Virus record (IMG/VR): IMGVR_UViG_3300042691_015481 | Span: 1-37,432 of that record | Strand: one strand, 5' to 3' | DNA: 37,432 nucleotides | Source: a virus | In this document: positions 1 to 37,432 of the stretch, in pieces | Position numbering within the stretch: position 1 is the stretch's first letter | How the letters are laid out: every line of letters begins with the position of its first letter | The notes under the pieces: model-generated | What the model was told of the DNA's origin: nothing | The model's database searches: none | The model's input: only the letters and a program-made list of their open reading frames with translations | Program-made: the position numbers and the translations under genes

Positions 1-131
1 ACATTAACGCTAAACGCGAGCGCATTAAGGCGGGCAGCGGCGAAAAGATGCGTAAGCCTGGGGCGGAAGGTGCGCCCACGGCCAAGGCGTTCAAGCAGTC
101 AGCCAAGACGGCCAAGCCAAAAGGGAAGTAA
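1..131 (+). CDS. Small basic phage protein, 3' part (5' part at 37411-37432)
   Basis: Bases 1-131 are the C-terminal part of a small Lys/Ala/Gly-rich protein whose ATG and first seven codons lie at 37411-37432. Joining the window ends gives an unbroken 50-residue reading frame that begins MSKAGLYDINAKRERIKAG and ends in TAA at 129-131. Short proteins of this kind (start MSKAGLY, then KRxRIxAGSGEKMRKPG and PTAKAF) recur between the large terminase and portal genes of environmental podoviruses. No function is known to me. The next gene starts one base after the stop. The in-frame join shows the sequence is circular or permuted. Confidence 0.85.
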   Translation, partial: INAKRERIKAGSGEKMRKPGAEGAPTAKAFKQSAKTAKPKGK

Positions 132-132
132 G

Positions 133-267
133 ATGCCGCTCAAGAAATCGGGCAGCAAAGAAGCGTTCCGTGAGAACGTCAAGGCGGAAGTAAAGGCCGG
201 CAAGCCGCCCAAACAGGCGGTTGCCATTGCCTACGCAGTTAAACGCGACGCAGCAAAAAAGAAGTGA
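133..267 (+). CDS. Small DUF6496-like protein
   Basis: This 44-aa basic protein starts at ATG 133, one base after the previous stop. The frame is open further upstream, but an earlier start would run into the preceding gene. It begins MPLKKSGSKEAFRENV and has the pattern GKPPKQAVAIAYAVKRD, which resembles the DUF6496 family of tiny phage proteins found near portal genes. Function is unknown; the high Lys content and size would allow a DNA- or capsid-binding role, but nothing in the sequence proves it. The stop lies one base before the portal ATG, so the pair is probably translated together. Confidence 0.7.
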   Translation: MPLKKSGSKEAFRENVKAEVKAGKPPKQAVAIAYAVKRDAAKKK

Positions 268-268
268 T

Positions 269-2449
269 ATGGCCGACTACAACGCCGTAGAAGCGGTAGC
301 TAATGGGGGCTCTAGGTCCGATAAGGACAGCGCCAATGTATTAGCGACGGCCCGTCATCGCATGACGTTGGCGGTAGCGGCGTACTCCGAGTCACGCGAA
401 GATGAGCTAGACGACCTGCGTTTTGCCGCCGGCTCGCCAGACAATCACTGGCAGTGGCCGGCGGACGTACTGGCGACCCGAGGGTCGGTTCAGGGGCAGA
501 CCATCAATGCGCGCCCTTGTCTGACTATTAACAAGCTGCCGCAGCATGTAAAGCAGGTCACCAACGACCAACGGCAGAACCGGCCCTCGGGGAAGGTCAT
601 TCCCGCCGACGACAAGGCGGACGTAGAAGTCGCGGAGATATTTGACGGCATCGTCCGTCATATTGAGTACATCAGCGACGCCGACGTAGCCTACGACACC
701 GCCTGCGAGAACCAGGTGACGTATGGCGAAGGCTACATCCGCCTGCTGACCGAGTATTGCGACGACGATACGTTTGACCAAGACATTAAAATTGGGCGCA
801 TTCGTAATTCGTTTTCGGTGTACATGGACCCGACCATCCAAGACCCCTGCGGGGCGGATGCGGAGTGGTGTTTCATCACCGAAGACCTGCTGCGCGACGA
901 ATATGAGCGTCAATTTCCTGACGCGCAACCGTTGTCAAGCCTAGAACAGCAAGGTGTTGGCGACCAGTCGCTGTCGCAGTGGATTAATGAGGACGTGGTG
1001 CGTATTGCGGAGTATTTTTACGCCGAATACGAAAAAGCGACCCTGCATCTGTACCCAAACAACATCACGGTGTTCGCTGATTCGCCCGACGCGAAGCAAA
1101 TGAAGATGATGGGCATCAAACCCATCAAAACGCGCCTTGTGGACCGCCGCAAAATCAAGTGGTGCCGCATCAATGGGTACGAAATCCTTGAGGAACGCGA
1201 CTGGGCGGGCAAATGGATACCTGTCATCCGCGTAATTGGCAACGAATTTGAGGTCGATGGGCGCGTTTTCGTGTCCGGTATTGTCCGAAACGCCAAAGAT
1301 GCCCAGCGCATGTACAACTACTGGGTCAGTCAAGAGGCCGAAATGCTCGCGTTGGCGCCAAAAGCGCCATTTATTGGCTACGGCGGGCAGTTTGAGGGCT
1401 ATGAGAGCCAGTGGAAGACCGCCAACACGACCAACTGGCCGTATTTGGAGGTTAACCCCGACGTAACCGACGGTCAGGGCTCTGTTCTGCCGTTGCCAGC
1501 GCGTGCGCAGCCCCCGATGGCGTCCAGCGGCCTGCTACAGGCCAAAGCTGGGGCCTCCGACGACATCAAATCGACCACTGGGCAGTACGACTCAAGCCTC
1601 GGCGCGACCAGCAACGAACGGTCTGGTAAAGCCATTTTGGCCCGCGAAAAGCAGGGCGATACGGGCACTTACCACTACGTTGACAATCTGGCGCGGGCTA
1701 TCCGCTATTGCACCCGGCAGATAGTAGACCTGATACCAAAAATCTACGATACGCAGCGAATTGCGCGGATTATTGGCGTAGATGGTGAAGCTAATTCGGC
1801 AAAAATCGACCCGATGCAACAGGAGCCTGTCCGCAAAATTGTGGACCAAATGGGCACTGTTATTGAAAAAGTTTACAACCCTGGGGTTGGCAAGTACGAC
1901 GTCTGCGTGACGACTGGTCCGAGCTACATGACCAAGCGTCAGGAAGCAATGGATGCCATGTCGCAGATTCTGCAAGGCAACCCGCAGCTGTGGGCGGTGG
2001 CCGGCGACCTGTTCATTAAAAACATGGACTGGCCGGGCGCGCAGGAAATGGCGAAACGGTTTGAAAAGACCATCGACCCGAAACTGTTGGCTGACGACGA
2101 CAAGTCACCGGCGCTACAGCAAGCCGAGCAACAGATGCAGGCGATGGGGCAGGAAATGGAGCAGATGCACGCCATGCTGCAAGGCGTTGCGCAGTCGATG
2201 GAAGCGCAAGACCTTAACATCAAGCGCTATGAAGCCGAAACCAAGCGAATTAGCGCCACGATGGCGGGCATGACGCCGGACCAGATTCAAGACGTCGTGT
2301 TGGGCACCATCCACGGCATGATGGAGTCCGGCGACCTGATGCCGCAAAACTCTGGGATGCCTGAGATGCCAGCGCAAGAAATGCCGATGGATGGCGAAAT
2401 GCCACCGGAAATGCCACCCGAAATGATGCAACAGGAACCCATGCAATGA
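269..2449 (+). CDS. Portal protein, P22 gp1-like
   Basis: The 726-aa product is almost the length of the P22 portal (725 aa). In that family twelve copies form the ring at one capsid vertex through which DNA is packaged and ejected. Supporting features are the acidic N-terminal region, a motif RPCLTINKLPQHVKQVTNDQRQ typical of these portals near residues 80-105, the segment TNERSGKA-like (ATSNERSGKAILAR) in the middle, and a Gln/Met-rich predicted coiled-coil C-terminus (from about residue 620) ending in repeated EMPPEMP motifs. I chose ATG 269 because it begins MADYNAVEAV directly after the upstream stop; an earlier in-frame ATG at 221 lies inside the previous gene. Its stop overlaps the next ATG (ATGA). 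Confidence 0.93.
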   Translation: MADYNAVEAVANGGSRSDKDSANVLATARHRMTLAVAAYSESREDELDDLRFAAGSPDNHWQWPADVLATRGSVQGQTINARPCLTINKLPQHVKQVTNDQRQNRPSGKVIPADDKADVEVAEIFDGIVRHIEYISDADVAYDTACENQVTYGEGYIRLLTEYCDDDTFDQDIKIGRIRNSFSVYMDPTIQDPCGADAEWCFITEDLLRDEYERQFPDAQPLSSLEQQGVGDQSLSQWINEDVVRIAEYFYAEYEKATLHLYPNNITVFADSPDAKQMKMMGIKPIKTRLVDRRKIKWCRINGYEILEERDWAGKWIPVIRVIGNEFEVDGRVFVSGIVRNAKDAQRMYNYWVSQEAEMLALAPKAPFIGYGGQFEGYESQWKTANTTNWPYLEVNPDVTDGQGSVLPLPARAQPPMASSGLLQAKAGASDDIKSTTGQYDSSLGATSNERSGKAILAREKQGDTGTYHYVDNLARAIRYCTRQIVDLIPKIYDTQRIARIIGVDGEANSAKIDPMQQEPVRKIVDQMGTVIEKVYNPGVGKYDVCVTTGPSYMTKRQEAMDAMSQILQGNPQLWAVAGDLFIKNMDWPGAQEMAKRFEKTIDPKLLADDDKSPALQQAEQQMQAMGQEMEQMHAMLQGVAQSMEAQDLNIKRYEAETKRISATMAGMTPDQIQDVVLGTIHGMMESGDLMPQNSGMPEMPAQEMPMDGEMPPEMPPEMMQQEPMQ

Positions 2450-2808
2450 AGGCCGCTGAATTTGTAGGTCTGTTTTTTTTGGCGCGGGACGTGACGCACA
2501 GCGTCCATCTGAACACCCGCAGTTATGCCAAACACAAAGCATTGCAAAAATTCTACGAAGGCATTGTAGACTTGGCGGATGGGTTCGCCGAAGCCTATCA
2601 GGGGCGGCACGGTTTGATTGGGCCTATCTCGCTGCAATCGGCAAAGAAAACTAGCAACGTGGTGGAGTTCTTGCAAAACCAGTTGGATGAAATTGAAGCC
2701 GAACGGTATAACGTCTGTACTAAATCAGACACAGCGCTTCAGAATCTGATTGACGGTATCGTGGAGCTATACCTGTCCACGCTGTACAAACTTAAATTCC
2801 TTTCGTGA
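2446..2808 (+). CDS. DUF5856-like helical protein
   Basis: This 120-aa protein overlaps the portal stop by four bases (ATGA), so it is probably translationally coupled to it. It looks all-helical and resembles DUF5856 proteins from environmental phages: N-terminal FVGLFFLARDVTHSVHLNTRS, then FYEGIVDLADGFAEAYQGR with conserved His, Glu and Tyr. That pattern recalls ferritin/Dps-like four-helix bundles, but metal binding has not been shown here. A position beside the portal suggests a head-assembly or host-takeover role, which is inference. Family assignment is by memory of the sequence pattern. Confidence 0.75.
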   Translation: MKAAEFVGLFFLARDVTHSVHLNTRSYAKHKALQKFYEGIVDLADGFAEAYQGRHGLIGPISLQSAKKTSNVVEFLQNQLDEIEAERYNVCTKSDTALQNLIDGIVELYLSTLYKLKFLS

Positions 2809-2815
2809 GGTTTAT

Positions 2816-3082
2816 ATGGCTTTAGCTTCTTACATTACCGCCACGGCCAATCTAAAGCCTAGCTTCGGTAAACTTAAAGGCATTTTCGTTAGCTCAGCGT
2901 CGGCCACTCCGACCATTACGATTTACGATTCTGCCGCCGCAACAACGACCAAAACGCTAATCGGGGTGTTTACCCCGGTTTCGGCAACCAATTATTTTTT
3001 TCCGGCAGATGGCCTTCAGTTTAATAACGGGTTGTATATCGTTATTAGCGGAACTGTCGCCGCAACTGTTTCATTTGAATAG
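2816..3082 (+). CDS. Small beta-rich virion-type protein
   Basis: This 88-aa protein starts at ATG 2816, seven bases after the previous stop, with GAGG (2807-2810) as a close Shine-Dalgarno. An upstream in-frame ATG at 2750 lies inside the previous gene and was rejected. The sequence alternates Thr, Ser, Ala and hydrophobic residues (TPTITIYDSAAATTTK, LYIVISGTVAATVSF), which indicates a small beta-sandwich. Similar proteins occur near portal and coat genes of aquatic phages. A capsid decoration or head-fibre role is plausible but unproved. Confidence 0.7.
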   Translation: MALASYITATANLKPSFGKLKGIFVSSASATPTITIYDSAAATTTKTLIGVFTPVSATNYFFPADGLQFNNGLYIVISGTVAATVSFE

Positions 3083-3092
3083 TGATTGCTAG

Positions 3093-3144
3093 TTTTACCC
3101 ATATAGGGTAAAAACGCACAAACCGTACCGGTAAGGTTTACCGG
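3093..3144 (+). promoter_or_regulatory. Two tandem hairpins before the scaffold gene
   Basis: The 82-base gap between 3082 and 3165 holds two perfect hairpins. The first pairs TTTTACCC (3093-3100) with GGGTAAAA (3106-3113) around a five-base loop. The second pairs CCGGTAA (3128-3134) with TTACCGG (3138-3144) around GGT. The second is followed by GGGCTTTT and then the AAGGAG ribosome binding site. They could act as an mRNA processing or stability element, or as a weak attenuator setting scaffold and coat levels relative to portal. Confidence 0.45.
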
Positions 3145-3164
3145 GGGCTTTTAAGGAGCCAAAG

Positions 3165-3926
3165 ATGAGTGGTGAAGAACTGTTAGCGGAAGTACCCGCG
3201 CCGGAACAGGTAGCGACGGCAGCTCCTGAGCCCGATGTTTCAGCGCCGGAAGTTGGAGAGCAGGCAGAGCCCAAGACCTTCACACAAGAAGAGCTTGACG
3301 CGATTGTCAGCAAACGGCTTGCAAGAGAGCAGCGTAAGTGGGAAAGGACTCAGCAGCAGAAAGCGCCGGCACAACCGGTCGAACTGCCGCCAGCAGACCA
3401 GTTTGAAAGCGTAGAGGCGTATGCCGATGCGCTGGCTTTGCGTAAAGCGGAGCAACTGATTCAGCAGCGAACGGTTCAGCAGCAGCAGACTGAGGTTCTT
3501 GAGGCTTATCACGACCGCGAAGAAGAAGCGCGGGGTAAGTACAATGACTTTGAACAAGTCGCGTATAACCCGAATCTTCCGATTACGAACGTGATGGCTG
3601 AGACGATTCACGCTTCTGATATTGGCCCCGATTTGGCTTATTACCTTGGGTCCAATCCGAAAGAAGCTGACCGTATTTCCCGGTTATCGCCGTATTTGCA
3701 AGCGAAAGAAATTGGCCGTCTGGAAGCCAAATTGGTTTCTGAGCCGGTAACAAAACGGGTAACTAACGCGCCAGAGCCTATTCAACCCGGTAAACCGCGA
3801 AGTGCTTCGGCACCGAGCTTTGATACCACTGACCCTCGGTCTATCAAAAGTATGACCGCATCGCAGTGGATTGAGGCCGAGCGGCAACGCCAGATGAAGA
3901 AGCTAGAAGCGCAAAGACTTCGCTAA
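3165..3926 (+). CDS. Capsid scaffolding protein
   Basis: This 253-aa protein lies directly before the coat gene, the usual position of scaffolding proteins, which guide procapsid assembly and leave before DNA fills the head. The composition fits. The N-terminus is acidic and Pro/Ala-rich; residues from about 40 onward are charged and Gln-rich (EELDAIVSKRLAREQRKWERTQQQ), a pattern common to phage scaffolds; and the C-terminal part (SASQWIEAERQRQMKK-like) is short and basic and could form the coat-binding helix. P22 gp8 is 303 aa, so this one is somewhat shorter. A good ribosome binding site (AAGGAG, 3154-3159) lies six bases before the ATG. Confidence 0.85.
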   Translation: MSGEELLAEVPAPEQVATAAPEPDVSAPEVGEQAEPKTFTQEELDAIVSKRLAREQRKWERTQQQKAPAQPVELPPADQFESVEAYADALALRKAEQLIQQRTVQQQQTEVLEAYHDREEEARGKYNDFEQVAYNPNLPITNVMAETIHASDIGPDLAYYLGSNPKEADRISRLSPYLQAKEIGRLEAKLVSEPVTKRVTNAPEPIQPGKPRSASAPSFDTTDPRSIKSMTASQWIEAERQRQMKKLEAQRLR

Positions 3927-3938
3927 CTAGGAGATATC

Positions 3939-5153
3939 ATGTCTAACTCAATCCTTACGATTGATATGATCACTCGGAAAGCTCTCGAAATCCTTGAGAA
4001 CAATCTGGTGATTTCCCGCAACGTGAACCGTCAATACGACGATTCCTTTGCCGTCGAGGGCGCCAAAATTGGCTCGACCCTCCGCATCCGTCTGCCTGAC
4101 CGCGCGCTCGTCACCGATGGCGCTGCCCTCCAGGTGCAGAACGACAACGAACAGTTCACCACCCTGACTGTTGCTTCGCAGAAGCACATCGGCGTGAACT
4201 TTACTTCTGCCGAACTCACCATGCAGTTGGATGACTTTGCGGAACGTGTGCTGAAACCCCGCGTTAGTCAGCTGGCTGCTTCGGTTGATGCCGATGTCGC
4301 GAATGCGTACAAGAGCATCTTCCAGACGGTTGGCACCCCAGGCACCACCCCGGCTACTTCGCTTGTTCTGTTGCAGGCGCAGCAGAAACTGAACGAATCC
4401 GCAGCTGGTATGGCTCCGCGCTACGCCACCGTCAACCCGGCTGCGAACGCTGGTTTGGTTGAAGGCATGAAAGGCCTCTTTAACCCGGTTGACACCGTCA
4501 GCCGTCAGTTTAAGAACGGCATGATGGGTCAGGGCGTTCTTGGCTTTGACGAAATCAACATGTCGCAGTCCATCGTCCAGCACACCACCGGCAGCCGCTC
4601 GACTTCCGACACCATTCTGGTGAACGGTGCGGTTAGCACGCAGGGCGCGTCTACCATCAACATCGATGGCGGCACGGGTTCGGCAACCATCAATGCTGGC
4701 GACGTGTTCACGATTGCCGGCGTTTACGCCGTCAACCCGCAGACCCGTCAGTCCACCGGCTCGCTTCAGCAGTTTGTCTGCACCGCGACCGCCACCGCGT
4801 CTAGCGGCGCGTGGACCAGCGTGGCAATTTCGCCGGCTATTTACACCAGCACGAACGCTCTGGCTACCGTGGACTCGTTCCCGGCTGACAACGCCGCCGT
4901 GACTTTTGTTGGCACTGCTTCGACCCAGTACCCGCAGAACCTGGTCTATCATAAGGATGCCATCACGTTGGCGACCGCCGACCTTCTGCTTCCGCAGGGC
5001 GTCGATATGGCTTCGCGCCAGGTCCACAACGGCATCAGCTTGCGCGTTGTTCGTCAGTACGACATCAACAACGACCGTATGCCCTGCCGTATTGACGTGC
5101 TGTATGGTTACTCCACTATCCGGCCACCGATGGCTTGCCGGTTGTGGGGCTAA
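3939..5153 (+). CDS. Major capsid (coat) protein, P22 gp5-like
   Basis: The 404-aa product matches the P22 coat family pattern: N-terminal ITRKALEILENNLVISRNVNRQYDDSFA, then GAKIGSTLRIRLPDR, VGVNFTSAELT-like (IGVNFTSAELTMQLDDF) and FAERVLKPRVSQLAA. These are the segments that form the HK97-type fold's E-loop and spine in this family. P22 gp5 is 430 aa. The central part (about 190-320) is Thr/Ser/Gly-rich and probably contains the inserted surface domain. The C-terminus returns to conserved text, with LRVVRQYDINNDRMPCRIDVLYG. It starts at ATG 3939 with AGGAGA upstream and follows the scaffold by 12 bases. Confidence 0.95.
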   Translation: MSNSILTIDMITRKALEILENNLVISRNVNRQYDDSFAVEGAKIGSTLRIRLPDRALVTDGAALQVQNDNEQFTTLTVASQKHIGVNFTSAELTMQLDDFAERVLKPRVSQLAASVDADVANAYKSIFQTVGTPGTTPATSLVLLQAQQKLNESAAGMAPRYATVNPAANAGLVEGMKGLFNPVDTVSRQFKNGMMGQGVLGFDEINMSQSIVQHTTGSRSTSDTILVNGAVSTQGASTINIDGGTGSATINAGDVFTIAGVYAVNPQTRQSTGSLQQFVCTATATASSGAWTSVAISPAIYTSTNALATVDSFPADNAAVTFVGTASTQYPQNLVYHKDAITLATADLLLPQGVDMASRQVHNGISLRVVRQYDINNDRMPCRIDVLYGYSTIRPPMACRLWG

Positions 5154-5182
5154 TTAGTAATTCTTTTTGAGGAATAAGTATC

Positions 5183-5605
5183 ATGGCACTACCTAATGGC
5201 GCTGGCGGTTACCAGATTGGTGACGGCAACCTTAATGAAGTTCAACTTCGCACTCAGGCTACGCCGGCAACGGCGACGGTTACCGCGACTCTGACGACTG
5301 CTCAGATTCTCAACGGTATCCTGCTGGGTACCCCAACCACCACGGCGGCGGCATACACGCTGCCTTTGGCTACTGATTTGGACGCTGCCGTCCCCAGTGC
5401 CAAAGTCAACAGCTGTTTTGATTTCACCGTGGTCAACACCAACGGTTCCGGTTCGGGCGTGATTACCATTACGACCAATACCGGTTGGACCATCGGTTCC
5501 TCGGGCTCACTCGGCCTGATGACCGTAACCACCGCTGGCACCGCCCAGAGCTACCGCGCCGTGAAAACGGGCGACGGCTCTTGGACGCTGTACCGAATCG
5601 CCTAA
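5183..5605 (+). CDS. Putative capsid decoration or head-fibre protein
   Basis: This 140-aa Thr/Gly/Ala-rich protein lies straight after the coat gene. It looks all-beta and contains segments typical of small virion surface proteins (FDFTVVNTNGSGSGVITIT, GWTIGSSGSLGL, YRAVKTGDGSWTLYRIA). The SWTLYRI ending is common in phage head-fibre and decoration proteins. A high-copy capsid surface role fits its place before a strong terminator, so that coat and this gene are the last cistrons of the transcript segment. No enzymatic motif is visible. The start has GAGGAA 10 bases upstream. Confidence 0.75.
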   Translation: MALPNGAGGYQIGDGNLNEVQLRTQATPATATVTATLTTAQILNGILLGTPTTTAAAYTLPLATDLDAAVPSAKVNSCFDFTVVNTNGSGSGVITITTNTGWTIGSSGSLGLMTVTTAGTAQSYRAVKTGDGSWTLYRIA

Positions 5606-5617
5606 AAAGCGAATAGG

Positions 5618-5647
5618 AACGGGGCGGGCAACCGCCCCGTTTTCTTT
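5618..5647 (+). terminator. Rho-independent terminator after the coat cluster
   Basis: A perfect 10-bp stem, AACGGGGCGG (5618-5627) with CCGCCCCGTT (5632-5641), closes a GCAA tetraloop and is followed by TTTTCTTT. It lies 12 bases after the decoration gene stop. It should end or strongly reduce transcription between the head and tail genes, keeping coat mRNA high. The next ATG begins at 5648, immediately after the T-run. Confidence 0.9.
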
Positions 5648-5812
5648 ATGCACATCTACCTTAGACACCCCAAACACGGCACCAAAGTCGCTATCGCGGA
5701 TGCGGAAGCAGATGCGGATGAACGTAACGGATGGGTGCGATATACTCCCGGTGAACCGGAAGCTCCGGTCAATGAATTAGAGGCTAAACGCCGCCGCCGA
5801 CCTGCCGCATAG
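5648..5812 (+). CDS. Small phage protein, unknown function
   Basis: This 54-aa frame starts MHIYLRHPKHGTKVAIAD and ends with a basic tail AKRRRRPAA. The pattern (HPKHGTKVAI, then A-x-A-DERNGWVRYTP) recurs in small proteins beside head genes of environmental phages, which supports it as real. The ATG follows the terminator T-run directly, and no Shine-Dalgarno lies in the seven bases before it; the only purine-rich run is inside the terminator hairpin. Translation may therefore depend on read-through or on a structured leader. Function unknown. Confidence 0.7.
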   Translation: MHIYLRHPKHGTKVAIADAEADADERNGWVRYTPGEPEAPVNELEAKRRRRPAA

Positions 5813-5823
5813 GAGTTTCCGCC

Positions 5824-7740
5824 GTGCAGAGATATGTCAACTTTATAGCGTCCACGACTTCCACCAGTTCGACGCTAATGGTTCTTTCTAACGCCACCTG
5901 CACGGTCTATGTCGCCGGCACTTCTACAGCAGCCACGCTGTATAGCGACAATGGCATCACGCCGTTGGCTAACCCATTCCTATCGTCTTCGACCGGCCAG
6001 GTAGCGTTCTACGCGGCTAACGGGACGTATGACCTTGTAGTGTCCAAGATTGGCTATCTTACTGTCACCATCAGCGCCATTGAACTTGATGACCTTATGG
6101 CCCCATCGGGCAGCAACAGCGTAGGCTACCTCCCCGCTGGCATAAATGCAGTTTCTACTACCGTCCAAACCAAGCTGCGCGAAAGAGTGAGCGTTAAAGA
6201 CTTTGGCGCGGTAGGGAATGGGGTAGCGGATGACACGGCGGCGATTCAAGCGGCCATAGACGCCAACCAGTCGGCGCAAGTGTTTTTCCCTTCTGGAACA
6301 TACCTGTGCAGCAGTGCAATTCTCTTGACGGATACCGCTGGTCACAATTTTCAAGGTCAGCTGATTGGTGACCGCGCCACCATCACGTTTACGCATTCAA
6401 CCTTAAGCACTGCCGCTGACAAAGACATGGCGCATGGGTTTCAAGCGTTTCCGCTCACTAATGGCGTCGGCGGCGACATCACTGGCATGAGAGGCGTGTT
6501 GATCCAAGGCTTTACAATCAACTGCCCAACAAATGGTTGCGGGATTTATTTGGCAAATTGCCAGCGAACGTCGATTATCCAATGCATATTTGTTGGTGGC
6601 CGGTACAACGTCGTCGAAGAATGCTGCATCAACACGGTTCACGACCGCTGTTACTTTTCCCAGTTCATCAACGCGGGCTTAGGGCTGTTAATGACCAACG
6701 ACACCGCCCGCGTTTGGTATGGGTCTGCGACTCCTACGTCCACTTACTGGAACGATTCTCCCCAGATTAGCAATAACGGGTTTGCGACTGACGTTGCCAA
6801 CGGAATTTTGGCGATGATTCTTGACTACGGGTCACAATCAGAAAGCATCCGAAACGTGACCAACTGTTATTTATACAGCGGCACAAACGCGCAAACCCAG
6901 TACGGGATCTTAGGCAGAAACTGCAACTACAACATTCAATCAAGTTGGTTTGAGAACATCAATTATCCCGTAAGATTTTTGATGACCAACGCTAATGAAG
7001 GGGGCAGCGGAACGACGATCACAGGCGTCACCGCCGCGCAGCCTAACGGCACTTATACCGTCGGCGCGTTTCCAGATGGATTTAGTTACACCGCCAGAAT
7101 CAACAACAATCACAGCAACCGAGCAGTCACCGATTACGACGTAAGCGGTGTTGATGGGCCGTGTTTCATTGGTCAGAACATTTCCTACCTGTCATCTGGC
7201 ACCTTTCTGAAAAGTTTACAGGCAGGCAGTCAAAGAATTGTTGACGGAGGAAACTCGTTAATTAGTTCTTCTGGAACTTACAAAAATCTCACCTACAACC
7301 AATATGTGCATTGGTATCTTGGCGACACGACTGGAACGGCCAATGCTGCCGCAGGCGATATAGGGCAGTACATTGAGTCAAGCATTCTGGCAGGCAGCGC
7401 GGTTGCGTTAACAACGGCAACCACGGCCTCGATCACAAGCATCAGTTTGACTGCTGGCGATTGGGAAGTGTGGGGCACCGGGGCGTTTGCTTTTACTGGC
7501 GCGACTGCCGGGTATTTGCAATGCGGCATTTCTACGTCAGCTGGTACATTTTTAACGACTCGCTACAACACGCAAGTGACGCCGGTTTCTGCCATTGGCA
7601 CCATCACAAATAGTTACGCAATTCCCCGAAATCGTTTCCAACTGACCGCCACAACGACAATCTATTTGTTGCACTTCGCCACGTTTTCGGCAGGCTCGGT
7701 TGCCGGGTTCGGTGTGCTTTCGGCAAGGCGCATCCGGTGA
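5824..7740 (+). CDS. Tailspike protein with pectate-lyase-type beta-helix
   Basis: This 638-aa protein starts at GTG 5824, eight bases after AGGAG. Residues 1-90 form a small beta-rich head-binding-like domain (YVAGTSTAATLYSDNGITPLANP, ATGQVAFY-like). The linker INAVSTTVQTKLRERVSVKDFGAVGNGVADDTAAIQAAID marks the start of a pectate-lyase-3 type right-handed beta-helix, the fold of polysaccharide-degrading phage tailspikes. The middle carries the repeating coils. The last 120 residues (SITSISLTAGDWEVWG onward) look like a C-terminal trimerisation or receptor domain. It should recognise and perhaps cleave host surface glycans; catalytic residues cannot be assigned by eye. The stop overlaps the next ATG. 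Confidence 0.9.
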   Translation: MQRYVNFIASTTSTSSTLMVLSNATCTVYVAGTSTAATLYSDNGITPLANPFLSSSTGQVAFYAANGTYDLVVSKIGYLTVTISAIELDDLMAPSGSNSVGYLPAGINAVSTTVQTKLRERVSVKDFGAVGNGVADDTAAIQAAIDANQSAQVFFPSGTYLCSSAILLTDTAGHNFQGQLIGDRATITFTHSTLSTAADKDMAHGFQAFPLTNGVGGDITGMRGVLIQGFTINCPTNGCGIYLANCQRTSIIQCIFVGGRYNVVEECCINTVHDRCYFSQFINAGLGLLMTNDTARVWYGSATPTSTYWNDSPQISNNGFATDVANGILAMILDYGSQSESIRNVTNCYLYSGTNAQTQYGILGRNCNYNIQSSWFENINYPVRFLMTNANEGGSGTTITGVTAAQPNGTYTVGAFPDGFSYTARINNNHSNRAVTDYDVSGVDGPCFIGQNISYLSSGTFLKSLQAGSQRIVDGGNSLISSSGTYKNLTYNQYVHWYLGDTTGTANAAAGDIGQYIESSILAGSAVALTTATTASITSISLTAGDWEVWGTGAFAFTGATAGYLQCGISTSAGTFLTTRYNTQVTPVSAIGTITNSYAIPRNRFQLTATTTIYLLHFATFSAGSVAGFGVLSARRIR

Positions 7741-8021
7741 TGCACGAACTGGAACACCTGCTGATTGCTCTTGCGGTGCAGGCCGCCATTGGCTTGCTGA
7801 CCGGCGACTGGTGGGCCGGCGCTGCGCTGGGTGCTGGCGTATTCATTGGCCGCGAACACGCGCAGGCCGAGTACAAGTGGATTGAACACTACGGCCACGG
7901 GCGCCGTGCCAACCTGCCCTGGTGGGGTTGGTTAGACCGCCGCGTGTGGGATGTTCATTCGTGGTTTTGGAATCTATCATTGCCCATAGCGGCTGTGCTT
8001 ATACTGGCCGGAGTAATGTGA
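7740..8021 (+). CDS. Small membrane protein in the tail region
   Basis: This 93-aa protein starts at ATG 7740, which overlaps the tailspike stop (TGATG). It has two probable membrane segments: residues 6-36 (LLIALAVQAAIGLL...GAALGAGVFIG) and 79-93 (SLPIAAVLILAGVM). Between them is a Trp- and Arg-rich stretch (IEHYGHGRRANLPWWGWLDRRVWDVHSWFW). The motif GREHAQAEYKWIE and PWWG recur in phage membrane proteins of unknown role near tail genes. A holin-like or superinfection-exclusion role is possible; the sequence does not decide between them. Confidence 0.75.
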   Translation: MHELEHLLIALAVQAAIGLLTGDWWAGAALGAGVFIGREHAQAEYKWIEHYGHGRRANLPWWGWLDRRVWDVHSWFWNLSLPIAAVLILAGVM

Positions 8022-8022
8022 A

Positions 8023-8769
8023 ATGACGATTATTGTCCCATCAACTTCGTTTACAACATCAACGACGGCGGGCGACCAAATCAACGCCGCGTTGCGGTTG
8101 ATTGGACAATTAGCTGAAGGCGAAGTGCCGTCTGCGGCTACCGCACAAGATGCGTTGACCGCCATGAATCAAATGATTGATTCGTGGAACACCGAGCGCC
8201 TTAGCGTGTTCTCAACGCAAGACCAAGTGTTTAGCTGGCCCCCGAACACTATCAGCCGCACGTTGGGCCCGTCTGGCGACTTTGTGGGCAACCGCCCTAT
8301 CCTGCTTGATGATTCGACGTACTTTAAGGACGCTTCTACGGGCATTTCGTTCGGTATCAAAATCCTCAACCAGCAACAGTATAACGGCATCGCCGTTAAG
8401 ACTGTGACCAGCACTTACCCGCAAGTCATCTGGGTTAACATGACATACCCCGACATTGAAATGTACATCTACCCCGTGCCCACACGGGTGTTGGAATGGC
8501 ATTTTGTTTCAGTGGCTGAACTGCATCAAGCCGCGTCACTATCAACCGTGTTGGTGTTGCCGCCAGGTTACTTGCGGGCGTTCAAATACAATCTGGCGTG
8601 CGAATTGGCACCGGAATTTGGCGTCGAACCGTCGCCTACCGTGTCGCGCATCGCCATGACCAGCAAACGTAATCTGAAGCGCATCAACAACCCAGATGAC
8701 ATCATGAGCTTGCCGTACAGCATCGTTGGCACCCGCCAGCGGTTTAACGTTTTTGCCGGCAACTACTAA
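8023..8769 (+). CDS. Head completion / tail accessory factor, P22 gp4-like
   Basis: The 248-aa product begins with TTAGDQINAALRLIGQLAEGEVPSA and AQDALTAMNQMIDSWNTERLSVF, the pattern of the gp4 family. In P22 gp4 binds under the portal after packaging and starts tail assembly; some family members also have a muramidase activity, which I cannot confirm here. The C-terminal half has PPGYLRAFKYNLACELAPEFG, conserved among these proteins. It is longer than P22 gp4 (166 aa), as is common in environmental relatives. GGAG lies nine bases before the ATG. The stop overlaps the next start (TAATG). Confidence 0.88.
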   Translation: MTIIVPSTSFTTSTTAGDQINAALRLIGQLAEGEVPSAATAQDALTAMNQMIDSWNTERLSVFSTQDQVFSWPPNTISRTLGPSGDFVGNRPILLDDSTYFKDASTGISFGIKILNQQQYNGIAVKTVTSTYPQVIWVNMTYPDIEMYIYPVPTRVLEWHFVSVAELHQAASLSTVLVLPPGYLRAFKYNLACELAPEFGVEPSPTVSRIAMTSKRNLKRINNPDDIMSLPYSIVGTRQRFNVFAGNY

Positions 8770-9014
8770 TGCAAATAGCACTTGATTACGATAAGACCTA
8801 TACAGCAGATCCAGAACTTTGGGAAAAGTTTATCGGTCTTGCGCAGGCGCGTAATCATAGCGTTTGTGTTGTGACAATGAGATACCCGTACGAAAATATT
8901 AAAGGTCTTACTGTTCCTGTTGTATACACCAGCAGAGAAGCAAAAGTTAAGCATTTCATAGCAGACGTTTGGATTGATGATTCTCCAAATTGGATTTATC
9001 AGGATTCTATATAA
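8769..9014 (+). CDS. Mini HAD-like protein
   Basis: This 81-aa protein carries all four HAD-superfamily landmarks in compact form: motif I DYDKT (D6, D8), motif II VVTMR near residue 36, a Lys in REAKVKHF for motif III, and WIDDSP near residue 70 for motif IV. HAD enzymes use the first Asp to form a phospho-enzyme, so a small phosphatase acting on nucleotides or polynucleotide ends is possible. It lacks any cap domain. It sits between gp4 and gp10 genes and overlaps both (TAATG at each junction), an odd place for an enzyme. Activity is inference. Confidence 0.75.
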   Translation: MQIALDYDKTYTADPELWEKFIGLAQARNHSVCVVTMRYPYENIKGLTVPVVYTSREAKVKHFIADVWIDDSPNWIYQDSI

Positions 9015-10444
9015 TGAAAATGCCAATTCTGGGGCAGGCGTATGTGGCTCGCAGCGTCAACGCTGCGGACAACCGCATGGTCAATCTGTACCCCGAGGCG
9101 ACGCCCGAAAACGGCAAAGACGCTGGCTTTCTCAACCGCGCGCCTGGTCTGCGGCTGTTAGCGACGTTAGGGACTGGCCCTGTGCGCGGGCTGTGGCAAT
9201 TTGGGGCGTACGGCTATGCGGTGTCTGGCAACACGCTATACAAAATAGACTCAGCGTGGACCGCAACTGTACTGGGCACGGTGTCTGGCAGTGGGCCGGT
9301 CAGCATGACCGACAATGGCACGCAGCTGTTCGTTGCGTGCAACCCGCTCAGCTACATCTACAACGCCAGCACCGGCGTGTTCGCGCAAATTACCGACCCT
9401 GACTTTCCTGGCGCGGTAACGGTGGGGTATTTGGACGGGTACTTCGTGTTCAACGAACCCAATTCGCAAAGGATTTGGGTCACTCAGTTGCTGGATGGAA
9501 CGTCGGTAGATCCGTTGGATTTTGCTAGCGCCGAAGGTTCCCCTGACGGTCTGCTTGCCATTGCGATTGACCACCGCGAGGCGTGGCTGTTTGGCACCAA
9601 CACCGTTGAGGTGTGGTACGACTCAGGCGCGGCAGCGTTTCCGCTGGAGCGCATACAGGGCGCATTTAACGAGCTTGGTTGCGCGGCTCCGTATTCAGTA
9701 GCCAAGATGGACAATGGGCTATTCTGGTTGGGCTCCGACGCCCGTGGCAACGGTATGGTCTACCGGGCGAACGGTTACACCGGTCAACGGATTAGCACAC
9801 ACGCCATAGAGTTTGCCATTCAAGGCTACGCGACCATCTCCGACGCCATTGGCTACACTTACCAGCAGGACGGCCATTCGTTTTATGTGCTGATTTTTCC
9901 AACCGGCAACGCTACTTGGGTGTACGACGTTGCAACCGGCGCTTGGCATGAACGGGCCGCGTTCAGCAACGGCCAATTTACGCGGCATATCAGCAACTGC
10001 CAAATGAATTACAACAACGAAATCGTGGTGGGTGATTACGCCAACGGCAATATCTATGCGTTTGACCTCGATGTTTATGCGGACAACGGCGCGGTACAGC
10101 GTTGGCTTCGGTCGTGGCGAGCGCTGCCATCTGGGCAAAACAACCTAAAGCGAACGGCGCAGCACTCGCTACAGCTTGACTGCGAAACGGGCGTTGGCCT
10201 TAACACCGGGCAAGGCAGTGACCCTCAAGCCATGCTTCGTTGGTCTGATGATGGCGGTCACACTTGGTCAAACGAACATTGGACATCAATGGGCGCGATT
10301 GGGTCGTATGGCACGCGGGCCATTTGGCGCCGGTTAGGGATGACGGAAAAGATCCGAGACAGGGTTTACGAAGTGTCCGGCACCGACCCAGTAAAAGTAG
10401 CCATTATCGGCGCTGAATTGACCGTATCTGCAACTAATGGCTGA
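9014..10444 (+). CDS. Packaged-DNA stabilisation protein, P22 gp10-like
   Basis: The 476-aa product is close to P22 gp10 (472 aa). That protein forms a hexameric ring below gp4 and helps close the portal channel after packaging. The N-terminal signature QAYVARSVNAADNRMVNLYPE and the later DGYFVFNEPNSQRIWVTQLLDG, AFNELGCAAPYSVAKMDNGLFWLG are typical of this family. I start at ATG 9014, which overlaps the previous stop; ATG 9020 (MPILGQAYV) is equally possible. The last eight bases overlap the next gene's start. Order gp4-gp10 is as in P22, with the small HAD-like gene inserted. Confidence 0.92.
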   Translation: MKMPILGQAYVARSVNAADNRMVNLYPEATPENGKDAGFLNRAPGLRLLATLGTGPVRGLWQFGAYGYAVSGNTLYKIDSAWTATVLGTVSGSGPVSMTDNGTQLFVACNPLSYIYNASTGVFAQITDPDFPGAVTVGYLDGYFVFNEPNSQRIWVTQLLDGTSVDPLDFASAEGSPDGLLAIAIDHREAWLFGTNTVEVWYDSGAAAFPLERIQGAFNELGCAAPYSVAKMDNGLFWLGSDARGNGMVYRANGYTGQRISTHAIEFAIQGYATISDAIGYTYQQDGHSFYVLIFPTGNATWVYDVATGAWHERAAFSNGQFTRHISNCQMNYNNEIVVGDYANGNIYAFDLDVYADNGAVQRWLRSWRALPSGQNNLKRTAQHSLQLDCETGVGLNTGQGSDPQAMLRWSDDGGHTWSNEHWTSMGAIGSYGTRAIWRRLGMTEKIRDRVYEVSGTDPVKVAIIGAELTVSATNG

Positions 10445-12449
10445 CAATACCACTAATATCACACCACCACGCGTTCCATTTTTGGACGCGCGAAACGGTC
10501 AAATATCACGCGAGTGGTATCGATTCTTTCTAAACCTGTTCACCATTACCGGCAACGGAACCGGCGTTACGCCTATTGCAAATGGCGGAACAAACTCCAC
10601 GTCTACGCCGCAATCAGGCGCCATAGCGTATGGTGACGGCGCGTCATATAGATTTACGACGGTTGGCTTGCCCGGACAAATATTGACCAGCAACGGCGCC
10701 GGTTCGCCGGGGTGGACTACGGCGGCAGGGGGCTCTGTCACCAGCGTGGATGTATCTGGCGGCACCACCGGGTTTACGACGTCGGGCGGCCCCATAACAT
10801 CGTCGGGCACCATTACGTTGGGCGGAACATTAGCAATCGCCAATGGCGGCACTAATTCATCCGCAACCCCTACTGCTGGGGCCGTCCCATACGGCACCGG
10901 CACGGCGTATGATTTTACTGCGGTTGGCACTGTAGGTCAGGTGCTGACCAGCGCAGGTGCTGGCACGCCTACTTGGGCCACACCAACCACTGGCACAGTT
11001 TCTAGCGTTGATGTATCAGGTGGCACAACGGGCTTAACCACTTCGGGTGGCCCAATTACCAGTTCCGGCACCATTACGTTAGGCGGAACTTTGGCTATCG
11101 CTAACGGCGGTACGAACGGTACAGCGACACCCACAGCCGGGGCCGTTCCTTACGGCACCGGTACGGCGTTTGGCTTTACCGTTGCCGGTACGTCCGGCCA
11201 AGTGCTGACTAGCGCTGGCGCTGGTATACCTACTTGGACCACCCCAACTACCGGCACGGTGACTAGCGTTGGGCAGACGTTTACCGGCGGCCTCATATCG
11301 GTAACCGGGTCGCCTGTTACCGGGTCTGGCACGTTGGCGTTAACGGTTGCGGGGACGTCGGGCGGCGTTCCTTACTTTTCATCCGCAAGCACCTGGGCGT
11401 CGTCGGCGACGTTAGCGGCGAATGCTTTGGTCATCGGCGGCGGCGCGGGCGTAGCGCCTGCGACCACTACAACGGGCACAGGTGTTGTCACCGCGTTGGG
11501 CGTCAACACTGGAACTGCCGGCGCGTTTGTCGTCAACGGCGGCGCGCTGGGCACGCCGTCCAGCGGCACGGTGACTAACCTGACCGGTACGGCGTCCATC
11601 AACATCAACGGCACTGTAGGTGCTACAACACCCACCACCGGCGTGTTCACTACGGTGGTCGCCAATACCAGCGCGGGCGTAGGCGCTATCGCACCAGCGG
11701 GCACTAATTTTTATAACGTCAAAAACATTACAGGTGCTACCGCTGCAAACGCCAACTATACTTTTGCGACTATCCAGAGCGACGTAACTTCCCAAGCTCG
11801 CGGGTATCTTACTAACTTAGGAACCGCCGCCACCGCGTTTACGTTATCAAACCTTAGACATTTTTACGCATTCCAAGGAACTATTGGCGCGGGGTCAACT
11901 GTAACCACCCAAATTGGGTTTTACGCAGAAAACAATTTAATTGGCGCTACCAATAACTATGGTTTTGTGGCGGGTGATACCGCCGCAGTAACCGCAGGCA
12001 AAACGGCTTACGGGTTCTACTCCGGCGTCAACACTGCCTCGGGAGGCGGTACAACTTGGGGTTTTTACGCAGCAGGTACGACCAACAATTATTTTGGCGG
12101 CAAAGTCGGTATTAGCCGAACCCCGACGACCAACTTGGATGTCAACGGCTCGATTGCTTTTCGAGCGCCCAGCCTAACCAATGCGGCCACCTACACGGTA
12201 GCGACCACCGACGTATCGCTGCGGTTCACGACCACGGCTTGCACGGTCACCTTGCCGGCAGCCGCAAGTTTTACGGGCCGCGTTTTGTATTTGAACAACG
12301 TCACCGCGATTGCGGTGACTTCTGCCTCATCGAACGTCATTCCTTTGGGGTCCAACACGGCTGGCACAGCAATTCTTGCGGCGACCGCCGGTAAATTTGC
12401 TATGATTCAGTCCGATGGGACCAACTGGATTACAATGATGGCTAACTAA
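10437..12449 (+). CDS. Tail fibre protein in the tail-needle position
   Basis: This 670-aa protein occupies the place of the P22 tail needle gene (after gp10) but is not like gp26 in sequence. It starts with TPPRVPFLDARNGQISREWYRFFLNLF, a short N-terminal segment shared by many environmental phage tail proteins and probably the virion anchor. Residues about 44-272 are Gly/Ser/Thr-rich 87-residue modules containing VDVSGGTTG, SGTITLGGTLAIANGGTN and AVPYGTGTA. Residues about 430-560 look like a shaft, and the C-terminus (SIAFRAPSLTNAATYTVATTDVSLRF) is a beta-rich end domain common in fibres. Role: host binding, possibly also portal plug; the second part is inference. Confidence 0.8.
   Translation: MADNTTNITPPRVPFLDARNGQISREWYRFFLNLFTITGNGTGVTPIANGGTNSTSTPQSGAIAYGDGASYRFTTVGLPGQILTSNGAGSPGWTTAAGGSVTSVDVSGGTTGFTTSGGPITSSGTITLGGTLAIANGGTNSSATPTAGAVPYGTGTAYDFTAVGTVGQVLTSAGAGTPTWATPTTGTVSSVDVSGGTTGLTTSGGPITSSGTITLGGTLAIANGGTNGTATPTAGAVPYGTGTAFGFTVAGTSGQVLTSAGAGIPTWTTPTTGTVTSVGQTFTGGLISVTGSPVTGSGTLALTVAGTSGGVPYFSSASTWASSATLAANALVIGGGAGVAPATTTTGTGVVTALGVNTGTAGAFVVNGGALGTPSSGTVTNLTGTASININGTVGATTPTTGVFTTVVANTSAGVGAIAPAGTNFYNVKNITGATAANANYTFATIQSDVTSQARGYLTNLGTAATAFTLSNLRHFYAFQGTIGAGSTVTTQIGFYAENNLIGATNNYGFVAGDTAAVTAGKTAYGFYSGVNTASGGGTTWGFYAAGTTNNYFGGKVGISRTPTTNLDVNGSIAFRAPSLTNAATYTVATTDVSLRFTTTACTVTLPAAASFTGRVLYLNNVTAIAVTSASSNVIPLGSNTAGTAILAATAGKFAMIQSDGTNWITMMAN
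10731..11252 (+). repeat. 87-codon protein repeat in tail fibre
   Basis: Two near-complete 261-base modules (10731-10991 and 10992-11252) encode matching 87-residue units. Partial modules occur before (from about 10566) and after (from about 11253). The protein copies are nearly identical in stretches such as TSGGPITSSGTITLGGTLAIA, while the DNA copies differ at many third codon positions. The repeats are therefore old or kept by selection on the protein, not a recent slippage. Confidence 0.85.
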
Positions 12450-12465
12450 GCCTTCGGAGATTGTC

Positions 12466-13572
12466 ATGTCAGTCACGCTTTCGCCACCCCCTAAACTGCA
12501 ATTCTTCGATTCAAATGGCAATCCATTGTCCGGGGGGCTTTTGTATTCGTACACGGCTGGCACTAGCACCCCGCTGGCAACTTACAATGACGCCTCGGGC
12601 ACGACGTACAATACGAATCCCGTCATCTTAGACTCCAGGGGCGAGGCCGATGTTTGGCTTGGTGCTGCGTCGTACAAATTCAAATTGGCGACCGCCGCAA
12701 ACGTAGACATTTGGACCGTTGATAATATCGGTGGTGGCGACCAGTTTGGCACCGTGCAGTTTCTGACCGGCGTAAGTGGTTCGGATACCATTACGGCCAC
12801 CGTAACTTCTTCAAGTTTCATTGCGTACGCCGCCGGACAAATGTTTAATTTTGTTGCTGCCGGAACTAACGCAACTTCTAGTGTGACGTTGAACTTGAAC
12901 GGGTTGGGTGCAAAAACGGTCACCAAAGACGGTAGCGCCGTTTTAGCCGCCGGCAACATCACTACCGGACAAATGGTTCAAGTGGTGTACGACGGCGCAA
13001 AATTTCAGTTAATCTCTAGCTATCCGTTAAATTTAGCTTCGCCGCCGCCTATTGGCGGTACAACGCCCAACACCGGCGCGTTTACTACGCTAAACACGAC
13101 GGGCTTTTTGGGCGTTATTACCGCCGCTCCCACTTGCGCGGTAGATGTCACTGGCGGCATTAAAACCAGCCGGGTTACTGTTACCACACCCGCAACAACT
13201 GACGGCAATGTTTTTTCGGGGTCGTATACCCCCGCACAAGTAAGCACCAACACCAACGTGGCATCCGTTACCTTTGGTGCATCCTATTACATGCGCGTAG
13301 GAAACATGGTAACGGTGATTGGATTAGTTTCAATTACTGCAACCGCGTCCGCTACAGATACAACTCTTCTTATGTCGTTGCCCATTGCGAGTAATTTCTC
13401 AAGCCAACGACAGCTAAGTGGAACCGGCGCTTCAACTACCGCCGGCGTTTATGGAAGCGTTGTTGCGGCCATTCTGGGCGACACTACAAACGATTGCGTT
13501 GAATTTAGACTTCGCCCTACTTCTACTTCAGCTGTGGCGTATCAGTATTCGTTTACTTATCTTGTACTATAA
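12466..13572 (+). CDS. Second tail fibre / receptor-binding protein
   Basis: This 368-aa protein starts at ATG 12466 after CGGAGA. The N-terminus (PPPKLQFFDSNGNPLSGGLLYSYTAG, TYNTNPVILDSRGEADVWL) is a small beta domain that recurs at the N-terminus of podovirus tailspikes and fibres, where it attaches to the virion; the tailspike at 5824 has a related pattern (YSDNGITPLANPF). The middle has SGSDTITATVT and AGQMFNFVAAGTN, a shaft-type module. The C-terminal 100 residues (ASYYMRVGNMVTVIG, CVEFRLRPTS, FTYLVL) match a trimerising C-terminal domain common in phage fibres. Likely host recognition. Confidence 0.8.
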   Translation: MSVTLSPPPKLQFFDSNGNPLSGGLLYSYTAGTSTPLATYNDASGTTYNTNPVILDSRGEADVWLGAASYKFKLATAANVDIWTVDNIGGGDQFGTVQFLTGVSGSDTITATVTSSSFIAYAAGQMFNFVAAGTNATSSVTLNLNGLGAKTVTKDGSAVLAAGNITTGQMVQVVYDGAKFQLISSYPLNLASPPPIGGTTPNTGAFTTLNTTGFLGVITAAPTCAVDVTGGIKTSRVTVTTPATTDGNVFSGSYTPAQVSTNTNVASVTFGASYYMRVGNMVTVIGLVSITATASATDTTLLMSLPIASNFSSQRQLSGTGASTTAGVYGSVVAAILGDTTNDCVEFRLRPTSTSAVAYQYSFTYLVL

Positions 13573-13605
13573 ATTGATGCATCAACGGTACAGGGATAAC
13601 TAACA

Positions 13606-15453
13606 ATGGCCACCCCGCCGCCCAATAACACGCTTGCCAACACGCCGGCGCGGCAACGGTTTTTGGGTTATGACTATTTAGATTTTTTAACAAATAACGT
13701 CAAACCCAACAGCGGCACGTTTTTTATGACCGACCCCCGCACCGGGGGAGTTAACCCGACATTTCAGCGGGTATTAGATGAGCAAAACACGCTTGCTGCT
13801 AGTCGCACGCCTGCGCGAGGCGAACAGCGCTACGGCTTTGTGAGATTTGGGCAAGGCATGGACCCAGAGCGAAGGAATCGCAGTTGGCAAGAAAAGTTTT
13901 CGATTACACCAGGCGCCGGTTTGTGGGCCATTGGCATCAACCCAGATGACCCGCAGGCTGAAGCTAAAGCTAAAGCGTACATTGAGCGCCAGCTTGCTGC
14001 CAACCCATACGATCCGAATGCAAAACAGACTATTTGGGGCGGCGGCCAGTGGGGTCGAGACGACGCCAAAATGCCGGGGATACGCCAAATTCTCGCGCAA
14101 AATCCTAACGTCTCTTACGCGCAACTAGCCGATTACTCGCAGCGCGCGTTGCAAACGCAGAATGCGCTTCAGCCCCGCAACTTTGACCTCATGACAATTG
14201 TGGACCCCATCATCACCGCCGGCCTTGGGTTCATTAACCCCGCGTTGTCGGCGGTTTATGCTGGCGGTCGCACAGCGGGTGAAGGTGGCGATTTCGGCGA
14301 CATCTTGCTAAGTGCCGGCGGCGGCTATCTTGGCGGCATGGGCGGCGCCAGCCTAAAAGCCGGCGTCAACGCTGCTGGCGGTTGGGCTAACTATGCGCGA
14401 AACATTGGGTCGTCCATCGCAAACGCACCCAGCAACGCGCTAAACTATCTGCGATACGGCCCTGAGATGACCAGCGCGCAGTTCGCCAGCAGCATGCCTG
14501 ACTGGGTGAGGTCTGGCACCGCCGCCGGCATGTCGAACGCAGCGCGCGCAGCAGGCGCCATTGGTACGGCAAACACACTATCTAAAGGCGCTGACACACT
14601 TGGGGCGCAAGCAGGGGCTAAAGGAGGCGAGATGAGTTGGGTGAGTGACGCGCTAAAAACGGCCAAAGATACGTTTGGCATCACAGGCGGTGACCTTTTA
14701 CGCGGCGGCGCCAATTTAATTTCGGGCGCAATGAGCGCCAACGCTGCTGAAGAAGCCGCGCGGATGCAAGCCAACGCGGCTACCGCTGGGGGCCAGCTAG
14801 CGTCGCAAACCGCCGACAAGCAAATGGCCTTGTTGGAGAAGATGTTCAACAAGCAAGTTGAACTGCAAGAGCCCTTTCGGCAGAGCGGTGTGGCGGCGCA
14901 AAACCGCATGTTGGACTTGCTGGGGCTTAGCCCGAATCGAGGCGCGGCGGGCTATGGGTCGCTTGCCAAGAACTTTGGTATGTCTGATTTTAAAGCCGAC
15001 CCTGGCTATGCGTTCCGTATGCGCGAAGGTTTGAAGGCGGTGGACCGGCAGGCGGCGGCGCGGGGTGGTCTTATCTCTGGAGGCGCGCTTAAGGCCGCGC
15101 AGAATTACGGGCAAGACTTGGCGTCGCAGGAGTACCAGAACGCATACAATCGATACCAGACCAACCGGACGAACTTGCTGAACCCGCTTCAAAGTTTAGC
15201 TGGTGCGGGTCAGACGTCGGCGAACACGATAGGGAACGCAGCGGCGGGATATGGTAGTGAAGGCAGCAACGCGCTGGGCGGTGCGGGTACGGCGCAGGCT
15301 AACGCCATTCAGAACGCGGCGAATGCGCGGGCGTCGGGGTATTTGGGTTCGCAGCAGAGTTGGAATCAGGCGATTCAAAACACTGCCGCGATACCTGGGC
15401 AGTCCCAGCAGAATGAGTTTATGAACGCGCTGATGCAGAGATATCTTAGCTAG
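13606..15453 (+). CDS. Putative DNA ejection (internal virion) protein
   Basis: This 615-aa protein is in the position of P22 gp7/gp20, internal proteins that leave the head with the DNA and build a channel across the envelope. The N-terminal third is soluble, residues 200-260 are Gly/Ala-rich and hydrophobic (VDPIITAGLGFINPALSAVY), and the C-terminal 270 residues carry the pattern of phage DNA-transfer proteins: DPGYAFRMREGLKAVDRQAAARGG, GALKAAQNYGQDLASQEYQNAYNRY. An in-frame ATG at 14632 preceded by AAAGGAGG may start a separate 273-aa product beginning MSWVSDALKTAKDTFG. I infer ejection function from position and this domain. Confidence 0.75.
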   Translation: MATPPPNNTLANTPARQRFLGYDYLDFLTNNVKPNSGTFFMTDPRTGGVNPTFQRVLDEQNTLAASRTPARGEQRYGFVRFGQGMDPERRNRSWQEKFSITPGAGLWAIGINPDDPQAEAKAKAYIERQLAANPYDPNAKQTIWGGGQWGRDDAKMPGIRQILAQNPNVSYAQLADYSQRALQTQNALQPRNFDLMTIVDPIITAGLGFINPALSAVYAGGRTAGEGGDFGDILLSAGGGYLGGMGGASLKAGVNAAGGWANYARNIGSSIANAPSNALNYLRYGPEMTSAQFASSMPDWVRSGTAAGMSNAARAAGAIGTANTLSKGADTLGAQAGAKGGEMSWVSDALKTAKDTFGITGGDLLRGGANLISGAMSANAAEEAARMQANAATAGGQLASQTADKQMALLEKMFNKQVELQEPFRQSGVAAQNRMLDLLGLSPNRGAAGYGSLAKNFGMSDFKADPGYAFRMREGLKAVDRQAAARGGLISGGALKAAQNYGQDLASQEYQNAYNRYQTNRTNLLNPLQSLAGAGQTSANTIGNAAAGYGSEGSNALGGAGTAQANAIQNAANARASGYLGSQQSWNQAIQNTAAIPGQSQQNEFMNALMQRYLS

Positions 15454-15464
15454 GGGATAGAGTA

Positions 15465-16736
15465 ATGCCATTAGACCCAGTTCTTGCCCAAGGCGTCGCG
15501 CCGATTAACTTTGCCGGCCCCGACCCGGCGACGAAAATGAACCAGCTTGCCGCCATGATGAAGATGCAAGGTCTTCAGCAGGAAGGGCAACTGAACGCGC
15601 TGAAACTGACTGAAGCGCAAAAGCAAGCGGCTGAAGTGGACGCAATGAAAGACGCTATCCGACGCGGCGAAGATTTGCTTGACCCTCGCAACGCATCAAA
15701 ATACGGCTCATCTGGCTTGGCGTTTCATAAAGCGCTTCGCGAATCGCAAAACGCTGATTTGGACAACCGAACCAAATTAGTCACCGCTGGCCGTGATATT
15801 TGGGCCGGCGTTCGCGACCAAGCGTCTTACGATGCGGCGCTCCCCCAGCTAGAGGCACTTCGCCCAGGCTCAACGGCTAGCTTGCCCCGCGCGTTTGACC
15901 CAACGCTAGTCGAACAGAATTTGATGGACGCCAAAACGTATTTTGAGGTTAACAAACCACAAACTACGTTGGGCAAACTACAAGCTGAGTTGGCGCGACT
16001 TCCTCCCGGCGACCCGCGTCGCCCGGCGTATGAGGCGGCAATTAATAAAGAAACGCGGTTCGCCCCCACCGACGCAAGCCAATTGCCAGCGGATGCCCGC
16101 ATGATAGAGTGGCTAAAGTCGCAAGACCCAGACACGCAAGCCCTATATCGCCAGATGTTTGGTAAAGGCCAGTTGACGCCCTATCAAGCGGCAAGTCTTG
16201 AGATAGAGCAAACCAAAGAAGCGCGTATTGCAGCCGAAGCTAAAGCCAAAGAAGAAGCCGCTTCGCGCGCGGCAGAGGCGACGGCAGCCGGCGCTGAAGA
16301 AAGCGCGCGGATTGTGAATGGCGCCATAACAAAAGCCAAAGGGTTGGTGTCACGCACTTCAACTGGTTTTGGGTCTTTGCTAAGCGGAATACCGACTACC
16401 GATGCGCGAGCGTTGGAAGGTCAACTTAACGTCGTCAAGGCAAACTTGGGTTTCGACCGGCTTCGCCAGATGCGCGAAGAATCCAAAACGGGCGGCGCGT
16501 TGGGCTCCATTGCGGTTAAAGAATTGGAGCGGCTGGAAGCTGCGGTTGCTACGCTGGATACAGGGTTAAAAGGGCAACAGCTTATCGACGCGTTGGATGC
16601 TGTTTCTACGCACTACAATAATTGGTTGGCGGAAAGACAAAAACTAACCAAAAAAACTGATGGCGCACCGGCTGGCGGCGCCCCAACTCAGCCAGTTAGG
16701 GACGCCGCCGACGCTATTATTAGCGGAGGTAAATAA
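15465..16736 (+). CDS. Putative ejection protein (gp20 position)
   Basis: This 423-aa protein follows by 11 bases with an AGGGG ribosome binding site. It is rich in Ala, Lys, Glu and Gln and looks mostly helical. A coiled-coil stretch lies near residues 245-285 (EQTKEARIAAEAKAKEEAASRAAEATAAG), followed by LVSRTSTGFGSLLSGIPTTDARALEGQLNVVKANLGFDRLRQMRE. This last motif occurs in virion proteins of many podoviruses and in gp20-type proteins. No enzyme motif is visible. The gene sits between two other large virion-type genes, and its stop overlaps the next ATG (TAATG). Function is inferred from position. Confidence 0.72.
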   Translation: MPLDPVLAQGVAPINFAGPDPATKMNQLAAMMKMQGLQQEGQLNALKLTEAQKQAAEVDAMKDAIRRGEDLLDPRNASKYGSSGLAFHKALRESQNADLDNRTKLVTAGRDIWAGVRDQASYDAALPQLEALRPGSTASLPRAFDPTLVEQNLMDAKTYFEVNKPQTTLGKLQAELARLPPGDPRRPAYEAAINKETRFAPTDASQLPADARMIEWLKSQDPDTQALYRQMFGKGQLTPYQAASLEIEQTKEARIAAEAKAKEEAASRAAEATAAGAEESARIVNGAITKAKGLVSRTSTGFGSLLSGIPTTDARALEGQLNVVKANLGFDRLRQMREESKTGGALGSIAVKELERLEAAVATLDTGLKGQQLIDALDAVSTHYNNWLAERQKLTKKTDGAPAGGAPTQPVRDAADAIISGGK

Positions 16737-18967
16737 TGGCTACCGCAGACCAATACGCCGCGTGGATTGTCGCCAATAAAGACAAAAAAGGTTCGCCCGA
16801 ATTCAATACGGTCGCGCAGGCGTATCAACTGGCTAAAGAAGAGGAATCTTCGGCGGCGACACCTTCGCCCGCTACGCCCGAACCTACCGCCCCAGCCCCC
16901 ACCGCGCCAGCGCCCGAGCAAGACGCGATACCTGGCGAACGGCTATTAATGAACGTGGCGCAGTGGTTATCTAGCTCCCCTACACAACGCGCGAGGAACC
17001 TCGGAGGCGGCGTCGCTGCTGGCGGCGCGCCCATCGTCAGCATCGCTACTGGCGAATCGCCAGAAGAACAGCGACAGCGGTTGGCGGCGATTACAAATGT
17101 CACCGGCGCCAACCCCAATAGCCCCGAATATGCTACCGGTCAATTCGCTACTCAGATGGGCGCGTTGATGGGCGCTGGCGAACTTTTGGGCGGCGCGGCG
17201 GCGGTAGCTAACGCGCCTAAATTAGCTACCGCCATTAGAACTGGTGGGTTTGGCTCTGATTTAACTGCGGGCCAACGCTTTGTCGGTGGCGCCGCGCTTG
17301 GTGCGCCAGCTGGCGCCATGATGTCGCCGACCGACCCCATAACAGGCGCCGTCATCGGCGGCGGTCTTGGTGCCACGGCGGGCGTCTTTATTCCGCCCGC
17401 AGCAACCGGAGTTATGGGCGTTGTCAATGCGCTGACGGAGAAGGGCGTTCAAGACGTCACCAACAAAATCTATTTGCGCGCGTTTGGCAACGACCCAGTG
17501 AACCTTCAGAAAGCCATCGACATGGCGTCTAAAGGCGCAACTGCCGAGCAGATTGCGGTGGCGACCAACAACCCGACGTTTGCCGTACTGGTAAATGAAG
17601 CCAAACGCGCCACCACCGAAGTCAACCAGCTAGCCCGCAATCAATATGCGGCTGAACAGCAAACACTTGCCAACCGTTTGGCCGGCGCCGAAGACGTTGT
17701 TACTCCGCTGTCGCGGCAGGCGCAACAGGCGGCTGAAACTAGCGGCACCGCGCTGCCCAAAGTTGCGCCCAGTCAGCCAGGGCAAGTAATTGCTGCGGAA
17801 GCGCAGGCCGAAAAGAAATTGATGCGCGACACTACTATTACGCCGGCCTATGAGGCAGCGTTTACGGAAGCAGGCGGCGCGCCTAGCATTTCAGTTAGCG
17901 GTCCACTTGCCGAACTAATGGGCAAGCCCGTAGCAACGCTTCGTGAAATTGACGGTATCCGCAGCAACATCAACGCAGAGATTAGAGCGGCGAAATCGGC
18001 TGGTGATTCTAAGCGTTTATATGAGCTTGAGCAGATGCACAAGCAAATTGATACGGCGGTAGAAAATAGCGCGCTAACTCCAGAAGCCAAATCGGCGTAT
18101 AAAAAAGCGGTCAATCTCTACCGGGAAGAATACGTCCCCCGATTTAAGACCGGCGACCAATCCGCGCTTTTGGATGTTGTGCGTAAAAATGAGCCGGGGA
18201 TATTGCCCGAAGACGTCATCACCAAGTTTATCCAGCCAGGTGGCGAAGCCGCCGCGCAAAACTTGGTCAACATGATTGGCAGCAATCAGAACGCCAAGAC
18301 AGCGGTAACCGATGGCGTGAAAGAATTGTTCCGGCAGTCGGTAGTCAAGAACGGCGCCATCGACGCTAAAGCGGTGGATAAGTTCATGACCGACTATGAA
18401 TTGCCGCTTGCCACGCTTGAGAAAGCCGGCATCAAAATTAAAACGGCGCTAGACCTTGTTCGGCTGCCTGCAACCGTTTTTCCGGCAGCCGCTGAAAGAT
18501 TGGCCGCGCAGAGCCAAACTATTGCGAAACTTCAGTCCAAAGTAGACGCGGACCCTACTAACCGAACGGCCCTCAAGTCGCTGAACGACGCGCAAACGGC
18601 CATTAACGAAGTGACTGCCGCGCTGAAAGACAAAAAGAAATTCGCTCAGCTAGTGCGGTTTGGGAGCAGCGTGCCTGAGTCTGGCATGAGCATCGGCGCC
18701 AGCGGCCCTATCAAAATTCCAGTGGGCATTACCGCCGAAATTTTGTACAACAACATCAACCGGTTTTTGCGTCAGCGTGTAGAAGGCAAACTCGCCGACC
18801 AAATTGGCCGCGAGCTATTAGACTCAGGCGAAATTGCGCGGGCGCTACAAAGAGCGCTTGACGCTAACTTGGCGGCTACCGCAGCCAAGAAGACTTCATC
18901 AGGCGTTCCTGCGATACTTAACGCGCTCACCGCAGCCAGTAACACCAACCAACTCGGAGCGCCGTAG
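16736..18967 (+). CDS. Putative large ejection protein (gp16 position)
   Basis: This 743-aa protein has an acidic N-terminus with a Pro/Ala-rich linker (residues 37-65). Hydrophobic Gly/Ala-rich segments follow around 135-230 (MGALMGAGELLGGAAAVANAPKL, GAVIGGGLGATAGVF), and then long helical regions with Ala, Gln and Lys. This layout, with membrane-active stretches inside an otherwise soluble protein, is typical of podovirus internal proteins such as P22 gp16 (609 aa) that insert in the host inner membrane during DNA entry. No lytic transglycosylase motif is seen. The C-terminus (AAKKTSSGVPAILNALTAAS) is short. It ends overlapping the lysis genes. Confidence 0.72.
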   Translation: MATADQYAAWIVANKDKKGSPEFNTVAQAYQLAKEEESSAATPSPATPEPTAPAPTAPAPEQDAIPGERLLMNVAQWLSSSPTQRARNLGGGVAAGGAPIVSIATGESPEEQRQRLAAITNVTGANPNSPEYATGQFATQMGALMGAGELLGGAAAVANAPKLATAIRTGGFGSDLTAGQRFVGGAALGAPAGAMMSPTDPITGAVIGGGLGATAGVFIPPAATGVMGVVNALTEKGVQDVTNKIYLRAFGNDPVNLQKAIDMASKGATAEQIAVATNNPTFAVLVNEAKRATTEVNQLARNQYAAEQQTLANRLAGAEDVVTPLSRQAQQAAETSGTALPKVAPSQPGQVIAAEAQAEKKLMRDTTITPAYEAAFTEAGGAPSISVSGPLAELMGKPVATLREIDGIRSNINAEIRAAKSAGDSKRLYELEQMHKQIDTAVENSALTPEAKSAYKKAVNLYREEYVPRFKTGDQSALLDVVRKNEPGILPEDVITKFIQPGGEAAAQNLVNMIGSNQNAKTAVTDGVKELFRQSVVKNGAIDAKAVDKFMTDYELPLATLEKAGIKIKTALDLVRLPATVFPAAAERLAAQSQTIAKLQSKVDADPTNRTALKSLNDAQTAINEVTAALKDKKKFAQLVRFGSSVPESGMSIGASGPIKIPVGITAEILYNNINRFLRQRVEGKLADQIGRELLDSGEIARALQRALDANLAATAAKKTSSGVPAILNALTAASNTNQLGAP

Positions 18968-19200
18968 TGGAGTATCAAGTCTATTTCAACATCATCCTCG
19001 GCGTGGTGATGGCGATTATCGGGTGGTTTGGCCGGTCATTATGGGACGCCAGTATCGAACTCCGCGCTGACCTTTCTCGCTTGCGCGAGGACATTCCCCG
19101 CACCTACGTTGCCCGCGAGGATTACCGCGCCGACATCCGCGAAGTAAAAGAGATGCTGACCCGCATCTTCGACAAACTAGACTCCAAGGTAGACAAATGA
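18967..19200 (+). CDS. Small membrane protein before endolysin
   Basis: This 77-aa protein starts at GTG 18967, which overlaps the previous stop (TAGTG). One N-terminal membrane segment (YFNIILGVVMAIIGWFG, residues 5-22) is followed by a charged helix probably forming a coiled coil (ELRADLSRLREDIPRTYVAREDYRADIREVKEMLTRIFDKLDSKVDK). Proteins with this YVAREDY-ADIREVKEMLxRIFDKLD ending often precede phage endolysin genes. It may be a holin-type or accessory lysis protein; the topology (one membrane span, long cytoplasmic or periplasmic tail) does not decide. The stop overlaps the endolysin ATG (ATGA). Confidence 0.8.
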   Translation: MEYQVYFNIILGVVMAIIGWFGRSLWDASIELRADLSRLREDIPRTYVAREDYRADIREVKEMLTRIFDKLDSKVDK

Positions 19201-19667
19201 CGTTTGAAGACGCATTCAAAGTACTCATCGGGCACGAAGGCGGCTACGTCAACGACCCGAAAGACCCCGGCGGCGAGACAAAGTACGGCATATCCAAGCG
19301 CGCCTATCCGGGTGAGGACATCGCCGGCCTGACGCTGCCGCGCGCCCAAGCCATCTACCACCGCGACTTTTGGGACGTCGTCCACGCCGACGAACTGCCG
19401 AAACACGTTCGCTTTGCTGTGTTTGACGCGGCGGTCAATAGCGGTGTCCGCCAGGCTGTTAAATGGCTCCAGCGCGCGGTGGGCGTCGCGGACGATGGTG
19501 TCATCGGCCACAAGACCTTAAGCGCGGTGGTGGCAATGGAGCCGTACAAATTGGCCGCAGTATTCAACGGCCAGCGCCTCAAATTCATGACCGAGCTAGA
19601 GACGTTTGGCCGGTTTGGCAAAGGCTGGTCCCGGCGCATTGCCGAGAACCTCATCAACCTACCGTAG
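19197..19667 (+). CDS. Endolysin, glycoside hydrolase family 108
   Basis: The 156-aa product carries the GH108 signature IGHEGGYVNDPKDPGGETKYGISKRAYP near the N-terminus. The family's proposed catalytic Glu is E14 in the HEGGY motif, and the enzyme cleaves peptidoglycan glycan strands. The second half (WDVVHADELPKHVRFAVFDAAVNSG, WLQRAVGVADDGVIG) is the peptidoglycan-binding domain that usually accompanies GH108. No signal peptide is present, so export would need a holin. It overlaps the membrane-protein gene upstream and is followed nine bases later by another small membrane protein gene. Confidence 0.95.
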   Translation: MTFEDAFKVLIGHEGGYVNDPKDPGGETKYGISKRAYPGEDIAGLTLPRAQAIYHRDFWDVVHADELPKHVRFAVFDAAVNSGVRQAVKWLQRAVGVADDGVIGHKTLSAVVAMEPYKLAAVFNGQRLKFMTELETFGRFGKGWSRRIAENLINLP

Positions 19668-19675
19668 GGGGCGCC

Positions 19676-19837
19676 ATGCAGTACTTCATCGACCGGGCTA
19701 AAGAGCCTAGCACCTGGCGCGGGCTGGCGCTGTTCGCTGGCGCCGTTGGCCTGCACATCTCGCCCGAGGCGCTCCCCGCTATCGGGAGCGCCGTCGCTGC
19801 GCTTATTTCGGCAATTGAGGTACTGCGGAAAGGCTAA
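19676..19837 (+). CDS. Putative holin
   Basis: This 53-aa protein starts at ATG 19676 after GGGGGCGCC. It begins MQYFIDRAKEPSTWRGLALFAGAVG, then HISPEALPAIGSAVAALISAIEVLRKG. The EPSTWRGL motif followed by one or two short hydrophobic helices recurs in small phage holins (members act as pores that let the endolysin reach the wall). Its position right after the endolysin fits. The size is near the minimum for a two-span holin, so a pinholin-like or accessory role is possible. Its last 35 bases overlap the convergent DUF3310 gene. Confidence 0.7.
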   Translation: MQYFIDRAKEPSTWRGLALFAGAVGLHISPEALPAIGSAVAALISAIEVLRKG

Positions 19838-20036
19838 TCAGCCGGTCGAGGTACCAGCGGGCCTTCCGCAAGTCTTCGACCCCGTTCTTGCGTTTCCAGC
19901 GCCACAGGTACTTGATAGCGTTGGCGGTGCAGACCGCCTCGATGCCTTCCAGACCGACGGTGGCCGCCGCCAGCGCGTCGATACACTCGACGCCGCCGGC
20001 GGTGTAGTGTGCTGGATGGTTGACCGTATCGCTCAC
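19803..20036 (-). CDS. DUF3310 protein
   Basis: The 77-aa frame starts at GTG 20036, which overlaps the stop of the preceding gene (GTGA). It contains VNHPAHYTAGGVECIDAL and AIKYLWRWKRKNGVEDLRKARWYLDRLI, the core of DUF3310, a small phage family sometimes labelled nucleotide-kinase-like. Function is unknown; it is usually found among DNA-metabolism genes, as here. An upstream in-frame ATG at 20129 would add 31 residues that lie inside the previous gene, so GTG is preferred. It is the last gene of the minus-strand early operon and ends inside the convergent holin gene. Confidence 0.88.
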   Translation of the reverse strand: MSDTVNHPAHYTAGGVECIDALAAATVGLEGIEAVCTANAIKYLWRWKRKNGVEDLRKARWYLDRLISLSAVPQLPK

Positions 20037-20206
20037 GCCAGCATCGCCTTGCGCTCGCGCTCCATCCGCACCGTGCAGTAGCGCTGGTGCAGGCGCAGCA
20101 TAATGGTCAGGCGCCGAGCCCCGGCGCACTCCTCATCCAGCATCTGCTTCACTTCGTCTTCGGTCATCGTTGGCAAGTTCGCCAACAGTTCGCGCCACGT
20201 CATCAT
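20033..20206 (-). CDS. Small helical protein, unknown
   Basis: This 57-aa frame begins MMTWRELLANLPTMTEDEVKQML and has GGAGG upstream (AGGAGGCACTTAA then ATG), although that site lies inside the helicase gene. The ATG overlaps the helicase stop (ATGA), and its own stop overlaps the DUF3310 start. It is a charged helix with Arg/Glu-rich ends (LHQRYCTVRMERERKAMLA). Similar short proteins with TWRELL and LHQRYxxVR accompany helicase and DUF3310 genes in other phages. Function unknown. Both overlaps support it as a true cistron. Confidence 0.75.
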   Translation of the reverse strand: MMTWRELLANLPTMTEDEVKQMLDEECAGARRLTIMLRLHQRYCTVRMERERKAMLA

Positions 20207-21501
20207 TTAAGTGCCTCCTGGGCAATGTCCGACACGCTGCGCTTATCGGCTAGCGCAGCCCAAATTTTCTCGTCTATCGTCTGCTCGGCCATAAAGACGT
20301 AGCACCATACCGCGTGCTTTTGCCCGCTGCGGTGCAGCCGTCCGATGGTCTGCTCATAGAGTTCCAGCGACCAAGGCAGCGACAGAAAAACCATCTTGCA
20401 CCCGCCATGCTGCAAGTTAAGGCCATGTCCGGCTGACCGGGGGTGCAGCAGGAGGATTTCGACTTTACCAGCGTTCCAGCGCTCGATAGCACGGTCATCC
20501 TCCAGCGTGACGGCGCGGGCGCCGTAGCGGGCCTTAAGGGTGGCGAGTTCAGCCTGATAGTTGTAAACGATTATTGTATTCGCATACTGATTTTCTTCAA
20601 GCAACTCGTCCAGCCGCACCAGCTTGTGGTTGCTGAACCACTCGGTGCCGGTGTCGCCGTAGACGAACCCCGACGCCATCTGTTGCAGCTTGCCGGTCAC
20701 GGTCGCGGCGTTAATCGCCAGCGCCCGACTGTCGGGGAAGATGGCAACAAAGTTCTTCTTCATTGCGTCGTAGGGCGCGCGGTCGAACAGCTGAGTGACG
20801 ACCGGGACCGTGTGCAGCGGCGGCAGTGTGTCGCTGTAGTCGCCGGGGTCAAGCAGGAAGGTAGCCGGCTTGATGCGGGCCATGACCATCTCAAGCGACC
20901 CCGGCACCGGCGTCCACTCCTGATGTTCGCGGTTGACGCAGTAGAAGTACTGCTGAAGGAACGCGCCCTTGGACCGGCCCAGCAGGTTCTTATCGACTAT
21001 CTTGCACTGGCCGAACACGTCTTCCAGCCCGTTAGACGTGAATGAGCCAGTCAAGCCCCAGCGTATCTTCATCGGCTCGATGACCTTCTCCAGCGCCTTG
21101 AACCTGGCGCCTGATGGGTTCTTGAGCCGGGTGAGTTCGTCGAACACGATGGCGTCGAAATTCAACCGCTGCGCGGCCAGCCACTGTAAGTTGTCGTAGT
21201 TCGTCACGACCACCTGAGCGCTTGACGCCAGCGCCGCCAGTCGCTCACCGGGTGAGCCTATGGCCACCGCCAGCGTCAGGCCGGGCGCCCACTTAGGTGC
21301 CTCGACCGGCCAAACGTCGGTGACGACGCGCTTAGGGGCCAGCACCAGCACCCGGCGCGCGGCGCCGGTGGCTAGGGCGTGTTGGATGGCGGTGAGCGTA
21401 ACCATAGTTTTCCCTGCACCGACCGGCGCTAAAATCAAGCCGCGCGGCGTGTTGAGCAGGAATTGAGCGGCTGCTAATTGATATGGGCGTGGCTTAAGCA
21501 T
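20203..21501 (-). CDS. SNF2/DEAD-type helicase
   Basis: This 432-aa superfamily 2 helicase starts at ATG 21501 (MLKPRPYQLAAAQFLLNTPRG) with GGAG eight bases upstream. Walker A is LAPVGAGKT (K31), Walker B is VFDELTRLKN, and motif VI is QTIGRLHRSGQKHAVWCY, the SNF2-type ending. It should couple ATP hydrolysis to DNA translocation or unwinding during replication or recombination. An ATG at 21561 lies inside the HNH gene and is not preferred. Its first 26 residues have a diverged copy at the start of the neighbouring HNH protein. It overlaps its neighbours by eight and four bases. Confidence 0.93.
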   Translation of the reverse strand: MLKPRPYQLAAAQFLLNTPRGLILAPVGAGKTMVTLTAIQHALATGAARRVLVLAPKRVVTDVWPVEAPKWAPGLTLAVAIGSPGERLAALASSAQVVVTNYDNLQWLAAQRLNFDAIVFDELTRLKNPSGARFKALEKVIEPMKIRWGLTGSFTSNGLEDVFGQCKIVDKNLLGRSKGAFLQQYFYCVNREHQEWTPVPGSLEMVMARIKPATFLLDPGDYSDTLPPLHTVPVVTQLFDRAPYDAMKKNFVAIFPDSRALAINAATVTGKLQQMASGFVYGDTGTEWFSNHKLVRLDELLEENQYANTIIVYNYQAELATLKARYGARAVTLEDDRAIERWNAGKVEILLLHPRSAGHGLNLQHGGCKMVFLSLPWSLELYEQTIGRLHRSGQKHAVWCYVFMAEQTIDEKIWAALADKRSVSDIAQEALK

Positions 21502-22057
21502 GGCGGGCGAACTCTCCAAATGTGTCGGCGCGCGCCTGCGCGGCAACCGCCGAAGCTTCATCTAGGGTGGCGAAACAACCGAAGGAAACTTGCTTTCCTG
21601 CAATGGACAGACGCACCTGCCAGCGGCGCACTTGCTTGTGCCAGTAGACGTTCTTGACGCCGCTCGTGTTGTCCTTGCGCGTTTTGGCGTTCCGCATGTT
21701 TTGCAAATGCGTGGCTGGGCGCAAGTTCGCAACCAAATTGTTGCCGGGGTTGCCGTCTATGTGATCGACAAACTTTGGCAGCCACCCATGCACCAGCAAG
21801 AACACGACCCGATGAACCGCGTAATGTTTCCGCCGCAAAGTGACGAACTGATACCCGTGCGGGTCTGGTGCCGGGGCAACCTCATCGCCGGGGTGTCTAA
21901 CTGACGTGCCGCGCCCAGCCTTTATCCGCCAGTACAGCTTGCCCTCGCGGTACTCCCATACGCTGGGCACGATGGCCCATTCAGGGGCTAGGACCATGCT
22001 GCGCGGCGTGTTGAGCAGGAAGGCGGCGCCTGCGGTCTGGTAGGGTCTTAGTTGCAT
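21494..22057 (-). CDS. HNH endonuclease with AP2 domain and helicase-like N-terminus
   Basis: This 187-aa protein has three parts. Residues 1-26 (MQLRPYQTAGAAFLLNTPRS) copy the start of the helicase that follows. Residues about 30-115 are an HNH nuclease: VWEYREGKLYWRI, then AVHRVVFLLVHGWLP and VDHIDGNPGNNLVANLR, where the His and Asn residues form the metal-binding site. Residues about 130-187 are an AP2-type DNA-binding domain (SGVKNVYWHKQVRRWQVRL, FATLDEASAVAAQ). HNH-AP2 proteins are usually free-standing homing endonucleases. It overlaps the methyltransferase stop by 10 bases and the helicase start by eight. The Walker A motif of the copied segment is absent, so the N-terminus is not a helicase. 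Confidence 0.92.
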   Translation of the reverse strand: MQLRPYQTAGAAFLLNTPRSMVLAPEWAIVPSVWEYREGKLYWRIKAGRGTSVRHPGDEVAPAPDPHGYQFVTLRRKHYAVHRVVFLLVHGWLPKFVDHIDGNPGNNLVANLRPATHLQNMRNAKTRKDNTSGVKNVYWHKQVRRWQVRLSIAGKQVSFGCFATLDEASAVAAQARADTFGEFARHA

Positions 22058-23016
22058 GATAGATACGCCTCTATGAGCGCTTGCGCGACTTGCGGGACGA
22101 TGGCGTTGCCGTAGGCGCGCAGGCGTCCCACTCTGGCGGTAGACCCATGAGCCAACGGGAATGTGCCGGGTTCAACTGGCCGGGCTTTTCCGTCTCGGCA
22201 GGGGAGCCAATCACAGTCGGCCCAAAAGTTAGCTGCGCCGTCACGTCCAGCGTGTCCGTGCTGATTTTCCCGTCTCTCATGCGCCCCCCCAGATACCCAC
22301 CCTTGTGGTCGCGTGTCGATGTCGTTGGCCAACCCGACAAAAACTGATTCATGTCCCGCCCCAAGCATTTCTGGTTTGAATCCACATGTGTTCTTGCTCC
22401 CTCCACATTGTCTGATGCTTGCGGTGTGGCCCAACTCGCCAGCGTCGCCTGCGTGTTCAACCCCCCGCTGCGTGTCCCATCCAACTCGCGAATCCCATTC
22501 CCGTCGCTTGTTGTTGTTGTTAGCCACGAACCACAATCGTTGTCTGATGTGCGGGGCGCCGACGCCCGCAGCAGGCATACCGACCGCCCCGCAGGCGTAG
22601 TCTTCACTTTCCAAGTCAGCTTGAACAAGGTCGAGCCAGCCGTGGTTAACTGCTGCTTCAACCTGCTCTCCAAAGATGACTGCAGGGCGGCGCTGGCGGA
22701 TGAGATTGAACCAGTCGGGCCAGAGGTGGCGTTCATCGGCGGTGCCGAGTCGGGCGCCGGCGCTAGAGAAAGGCTGGCAAGGGCAACTACCTGTCCAAAC
22801 AGGTCGGTCATCGGGCCATCCGGCGAGTCTGAGGGCGTGACTCCAGACGCCGATTCCGGCGAAAAAGTGACATTGAACAAATCCGCTAAGGTCTTCTGGT
22901 GCGACATCTTTAATGCTCCGTTCGTCCACAACGCCTGGCGCTATATGGCCGGCGGCGATTAAGTTCCTAAGCCACTGCGCGGCGAAGGGGTCTATTTCGT
23001 TGTAGTAAGCAGCCAC
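22048..23016 (-). CDS. DNA cytosine-5 methyltransferase
   Basis: I start at GTG 23016, giving 322 aa beginning MAAYYNEIDPFAAQWLRNLIAAGHIAPG, the usual start of phage C5 methyltransferases; AAGGAGG lies 10 bases upstream. An ATG at 23139 would overlap the nuclease gene by 148 bases. Motif I is FFAGIGVWSHALRLAGW (AdoMet binding). Motif IV is SCPCQPFSSAG with catalytic C80. The ENV motif appears as GEQVEAAV. QRLWFVA is motif VIII, and YGNAIVPQVAQALIEAYL is motif X. It should methylate C5 of cytosine in a sequence I cannot predict, probably protecting phage DNA. A 278-aa ORF lies inside it in another frame. Confidence 0.93.
   Translation of the reverse strand: MAAYYNEIDPFAAQWLRNLIAAGHIAPGVVDERSIKDVAPEDLSGFVQCHFFAGIGVWSHALRLAGWPDDRPVWTGSCPCQPFSSAGARLGTADERHLWPDWFNLIRQRRPAVIFGEQVEAAVNHGWLDLVQADLESEDYACGAVGMPAAGVGAPHIRQRLWFVANNNNKRREWDSRVGWDTQRGVEHAGDAGELGHTASIRQCGGSKNTCGFKPEMLGAGHESVFVGLANDIDTRPQGWVSGGAHERRENQHGHAGRDGAANFWADCDWLPCRDGKARPVEPGTFPLAHGSTARVGRLRAYGNAIVPQVAQALIEAYLSCN
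22071..22907 (-). CDS. Overlapping-frame gene inside the methyltransferase
   Basis: This 278-aa frame lies wholly inside the methyltransferase gene, on the same strand in a different frame. It starts at ATG 22907 with GGAG eight bases upstream; a longer version from TTG 22931 is also open. The product begins MSHQKTLADLFNVTFSPESAS, has AALQSSLESRLKQQLTTAGSTLFKLTWKVK, repeated WxTPQ/TT-type segments, and ends LNPAHSRWLMGLPPEWDACAPT then SSRKSRKRS. I recognise this pattern (SRLKQRL...GSTLFKLTWK...LNPAHSRWLMG) from many phage proteins deposited as unknowns. That argues it is a conserved, translated gene, not a shadow. Function unknown; low-complexity Ser/Thr-rich middle. Confidence 0.6.
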   Translation of the reverse strand: MSHQKTLADLFNVTFSPESASGVTPSDSPDGPMTDLFGQVVALASLSLAPAPDSAPPMNATSGPTGSISSASAALQSSLESRLKQQLTTAGSTLFKLTWKVKTTPAGRSVCLLRASAPRTSDNDCGSWLTTTTSDGNGIRELDGTRSGGLNTQATLASWATPQASDNVEGARTHVDSNQKCLGRDMNQFLSGWPTTSTRDHKGGYLGGRMRDGKISTDTLDVTAQLTFGPTVIGSPAETEKPGQLNPAHSRWLMGLPPEWDACAPTATPSSRKSRKRS

Positions 23017-23267
23017 TGGTCCACATCCTCCTTCGTCCACAGGACGACGTAGTTTTGCCCCAAGCGCAGCATGTCTTCGCGAAACACCTTCTGGAGTTCC
23101 GACAGCCGGCCACCGGTTGTTTTGAGTTCCACGAACCACGTCTGACCGGGCAGACAGACTACCCGGTCGGCGACGCCGCGGTGGGCGACGCTGGCGAACT
23201 TATACGCCATGCCGCCCTGCGCCTTGACTCGCTGGACCAAGTACCGCTCGATGACTTTCTCAAGCAC
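22992..23267 (-). CDS. VRR-NUC domain nuclease
   Basis: This 91-aa protein starts at GTG 23267 (LEKVIERYLVQRVKAQGG) and is a stand-alone VRR-NUC domain. That is a compact PD-(D/E)XK nuclease fold, which in phages probably resolves branched DNA or trims ends. The core is VAHRGVADRVVCLPGQTWFVELKTTGGRLSELQ: the Asp of GVADRVV, the Glu and Lys of VELK, and the following Gln form the active site. Family members often act as nicking or junction-resolving enzymes. It overlaps the 50-aa gene by eight bases upstream and the methyltransferase start by 25 bases downstream. Confidence 0.92.
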   Translation of the reverse strand: MLEKVIERYLVQRVKAQGGMAYKFASVAHRGVADRVVCLPGQTWFVELKTTGGRLSELQKVFREDMLRLGQNYVVLWTKEDVDQWLLTTTK

Positions 23268-23412
23268 GACGCTGCCCCCAGTCGTTGTAGTTGCCTTTCT
23301 CCGGGCTGTTCGCCCGGTGCAGCAGCCACTTGGTGCCGAGCAGGCGCAGGGCCTGCTGGCGTTTGGCTTCCATGTCCGGGTCGTCCCAGACCGGCGGGGT
23401 GTCGTTATTCAT
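23260..23412 (-). CDS. Small unknown protein, 50 aa
   Basis: This frame starts at ATG 23412, overlapping the stop of the gene before it (ATGA). The sequence begins MNNDTPPVWDDPDMEAKRQQALRLLGTKWLLHRANSPEKG. It has one amphipathic helix and no recognised motif. Short phage proteins with DDPDMEAKRxxALRxLGxKWLLH-like text occur beside VRR-NUC genes, which supports coding. It overlaps VRR-NUC by eight bases. Function unknown. Confidence 0.65.
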   Translation of the reverse strand: MNNDTPPVWDDPDMEAKRQQALRLLGTKWLLHRANSPEKGNYNDWGQRRA

Positions 23413-23597
23413 CGCTTCACCCGCCTCACGTAAATCTCGGTTCCGTCGGGCCACACCGCCGCTGCGTTTTCGGCAAACGCCGCAAGCATCCATCGACCGG
23501 CGTAAGTGCCGTCGATAGTGCCGATAAGTTCGTACTCATCCGGCTCTGCCTTGACCAATTCCTTGGCCAACTCCTCAACCGTCACAAACTTACTCAT
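23409..23597 (-). CDS. Small unknown protein, 62 aa
   Basis: Starts at ATG 23597 with GGAG seven bases upstream. The sequence MSKFVTVEELAKELVKAEPDEYELIGTIDG is acidic in its first half, with a short beta-like second half (RWMLAAFAENAAAVWPDGTEIYVRRVKR). I do not recognise a family. It is one of four small genes at the head of the minus-strand operon, overlapped by eight bases with the gene before and by four with the gene after. Tight packing and a good ribosome site support it as real. Confidence 0.65.
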   Translation of the reverse strand: MSKFVTVEELAKELVKAEPDEYELIGTIDGTYAGRWMLAAFAENAAAVWPDGTEIYVRRVKR

Positions 23598-23928
23598 GGT
23601 TATGCTCCTCCAGTTCTTCGGCCAGCTTGTCGGCCTTCAACCGCAACTCGTTTAACCGCTTCTTCTTTCTCCTCAGTTCCTTCCGTTCCGCCTCGGTCAG
23701 TTCAGCGGGCGGCGCGTCGGGGCGCGGTGGCGCCACGACCGGCTGCGGGCCGTCCAGATTAAGACGGACCCGCCAGGCGCGGCGGTACATGCCCTTGGCT
23801 TCCAGCGCCTTCGCTTTCTGCATCGCCGCGCGGAAATCCTGCGGCGACACGAAGTAATACTCGTATGATTTGTCGCCGACCGTCGGGCCGGCGTGCGGGG
23901 CAAGTTTGGCCTTATCACGGGCGGGCAT
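23590..23928 (-). CDS. Small unknown protein with coiled coil, 112 aa
   Basis: I start at ATG 23928 (MPARDKAKLAPHAG), which overlaps the previous stop (TAATG); the open frame reaches 23976 but that part lies in the upstream gene. Residues 20-60 (YEYYFVSPQDFRAAMQKAKALEAKGMYRRAWRV) look alpha/beta. A Pro-rich linker follows, and the last 40 residues (ELTEAERKELRRKKKRLNELRLKADKLAEELEEHNHE) form a highly charged coiled coil. No family recognised. A protein-binding role is possible but unproved. Confidence 0.65.
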   Translation of the reverse strand: MPARDKAKLAPHAGPTVGDKSYEYYFVSPQDFRAAMQKAKALEAKGMYRRAWRVRLNLDGPQPVVAPPRPDAPPAELTEAERKELRRKKKRLNELRLKADKLAEELEEHNHE

Positions 23929-24290
23929 TAGTAGCGCGCCTCTTCGCGACGTTCGTGGAAAAAGTTGTGATACCACGCCTCGCCGACGTGATGGTCACCA
24001 GCCTCGTCAGCCTTGGCCGCGACCAAATCGGCAATCATCTTTCCAAGCGCCGCGTAAGCCACGACCTTGGCGCGGTCGTCCTTGGCGTCGAACACCGCCG
24101 CCAGCCGCGCGGACAACTGCGTGCTTTCGAGGTAGGACATGTCGTCCAGCACATCGTCCGCGCATTCGCGGACGTACTCTGCCCTCCAGCCGTTGCGGGC
24201 GACCTCGCCCAGCTTTCCAAAACTGTACGGGCCGCTGACGCCGTATTCAGACGCCAAAAACTCTGCAAACTTCTTGGTCAATTCATCCAT
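23928..24290 (-). CDS. First gene of the minus-strand operon, unknown, 120 aa
   Basis: I start at ATG 24290 (MDELTKKFAEFLASEYG) because AGGAG lies eight bases upstream; another ATG at 24323 is in frame but lacks such a site. The protein looks helical and acidic, with NGWRAEYVRECADDVLDDMSYLESTQLSARLAAVFD and an ending rich in His and Tyr (GDHHVGEAWYHNFFHERREEARY). I do not recognise the family. As the promoter-proximal gene of an early operon, it could be a host-takeover or regulatory protein; this is inference only. Confidence 0.65.
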   Translation of the reverse strand: MDELTKKFAEFLASEYGVSGPYSFGKLGEVARNGWRAEYVRECADDVLDDMSYLESTQLSARLAAVFDAKDDRAKVVAYAALGKMIADLVAAKADEAGDHHVGEAWYHNFFHERREEARY

Positions 24291-24321
24291 CGGAGTCACT
24301 CCTGTTGTTGTCGAGATGGGC

Positions 24322-24374
24322 ACTGTAGCAACATCACAAACATGTTGACAAGCCTCCCGCCAAAAAATTATTCT
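24322..24374. promoter_or_regulatory. Divergent promoter pair with operator-like inverted repeat
   Basis: The 112-bp gap between the divergent operons holds promoter-like elements on both strands. Plus strand: TTGACA at 24345-24350 and TATTCT at 24369-24374, 18 bases apart. Minus strand: TTGTCA (complement of 24346-24351) and TACAGT (complement of 24322-24327), also 18 bases apart. An inverted repeat, CAACAT (24329-24334) and ATGTTG (24342-24347), lies over the minus spacer and overlaps the plus -35. One protein bound there could control both operons. The calls are by consensus only. Confidence 0.55.
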
Positions 24375-24402
24375 GCCGCCTCACCCACACAGAGGCATCA
24401 TC

Positions 24403-25530
24403 ATGCAACACTCCTCAGTCGTCGGCGGGTCCACCGCTAAACGTGTTATCAACTGCCCCGGCAGCGTCAAGCTGGCGGCGCAGATGCCGCCCCAGCCATC
24501 ATCCAAATATGCGGATGAAGGCACGTTATTGCACAACGTGATGGCTATGCTCCTTGAGAGCAGCGGCGACCCCATGTCGCTCGTCGGCACCAAGTACAAC
24601 GACATCAGCCTGACCGCTGAACTGGTCGAAGAAAAGGTGTTGCCAGCGCTGGCCGCGCTAGATGAAATCGACCCCGACAACACCGCCGACATTGCTGTCG
24701 AAAGCCATGTCGATTTCGGCAGCTTCATCCCAGAAGCGTTTGGCTCGACTGACGTCCTGATGCGCGTCGGGTCCAAAGCGGTCGTGTTGGATTGGAAGTT
24801 TGGCAGCGGCATTCCGGTCGATGCGGAGGAGAACCCGCAGTTGATGTTCTACGCCTGCGCGGCCATGCGGACCCCGCGCACGCAGTGGGCGTTCGACGGC
24901 GCCGAAACCATTGAACTCGTTATTGTGCAGCCGCCGCACATCCGGCGTTGGGAAGTCAGCCGCCGCCGACTGGAACTGTTTGAAATCGACCTCCGCAACG
25001 CGGTCGCGCAGGCCCAAGCGCCCCAGCCGCCCATCAAGCATGGTGACTGGTGCCGCTTCTGCCCCGCGAAACCCATCTGCCCGGCTATGAATGGCGCAGT
25101 CGAGCGCGCGCTCAAGACGCAGCTTGACGCTGTGGCACCGGAACTTATCGGCGCTATGCTCAAGAACGCCGACTTGCTTGAGAACTGGATTAGCCAGTTG
25201 CGACAATTCGCTTTACAGCGCTTGGAGAACGGTGCTAGTGTGCCGGGGTACAAGTTGGTGGCGAAGCGCGCCACCCGCCAATGGACGGACGAGGCGACTG
25301 CGGTCGCGGCACTCACCGCCCTTGGCGTAGACGAATCTGAACTGATGACGACTGAACTGAAGTCGCCGGCGCAGGTTGAGAAAGTGCTTAAGAAAGCTAA
25401 GCTCAGCCTGCCCGACGGCATCATCACCGCCATCAGTTCCGGTCACACCTTGGCAGACGAGGCAGATGCCCGCCCGCCGGTTGTGCTCATCGGGAAGCAG
25501 TTGACTGCTGCCCTTAGTAAACTTCAGTAG
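24403..25530 (+). CDS. RecB/Cas4-like nuclease, DUF2800
   Basis: This 375-aa protein has the PD-(D/E)XK nuclease core of DUF2800/Cas4-type exonucleases: GSTDVLMRVGSKAVVLDWKFGSG, with the Asp and Asp-x-Lys of the active site, followed by QLMFYACA. It also has one N-terminal Cys (C18 in INCPGS) and a distal CRFCPAKPIC cluster (Cx2Cx5C), the spacing of a 4Fe-4S-stabilised nuclease. It probably resects DNA ends in phage recombination or replication. It starts at ATG 24403 with AGAGG upstream and is the first gene of the plus-strand replication operon. Confidence 0.9.
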   Translation: MQHSSVVGGSTAKRVINCPGSVKLAAQMPPQPSSKYADEGTLLHNVMAMLLESSGDPMSLVGTKYNDISLTAELVEEKVLPALAALDEIDPDNTADIAVESHVDFGSFIPEAFGSTDVLMRVGSKAVVLDWKFGSGIPVDAEENPQLMFYACAAMRTPRTQWAFDGAETIELVIVQPPHIRRWEVSRRRLELFEIDLRNAVAQAQAPQPPIKHGDWCRFCPAKPICPAMNGAVERALKTQLDAVAPELIGAMLKNADLLENWISQLRQFALQRLENGASVPGYKLVAKRATRQWTDEATAVAALTALGVDESELMTTELKSPAQVEKVLKKAKLSLPDGIITAISSGHTLADEADARPPVVLIGKQLTAALSKLQ

Positions 25531-25542
25531 GAGATAGTAGAG

Positions 25543-26193
25543 ATGTCTGATTTGATTAAATTCGCCGGCGCTAACCTGCCGTCCGTCCAGTCCCTCTCCA
25601 CCAGCCTCAAGGCTCTCAGCGCCGGTTTGCCGGCGGCTGGCGGTGTTGCCATCATCAAGATGGACAAGACCGGCCACTGGGTCTTCGGCGCCGACCAGAC
25701 GGAAGTCGAGTCCGAGTCCCGCTGGGCCATCAACCCGTACAGCTTCATCCACGGCTTCATCGCCTGGGGCGACGGCGCTGTGGCGGGTGAGGTGATGGTG
25801 TCGGTGTCCGAGCCGCTGCCGGATGTGGGCGCTGCCCCGCCGACCGCTGCCAAGGGCTGGGAGACTCAGGTCGGGATGATGCTTAAGTGCATCAGCGGCG
25901 AGGATACCGGTCTGGAAGTCCGCTTCACCGCGACGTCGGTTGGCGGTAAGAAGGCGGTGCAGGAGCTGGCGATTGCGCTGGCTCATCAGGTCGATAAAGA
26001 CCCGAGCAAGCCGGTGCCGGTGGTCGTGTTGAAGAAGGACCATTACCAGCACAAGAGCTACGGGCGCATCTACACGCCCGTGTTTGAGGTGCAGGAGTGG
26101 GTCAGCCTGAACGGCCCCGACCGCGAGCCGGGCGAGGATGACGACAAGGACGACGAACCGGCGCCCGCGCCGACCCGCCGCACTCGCCGCTAA
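25543..26193 (+). CDS. Acidic-tailed protein, possible ssDNA-binding
   Basis: This 216-aa protein follows the nuclease by 12 bases (site GGAGA). The core (FIHGFIAWGDGAVAGEVMVSVSEPLP, GWETQVGMMLKCISGEDTGLEVRF, VVVLKKDHYQHKSYGRIYTPVFEVQEW) recurs next to DUF2800 nucleases in other phages. It looks beta-rich and ends in an acidic run (GEDDDKDDEPAPAP) like the tails of ssDNA-binding proteins, but the very end is basic (TRRTRR). I infer a replication or recombination partner of the nuclease; binding is unproved. A strong terminator follows. Confidence 0.75.
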   Translation: MSDLIKFAGANLPSVQSLSTSLKALSAGLPAAGGVAIIKMDKTGHWVFGADQTEVESESRWAINPYSFIHGFIAWGDGAVAGEVMVSVSEPLPDVGAAPPTAAKGWETQVGMMLKCISGEDTGLEVRFTATSVGGKKAVQELAIALAHQVDKDPSKPVPVVVLKKDHYQHKSYGRIYTPVFEVQEWVSLNGPDREPGEDDDKDDEPAPAPTRRTRR

Positions 26194-26211
26194 ACCTCAA
26201 CCGACGGAGAG

Positions 26212-26238
26212 CGGGGCCGAAAGGCCCCGTTTTTTTCT
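26212..26238 (+). terminator. Rho-independent terminator
   Basis: A GC-rich stem, CGGGGCC (26212-26218) with GGCCCCG (26223-26229), closes a GAAA tetraloop and is followed by seven T's. It lies 19 bases after the acidic-tailed gene. It should separate the first two replication genes from the Mom-like and polymerase genes. The next ATG is at 26239, two bases after the T-run and a C. Confidence 0.9.
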
Positions 26239-26814
26239 ATGTTTTCGACCGTCATCTTAACCGACGATAGCCGGTTGCGCGCTATCGATACGCTTCGGCT
26301 AAATCACTACACCCGCAGTGTGCCTAGTGGCAAAAGCCATTACGTTAGGTTTGGGGATGCGATAGTTGTTTGGTCAATCCCAGCTAACAAAAACATCGCG
26401 AAATTTTTGCTTGGTTGGGATGCCAAGGTCTGGGAGCTTGCGCGGTTGTGGGCTCCCGACGGACACGCCCGCAACTTACTAACGCAAGCCATTAGCGCAG
26501 CGGTAAGAGTTATTGTCGCGCTCGAAAAACCGGACGCGCTTGTGTCCTACGCAGACCCTAACGCGGGCCATCGAGGGGGCGTCTACAGAGCCGCATCTTG
26601 GATTTACCATGGGCAAAGTGAAGAGTCGCGCGTCTATCGCGCGGCTGACGGCACCACAGTCGCGCGCCGCGCGTTTCATTCTGGGCGGCGCGGCATGACA
26701 AAAGCCGAAATTGAAGCCAAAGGGTTCACGCAAGAGAAATTGCCAGGCAAGGAGCGGTTCGTGTTTCCTGTATCAAAACGTGCAAAACGAGTTCTTACGA
26801 GGACAGCGCCGTGA
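26239..26814 (+). CDS. Mom-like DNA-modification protein (GNAT-type)
   Basis: The 191-aa product resembles the phage Mu Mom family, GNAT-fold proteins that convert adenine in phage DNA to a carbamoylmethyl derivative and block many restriction enzymes. Visible family-type text: HYTRSVPSGKSHYVRFGDAIVVWSIP, FLLGWDAKVWELARLWAPDGH, SYADPNAGHRGGVYRAASW and FHSGRRGMTKAEIEAKG. These recur in phage proteins labelled Mom family. The ATG follows a terminator with no clear Shine-Dalgarno. The stop overlaps the polymerase GTG (GTGA). Assignment is by remembered sequence pattern, so moderately sure. Confidence 0.72.
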   Translation: MFSTVILTDDSRLRAIDTLRLNHYTRSVPSGKSHYVRFGDAIVVWSIPANKNIAKFLLGWDAKVWELARLWAPDGHARNLLTQAISAAVRVIVALEKPDALVSYADPNAGHRGGVYRAASWIYHGQSEESRVYRAADGTTVARRAFHSGRRGMTKAEIEAKGFTQEKLPGKERFVFPVSKRAKRVLTRTAP

Positions 26815-28727
26815 CACTCTGGATTGATTTTGAAACGCGGTCCAATTGCGACCTCAAGGTCGCCGGCGTTTACAACTACGCGCGCGACGCCAGCACCGAG
26901 GTGCTGTGCATGTCCTACGCTTTCGACGACGAGGACGTCCAGACGTGGACGCCGGCCCAGCCGTTCCCGGCGCGTGTGGCCGAGTACACCGGCCAAATCC
27001 GCGCCCACAACGCCGCCTTTGAGCGGCTCATCTTCTGGTACGTCTTGCAGATAGACTTTGAGCTTGAGCAGTTCTACTGCACCGCCGCTCAGGCCCGCGC
27101 GAACTGCGCGCCAGGTAGTCTTGAGGACATCGGGCGCTTCATGGGCGCCAGCATGAAGAAGGACCATCGCGGTGCTGCGCTCATCCGCAAGTGCTGCGTC
27201 CCGCCCTTCAAGCACACCGAGCAGGACCTCGTTGACCTCATTGCATACTGCGAACAAGACGTGCGGGCCATGCGCGAAATCAGCGGGCTGCTGCGCGACC
27301 TGTCGCCGACCGAGCTAGCCGATTATCACGTCAACGAGCGCATCAACGACCAAGGCGTGCTGGTCGATGTGCGCCTCTGCCGCGCTGCCATGCGCTACGC
27401 CACCACTGAGTCGGAGGACATCACTAAGACGGTCTGGGAGGCCACCAGCGGGCTGGTCGGGTCGGTACGCTCGCCGCGCATGCGCGACTGGGTGCTGGAC
27501 CGGCTGACGCCCGAGCAGTTGAAGCTAGCGGTCGTCAAAGACAAGCCCAGCATCGACAAGACCGTCCGGGCCAACTTGCTGGCTTGCGACGACCTCGACC
27601 CCGCAGTGCGTGAGGTGGTCCAAGCCGCTGACGACTTGTGGGCGTCCAGTGTCGCCAAGTTCCAGCGGCTGGCGCAGCTAGCCGACGTTGAGGATGCCCG
27701 CGTGCGAGGCGCGTTCGTGTTCGCTGGCGGTAGCGCCACCGGGCGGGCGTCGTCTTATGGTGCCCAAGTGCATAACTTCACCCGCAAAGTCGCCAAGAGC
27801 CCAGCAGCGGTCCGGCAGGCTATGGTGCGCGGTCACCAGTTAGTGCCGACGCACGGGCCTCGTATCACCGACGTCCTGCGCTCGATGCTGCGGCCAGCAC
27901 TGGTGCCAGCGCCGGGGCATGTGCTTGTGGTGGCTGACTGGTCCGCTATTGAGGGCCGGGTCAACCCGTGGCTTGCGGATAGCGCAGCCGGTGAGGCTAA
28001 GCTAGACGTGTTCCGGTCAGGGCTGGACCCGTATATCGTCAACGCCTCCGCGACCTATAACGTGGCGTATGGCGACGTCACCGACAGTCAGCGCCAAGTG
28101 GGCAAAGTACAGGAGCTAGCGCTCGGATTCGGCGGCGGTGTCGGTGCGTTCGCGGCGATGGGCCGCGGCTATGGGCTGGTCGTGCCTGAGCCCGAAGCGC
28201 AGTTGATGGTCAACGCATGGCGCCGCGCCAACTTCTGGGCGCAGCCGTTCTGGTCCGCGCTGGAGTTCGCCTATTTGTCCGCGATGCGCCAGCCCGGTGA
28301 GGAGTTCTCCGCTGGCCGGGTGACCTACCTGTACGACCGGCAGCACCTGTGGTATGTCCTGCCGAGCGGTCGGGTGCTGTGCTACCCGTTTGCCAAGTTT
28401 GATGAGGAGGGCAACTTGACTTACGCCAAGGCGGCGTGGAAGCCGATGGCGGACGCGACCGAGTGGCCGCGAGCCCGCTTGTGGCGCGGGCTGGCTTGTG
28501 AGAATGTCACTCAAGCCACTGCACACGACTTGCTCCGGCACGCCCTGCGTGAACTGGTCTGGTGTACTGTCCTTCACGTTCACGATGAAATCGTGCTGGA
28601 GGTGCAGGAGGCGGACGCCGAGCGCGCGCTGGCGTGGATGCGTGAAGTGATGACCGTGCCGCCCGACTGGGCGAAGGGACTGCCGTTAGCTGTCGATGCG
28701 AAAGTGATGACGCGATACGGCAAGTAG
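26811..28727 (+). CDS. DNA polymerase, family A, with 3'-5' exonuclease
   Basis: The 638-aa product starts at GTG 26811 with GAGG eight bases upstream. N-terminal residues 1-150 form a 3'-5' exonuclease: IDFET (D6, E8) is exo I, HNAAFE is exo II and AYCEQDV is exo III. The polymerase part has motif A VADWSAIEGR (D376), motif B RQVGKVQELALGFGGGVGAF, and motif C HVHDE (D592, E593). It is the replicative polymerase of the phage. No 5'-3' exonuclease domain is present. It overlaps the Mom-like gene by four bases. Confidence 0.96.
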   Translation: MTLWIDFETRSNCDLKVAGVYNYARDASTEVLCMSYAFDDEDVQTWTPAQPFPARVAEYTGQIRAHNAAFERLIFWYVLQIDFELEQFYCTAAQARANCAPGSLEDIGRFMGASMKKDHRGAALIRKCCVPPFKHTEQDLVDLIAYCEQDVRAMREISGLLRDLSPTELADYHVNERINDQGVLVDVRLCRAAMRYATTESEDITKTVWEATSGLVGSVRSPRMRDWVLDRLTPEQLKLAVVKDKPSIDKTVRANLLACDDLDPAVREVVQAADDLWASSVAKFQRLAQLADVEDARVRGAFVFAGGSATGRASSYGAQVHNFTRKVAKSPAAVRQAMVRGHQLVPTHGPRITDVLRSMLRPALVPAPGHVLVVADWSAIEGRVNPWLADSAAGEAKLDVFRSGLDPYIVNASATYNVAYGDVTDSQRQVGKVQELALGFGGGVGAFAAMGRGYGLVVPEPEAQLMVNAWRRANFWAQPFWSALEFAYLSAMRQPGEEFSAGRVTYLYDRQHLWYVLPSGRVLCYPFAKFDEEGNLTYAKAAWKPMADATEWPRARLWRGLACENVTQATAHDLLRHALRELVWCTVLHVHDEIVLEVQEADAERALAWMREVMTVPPDWAKGLPLAVDAKVMTRYGK

Positions 28728-28728
28728 C

Positions 28729-28759
28729 AAAAAAAATCCCGGCGGGTAAGGCCGGGATT
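28729..28759 (-). terminator. Minus-strand terminator between polymerase and primase
   Basis: A perfect 9-bp stem, AATCCCGGC (28735-28743) with GCCGGGATT (28751-28759), has eight A's on its left (28729-28736). Read leftward it is a classic intrinsic terminator (stem followed by a T-run). Read rightward there is no T-run, so plus-strand transcription should pass into the primase gene. It may stop leftward transcripts escaping from the 31.5-33.7 kb minus operon. Confidence 0.7.
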
Positions 28760-28786
28760 CAAGACAAACAAACAGGAGGAAACGAC

Positions 28787-31114
28787 ATGAGCGATATTAC
28801 TCGCTTCCTAGAGTTTTACGCAAGTCTTGCCTTGGATGGTGAGACACCTTTAATCGTTCGGCAGAAGCCGCTGCGCCCGCTGGCGTACCACGCCGATGGC
28901 AACCCGAAGTGCACCTATATCGCCATGCTGCCCGGCGCCCGCATCGACCCCAGCTGGAGCGTGTATGGCAACACCGGCAGTTTTATTATCGACCGTTTTC
29001 CTGACGGTCGTCCGGTGGCGCAGGCGCGGTGTGTGGACTACCCGCTGGTCCTCATGATGGACGACCTCGGCACCAAGGCGCCGATGCCGACGTTGCCGCC
29101 CACTTGGCTCATCGAGTCGTCACCTGGCTCTTATCAAGCGGGCTATGCGTTCAGCATTGATGACGTGCCGACCAAAGCGCAGTTCATTGCCTTGGTTCGC
29201 GCGCTCGCCGATAAGGGGCTGACCGACCCCGGCGCCAGCGGTGTGGTCCGAAACTTCCGCCTGCCGGGTTCAATTAACCTAAAGCAGGGCCGGAACAACT
29301 TCGCCGCGCGGCTGGTCGAACTGCACCCCGAACGGCAGTTCACCTACTTGCAGTTATGCGAGGCGTATAACGTCACCCCGACGGCTGGCGACACGGACGA
29401 GCGCGGATGGTCGCCCATTGCGATATTAGCCGATGACGGCAACGACGACGTTTGGCGCTGGTTGGCGGATAACGGGCTGGTGCTATCGCGCCCGAATAGC
29501 GAGGGCTGGGCCGGTATCGTCTGCCCGAATCACGCCGAACACACGGATGGCAACGTCGAGGGCCGATACAGCCCGAGCCGGCGCGCCTACTGCTGTTTGC
29601 ATGGGCACTGCGTGGACCTCGACTCGCGGACGTTTCTGGCTTGGGTCGCCGAACAGGGCGGGCCCGAACGCGAGCCGGGCATACGCGACGAACTGCTGGC
29701 GCTCACGATGTCGGCGGCGTTGTCGAAGCTGCCAATGACGTCCGAAGAATCCGAAGCGGCAGCGGCGGCGTTGGCCGAGGTACGCCGGCGCGAGCATGGG
29801 CGGATTGAGCGCGACGCGCTGCACGAGCACTGGGCGTATGTCGTGAACGATGACGCCTACTTCAATCTGGATGACAGAACCGAAATCAGCCGGCGTTCTT
29901 TCAACGCCTTGTACGCGCACTTAGGGTGCCGAACCCGGCATGGCAAGCAGGGTGTCATCAGCGCTTCGCAGTGGTTTGACGAGCAGCGTCACGACAAGGA
30001 TTCGCGCGCGCTGGCCGGCATCACCTACGCACCTGGGGCGCCGGTGCTGGTCGAGCGTGACGGCGACGTGCTGGGCAACCGATGGCAGGACGCACGGCCA
30101 GCACGACCACAGGGTCACGACGTGAGCCTGTGGCTGGAGCATCTGGCGGCGGTGCTGCCCGTGGTCGCCGAGCGTGAACTGCTGCTGGACGTGCTGGCGT
30201 TCAAGCTCCAGCAACCCGACGTTAAGGTGAACTGGGGCGTCCTGTTGAGCGGCGTCGCGGGCTGCGGCAAGGATACGCTGCTGGCGCCAGCCATACGGGC
30301 CATCTGTGGGCCGTTCCAGCGGAACAGGGGCCTGATTGACTCCGACCAGATAGGAAGCCAGTGGGGTTATCATCTTGAGTGCGAGGTGTTGATCCTCAAC
30401 GAACTGAAGGACACCGACGGCGCCGCCAGACGCGCGATGGCGAACAAACTAAAGCCGCTGCTGGCGGCGCCGCCCGAATACTTGTCGGTCAACCGAAAGG
30501 GCTTGAAGCCCTACGATGCCTTGAACCGAATGCTGGTAATCGCGTTCAGTAACGAAACCGTGCCGCTGGTTATCGACTCGACCGACCGCCGATGGTTCGC
30601 CCTGCGCTCAACGGCGAAGCGCATGGATGCCGCCGACGCCGCGCGGTTGTGGGGCTGGTATGCGGCGGGCGGGTTCGACGCTGTGGCCGAACTGCTATGG
30701 TCGCGCGACGTGAGTGCGTTCAACCCTGGCGCGGCGCCGATACGGACGCAGTTCTGGCATTCGCTGGTATCCGATGGGCGTTCGCCTGCCGAAGAATTGT
30801 TGATCGATATGATTGAATCGCAGACCGGCGAGTTCGCTCGCGGGGTCATTGCAGGGCCGTTCAGTGCGTTGTGCATGCGGATTCAAACTGCGACACCTGG
30901 CGGCCAGCGGATACCGAAGGCGGCGCTGTTGCACGCTCTAGCCGAAGCTGGCTGGCTGGACGTCGGGCAAATATCGTCGCGTGAATATCCGACCCGAAAG
31001 CAAGTCTATTGCGCGCCGGCGTTTGAACACCATACCAAGTCCGACCTACGCCGGATGGTCGAGGATAAGGCCGAGCCGACGTCGCCCCTGGCGGCGCTGC
31101 GAGCGGTGCAGTAG
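28787..31114 (+). CDS. Primase-helicase (RepB-like primase plus SF3 helicase)
   Basis: This 775-aa protein starts at ATG 28787 with AGGAGG seven bases upstream. Residues 1-210 look like a RepB-type primase domain (FSIDDVPTKAQFIALVRAL, ASGVVRNFRLPGSINLKQG). Residues about 250-280 form a Cys/His cluster (VCPNHAEHTDG, AYCCLHGHC) like a zinc-binding site. Residues about 470-640 form a DUF5906/SF3-type helicase with Walker A SGVAGCGKDTL (K495), acidic LILNELKD and SFNETVPLVIDSTDRRWF-like (FSNETVPLVIDSTDRRWFAL). It probably primes and unwinds at the origin. It is the last plus-strand gene before the repeat array. Confidence 0.92.
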   Translation: MSDITRFLEFYASLALDGETPLIVRQKPLRPLAYHADGNPKCTYIAMLPGARIDPSWSVYGNTGSFIIDRFPDGRPVAQARCVDYPLVLMMDDLGTKAPMPTLPPTWLIESSPGSYQAGYAFSIDDVPTKAQFIALVRALADKGLTDPGASGVVRNFRLPGSINLKQGRNNFAARLVELHPERQFTYLQLCEAYNVTPTAGDTDERGWSPIAILADDGNDDVWRWLADNGLVLSRPNSEGWAGIVCPNHAEHTDGNVEGRYSPSRRAYCCLHGHCVDLDSRTFLAWVAEQGGPEREPGIRDELLALTMSAALSKLPMTSEESEAAAAALAEVRRREHGRIERDALHEHWAYVVNDDAYFNLDDRTEISRRSFNALYAHLGCRTRHGKQGVISASQWFDEQRHDKDSRALAGITYAPGAPVLVERDGDVLGNRWQDARPARPQGHDVSLWLEHLAAVLPVVAERELLLDVLAFKLQQPDVKVNWGVLLSGVAGCGKDTLLAPAIRAICGPFQRNRGLIDSDQIGSQWGYHLECEVLILNELKDTDGAARRAMANKLKPLLAAPPEYLSVNRKGLKPYDALNRMLVIAFSNETVPLVIDSTDRRWFALRSTAKRMDAADAARLWGWYAAGGFDAVAELLWSRDVSAFNPGAAPIRTQFWHSLVSDGRSPAEELLIDMIESQTGEFARGVIAGPFSALCMRIQTATPGGQRIPKAALLHALAEAGWLDVGQISSREYPTRKQVYCAPAFEHHTKSDLRRMVEDKAEPTSPLAALRAVQ

Positions 31115-31115
31115 T

Positions 31116-31147
31116 CCGAAGGCCCGAAGGCCCGAAGGCCCGAAGGG
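31116..31147 (+). repeat. 8-bp tandem repeat, 4 copies
   Basis: CCGAAGGC occurs at 31116-31123, 31124-31131 and 31132-31139, then CCGAAGGG at 31140-31147, directly after the primase stop. Each junction (GGCC-CGAA-GGCC) can form a small hairpin in RNA. It may be a transcript end element or a simple slippage product. Confidence 0.85.
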
Positions 31148-31171
31148 CTCACCTGGCGGCCGTCCGGTGGC

Positions 31172-31430
31172 CTGGCGGGCTGGCGGGCGCTGGCGGGCGG
31201 GCGCTGGCGGGCGGGCGCTGGCGGGCGCTGGCGGGCGCTGGCGGGCGGGCGCTGGCGGGCGCTGGCGGGCGCTGGCGGGCGCTGGCGGGCGCTGGCGGGC
31301 GCTGGCGGGCGCTGGCGGGCGGGCGCTGGCGGGCGCTGGCGGGCGCTGGCGGGCGCTGGCGGGCGCTGGCGGGCGCTGGCGGGCGCTGGCGGGCGGGCGC
31401 TGGCGGGCGCTGGCGGGCGCTGGCCGGGCT
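31172..31430 (+). repeat. G-rich 10-bp tandem array, about 24 copies
   Basis: About 24 copies of GCTGGCGGGC, some separated by an extra GGGC (14-bp variants), fill 31172-31430. Every unit has a GGG run and neighbouring runs are seven bases apart (CGCTGGC), so the plus strand fits the pattern of G-quadruplexes. The array lies between the end of the plus-strand replication operon and the terminator of the minus-strand operon, so transcription converges on it. Long frames in it (RWRAGAGG or PPAPASARQ repeats) look like artefacts of the repeat. Confidence 0.9.
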
Positions 31431-31441
31431 GGTCGTCGGGC

Positions 31442-31469
31442 AAAAAAAAGCCCGGCGCTAGGCCGGGCT
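31442..31469 (-). terminator. Intrinsic terminator of the minus-strand accessory operon
   Basis: AGCCCGGC (31449-31456) pairs with GCCGGGCT (31462-31469) around a GCTAG loop, with eight A's at 31442-31449. Read leftward this is a strong stem followed by a T-run, 24 bases after the stop of the last minus-strand gene (31493). Confidence 0.9.
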
Positions 31470-31492
31470 CTGTTAGGCGCTGGCGTGCGCCG

Positions 31493-31648
31493 TCATATGC
31501 AGCAAGCTTGCAGGAACGTCCGCGCGAATAGGATTACAAGCGCGAGCGTAAGCGCGCCTAGCAGTACGGTTTCGCGCCTATCCGCGCGCTCGCGCGCGCG
31601 ATGGTAGGCGAGTCTGTCCTCTTCGAGCGTGGTGGGGCGTTTAATCAT
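31493..31648 (-). CDS. 51-aa single-span membrane protein
   Basis: This frame begins MIKRPTTLEEDRLAYHRARERADRRE and ends with a membrane span VLLGALTLALVILFARTFLQACC. The basic, charged N-terminal half would stay in the cytoplasm, giving N-in topology. It overlaps the stop of the gene before it by eight bases (ATGATTAA), which supports coding. It is the last gene before the terminator. The size and layout recall small phage proteins that alter the host membrane, such as superinfection-exclusion peptides, but no family is recognised. Confidence 0.6.
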   Translation of the reverse strand: MIKRPTTLEEDRLAYHRARERADRRETVLLGALTLALVILFARTFLQACCI

Positions 31649-31811
31649 TAGCGCGAGCCTCAAATAGCGCGATTTCGTGGTTTAGCTGCGATTCGCTATA
31701 CGTGTTCAAGGTTTCGATAATCGCGCAACGCGCTAAATCGGCGATTTCGTCGGATGTCATAGTGGCGATTAGGCGTGTGGCGTAGTCGTGCATGATTTCG
31801 TAGTGTGTCAT
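31641..31811 (-). CDS. Small unknown protein, 56 aa
   Basis: Starts MTHYEIMHDYATRLIATMTSDEIADLARCAIIETLNTYSESQ. It looks helical and acidic, with no recognised motif. The start codon at 31811 has only a weak purine-rich site upstream (GACAG). It overlaps the following membrane-protein gene by eight bases. The consistent overlaps in this stretch support a small operon. Confidence 0.55.
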   Translation of the reverse strand: MTHYEIMHDYATRLIATMTSDEIADLARCAIIETLNTYSESQLNHEIALFEARAND

Positions 31812-31822
31812 CTGTCGTGCCT

Positions 31823-31882
31823 TTATCTGTGAGATGCCAGCGCTAACCAGACCAGCGCTGCCACTAGGATTAAATGGATCAT
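31823..31882 (-). CDS. 19-aa membrane peptide
   Basis: MIHLILVAALVWLALASHR is one hydrophobic helix with a basic end. The ATG overlaps the stop of the preceding 102-aa gene (ATGA), so ribosomes ending there could restart without a separate ribosome site. It is far below normal gene-calling limits. Peptides of this kind in phages and bacteria often act on the membrane or on a membrane enzyme. Function is unknown and the call rests on coupling and composition. Confidence 0.5.
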   Translation of the reverse strand: MIHLILVAALVWLALASHR

Positions 31883-32187
31883 CGCGCGGCCTGTTCTATT
31901 TCAACCGCGAAATGCGATTTTGATTTATCTAACCCGCGATGCGAACAAAACAAACTGTAAGCATCGGGTTTAGATGCCGCGCGTATCGTCGTCACGGCCA
32001 TATCGTAAACGTGCCGGCAATTCCACATTGGCGCGCCGTATGTGGGCAGATAGGCCGCGCGCGTCCATGCGCGAATAGCTTCTATTTCGTCGTTATAAGT
32101 GTCCGTCGAAATTTCATCTCGCATATAGCGCTTATCTAGCGCGTCCATCATGCGCTCTGCGCGTAGTTCAATTTCATGTTCTGTCAT
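31879..32187 (-). CDS. Unknown protein, 102 aa
   Basis: Starts at ATG 32187 (MTEHEIELRAERMMDALDKRYMRDEISTDTYNDEIEAIRAWTRAAY) with AGGAAACGACACC before it. The first half is a charged helix. The second half (YGAPMWNCRHVYDMAVTTIRAASKPDAYSLFCSHRGL) contains Cys and His residues but no clear metal site. No family recognised. It is in an operon of small genes and overlaps the 19-aa gene by four bases. Confidence 0.6.
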   Translation of the reverse strand: MTEHEIELRAERMMDALDKRYMRDEISTDTYNDEIEAIRAWTRAAYLPTYGAPMWNCRHVYDMAVTTIRAASKPDAYSLFCSHRGLDKSKSHFAVEIEQAAR

Positions 32188-32212
32188 GGTGTCGTTTCCT
32201 GTCTGTTGTTGT

Positions 32213-32259
32213 GGTATCGAAATCGATACCGCATAGCGGGCGCCTAGCGCGCCCGCTAT
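32213..32259. promoter_or_regulatory. Palindrome followed by long hairpin
   Basis: GGTATCGA-AA-TCGATACC (32213-32230) is a near-perfect operator-like palindrome. Just beside it, ATAGCGGGCGC (32233-32243) pairs with GCGCCCGCTAT (32249-32259) around CTAGC, an 11-bp GC-rich stem. There is no T-run, so it is not an ordinary intrinsic terminator. Together they lie between two minus-strand genes and could control the downstream part of the operon, or stabilise mRNA ends. Confidence 0.55.
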
Positions 32260-32269
32260 ACGCTAACGA

Positions 32270-32686
32270 TTAGAACCAGCGCCGCACCAAGCGCGCGCCT
32301 AACACGTTTCGCAGCAGGCGCAGCAGCGCCGCTCGGTCTGGCACGCTCGGCATGTAGTGCCGCTCTAGCGCGTCAGCCAGCGCCCGGCACGCGGCCGCGC
32401 GGTACTCCGTCGGCGGATACTGGCAGGCCGTGAATTCCAGCGCGCCCGTTTCGCTGTTCAGCGTCAGGCGGCGCGCGTCAGTCAGCGCGGCGCGCAGGTC
32501 GTCGGCGCTGACGCTGGCCAGCGCGCAGGCGCGCAGCAGCACGCGGGCATCTTGCAAGTCGCGGTACGCTACCGCGTAATCCGCGCGGTAAATCGACGCC
32601 GGCGCGCCCGCGTAGGCGCGCCAGTCAAAGCCCGGTCGCGCGTCGATAAAGGCGCGTAGGGCGGTAAGGATCGTCTCAGCTTGCAT
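32270..32686 (-). CDS. Unknown helical protein, 138 aa
   Basis: Starts at ATG 32686 with AGGAGA seven bases upstream. The sequence MQAETILTALRAFIDARPGFDWRAYAG, then SIYRADYAVAYRDLQDARVLLRACAL and CRALADALERHYMPSVPDRAALLRLLRNVLGARLVRRWF, is Ala/Arg/Leu-rich and helical. No family recognised with confidence. GC content is clearly high in third positions. Role unknown. Confidence 0.6.
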   Translation of the reverse strand: MQAETILTALRAFIDARPGFDWRAYAGAPASIYRADYAVAYRDLQDARVLLRACALASVSADDLRAALTDARRLTLNSETGALEFTACQYPPTEYRAAACRALADALERHYMPSVPDRAALLRLLRNVLGARLVRRWF

Positions 32687-32704
32687 ATTCGTTTCTCCTG
32701 TTTG

Positions 32705-32926
32705 TTAGCCGTGATAAGTAACAGCGCAACCGCAATCGATAGCGGTAAACGCCACAAGGCACGCGCGCCGGACGTCCATCAAATACGCGCGGTAATCGTA
32801 GGCGCCGTCGGGCAGTTGGTAACTGTCTGGATCATTCACGGCGCCATCGGCGAATTGCAGGCGCGCCCAATCGAGCGGCGATTCATACAAGCCCAAAAGA
32901 TTCTCTAGTAAGTCTGTGCTGTTCAT
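32705..32926 (-). CDS. Unknown protein, 73 aa
   Basis: Starts at ATG 32926 (MNSTDLLENLLGLYESPLDWARLQFADGAVNDPDSYQLPDGAYDYRAYLMDVRR), with AGAGG nine bases upstream. It is acidic and rich in Asp, Tyr and Leu, and ends with Cys-rich text AIDCGCAVTYHG. No family recognised. It follows the 87-aa gene by 11 bases and precedes the 138-aa gene by 18 bases. Confidence 0.6.
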   Translation of the reverse strand: MNSTDLLENLLGLYESPLDWARLQFADGAVNDPDSYQLPDGAYDYRAYLMDVRRACLVAFTAIDCGCAVTYHG

Positions 32927-32937
32927 ATCGTTTGCCT

Positions 32938-33201
32938 CTAATTATCTAATTCGCACACTTCAACGTAGTAAGTCTCGCCATCATGGTGTTCTGAAGTCGC
33001 GATGTAGCCAATTAGACCTACATAGTGATGCGAGGGGCCATAGCACCACACGGTAGAATCGACAAAGATATCAGTAACGGTGACGCTCCACACTTGCGAT
33101 AGAGCGTATCCAGCGGCGATACAGTCATCTAACGACTGCCAATAATCGCCGCTACCGTCGCGAATTTCAGCGTAGGGGAATTCAGTTTCATACGTTGCCA
33201 T
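32938..33201 (-). CDS. Unknown protein, 87 aa
   Basis: Starts at ATG 33201 with AAGGA nine bases upstream. The protein MATYETEFPYAEIRDGSGDYWQSLDDCIAAGYALSQVWSVTVTDIF is acidic and aromatic-rich, with a beta-like second half (YVGLIGYIATSEHHDGETYYVEVCELDN). Acidic, Tyr/Trp-rich small proteins sometimes mimic DNA or bind host proteins; that is only a possibility here. No family recognised. Confidence 0.6.
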   Translation of the reverse strand: MATYETEFPYAEIRDGSGDYWQSLDDCIAAGYALSQVWSVTVTDIFVDSTVWCYGPSHHYVGLIGYIATSEHHDGETYYVEVCELDN

Positions 33202-33225
33202 GGTGTCAATTCCTTGTCGGTTAGT

Positions 33226-33246
33226 GCCGGCGCGCTAGGCGCCGGC
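33226..33246. promoter_or_regulatory. GC hairpin with GCTAG loop
   Basis: GCCGGCGC (33226-33233) pairs with GCGCCGGC (33239-33246) around GCTAG. It lies between two small minus-strand genes. Its core (GGCGCGCTAGGCGCC) is the exact reverse complement of the hairpin core at 32239-32253, and the terminator at 31449-31469 has the same loop. The hairpins form a family. Confidence 0.6.
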
Positions 33247-33255
33247 GTTGTGGGG

Positions 33256-33396
33256 TTATCTGGCGTTTGGCTTGCGCGCCAGACTAGCGCGAGCGGCAAG
33301 TCCAGCGGCCCAAAACAGCGGGCGGCCGCGCGGCATGTTGCGAATTCGCGGCGAATTGCGGTGGTACTGCATAGTTGATTGTCGTTTGGCTTTCAT
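33256..33396 (-). CDS. Small basic protein, 46 aa
   Basis: MKAKRQSTMQYHRNSPRIRNMPRGRPLFWAAGLAARASLARKPNAR is rich in Arg and Lys, with a short hydrophobic stretch (PLFWAAGLAARASLA). Its ATG overlaps the stop of the 50-aa gene before it (ATGA). No strong ribosome site of its own is visible, so coupling is likely. It may bind nucleic acid or the membrane. No family recognised. Confidence 0.45.
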   Translation of the reverse strand: MKAKRQSTMQYHRNSPRIRNMPRGRPLFWAAGLAARASLARKPNAR

Positions 33397-33545
33397 ATCG
33401 TCTTAACATCCTGATTTATCGTCGGTTTTGATGCTTTGTCGGTAGTACCGGGCGGCATACGCGCGCGCGGCATATCGGCCACTATACGCGCGCGCTCTAC
33501 CTTGTAAAGCATTATTTTACGCTCAGGCTCAAAAAGATTGTCCAT
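33393..33545 (-). CDS. Small protein, 50 aa
   Basis: MDNLFEPERKIMLYKVERARIVADMPRARMPPGTTDKASKPTINQDVKTI begins at ATG 33545 and ends overlapping the next ATG (ATGA). It is charged, with no recognised motif. It may be the first sure gene of the minus accessory operon. Two of the TTACGCTC repeats lie upstream of it and one inside it. No good Shine-Dalgarno is seen. Confidence 0.45.
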   Translation of the reverse strand: MDNLFEPERKIMLYKVERARIVADMPRARMPPGTTDKASKPTINQDVKTI

Positions 33546-33582
33546 AGTTGCGTTTTACGCTCGCAAGTTACTGATTACGCTC
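33515..33582. repeat. Three TTACGCTC direct repeats near the operon start
   Basis: The octamer TTACGCTC occurs at 33517-33524, 33555-33562 and 33575-33582. The first two extend to TTTTACGCTC. They lie at and just upstream of the first minus-strand accessory gene. A regulator or replication protein could bind them. Spacing is 38 and 20 bases, the second close to two helical turns. Confidence 0.55.
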
Positions 33583-33732
33583 ACTATTGCGCCCGGTGTT
33601 AGTGCTTTTTTTTGGCCGGACTACCAACATTTTTGCTAACACGTTCGCGAGCGGTTTCGGGCTCGCGCTGCTAATCGGCGCGCGAGCGTATCGGCGACGG
33701 TTTCGGCGCGGTTTGCAGCGCTTGCCTGTCAT
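33568..33732 (-). CDS. Possible small basic protein, 54 aa
   Basis: MTGKRCKPRRNRRRYARAPISSASPKPLANVLAKMLVVRPKKSTNTGRNSERNQ is an open minus-strand frame 22 bases before the 50-aa gene. It is extremely basic (Arg/Lys). No ribosome binding site precedes its ATG, and an 86-codon plus-strand frame from TTG 33587 covers the same bases. Either or neither may be real; the minus strand fits the operon direction better. Confidence 0.3.
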   Translation of the reverse strand: MTGKRCKPRRNRRRYARAPISSASPKPLANVLAKMLVVRPKKSTNTGRNSERNQ

Positions 33733-33804
33733 TACGCTACAGCCGGGCAGTGTTCTCGCGAGCGTGCGGTACTGCTTTGATTTGCTTATGTTTTTTGCCG
33801 TTTG

Positions 33805-33905
33805 TCTGTTAAATATATATTTATTAATGACTGATGTTCGATCTTAGATAGGTTAGTGATCACTAACATAGGCCTATTCCGTGTGAGCGACTAAAACCCC
33901 CCCCC
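33805..33905. other. Candidate replication origin or control element
   Basis: This part of the 817-base gap 33733-34549 has an AT-rich tract (TTAAATATATATTTATTAA, about 33809-33827). Two abutting perfect palindromes follow: GTTAGTGATCACTAAC (33852-33867) and ATAGGCCTAT (33868-33877). A run of nine C's is at 33897-33905. AT-rich DNA beside palindromes and the hexamer array downstream is the usual makeup of a phage origin, but operator or recombination-site roles are equally possible. No gene is convincing here. Confidence 0.45.
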
Positions 33906-33976
33906 TAGACTTGCTGATCTTACCTACACCGCCCCCTCATCCCACACTCGCGCCGTCACCCCGCGCGTGCAGCGCC

Positions 33977-34200
33977 GTCACCGTCACCGTCACCGTCACC
34001 GTCACCGTCACCGTCACCGTCACCGTCACCGTCACCGCCACCGCCACCGCCTGCCCGTCACCGCCACCGCCACCGCCTGCCCGTCACCGTCACCGTCACC
34101 GGCTGCCGGCCTGCCCGGCTGCCCGTCACCGTCACCGTCACCGGCTGCCCGTCACCGTCACCGGCTGCCCGTCTGCCCGCCTGCCCGCCTGCCCGTCTGC
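33977..34200 (+). repeat. GTCACC hexamer array and related repeats
   Basis: Ten uninterrupted GTCACC copies occupy 33977-34036. GCCACC copies, more GTCACC blocks and CTGCCC units follow to about 34200. The top strand is nearly all pyrimidine plus G, with strong strand asymmetry. Frames through it encode only HRHRHR or VTVTVT repeats, so it is unlikely to be coding. It could be an iteron array for a replication protein or a slippage product. Confidence 0.85.
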
Positions 34201-34232
34201 CCGCCTACAATGCGCCACAAGACGCCAGGTGC

Positions 34233-34375
34233 CATAGTGCTAGGTATCTAGCACTATGCCCCGTAGCGCGTGCTACAGGCCGTCACAGTGCGTCACAGCC
34301 CTATGCCGTAGGCTAGGGCATGCTCGGATGGCTGTGTGCGGAGCGCGCGCGCGAGGGCCGCCGGGTAGGGCCCTA
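34233..34375. other. Cluster of hairpins, possible structured RNA
   Basis: Successive dyads occur. CATAGTGCTAG (34233-34243) pairs with CTAGCACTATG (34248-34258) around GTAT. GTAGC (34263-34267) pairs with GCTAC (34272-34276). CACAGCC (34294-34300) pairs with GGCTGTG (34330-34336) and encloses ATGCC/GGCAT (34303-34307, 34317-34321). TAGGGCCCTA (34366-34375) is a perfect palindrome. This region has no gene. It may be a non-coding RNA or protein-binding DNA near the terminase promoter. Confidence 0.45.
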
Positions 34376-34472
34376 GCCAGCCGGTCACAGTTACAGTAGG
34401 TGCCACACAAAATTTTTTTTTTAAAAAATCCCAACTGTCATCTATCTTCTTACGCTTGCACCCAAAAAAAAT

Positions 34473-34504
34473 TTGCTGTAGAACTGCTGGCAGTTCTACA
34501 GCAA
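34473..34504. promoter_or_regulatory. 32-bp perfect inverted repeat upstream of terminase
   Basis: TTGCTGTAGAACTGC (34473-34487) and its exact complement (34490-34504) are separated by TG. It is the longest perfect dyad in the window and lies 45 bases before the small terminase ATG. Eight A's at 34464-34471 on its left make it a terminator-like hairpin for leftward transcripts. It could equally be an operator for the late promoter or part of a packaging (pac) site. A weak promoter (TTGCAC 34456-34461, TAGAAC 34479-34484) overlaps it. Confidence 0.6.
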
Positions 34505-34549
34505 CACACCCCTTGCAAAAGACCCCGTTACGGCAGTAGGCTACCCAGC

Positions 34550-34960
34550 ATGACTATTCGTGCGTTACCACTGACAATTCGCGACATCACCGCGACCGAG
34601 CGCAACCTGGAGGCGCTGTACGCTGCCGCGCACAAAGGGCTCAAGGGTGACTCGCTGGCGCTGGCCGCTGGGCTGCTGCCTGCGGAATACCGGCGGCTGG
34701 CGTCAGCGGACCCGCTGGTGGAGTTGGCTGTAGCCAAAGGTAAGGCAGACGCCGAACGTCAACTTTCTGACGTTCTGCACACTGCGGCGCTGGCGGGCGA
34801 TACCAAGGTGGCGCTGGAAATTCTGAAACACAAACACGACTGGGTGGCGAAGTCGCACGTCCAAGTGGAGGTCGCCCAACAAATCTCTATCACCGACGCG
34901 CTGGCGCAAGCGCAAGCGCGCGTCATCGACGGCGAAGCGAGGGTCATCCATGCTGGTTAA
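34550..34960 (+). CDS. terS: Terminase small subunit (putative)
   Basis: I start at ATG 34550 (MTIRALPLTIRDITATERNLEALYAAAHKG); the frame is open from 34400 but the earlier part lies in the low-complexity and palindromic leader. The 136-aa product has an N-terminal helix-turn-helix-like part (SLALAAGLLPAEYRRLASADPLVELAVAKGKADAERQLSDVL), then KVALEILKHKHDWVAKSHVQVEVAQQISI. This last feature is common in small terminase subunits, which recognise the packaging site on phage DNA. Position two genes before TerL supports it. No strong ribosome site is seen. Confidence 0.78.
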   Translation: MTIRALPLTIRDITATERNLEALYAAAHKGLKGDSLALAAGLLPAEYRRLASADPLVELAVAKGKADAERQLSDVLHTAALAGDTKVALEILKHKHDWVAKSHVQVEVAQQISITDALAQAQARVIDGEARVIHAG

Positions 34961-35216
34961 AGCTGACGGGCTGGACGACGCCATCCTCGGCGTGACCGAG
35001 GTTACCCGCGACGGGCAGCCGTATGACGTAGTGGTGTACGACACCGAAGCCATCGTGCGTATCTTGGTCCACCGCGACAAGATGGACTATGACGACGCGG
35101 TAGACTGGATGGAGTTCAACATCGTCTGCGCGTTCGTGGGGCCGCACACGCCGCTGTTCGTGCGCCCGTTCGACCCCGACGACTACACCGAGCGCGACGC
35201 GCCGGACGAGGACTGA
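34950..35216 (+). CDS. Unknown protein between the terminase subunits, 88 aa
   Basis: Starts at ATG 34950, overlapping TerS by 11 bases, and ends overlapping the TerL ATG (TGATG). The sequence VKADGLDDAILGVTEVTRDGQPYDVVVYDTEAIVRILVHRDKMDYDDAVDWMEFNIVCAFVGPHTPLFVRP recurs in phages and prophages beside terminase genes. It is acidic. No function known; a packaging accessory or unrelated moron are both possible. The tight overlaps favour co-expression with the terminase. Confidence 0.75.
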   Translation: MLVKADGLDDAILGVTEVTRDGQPYDVVVYDTEAIVRILVHRDKMDYDDAVDWMEFNIVCAFVGPHTPLFVRPFDPDDYTERDAPDED

Positions 35217-36745
35217 TGCAAAAGCCCATCTACAGCGCCGACGAAGAACAGACGCTGATGACCCGGCTGTGGTCACCGGCGGTCGCCGACGACCCCGAAG
35301 CGTTCGTGCTGTTTGCGTTTCCGTGGGGGCAGCCCAACACACCGCTGGCGCACTTCAAAGGCCCGCGACAGTGGCAGCGCGACACGCTCCGACAGATAAA
35401 GGACCACATCAAGCGCAACCGGGGTCAGCCGACGATGGACACGCTGCGGGCTGCGGTGGCGTCCGGGCGCGGTATTGGCAAGTCGGCGTTGGTCAGTTGG
35501 CTCATTCTGTGGATGCTAAGCACCCGGATAGGGTCTAGCGTGGTAGTGAGCGCTAACTCCGAGGCGCAGCTAAGGTCGGTCACTTGGGGTGAACTGTCCA
35601 AATGGGCGGCAATGCTCATCAACGCCCACTGGTGGGAGGTGAGCGCCACCAAGCTGGTGCCGGCGACGTGGCTAACAGACATCGTGGAGCGCGACCTCAA
35701 GAAAGGCACGCGCTACTGGGCCGCAGAAGGGAAGCTGTGGAGTGAGGAGAACCCTGACTCCTACGCGGGCGTACACAACCACGATGGCATGATGTTGATA
35801 TTCGACGAGGCGTCGGGCATACCTGACGGCATCTGGTCGGTCGGGTCGGGGTTCTTCACCGAGAACATCTTGGACCGCTACTGGATGGCGTTCAGTAACC
35901 CGCGCCGCAACAGTGGGTACTTCTTTGAGTGCTTCAACGCCAAACGGGACTTCTGGCAGACCAAGCAGGTAGACGCCCGCACGGTCGAAGACACCGACAA
36001 GCAAGTGTACGAGCAGATTATCGCCGAGTACGGGTCAGACTCGCCCCAGGCGCGCATAGAGGTCTATGGTGAGTTTCCGAGCGAGGGCGACGACCAGTTC
36101 ATCCCGCCGCAGCTGGTGGACGACGCAATGGCGCGGCCACGCTATAAAGACGAGACGGCACCGGTCATCTTAGGGATAGACCCGGCGCGCGGTGGCGCTG
36201 ACTCGACGGTCATCGTGGTGCGGCAGGGGCGCGACATCAAGGCCATCAAGCGCTACAACGGCGAGGACACGATGGCGATAGTGGGCCGGGTGATAGACGC
36301 CATTGAGGAGTTCAAGCCGGTGCTGGCGGTCATCGACGAAGGGGGCTTGGGGTACGGCATCATGGACCGGCTGCATGAGCAACGGTACAAGGTGGTGAAA
36401 GGCGTCAACTTCGGCTGGAAGGCGAAGAACGGCATCATGTACTACAACAAGCGGGCGGAACTGTGGGGGGCTATGAAAGACTGGCTGAAGTCTGCTAGCA
36501 TCCCCGACGACCGGCGGTTCAAGTCCGACTTGACCGGCGTGATGATTAAGCCGACGTCCAGTGGAGTCATCCAGTTGGAGTCGAAGAAGGACATGAAGGC
36601 GCGGGGTCTGGCATCGCCTGACGCTGCTGACGCATTAGCGGTGACGTTTGCCTTTCCGGTAGCGCACCGGGAGTATGTGGATAAACCCCGACGCTACGCC
36701 ACGCAAAGCAATGGCGGCGTCATCACAAGTTGGATGGGAGCTTAA
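35216..36745 (+). CDS. terL: Terminase large subunit
   Basis: The 509-aa packaging motor has an N-terminal ATPase: Walker A ASGRGIGKSAL (K89) and Walker B LIFDEAS (D197, E198). The C-terminal RNase-H-like nuclease has GIDPARGGADST (D322), then VIDEGGLGYGI and SPDAADALAVTFA, the usual three acidic segments. It uses ATP to push DNA into the procapsid through the portal and cuts it at the end of filling. Circular permutation of the genome would agree with headful cutting, but the packaging type cannot be proved here. Confidence 0.96.
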   Translation: MQKPIYSADEEQTLMTRLWSPAVADDPEAFVLFAFPWGQPNTPLAHFKGPRQWQRDTLRQIKDHIKRNRGQPTMDTLRAAVASGRGIGKSALVSWLILWMLSTRIGSSVVVSANSEAQLRSVTWGELSKWAAMLINAHWWEVSATKLVPATWLTDIVERDLKKGTRYWAAEGKLWSEENPDSYAGVHNHDGMMLIFDEASGIPDGIWSVGSGFFTENILDRYWMAFSNPRRNSGYFFECFNAKRDFWQTKQVDARTVEDTDKQVYEQIIAEYGSDSPQARIEVYGEFPSEGDDQFIPPQLVDDAMARPRYKDETAPVILGIDPARGGADSTVIVVRQGRDIKAIKRYNGEDTMAIVGRVIDAIEEFKPVLAVIDEGGLGYGIMDRLHEQRYKVVKGVNFGWKAKNGIMYYNKRAELWGAMKDWLKSASIPDDRRFKSDLTGVMIKPTSSGVIQLESKKDMKARGLASPDAADALAVTFAFPVAHREYVDKPRRYATQSNGGVITSWMGA

Positions 36746-36746
36746 A

Positions 36747-37157
36747 ATGGCAAATTCTCAGGCAATCGGCGTCGCGTATGAGGACCAGAACATCATTGGT
36801 GCCGAGCGCATCCTGACCGACCGCGAGCTGGGTTACACCGCCAACGCGCAGGGCACCGTGACGCAGGCGACCAGCAAGTCCACTGCCGTGACGCTGAACA
36901 AGTCGGCGGGGCGCATCACGCTGAACGCGGCGTCGCTGGCGGCGACGACCAACGTGTCGTTCACGTTCAACAACAGCCTCATCAGCACCAACGACGTGCT
37001 GATTTTGAACGTCGCGGCGGGCGCTACTGCGGCCTCGTACAACTTGTGGGTTGATTCGCTCAACGCTGGTTCGGCTAGCATTACGCTGCGTAACACCACT
37101 GCCGGTGCGCTGGCGGAAGCGGTGGTCATTAACTTTGCGCTGATTCACAACGTCTAA
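36747..37157 (+). CDS. Small beta-sandwich virion-type protein
   Basis: I start at ATG 36747 (MANSQAIGVAYEDQNIIGAERILTDRELGY), two bases after the TerL stop; an earlier in-frame ATG lies inside TerL. The 136-aa product is rich in Thr, Ser, Ala and Asn (VTQATSKSTAVTLNKSAGRITLNAASLAATTNVSFTFNNS) and looks like one Ig-type beta sandwich. Similar proteins occur between terL and portal in environmental phages. A capsid surface or fibre role is likely but unproved. Confidence 0.75.
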   Translation: MANSQAIGVAYEDQNIIGAERILTDRELGYTANAQGTVTQATSKSTAVTLNKSAGRITLNAASLAATTNVSFTFNNSLISTNDVLILNVAAGATAASYNLWVDSLNAGSASITLRNTTAGALAEAVVINFALIHNV

Positions 37158-37414
37158 TGGGTAAGTCGGTATCGCTTAGCGTAGGCCGAGGCGAAAAGCT
37201 GCCGGCTAGCAAAGGCGCCGGACTGACGGCCAAAGGGCGGGAGAAGTACAACCGCGAAACCGGCAGCAACCTAAAGGCGCCAGCGCCGAGCCCTAAGACG
37301 GAAGCGGACAAAGGGCGCAAAGCGTCCTTCTGCGCGCGGATGGGTGCGGTAGCGGCCAAGGCCAAAGATGGCGAACGCGCCAAAGCGTCGCTTAAAAGGT
37401 GGAAATGCCCATGA
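37157..37414 (+). CDS. DUF6321-like small basic protein
   Basis: The ATG at 37157 overlaps the previous stop (TAATG). The 85-aa product starts MGKSVSLSVGRGEKLPASKGAGLTAKGREKYNRETGSNLKAPAPSPKTEADKGRKASFCARM, matching the DUF6321 pattern (GLTAKGRxKYNxxTGSxLKAPAP...SFCARM). It is very basic. It lies in a run of three tiny basic proteins before the portal; they may be internal virion or DNA-binding proteins. The stop overlaps the next ATG (ATGA). Confidence 0.85.
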   Translation: MGKSVSLSVGRGEKLPASKGAGLTAKGREKYNRETGSNLKAPAPSPKTEADKGRKASFCARMGAVAAKAKDGERAKASLKRWKCP

Positions 37415-37432
37415 GCAAAGCTGGACTCTACG
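37411..37432 (+). CDS. Start of the small basic gene that continues at base 1
   Basis: ATG 37411 overlaps the preceding stop (ATGA) and begins MSKAGLY; the last base (G) plus bases 1-2 (AC) complete an Asp codon. The frame continues at base 3 and ends at 131. This is the same gene as the partial entry at the beginning of the window. Confidence 0.85.

Follow-up and report, generated by a model that had tools for sequence, protein, structure and literature searches.

A phage HNH endonuclease gene that interrupts a helicase gene before its Walker A motif and appears to bring a replacement for the helicase 5' end

Why should an HNH endonuclease gene begin with the start of a helicase gene when a complete helicase gene, with a similar start of its own, follows directly downstream? 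This is the arrangement found in the window, by which we mean the whole 37,432 nucleotide stretch analysed here (positions 1 to 37,432 of the IMG/VR virus record IMGVR_UViG_3300042691_015481). The features of the locus are as follows:

22057-21494, minus strand: HNH ORF, 187 aa, N-terminus beginning MQLRPYQTAGAAFLLNTPRSMVLAP
21983..22057, minus strand: resident stub, original helicase codons 1-25, now HNH N-terminus and translation start (by comparison with HNH-free relatives)
21494..21982, minus strand: HNH nuclease proper, continuing the stub in frame after LAP, with an I-HmuI-like nuclease half and an AP2-like DNA-binding half
21494..21501, minus strand: overlap of HNH stop and helicase start, ATGCTTAA, common to the HNH family
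21400..21501, minus strand: incoming helicase 5' segment (new start and Walker A, the latter in altered codons), reaching 8 codons past the insertion point
21400..21982, minus strand: tract inserted relative to the empty allele, 583 bp replacing 24 bp of resident helicase (codons 26-33; by comparison with L002-L012)
20203..21501, minus strand: intact SNF2-type helicase, 432 aa (Pfam SNF2-rel_dom, ResIII, Helicase_C), its body being the resident gene

The helicase start at 21501 (minus strand) reads MLKPRPYQLAAAQFLLNTPRGLILAPVGAGKT, the helicase-like stretch at the HNH N-terminus ends ...MVLAP, and a protein comparison of the two copies gives E = 5e-9. A preliminary description of this DNA had reported both copies, a 21-base block shared by them and a nuclease text that begins exactly where Walker A would come, and all of these stand: the block is identical at 21442-21462 and 22001-22021 and no exact direct repeat in 21001-22400 exceeds it in length (300 shuffles give at most 15), and HNH-specific text begins directly after the proline codon that precedes Walker A (GCC CCT/GAA TGG, the slash marking the junction here and below). 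The HNH gene is freestanding, with its own stop overlapping the helicase start. A group I intron or an intein was considered and rejected, since Rfam gave no match, and hence no intron RNA, in 20000-23500 and the HNH ORF ends in a stop and is followed by a complete helicase.

Which of the two starts belongs to the resident gene? A scan of virus contigs with the window helicase yielded L002-L012, all of them without the HNH and with helicases 92-97% identical to that of the window, and the helicase genes of nine HNH-free near relatives were used to tell the resident copy from the incoming one. Where relatives have the same methyltransferase gene upstream, its 3' end adjoins a helicase starting MQLRPYQTAGAAFLL[D/N]TPRSMVLAPVGAGKTAMTLTAIQ or a close variant, and this type of start is the N-terminus of the window HNH. 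The window stub is likewise contiguous with the methyltransferase 3' end (as in HNH-free L002, L003, L006 and L009), the methyltransferase stop overlaps the stub ATG (ATGCAACTAA) in the same way, and the stub DNA is up to 93% identical to that of the HNH-free relatives. Since their helicases start like the HNH N-terminus and show the same overlap, the HNH carries the resident start. The window helicase start, on the other hand, is 60-66% identical in DNA to the HNH-free near relatives over 99 nt (to codon 33) and the sequence that follows is 91-95.5% identical; the switch is sharp and lies at nt +24 past the V of VGAGKT, with an edge that can be placed within a few bases. Of the 30 codons of the incoming part, 5 are identical to those of L002, 16 differ synonymously and 9 non-synonymously; for the next 326 helicase codons the figures are 282, 42 and 2, respectively. 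The third position differs from L002 in all six codons of VGAGKT, and the helicase body is 99% identical in amino acids to that of the same HNH-free phage. GKT and the residue after it are encoded by GGC AAG ACC GCT in the L002-type allele and by GGG AAA ACT ATG in the window helicase. Judged by these comparisons, the resident helicase gene is cut just before Walker A and the start in use now is the incoming one. The preliminary description was thus right that the HNH interrupts the helicase gene exactly before Walker A and that the resident 5' end supplies the HNH translation start, but it had taken the HNH N-terminus for the diverged copy, which is the wrong way round. No contig above 0.70 DNA identity over the 99 nt of the incoming segment was found as a donor. 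In its middle part (FLLNTPR, the 21-base block) the segment is of the local type; the incoming tract is therefore a mosaic or has undergone gene conversion.

Some other features of the window were noted in passing. The methyltransferase gene (22048-23139), which lies between a VRR-NUC gene and the helicase, is optional: it is missing in L005 and L010, and an unrelated ORF (ILIACEYSGIVRNAF...) takes its place in L004, so that the gap upstream of the helicase looks like a cargo site. A 286-aa ORF (22071-22931) shares the strand of the methyltransferase ORF and overlaps it in a different frame, and because a similar second frame is present in L356 it may be a real overlapping gene. Two strong tandem repeat arrays lie 3' of the primase gene, at 31179-31432 (GCTGGCGGGC x 24.5) and 33975-34206 (CCGTCA x 30.5, then CCGCCTGC units), and a 261-base unit is present in two tandem copies (75% matches) at 10743-11271, within the long ORF 10437-12449.

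The incoming start is found in other phages together with the nuclease. A search with it returned L105-L108, whose helicases are near 65% identity and start MLKPRPYQ...GKTM. In all of them a related HNH lies directly upstream, with a stop that overlaps the helicase start likewise. A scan with HNHs of this type gave loci L001, L108 and L177-L190, every one of them upstream of this helicase and all with the stop/start overlap (ATGCTTAA / ATGTTTAA / ATGCTTGA). The best match in a scan of a genome collection was 44% for a long alignment, and among the matches listed for cultivated phages nothing exceeded 41.5%; the clade is thus known here only from virus contigs. L001, a separate contig with the same structure that is 99.98% identical to the window over 4.2 kb, is the only other contig with the window's insertion, and a one-base length difference between the two shifts the methyltransferase frame.

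Five lineages retain a stub of the helicase start upstream of the HNH. It is fused in frame at LAP/EW in the window and L001, in L184 and in L189, and the fused junction CCT/GAATGG is identical in these three distant helicase lineages, which have different local stubs; in the L106 group and L188 the stub is unfused and ends LAPVGD-stop, and the HNH uses its own start codon. Seven types of HNH-positive loci have no stub (in several of these the HNH sits between the VRR-NUC gene and the helicase), so the stub is not required. The N-terminus of the window HNH is clearly helicase-related, as the preliminary description had claimed. It does not belong to the HNH family as a constant feature, since elsewhere in the clade the helicase stub is either missing or of a different, local type. 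The branching of the short HNH tree does not decide between one and several origins of the fused forms.

Does the insertion move? In a tree of helicase bodies built without the first ~40 codons, the HNH carriers are scattered, with 8 changes of which at least 7 are forced by well supported branches, and the window helicase branches among HNH-free sequences. Presence or absence of the HNH at one fixed site among close relatives is also observed directly, in the window and in two further occupied/empty pairs, L354/L369 and L350/L376. In the comparison of L354 (the phage of L189) with L369, ~240 nt of stub-side flank are 88-100% identical per 24-nt block, and the match then falls to 7/24 exactly at LAP/V; on the helicase side identity is regained at nt +24, which is also the right edge in the window. 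The left edge in L350/L376 is the same as in L354/L369. The right-hand edge of the incoming segment thus falls at the identical nucleotide in two unrelated occupied/empty pairs and, because this start is also found with related HNHs in many phages, it appears to travel with the nuclease as part of one element. Forms that look decayed are found as well: L357 keeps the replaced helicase start and has largely lost the HNH by deletion, and L356 (NLRPYQ/VKPRPYQ...GKTM, HNH absent) is probably the scar of recombination between a stub and the incoming copy. We suggest that the divergence between the two copies would slow such loss by recombination.

The residue that follows GKT of Walker A is related to the presence of the element. 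In a sample with 121 GKT-Ala helicases none of these has the HNH (0/121, re-checked with a broader HNH set; an ORF upstream of GKT-Ala helicases such as that of L004 was examined as a candidate and is not an HNH), and the 14 HNH carriers in the sample have Met after GKT in 12 cases and Cys in 2. HNH and residue change together in 7/7 independent pairs (p = 0.016). A pattern scan for GKT-Met found 19 contigs, some of them near-copies, and an HNH or its remnant is present in 15 of the 17 that have usable upstream DNA; L348 is GKT-Met with neither HNH nor scar. The corresponding scan for GKT-Cys found 23 contigs, 3 with and 20 without the HNH. The contrast of 121 Ala with 14 Met or Cys can thus not be fully diagnostic and, because GKT-Cys is common without the HNH, only the link with Met and the absence from Ala alleles are kept: in the sequences scanned, Met is the mark of the element's allele, the HNH is never found with Ala and Cys is a common HNH-free variant. 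No change in the first or second position of an Ala codon is silent; if the enzyme reads those bases, this would account for an amino-acid replacement at a mostly-Ala site.

What kind of enzyme is encoded? Pfam calls the nuclease domain HNH_3 (E 2.7e-12), its catalytic motif is intact with His, Asn and Asp positions invariant over 17 sequences, and the closest solved structure by profile is I-HmuI (1u3e, E 1.6e-5), with which and with whose relatives it shares the HNH fold of the nuclease half. I-HmuI is itself intron-encoded, whereas no intron RNA was found at the window locus. In a structure model the stub is disordered (residues 1-20, pLDDT mostly <50) and the nuclease is folded; Foldseek with this model matches the nuclease half to I-HmuI and the C-terminal half to AP2 domains, all with E-values >0.001. 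The HNH part of the "HNH-AP2" identification in the preliminary description is therefore borne out by Pfam; the AP2 part is not called by Pfam and has the model matches as its support. The window HNH is 57-65% identical to the HNHs at the same site in other phages. Its C-terminal half (21494-21650, LQNMRNAKTRKDNTSGVKNVYWHKQ) is unlike its clade (43-56%) and has a local resemblance to the HNH of L160, so its specificity could have shifted, and the protein may have a mosaic origin and an altered recognition of DNA.

We consider it very probable that the window contains a homing element that consists of an HNH endonuclease gene and its own resistant version of the 5' end of the target gene, with a predicted cut near Walker A. 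It would work as follows: In a mixed infection the putative nuclease would nick or cut a sensitive helicase allele at or next to the Walker A codons, and repair would copy the element into the break, the right end recombining within the helicase body and the left end being joined at the cut (codon 25). The first 25 codons of the recipient gene would be stranded as a stub, which in the window would give the HNH its ribosome site and start codon, and from the incoming segment the helicase would receive both a new start and a Walker A region that escapes recognition by the enzyme. The helicase would thus survive each invasion thanks to the element's rewritten, apparently uncuttable copy of its start.

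An account in terms of ordinary intronless homing, in which a freestanding upstream HNH takes the neighbouring resistant helicase allele with it by co-conversion and the stub arises only by accidental end-joining, with no role in mobility, has a smaller but appreciable chance of being correct. The several stub-free loci with the HNH between the VRR-NUC gene and the helicase would fit it, and co-conversion of flanks in intronless homing is documented for SegF and related freestanding endonucleases of T4 (PMC2988022), which likewise are phage systems with no intron. The T4 cut site, however, lies away from the site of endonuclease insertion, whereas here the gene appears to be entered at the cut site, its 5' end is replaced and a stub is left. 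The identical CCT/GAATGG junction in three distant lineages with different stubs is as expected from repeated homing with the stub serving as the left homology, and the end of the segment at the identical nucleotide in two pairs also argues against this account.

Two other histories were considered. In the preliminary description, the HNH breaks the helicase first, and a further event, either duplication or recombination with a related phage, then restores an intact start. The derivation of this start from another allele agrees with the difference between the copies and with the 60-66% tract, but a separate later event does not survive, since the same type of incoming start accompanies the HNH in many phages, in lineages with and without stubs, and a phage with a broken helicase would have needed to persist meanwhile; we regard the two-step history as improbable. 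A local tandem duplication of the helicase 5' end, with insertion of the HNH between the copies and subsequent drift, might be read from L189, whose two copies share 22/23 residues including the unusual YSRDRA. In the window, however, the downstream copy stands at 60-66% against 91-95.5% for the rest of the gene, with an edge placed within a few bases, and the upstream copy at up to 93%, and the shared MLKPRPYQ...GKTM signature also speaks against duplication in place, which we consider highly improbable. An assembly chimera, which might be suspected in a virus record of the metagenomic kind, is a negligible concern given the same structure in the separate contig L001 and the recurrence of the layout in other lineages.

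A close parallel to a homing element with its own replacement end is found in yeast. Whenever a WHO element (Torulaspora, Lachancea) homes, FBA1 receives a new 3' end and the old one stays behind, and cleavage has been shown (Coughlan et al. 2020, PMC7282813). Both systems have an endonuclease gene that adjoins its target, a resistant end swapped in, the old end left as a fragment and a chimeric target gene, with no intron or intein splicing. At the phage locus one target gene joins the element's end to the recipient's end (switch at +24 nt, two pairs), and the old end lies beyond the nuclease gene in the window, L184, L189, the L106 group and L188 and is absent at the other loci. The phage element does not belong to the WHO family: its enzyme is HNH/AP2 and its target the 5' end of a helicase gene, whereas the WHO enzyme is intein-derived with a zinc finger and acts at the 3' end of FBA1 in the yeast nuclear genome. 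At the phage locus the stranded stub can become the translation start of the nuclease, and cutting, shown for WHO, is predicted here. By this analogy, the phage element works like a WHO element in mirror image.

Mobile ORFs of fungal mitochondria (Allomyces atp6; Glomus atp6, atp9, cox2 and nad3) bring foreign C-termini (PMC3630166) and share with the phage element an inserted endonuclease ORF, a foreign, mostly synonymously different gene end and a left-over native end. They are mitochondrial, the Glomus atp6 case is of LAGLIDADG type, and their duplicate is C-terminal; an element of this kind was rejected for the window, where the duplicate is N-terminal. Our partial coverage of the literature found no phage precedent, and target-end replacement with a stub is not described in the phage homing endonuclease surveys searched (PMC10448857, PMC12724721).

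Are similar layouts present in other phage genes? A stub and a diverged duplicate surround HNHs in RusA-family resolvase genes (L192, L193, L194, L197 and L198; Pfam RusA), and in a lysozyme-like gene (L199/L200) the stub is fused to the HNH and the empty relatives L311/L312 match the stub. Forms with a C-terminal duplicate surround other HNHs in an Rz lysis gene (L216) and in a terminase-like gene (L223; named from its sequence, with no family search). In L223, a Pontibacter contig, the 3' end of the latter gene is duplicated (80% DNA identity) around an opposite-strand HNH, the whole arrangement being located at 3787-4540. The stub-plus-copy layout is not universal: it is present at 0/77 loci of other HNH families, with 2/150 mismatched control pairs matching, in a test that recovered 10/11 earlier-flagged loci as positive controls (L206, which was missed, stays weak). 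We lean, with some reserve, toward a general class of phage homing elements that would carry a recoded terminal piece of the target gene as a built-in rescue, in a 5' form (helicase, RusA, lysozyme) and a 3' form (Rz, terminase); in the 5' form the nuclease could take over the stranded start of the victim's gene as its own.

If the homing reading is correct, a selfish nuclease with no intron or intein can sit within the active-site Walker A sequence, which is highly conserved, of a replication gene and leave it unbroken by bringing a replacement for what it interrupts, which would explain abrupt hybrid 5' ends of phage replication genes. It makes the sharp prediction that GKT-Ala alleles are cut and GKT-Met alleles are not. 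The locus would offer a natural recoded rescue copy in a single gene family where empty, occupied, decayed and lost states all occur, and the general class, if true, would be a natural counterpart of engineered home-and-rescue gene drives.

Follow-up and report, generated by a model that had tools for sequence, protein, structure and literature searches.

The two frames of a nested phage gene pair most probably encode the two subunits of a single, heterodimeric cytosine-5 DNA methyltransferase (MTase), with the inner frame providing target recognition and motif IX. The pair lies in the window, the whole stretch of 37,432 nucleotides that we analysed, which is a phage record carrying a portal, a major head protein, a DNA polymerase, and a terminase; all the features placed below are on its minus strand. 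The outer frame is listed as a C5-cytosine MTase ORF at 23139..22048. The GTG at 23016 is its likely start, which gives a product of 322 aa beginning with MAAYYNEIDP (22048..23016), the proposed alpha subunit. This product matches Pfam PF00145 (5.9e-17) and PHROG_363 (2e-82) and has the fold and the motifs of C5-cytosine DNA methyltransferases: motif I (FFAGIG, 22849..22866 in the alignment, the position being computed from the reference numbering), motif IV (PCQ, invariant in the MTase alignments alongside other motif residues), motif VI, and motif VIII (GAPHIRQR, 22537..22560, from the alignment). Motif X (LRAYGNAIV) was placed by alignment and pattern search at 22096..22122. We modelled the MTase with AF2 from the YYNE motif onward (319 residues, 94 sequences). 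The catalytic part folds very well, and the model matches M.HhaI with a Z of 15.1 and an rmsd of 2.3 over 164 aligned residues; the region after motif VIII (residues 179-255, 22243..22473) is predicted to be disordered (block pLDDT about 31-51). A motif II-like segment, YYNEIDPFAAQWL, precedes motif I within residues 1-47 of the MTase (window 22867-23007). The order of the enzyme thus seems to be rearranged, with this segment ahead of motif I: the structural match pairs residue 1 of the model with residue 37 of M.HhaI, and short profile alignments are consistent with the rearrangement, but weak.

The inner frame had been singled out in a sequence-only reading of the window as a 278-codon frame lying wholly within the MTase on the same strand, with its own ATG and GGAG site, and its coordinates, strand, and length all check out. 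This gene, the proposed beta subunit, occupies 22071..22907 in the +1 frame relative to the outer MTase frame, starts at the ATG at 22907, and encodes 278 aa. Its Shine-Dalgarno-like GGAG (22916..22919, 8 nt ahead of the ATG) is formed by the Arg-Ser codons of the DERSI motif of the MTase. The matches in other phages that the same reading had named do exist: tblastn gave 200 phage records, and residues 4-268 match PHROG_1008 ('DNA methyltransferase') at 7e-36, which places the protein in this family, whose profile is matched by 46 of 46 aligned members. Searches of Pfam, NCBIfam, and PDB sequences with the inner protein or its alignment returned no domain. The family (PHROG_1008 / 'Mte8-like') is already annotated. 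Both ORFs are annotated in K1ind2 (Kagunavirus) and in Xanthomonas phage PhiXhv-18; the other phages that we opened usually have one of the two, either the outer ORF alone (epsilon15, SEN5) or the inner one alone (W5_chr3, Tunturi_1, JC01, PMG1), and SAP012 has neither. A single larger methyltransferase ORF is annotated in eiDWF and eiMSLS (PMC3025963). In phage eiAU (locus L005, 2507-3925), the inner frame has no stop and continues in frame into the adenine-methylase gene downstream, forming a 472-aa ORF. We found no published account of the overlap or of a subunit role in the open-access literature, and a Klebsiella phage proteomics paper did not resolve the inner protein.

Just downstream of the MTase lies an HNH endonuclease ORF (21494-22057), followed by a SNF2-type helicase (20203-21561). 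The start of the HNH ORF (MQLRPYQTAGAAFLLNTPRSMVLAP) is similar to that of the helicase (KPRPYQLAAAQFLLNTPRGLILAP). From this similarity, it looks like a homing HNH gene was inserted at the start of the helicase and the start was duplicated.

The conserved motifs are divided between the two chains. By pattern search alone, the motif-IX pattern occurs in 258 of 289 inner proteins and in none of the 289 MTase frames; motif X is found in 270 of these MTase frames and in 6 inner proteins. The outer MTase keeps motifs I-VIII and X, and motif IX is not in the same chain. We have therefore filed it as one chain of a two-chain C5-MTase rather than as a complete single-chain enzyme. In the inner protein of the window, pattern search finds a motif-IX-like segment (GQLNPAHSRWLMGLPPEWDAC) at 22119..22181. 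The motif IX of M.HhaI is LHPRECARVMGYPDSY, and the inner segment LNPAHSRWLMGLPPEW, spanned by helices at 247-263 in the AF2 model, has the C5-MTase motif IX form. This model was built from 96 sequences and is poor overall (pLDDT 60, pTM 0.30), with a predicted helix plus beta-hairpin at residues 70-116 (22560..22700) that reaches a pLDDT of about 80-90. Given to Foldseek, the low-confidence model (pLDDT 60) had no confident match in the PDB and four strong viral matches; those that carry a name come from phages, the eiDWF 'Methyltransferase' for one.

Between the core and motif IX, each inner protein has from one to nine W-x-TP-like repeats. In the window, the alignment shows three W-x-T modules at residues 127-222 (SWLTTTT.., SWATPQA.., and GWPTTST..; 22242..22529). 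Cutting the proteins at the repeats yields 677 modules with a median length of 36 residues, arranged in 216 distinct orders in 260 loci, and a given module recurs at different positions among loci, i.e., there is modular shuffling. The phages that share modules have catalytic halves nearly as different as those of random pairs (identity 0.71-0.79 vs 0.67).

Relatives that carry all of these parts in a single frame are found in actinophages. We reached them with a query that we composed in their style and used as a lead only, and which led to the MTases of mycobacterium and Gordonia phages. In mcgavigan, Akhila, and Sedona, one frame contains motifs I-VIII, then LPTP repeats, then the segment EWMMGWPAGW (EWMMMLPAGH in Sedona), and then motif X. 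The profile of the inner protein matches these MTases by hhalign (probability 96%, E 4.9e-9) at template positions 265-416, so that the inner-type segment lies between motifs VIII and X of the single-chain relative. The outer MTase profile matches their first part (97.9%), and the C-terminus of the MTase matches their motif X part (P 0.0018). Ten column-shuffled controls of the inner profile match reached at most 1%, and the inner and outer profiles do not match each other. The inner-profile match drops to 84% under other alignment settings and rests partly on short repeats, which somewhat weakens it. When the PDB was searched with the IX-X portion of the actinophage MTases, only chance matches came back. 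The order of the parts in one frame, together with the profile matches, therefore identifies the inner-type segment as the VIII-to-X part of a normal MTase, in which the target-recognition domain and motif IX have their place.

These results bear on whether the inner protein is part of the MTase at all. It could be a real but separate protein, e.g., a regulator, an inhibitor, or a counter-defence protein, merely nested in the MTase gene; we judge this unlikely. The inner protein carries the motif IX that is missing from its MTase and matches the VIII-to-X segment of single-chain MTases, and among the loci examined we found no inner gene without MTase-frame sequence over it. In favour of separateness, the frame of eiAU runs on into another methylase gene, a poor model with no confident PDB match says little about the fold, and purifying selection alone shows only that the inner protein matters. 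The sequence-only reading had proposed that the inner protein acts with or against the MTase. We retain the former, since by homology the protein looks like a subunit that gives target recognition and motif IX, and drop the latter.

A second question is how the inner chain is started. Classed by a motif rule, 33 of 66 actinophage loci are single-frame and 6 are split, the rest being unclassified. In the split genes (such as Ovechkin L358 and L387), one ORF ends after motifs I-VIII, and a second, overlapping it in the +1 frame, contains the modules and motif X besides an N-terminal piece, and in most cases motif IX as well. All 33 single-frame loci have, across the motif VIII region, a short +1 ORF in which an SGMTRNG-type segment is conserved (e.g., L357, 1704-2102). 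Actinophage genes alternate between one-frame and split forms at this point, and overlapping ORFs can signal frameshifting in phages (PMC3025963), as would be expected if translation passed by programmed frameshift from the MTase frame to the inner one, with or without a later return, to give one fused chain. We nevertheless hold this to be very improbable because the inner gene has its own start: an ATG that is open up to the FAGIG motif is present in the expected interval in 277 of 283 loci (146 expected), it is accompanied by a Shine-Dalgarno-like site in 167 (32 expected), and selection on the +1 frame begins at this ATG.

Taken from the window alone, the open inner frame is unremarkable: when the codons of the MTase are shuffled synonymously, the +1 frame stays open in 13.5% of the trials. 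What sets it apart from chance is its openness across the family. We fetched about 340 loci, some with inner-protein queries and some, to avoid bias, with MTase queries only. Both ORFs are near full length in 331 of the 347 fetched loci, and the phase is +1 in every locus with both matches. Among the 85 distinct loci obtained by MTase queries, the fixed stretch is open in 60 (1.1 expected). All but two of the remaining stops either precede an alternative ATG (at -32) or fall within the final codons, which leaves true internal stops only in L185 and L259. Hence, 83 of the 85 loci keep the inner frame open from its start to near its end, where about 1 would be expected. The frame is thus clearly not broken in most relatives, and the same-strand inner gene that had looked conserved from the letters of the window alone turns out to be widely so.

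A record near-identical to the window in this region (IMGVR_UViG_3300032093_010480, position 2735 of locus L006) has one extra base that breaks both frames and is either a sequencing error or a real mutation. The prophage of E. coli Ec1117 (L423, 3863-5032) has a disrupted copy, in which two incomplete pseudogene pieces stand for the MTase in the annotation, next to a frameshifted MT-A70 methylase. PMG1 was considered as a case of a broken MTase with an intact inner gene and then dropped: what breaks its MTase is a shift close to the start, and phage 5399, a relative, is intact. Vequintavirus CarlMeissner (L348), Seunavirus NINP13076 (L349), and E. phage 6947 (L352) have MTases that diverge strongly and whose variable region is short and of another kind. 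Even so, these three retain an open +1 partner with a WLMG/QLMG segment at its end, and the overlap is therefore probably old.

We analysed selection in 92 independent pairs, classing each change by what it does in either frame. Purifying selection acts on the inner frame, whose overall dNN/dNS is 0.55 (95% interval 0.50-0.60). The +2 control frame has a value of 1.25 overall and 1.1-1.5 in every region, and in the stretch before the inner start, the inner omega is 0.92-1.01 (overall and by-region counts). Within the gene, it is 0.60 in the N-terminal part, 0.47 in the core, 0.51 in the variable part, and 0.32 at the C-terminus. After motif VIII, the MTase frame, which is predicted to be disordered there, is nearly neutral (dNN/dSN 0.79), whereas the inner frame is constrained (0.51), and most change in the variable region falls on first positions of the MTase frame, i.e., third positions of the inner one. 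The inner frame is in charge after motif VIII: it prevails in the variable half, as the MTase frame does in the catalytic half. With few sites in the dSS class, the dSN/dSS values are rough. Protein identity in the inner frame follows the same course. It is in slight excess over synonymous shuffles before the inner start (0.359 vs 0.329) and far above them from the inner start up to motif VIII (0.484 vs 0.306) and at the C-terminus (0.585 vs 0.307). The strong mutual constraint that the sequence-only reading anticipated is thus present, but it is uneven, being imposed by the MTase on one half and by the inner protein on the other. That the inner protein is not made, its similarity being the shadow of MTase conservation in GC-rich DNA, has next to no probability: the window's frame does survive 13.5% of the synonymous shuffles, but the frame is open in 83 of 85 loci against about 1 expected, its identity exceeds that of the shuffles, the selection is specific to it and absent from the +2 frame, and in the variable region it is more constrained than the MTase frame.

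Given the frame, its conservation, the selection acting on it, and the distribution of the motifs between the chains, homology suggests a recognition role for the inner protein and the assembly of the two chains into a single enzyme. The alpha chain, from the outer frame, would contribute the SAM-binding and catalytic motifs I-VIII, with motif X at its end. The beta chain, from the inner +1 frame, would be translated from the common mRNA independently of alpha, with an ATG and a Shine-Dalgarno site of its own, and would consist of the helix-hairpin core, the W-x-TP module array as the target-recognition domain, and motif IX. It would dock on alpha where a single-chain enzyme has its target-recognition domain and motif IX, and would supply the sequence specificity; shuffling of the modules would then change the DNA target. 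More tentatively, and with somewhat less than even confidence, we suggest that catalysis and specificity have been placed in two frames such that specificity evolves as inner modules of ~36 residues are shuffled, the outer sequence over them being near-neutral filler, and that frame changes switch the enzyme between one-chain and two-chain forms. On this reading, the module array could let one MTase recognise several sequences.

If the two-chain reading is true, it would assign a testable function to a large family of phage proteins whose present labels are 'DNA methyltransferase' or 'hypothetical' only. It would also mean that the annotation of many phage C5-MTases lacks half of the enzyme, so that work on the annotated gene by itself, be it cloning, recoding, or classification, could mislead. 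Long nested same-strand gene pairs of phages with both frames under selection are seldom documented. With several hundred loci in phages and prophages, and with single-frame relatives for comparison, this pair is well suited to studies of the origin and upkeep of overlapping genes.

Several known systems resemble the pair in part. The PHROG_1008 / 'Mte8-like' proteins of Kagunavirus (e.g., K1ind2) belong to the same family and have an equal nested position; they are named 'DNA methyltransferase' or 'Mte8-like' only, and the papers that we found on them discuss neither role nor overlap. The ShiLan element is a hidden out-of-frame HNH gene in a mycobacteriophage methylase (PMC11855218). It is likewise a gene concealed in another frame of a phage methylase, but it is a homing endonuclease insertion and not an MTase subunit. 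The single-chain actinophage C5-MTases (mcgavigan, Akhila, Sedona) also place, between motifs VIII and X, a module array and a motif-IX segment of this kind; they differ in having everything in one frame and one chain. In M.AquI, as PMC3404938 describes it, one chain has the catalytic motifs I-VIII, and motifs IX-X are in the other, together with the distal variable region. This arrangement resembles that of the split actinophage genes (Ovechkin). In the window, by contrast, motif X is kept in the catalytic chain, and the second gene lies inside the first. The small chain of M.EcoHK31I is encoded in another frame inside the large-chain gene. This two-chain C5-MTase, specific for YGGCCR (Lee, Kam and Shaw 1995, cited in PMC3404938) and described as naturally split (PMC3439449), is divided, according to PMC3404938, into a large chain that has motifs I-VIII and X and a small chain that has motif IX. 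Our search of plasmids and E. coli genomes for a restriction-modification locus of this type identified none adjoining a restriction enzyme, and the E. coli loci that we opened were prophage-like. We liken the window's pair to M.EcoHK31I by the described motifs and not by sequence: the division of I-VIII and X from IX is the same. The predicted target-recognition domain of M.EcoHK31I is placed in the large chain in that account (PMC3404938), whereas in the window's family it appears to be in the inner chain, an assignment that we make, contrary to the M.EcoHK31I placement, because of the selection and structure data.
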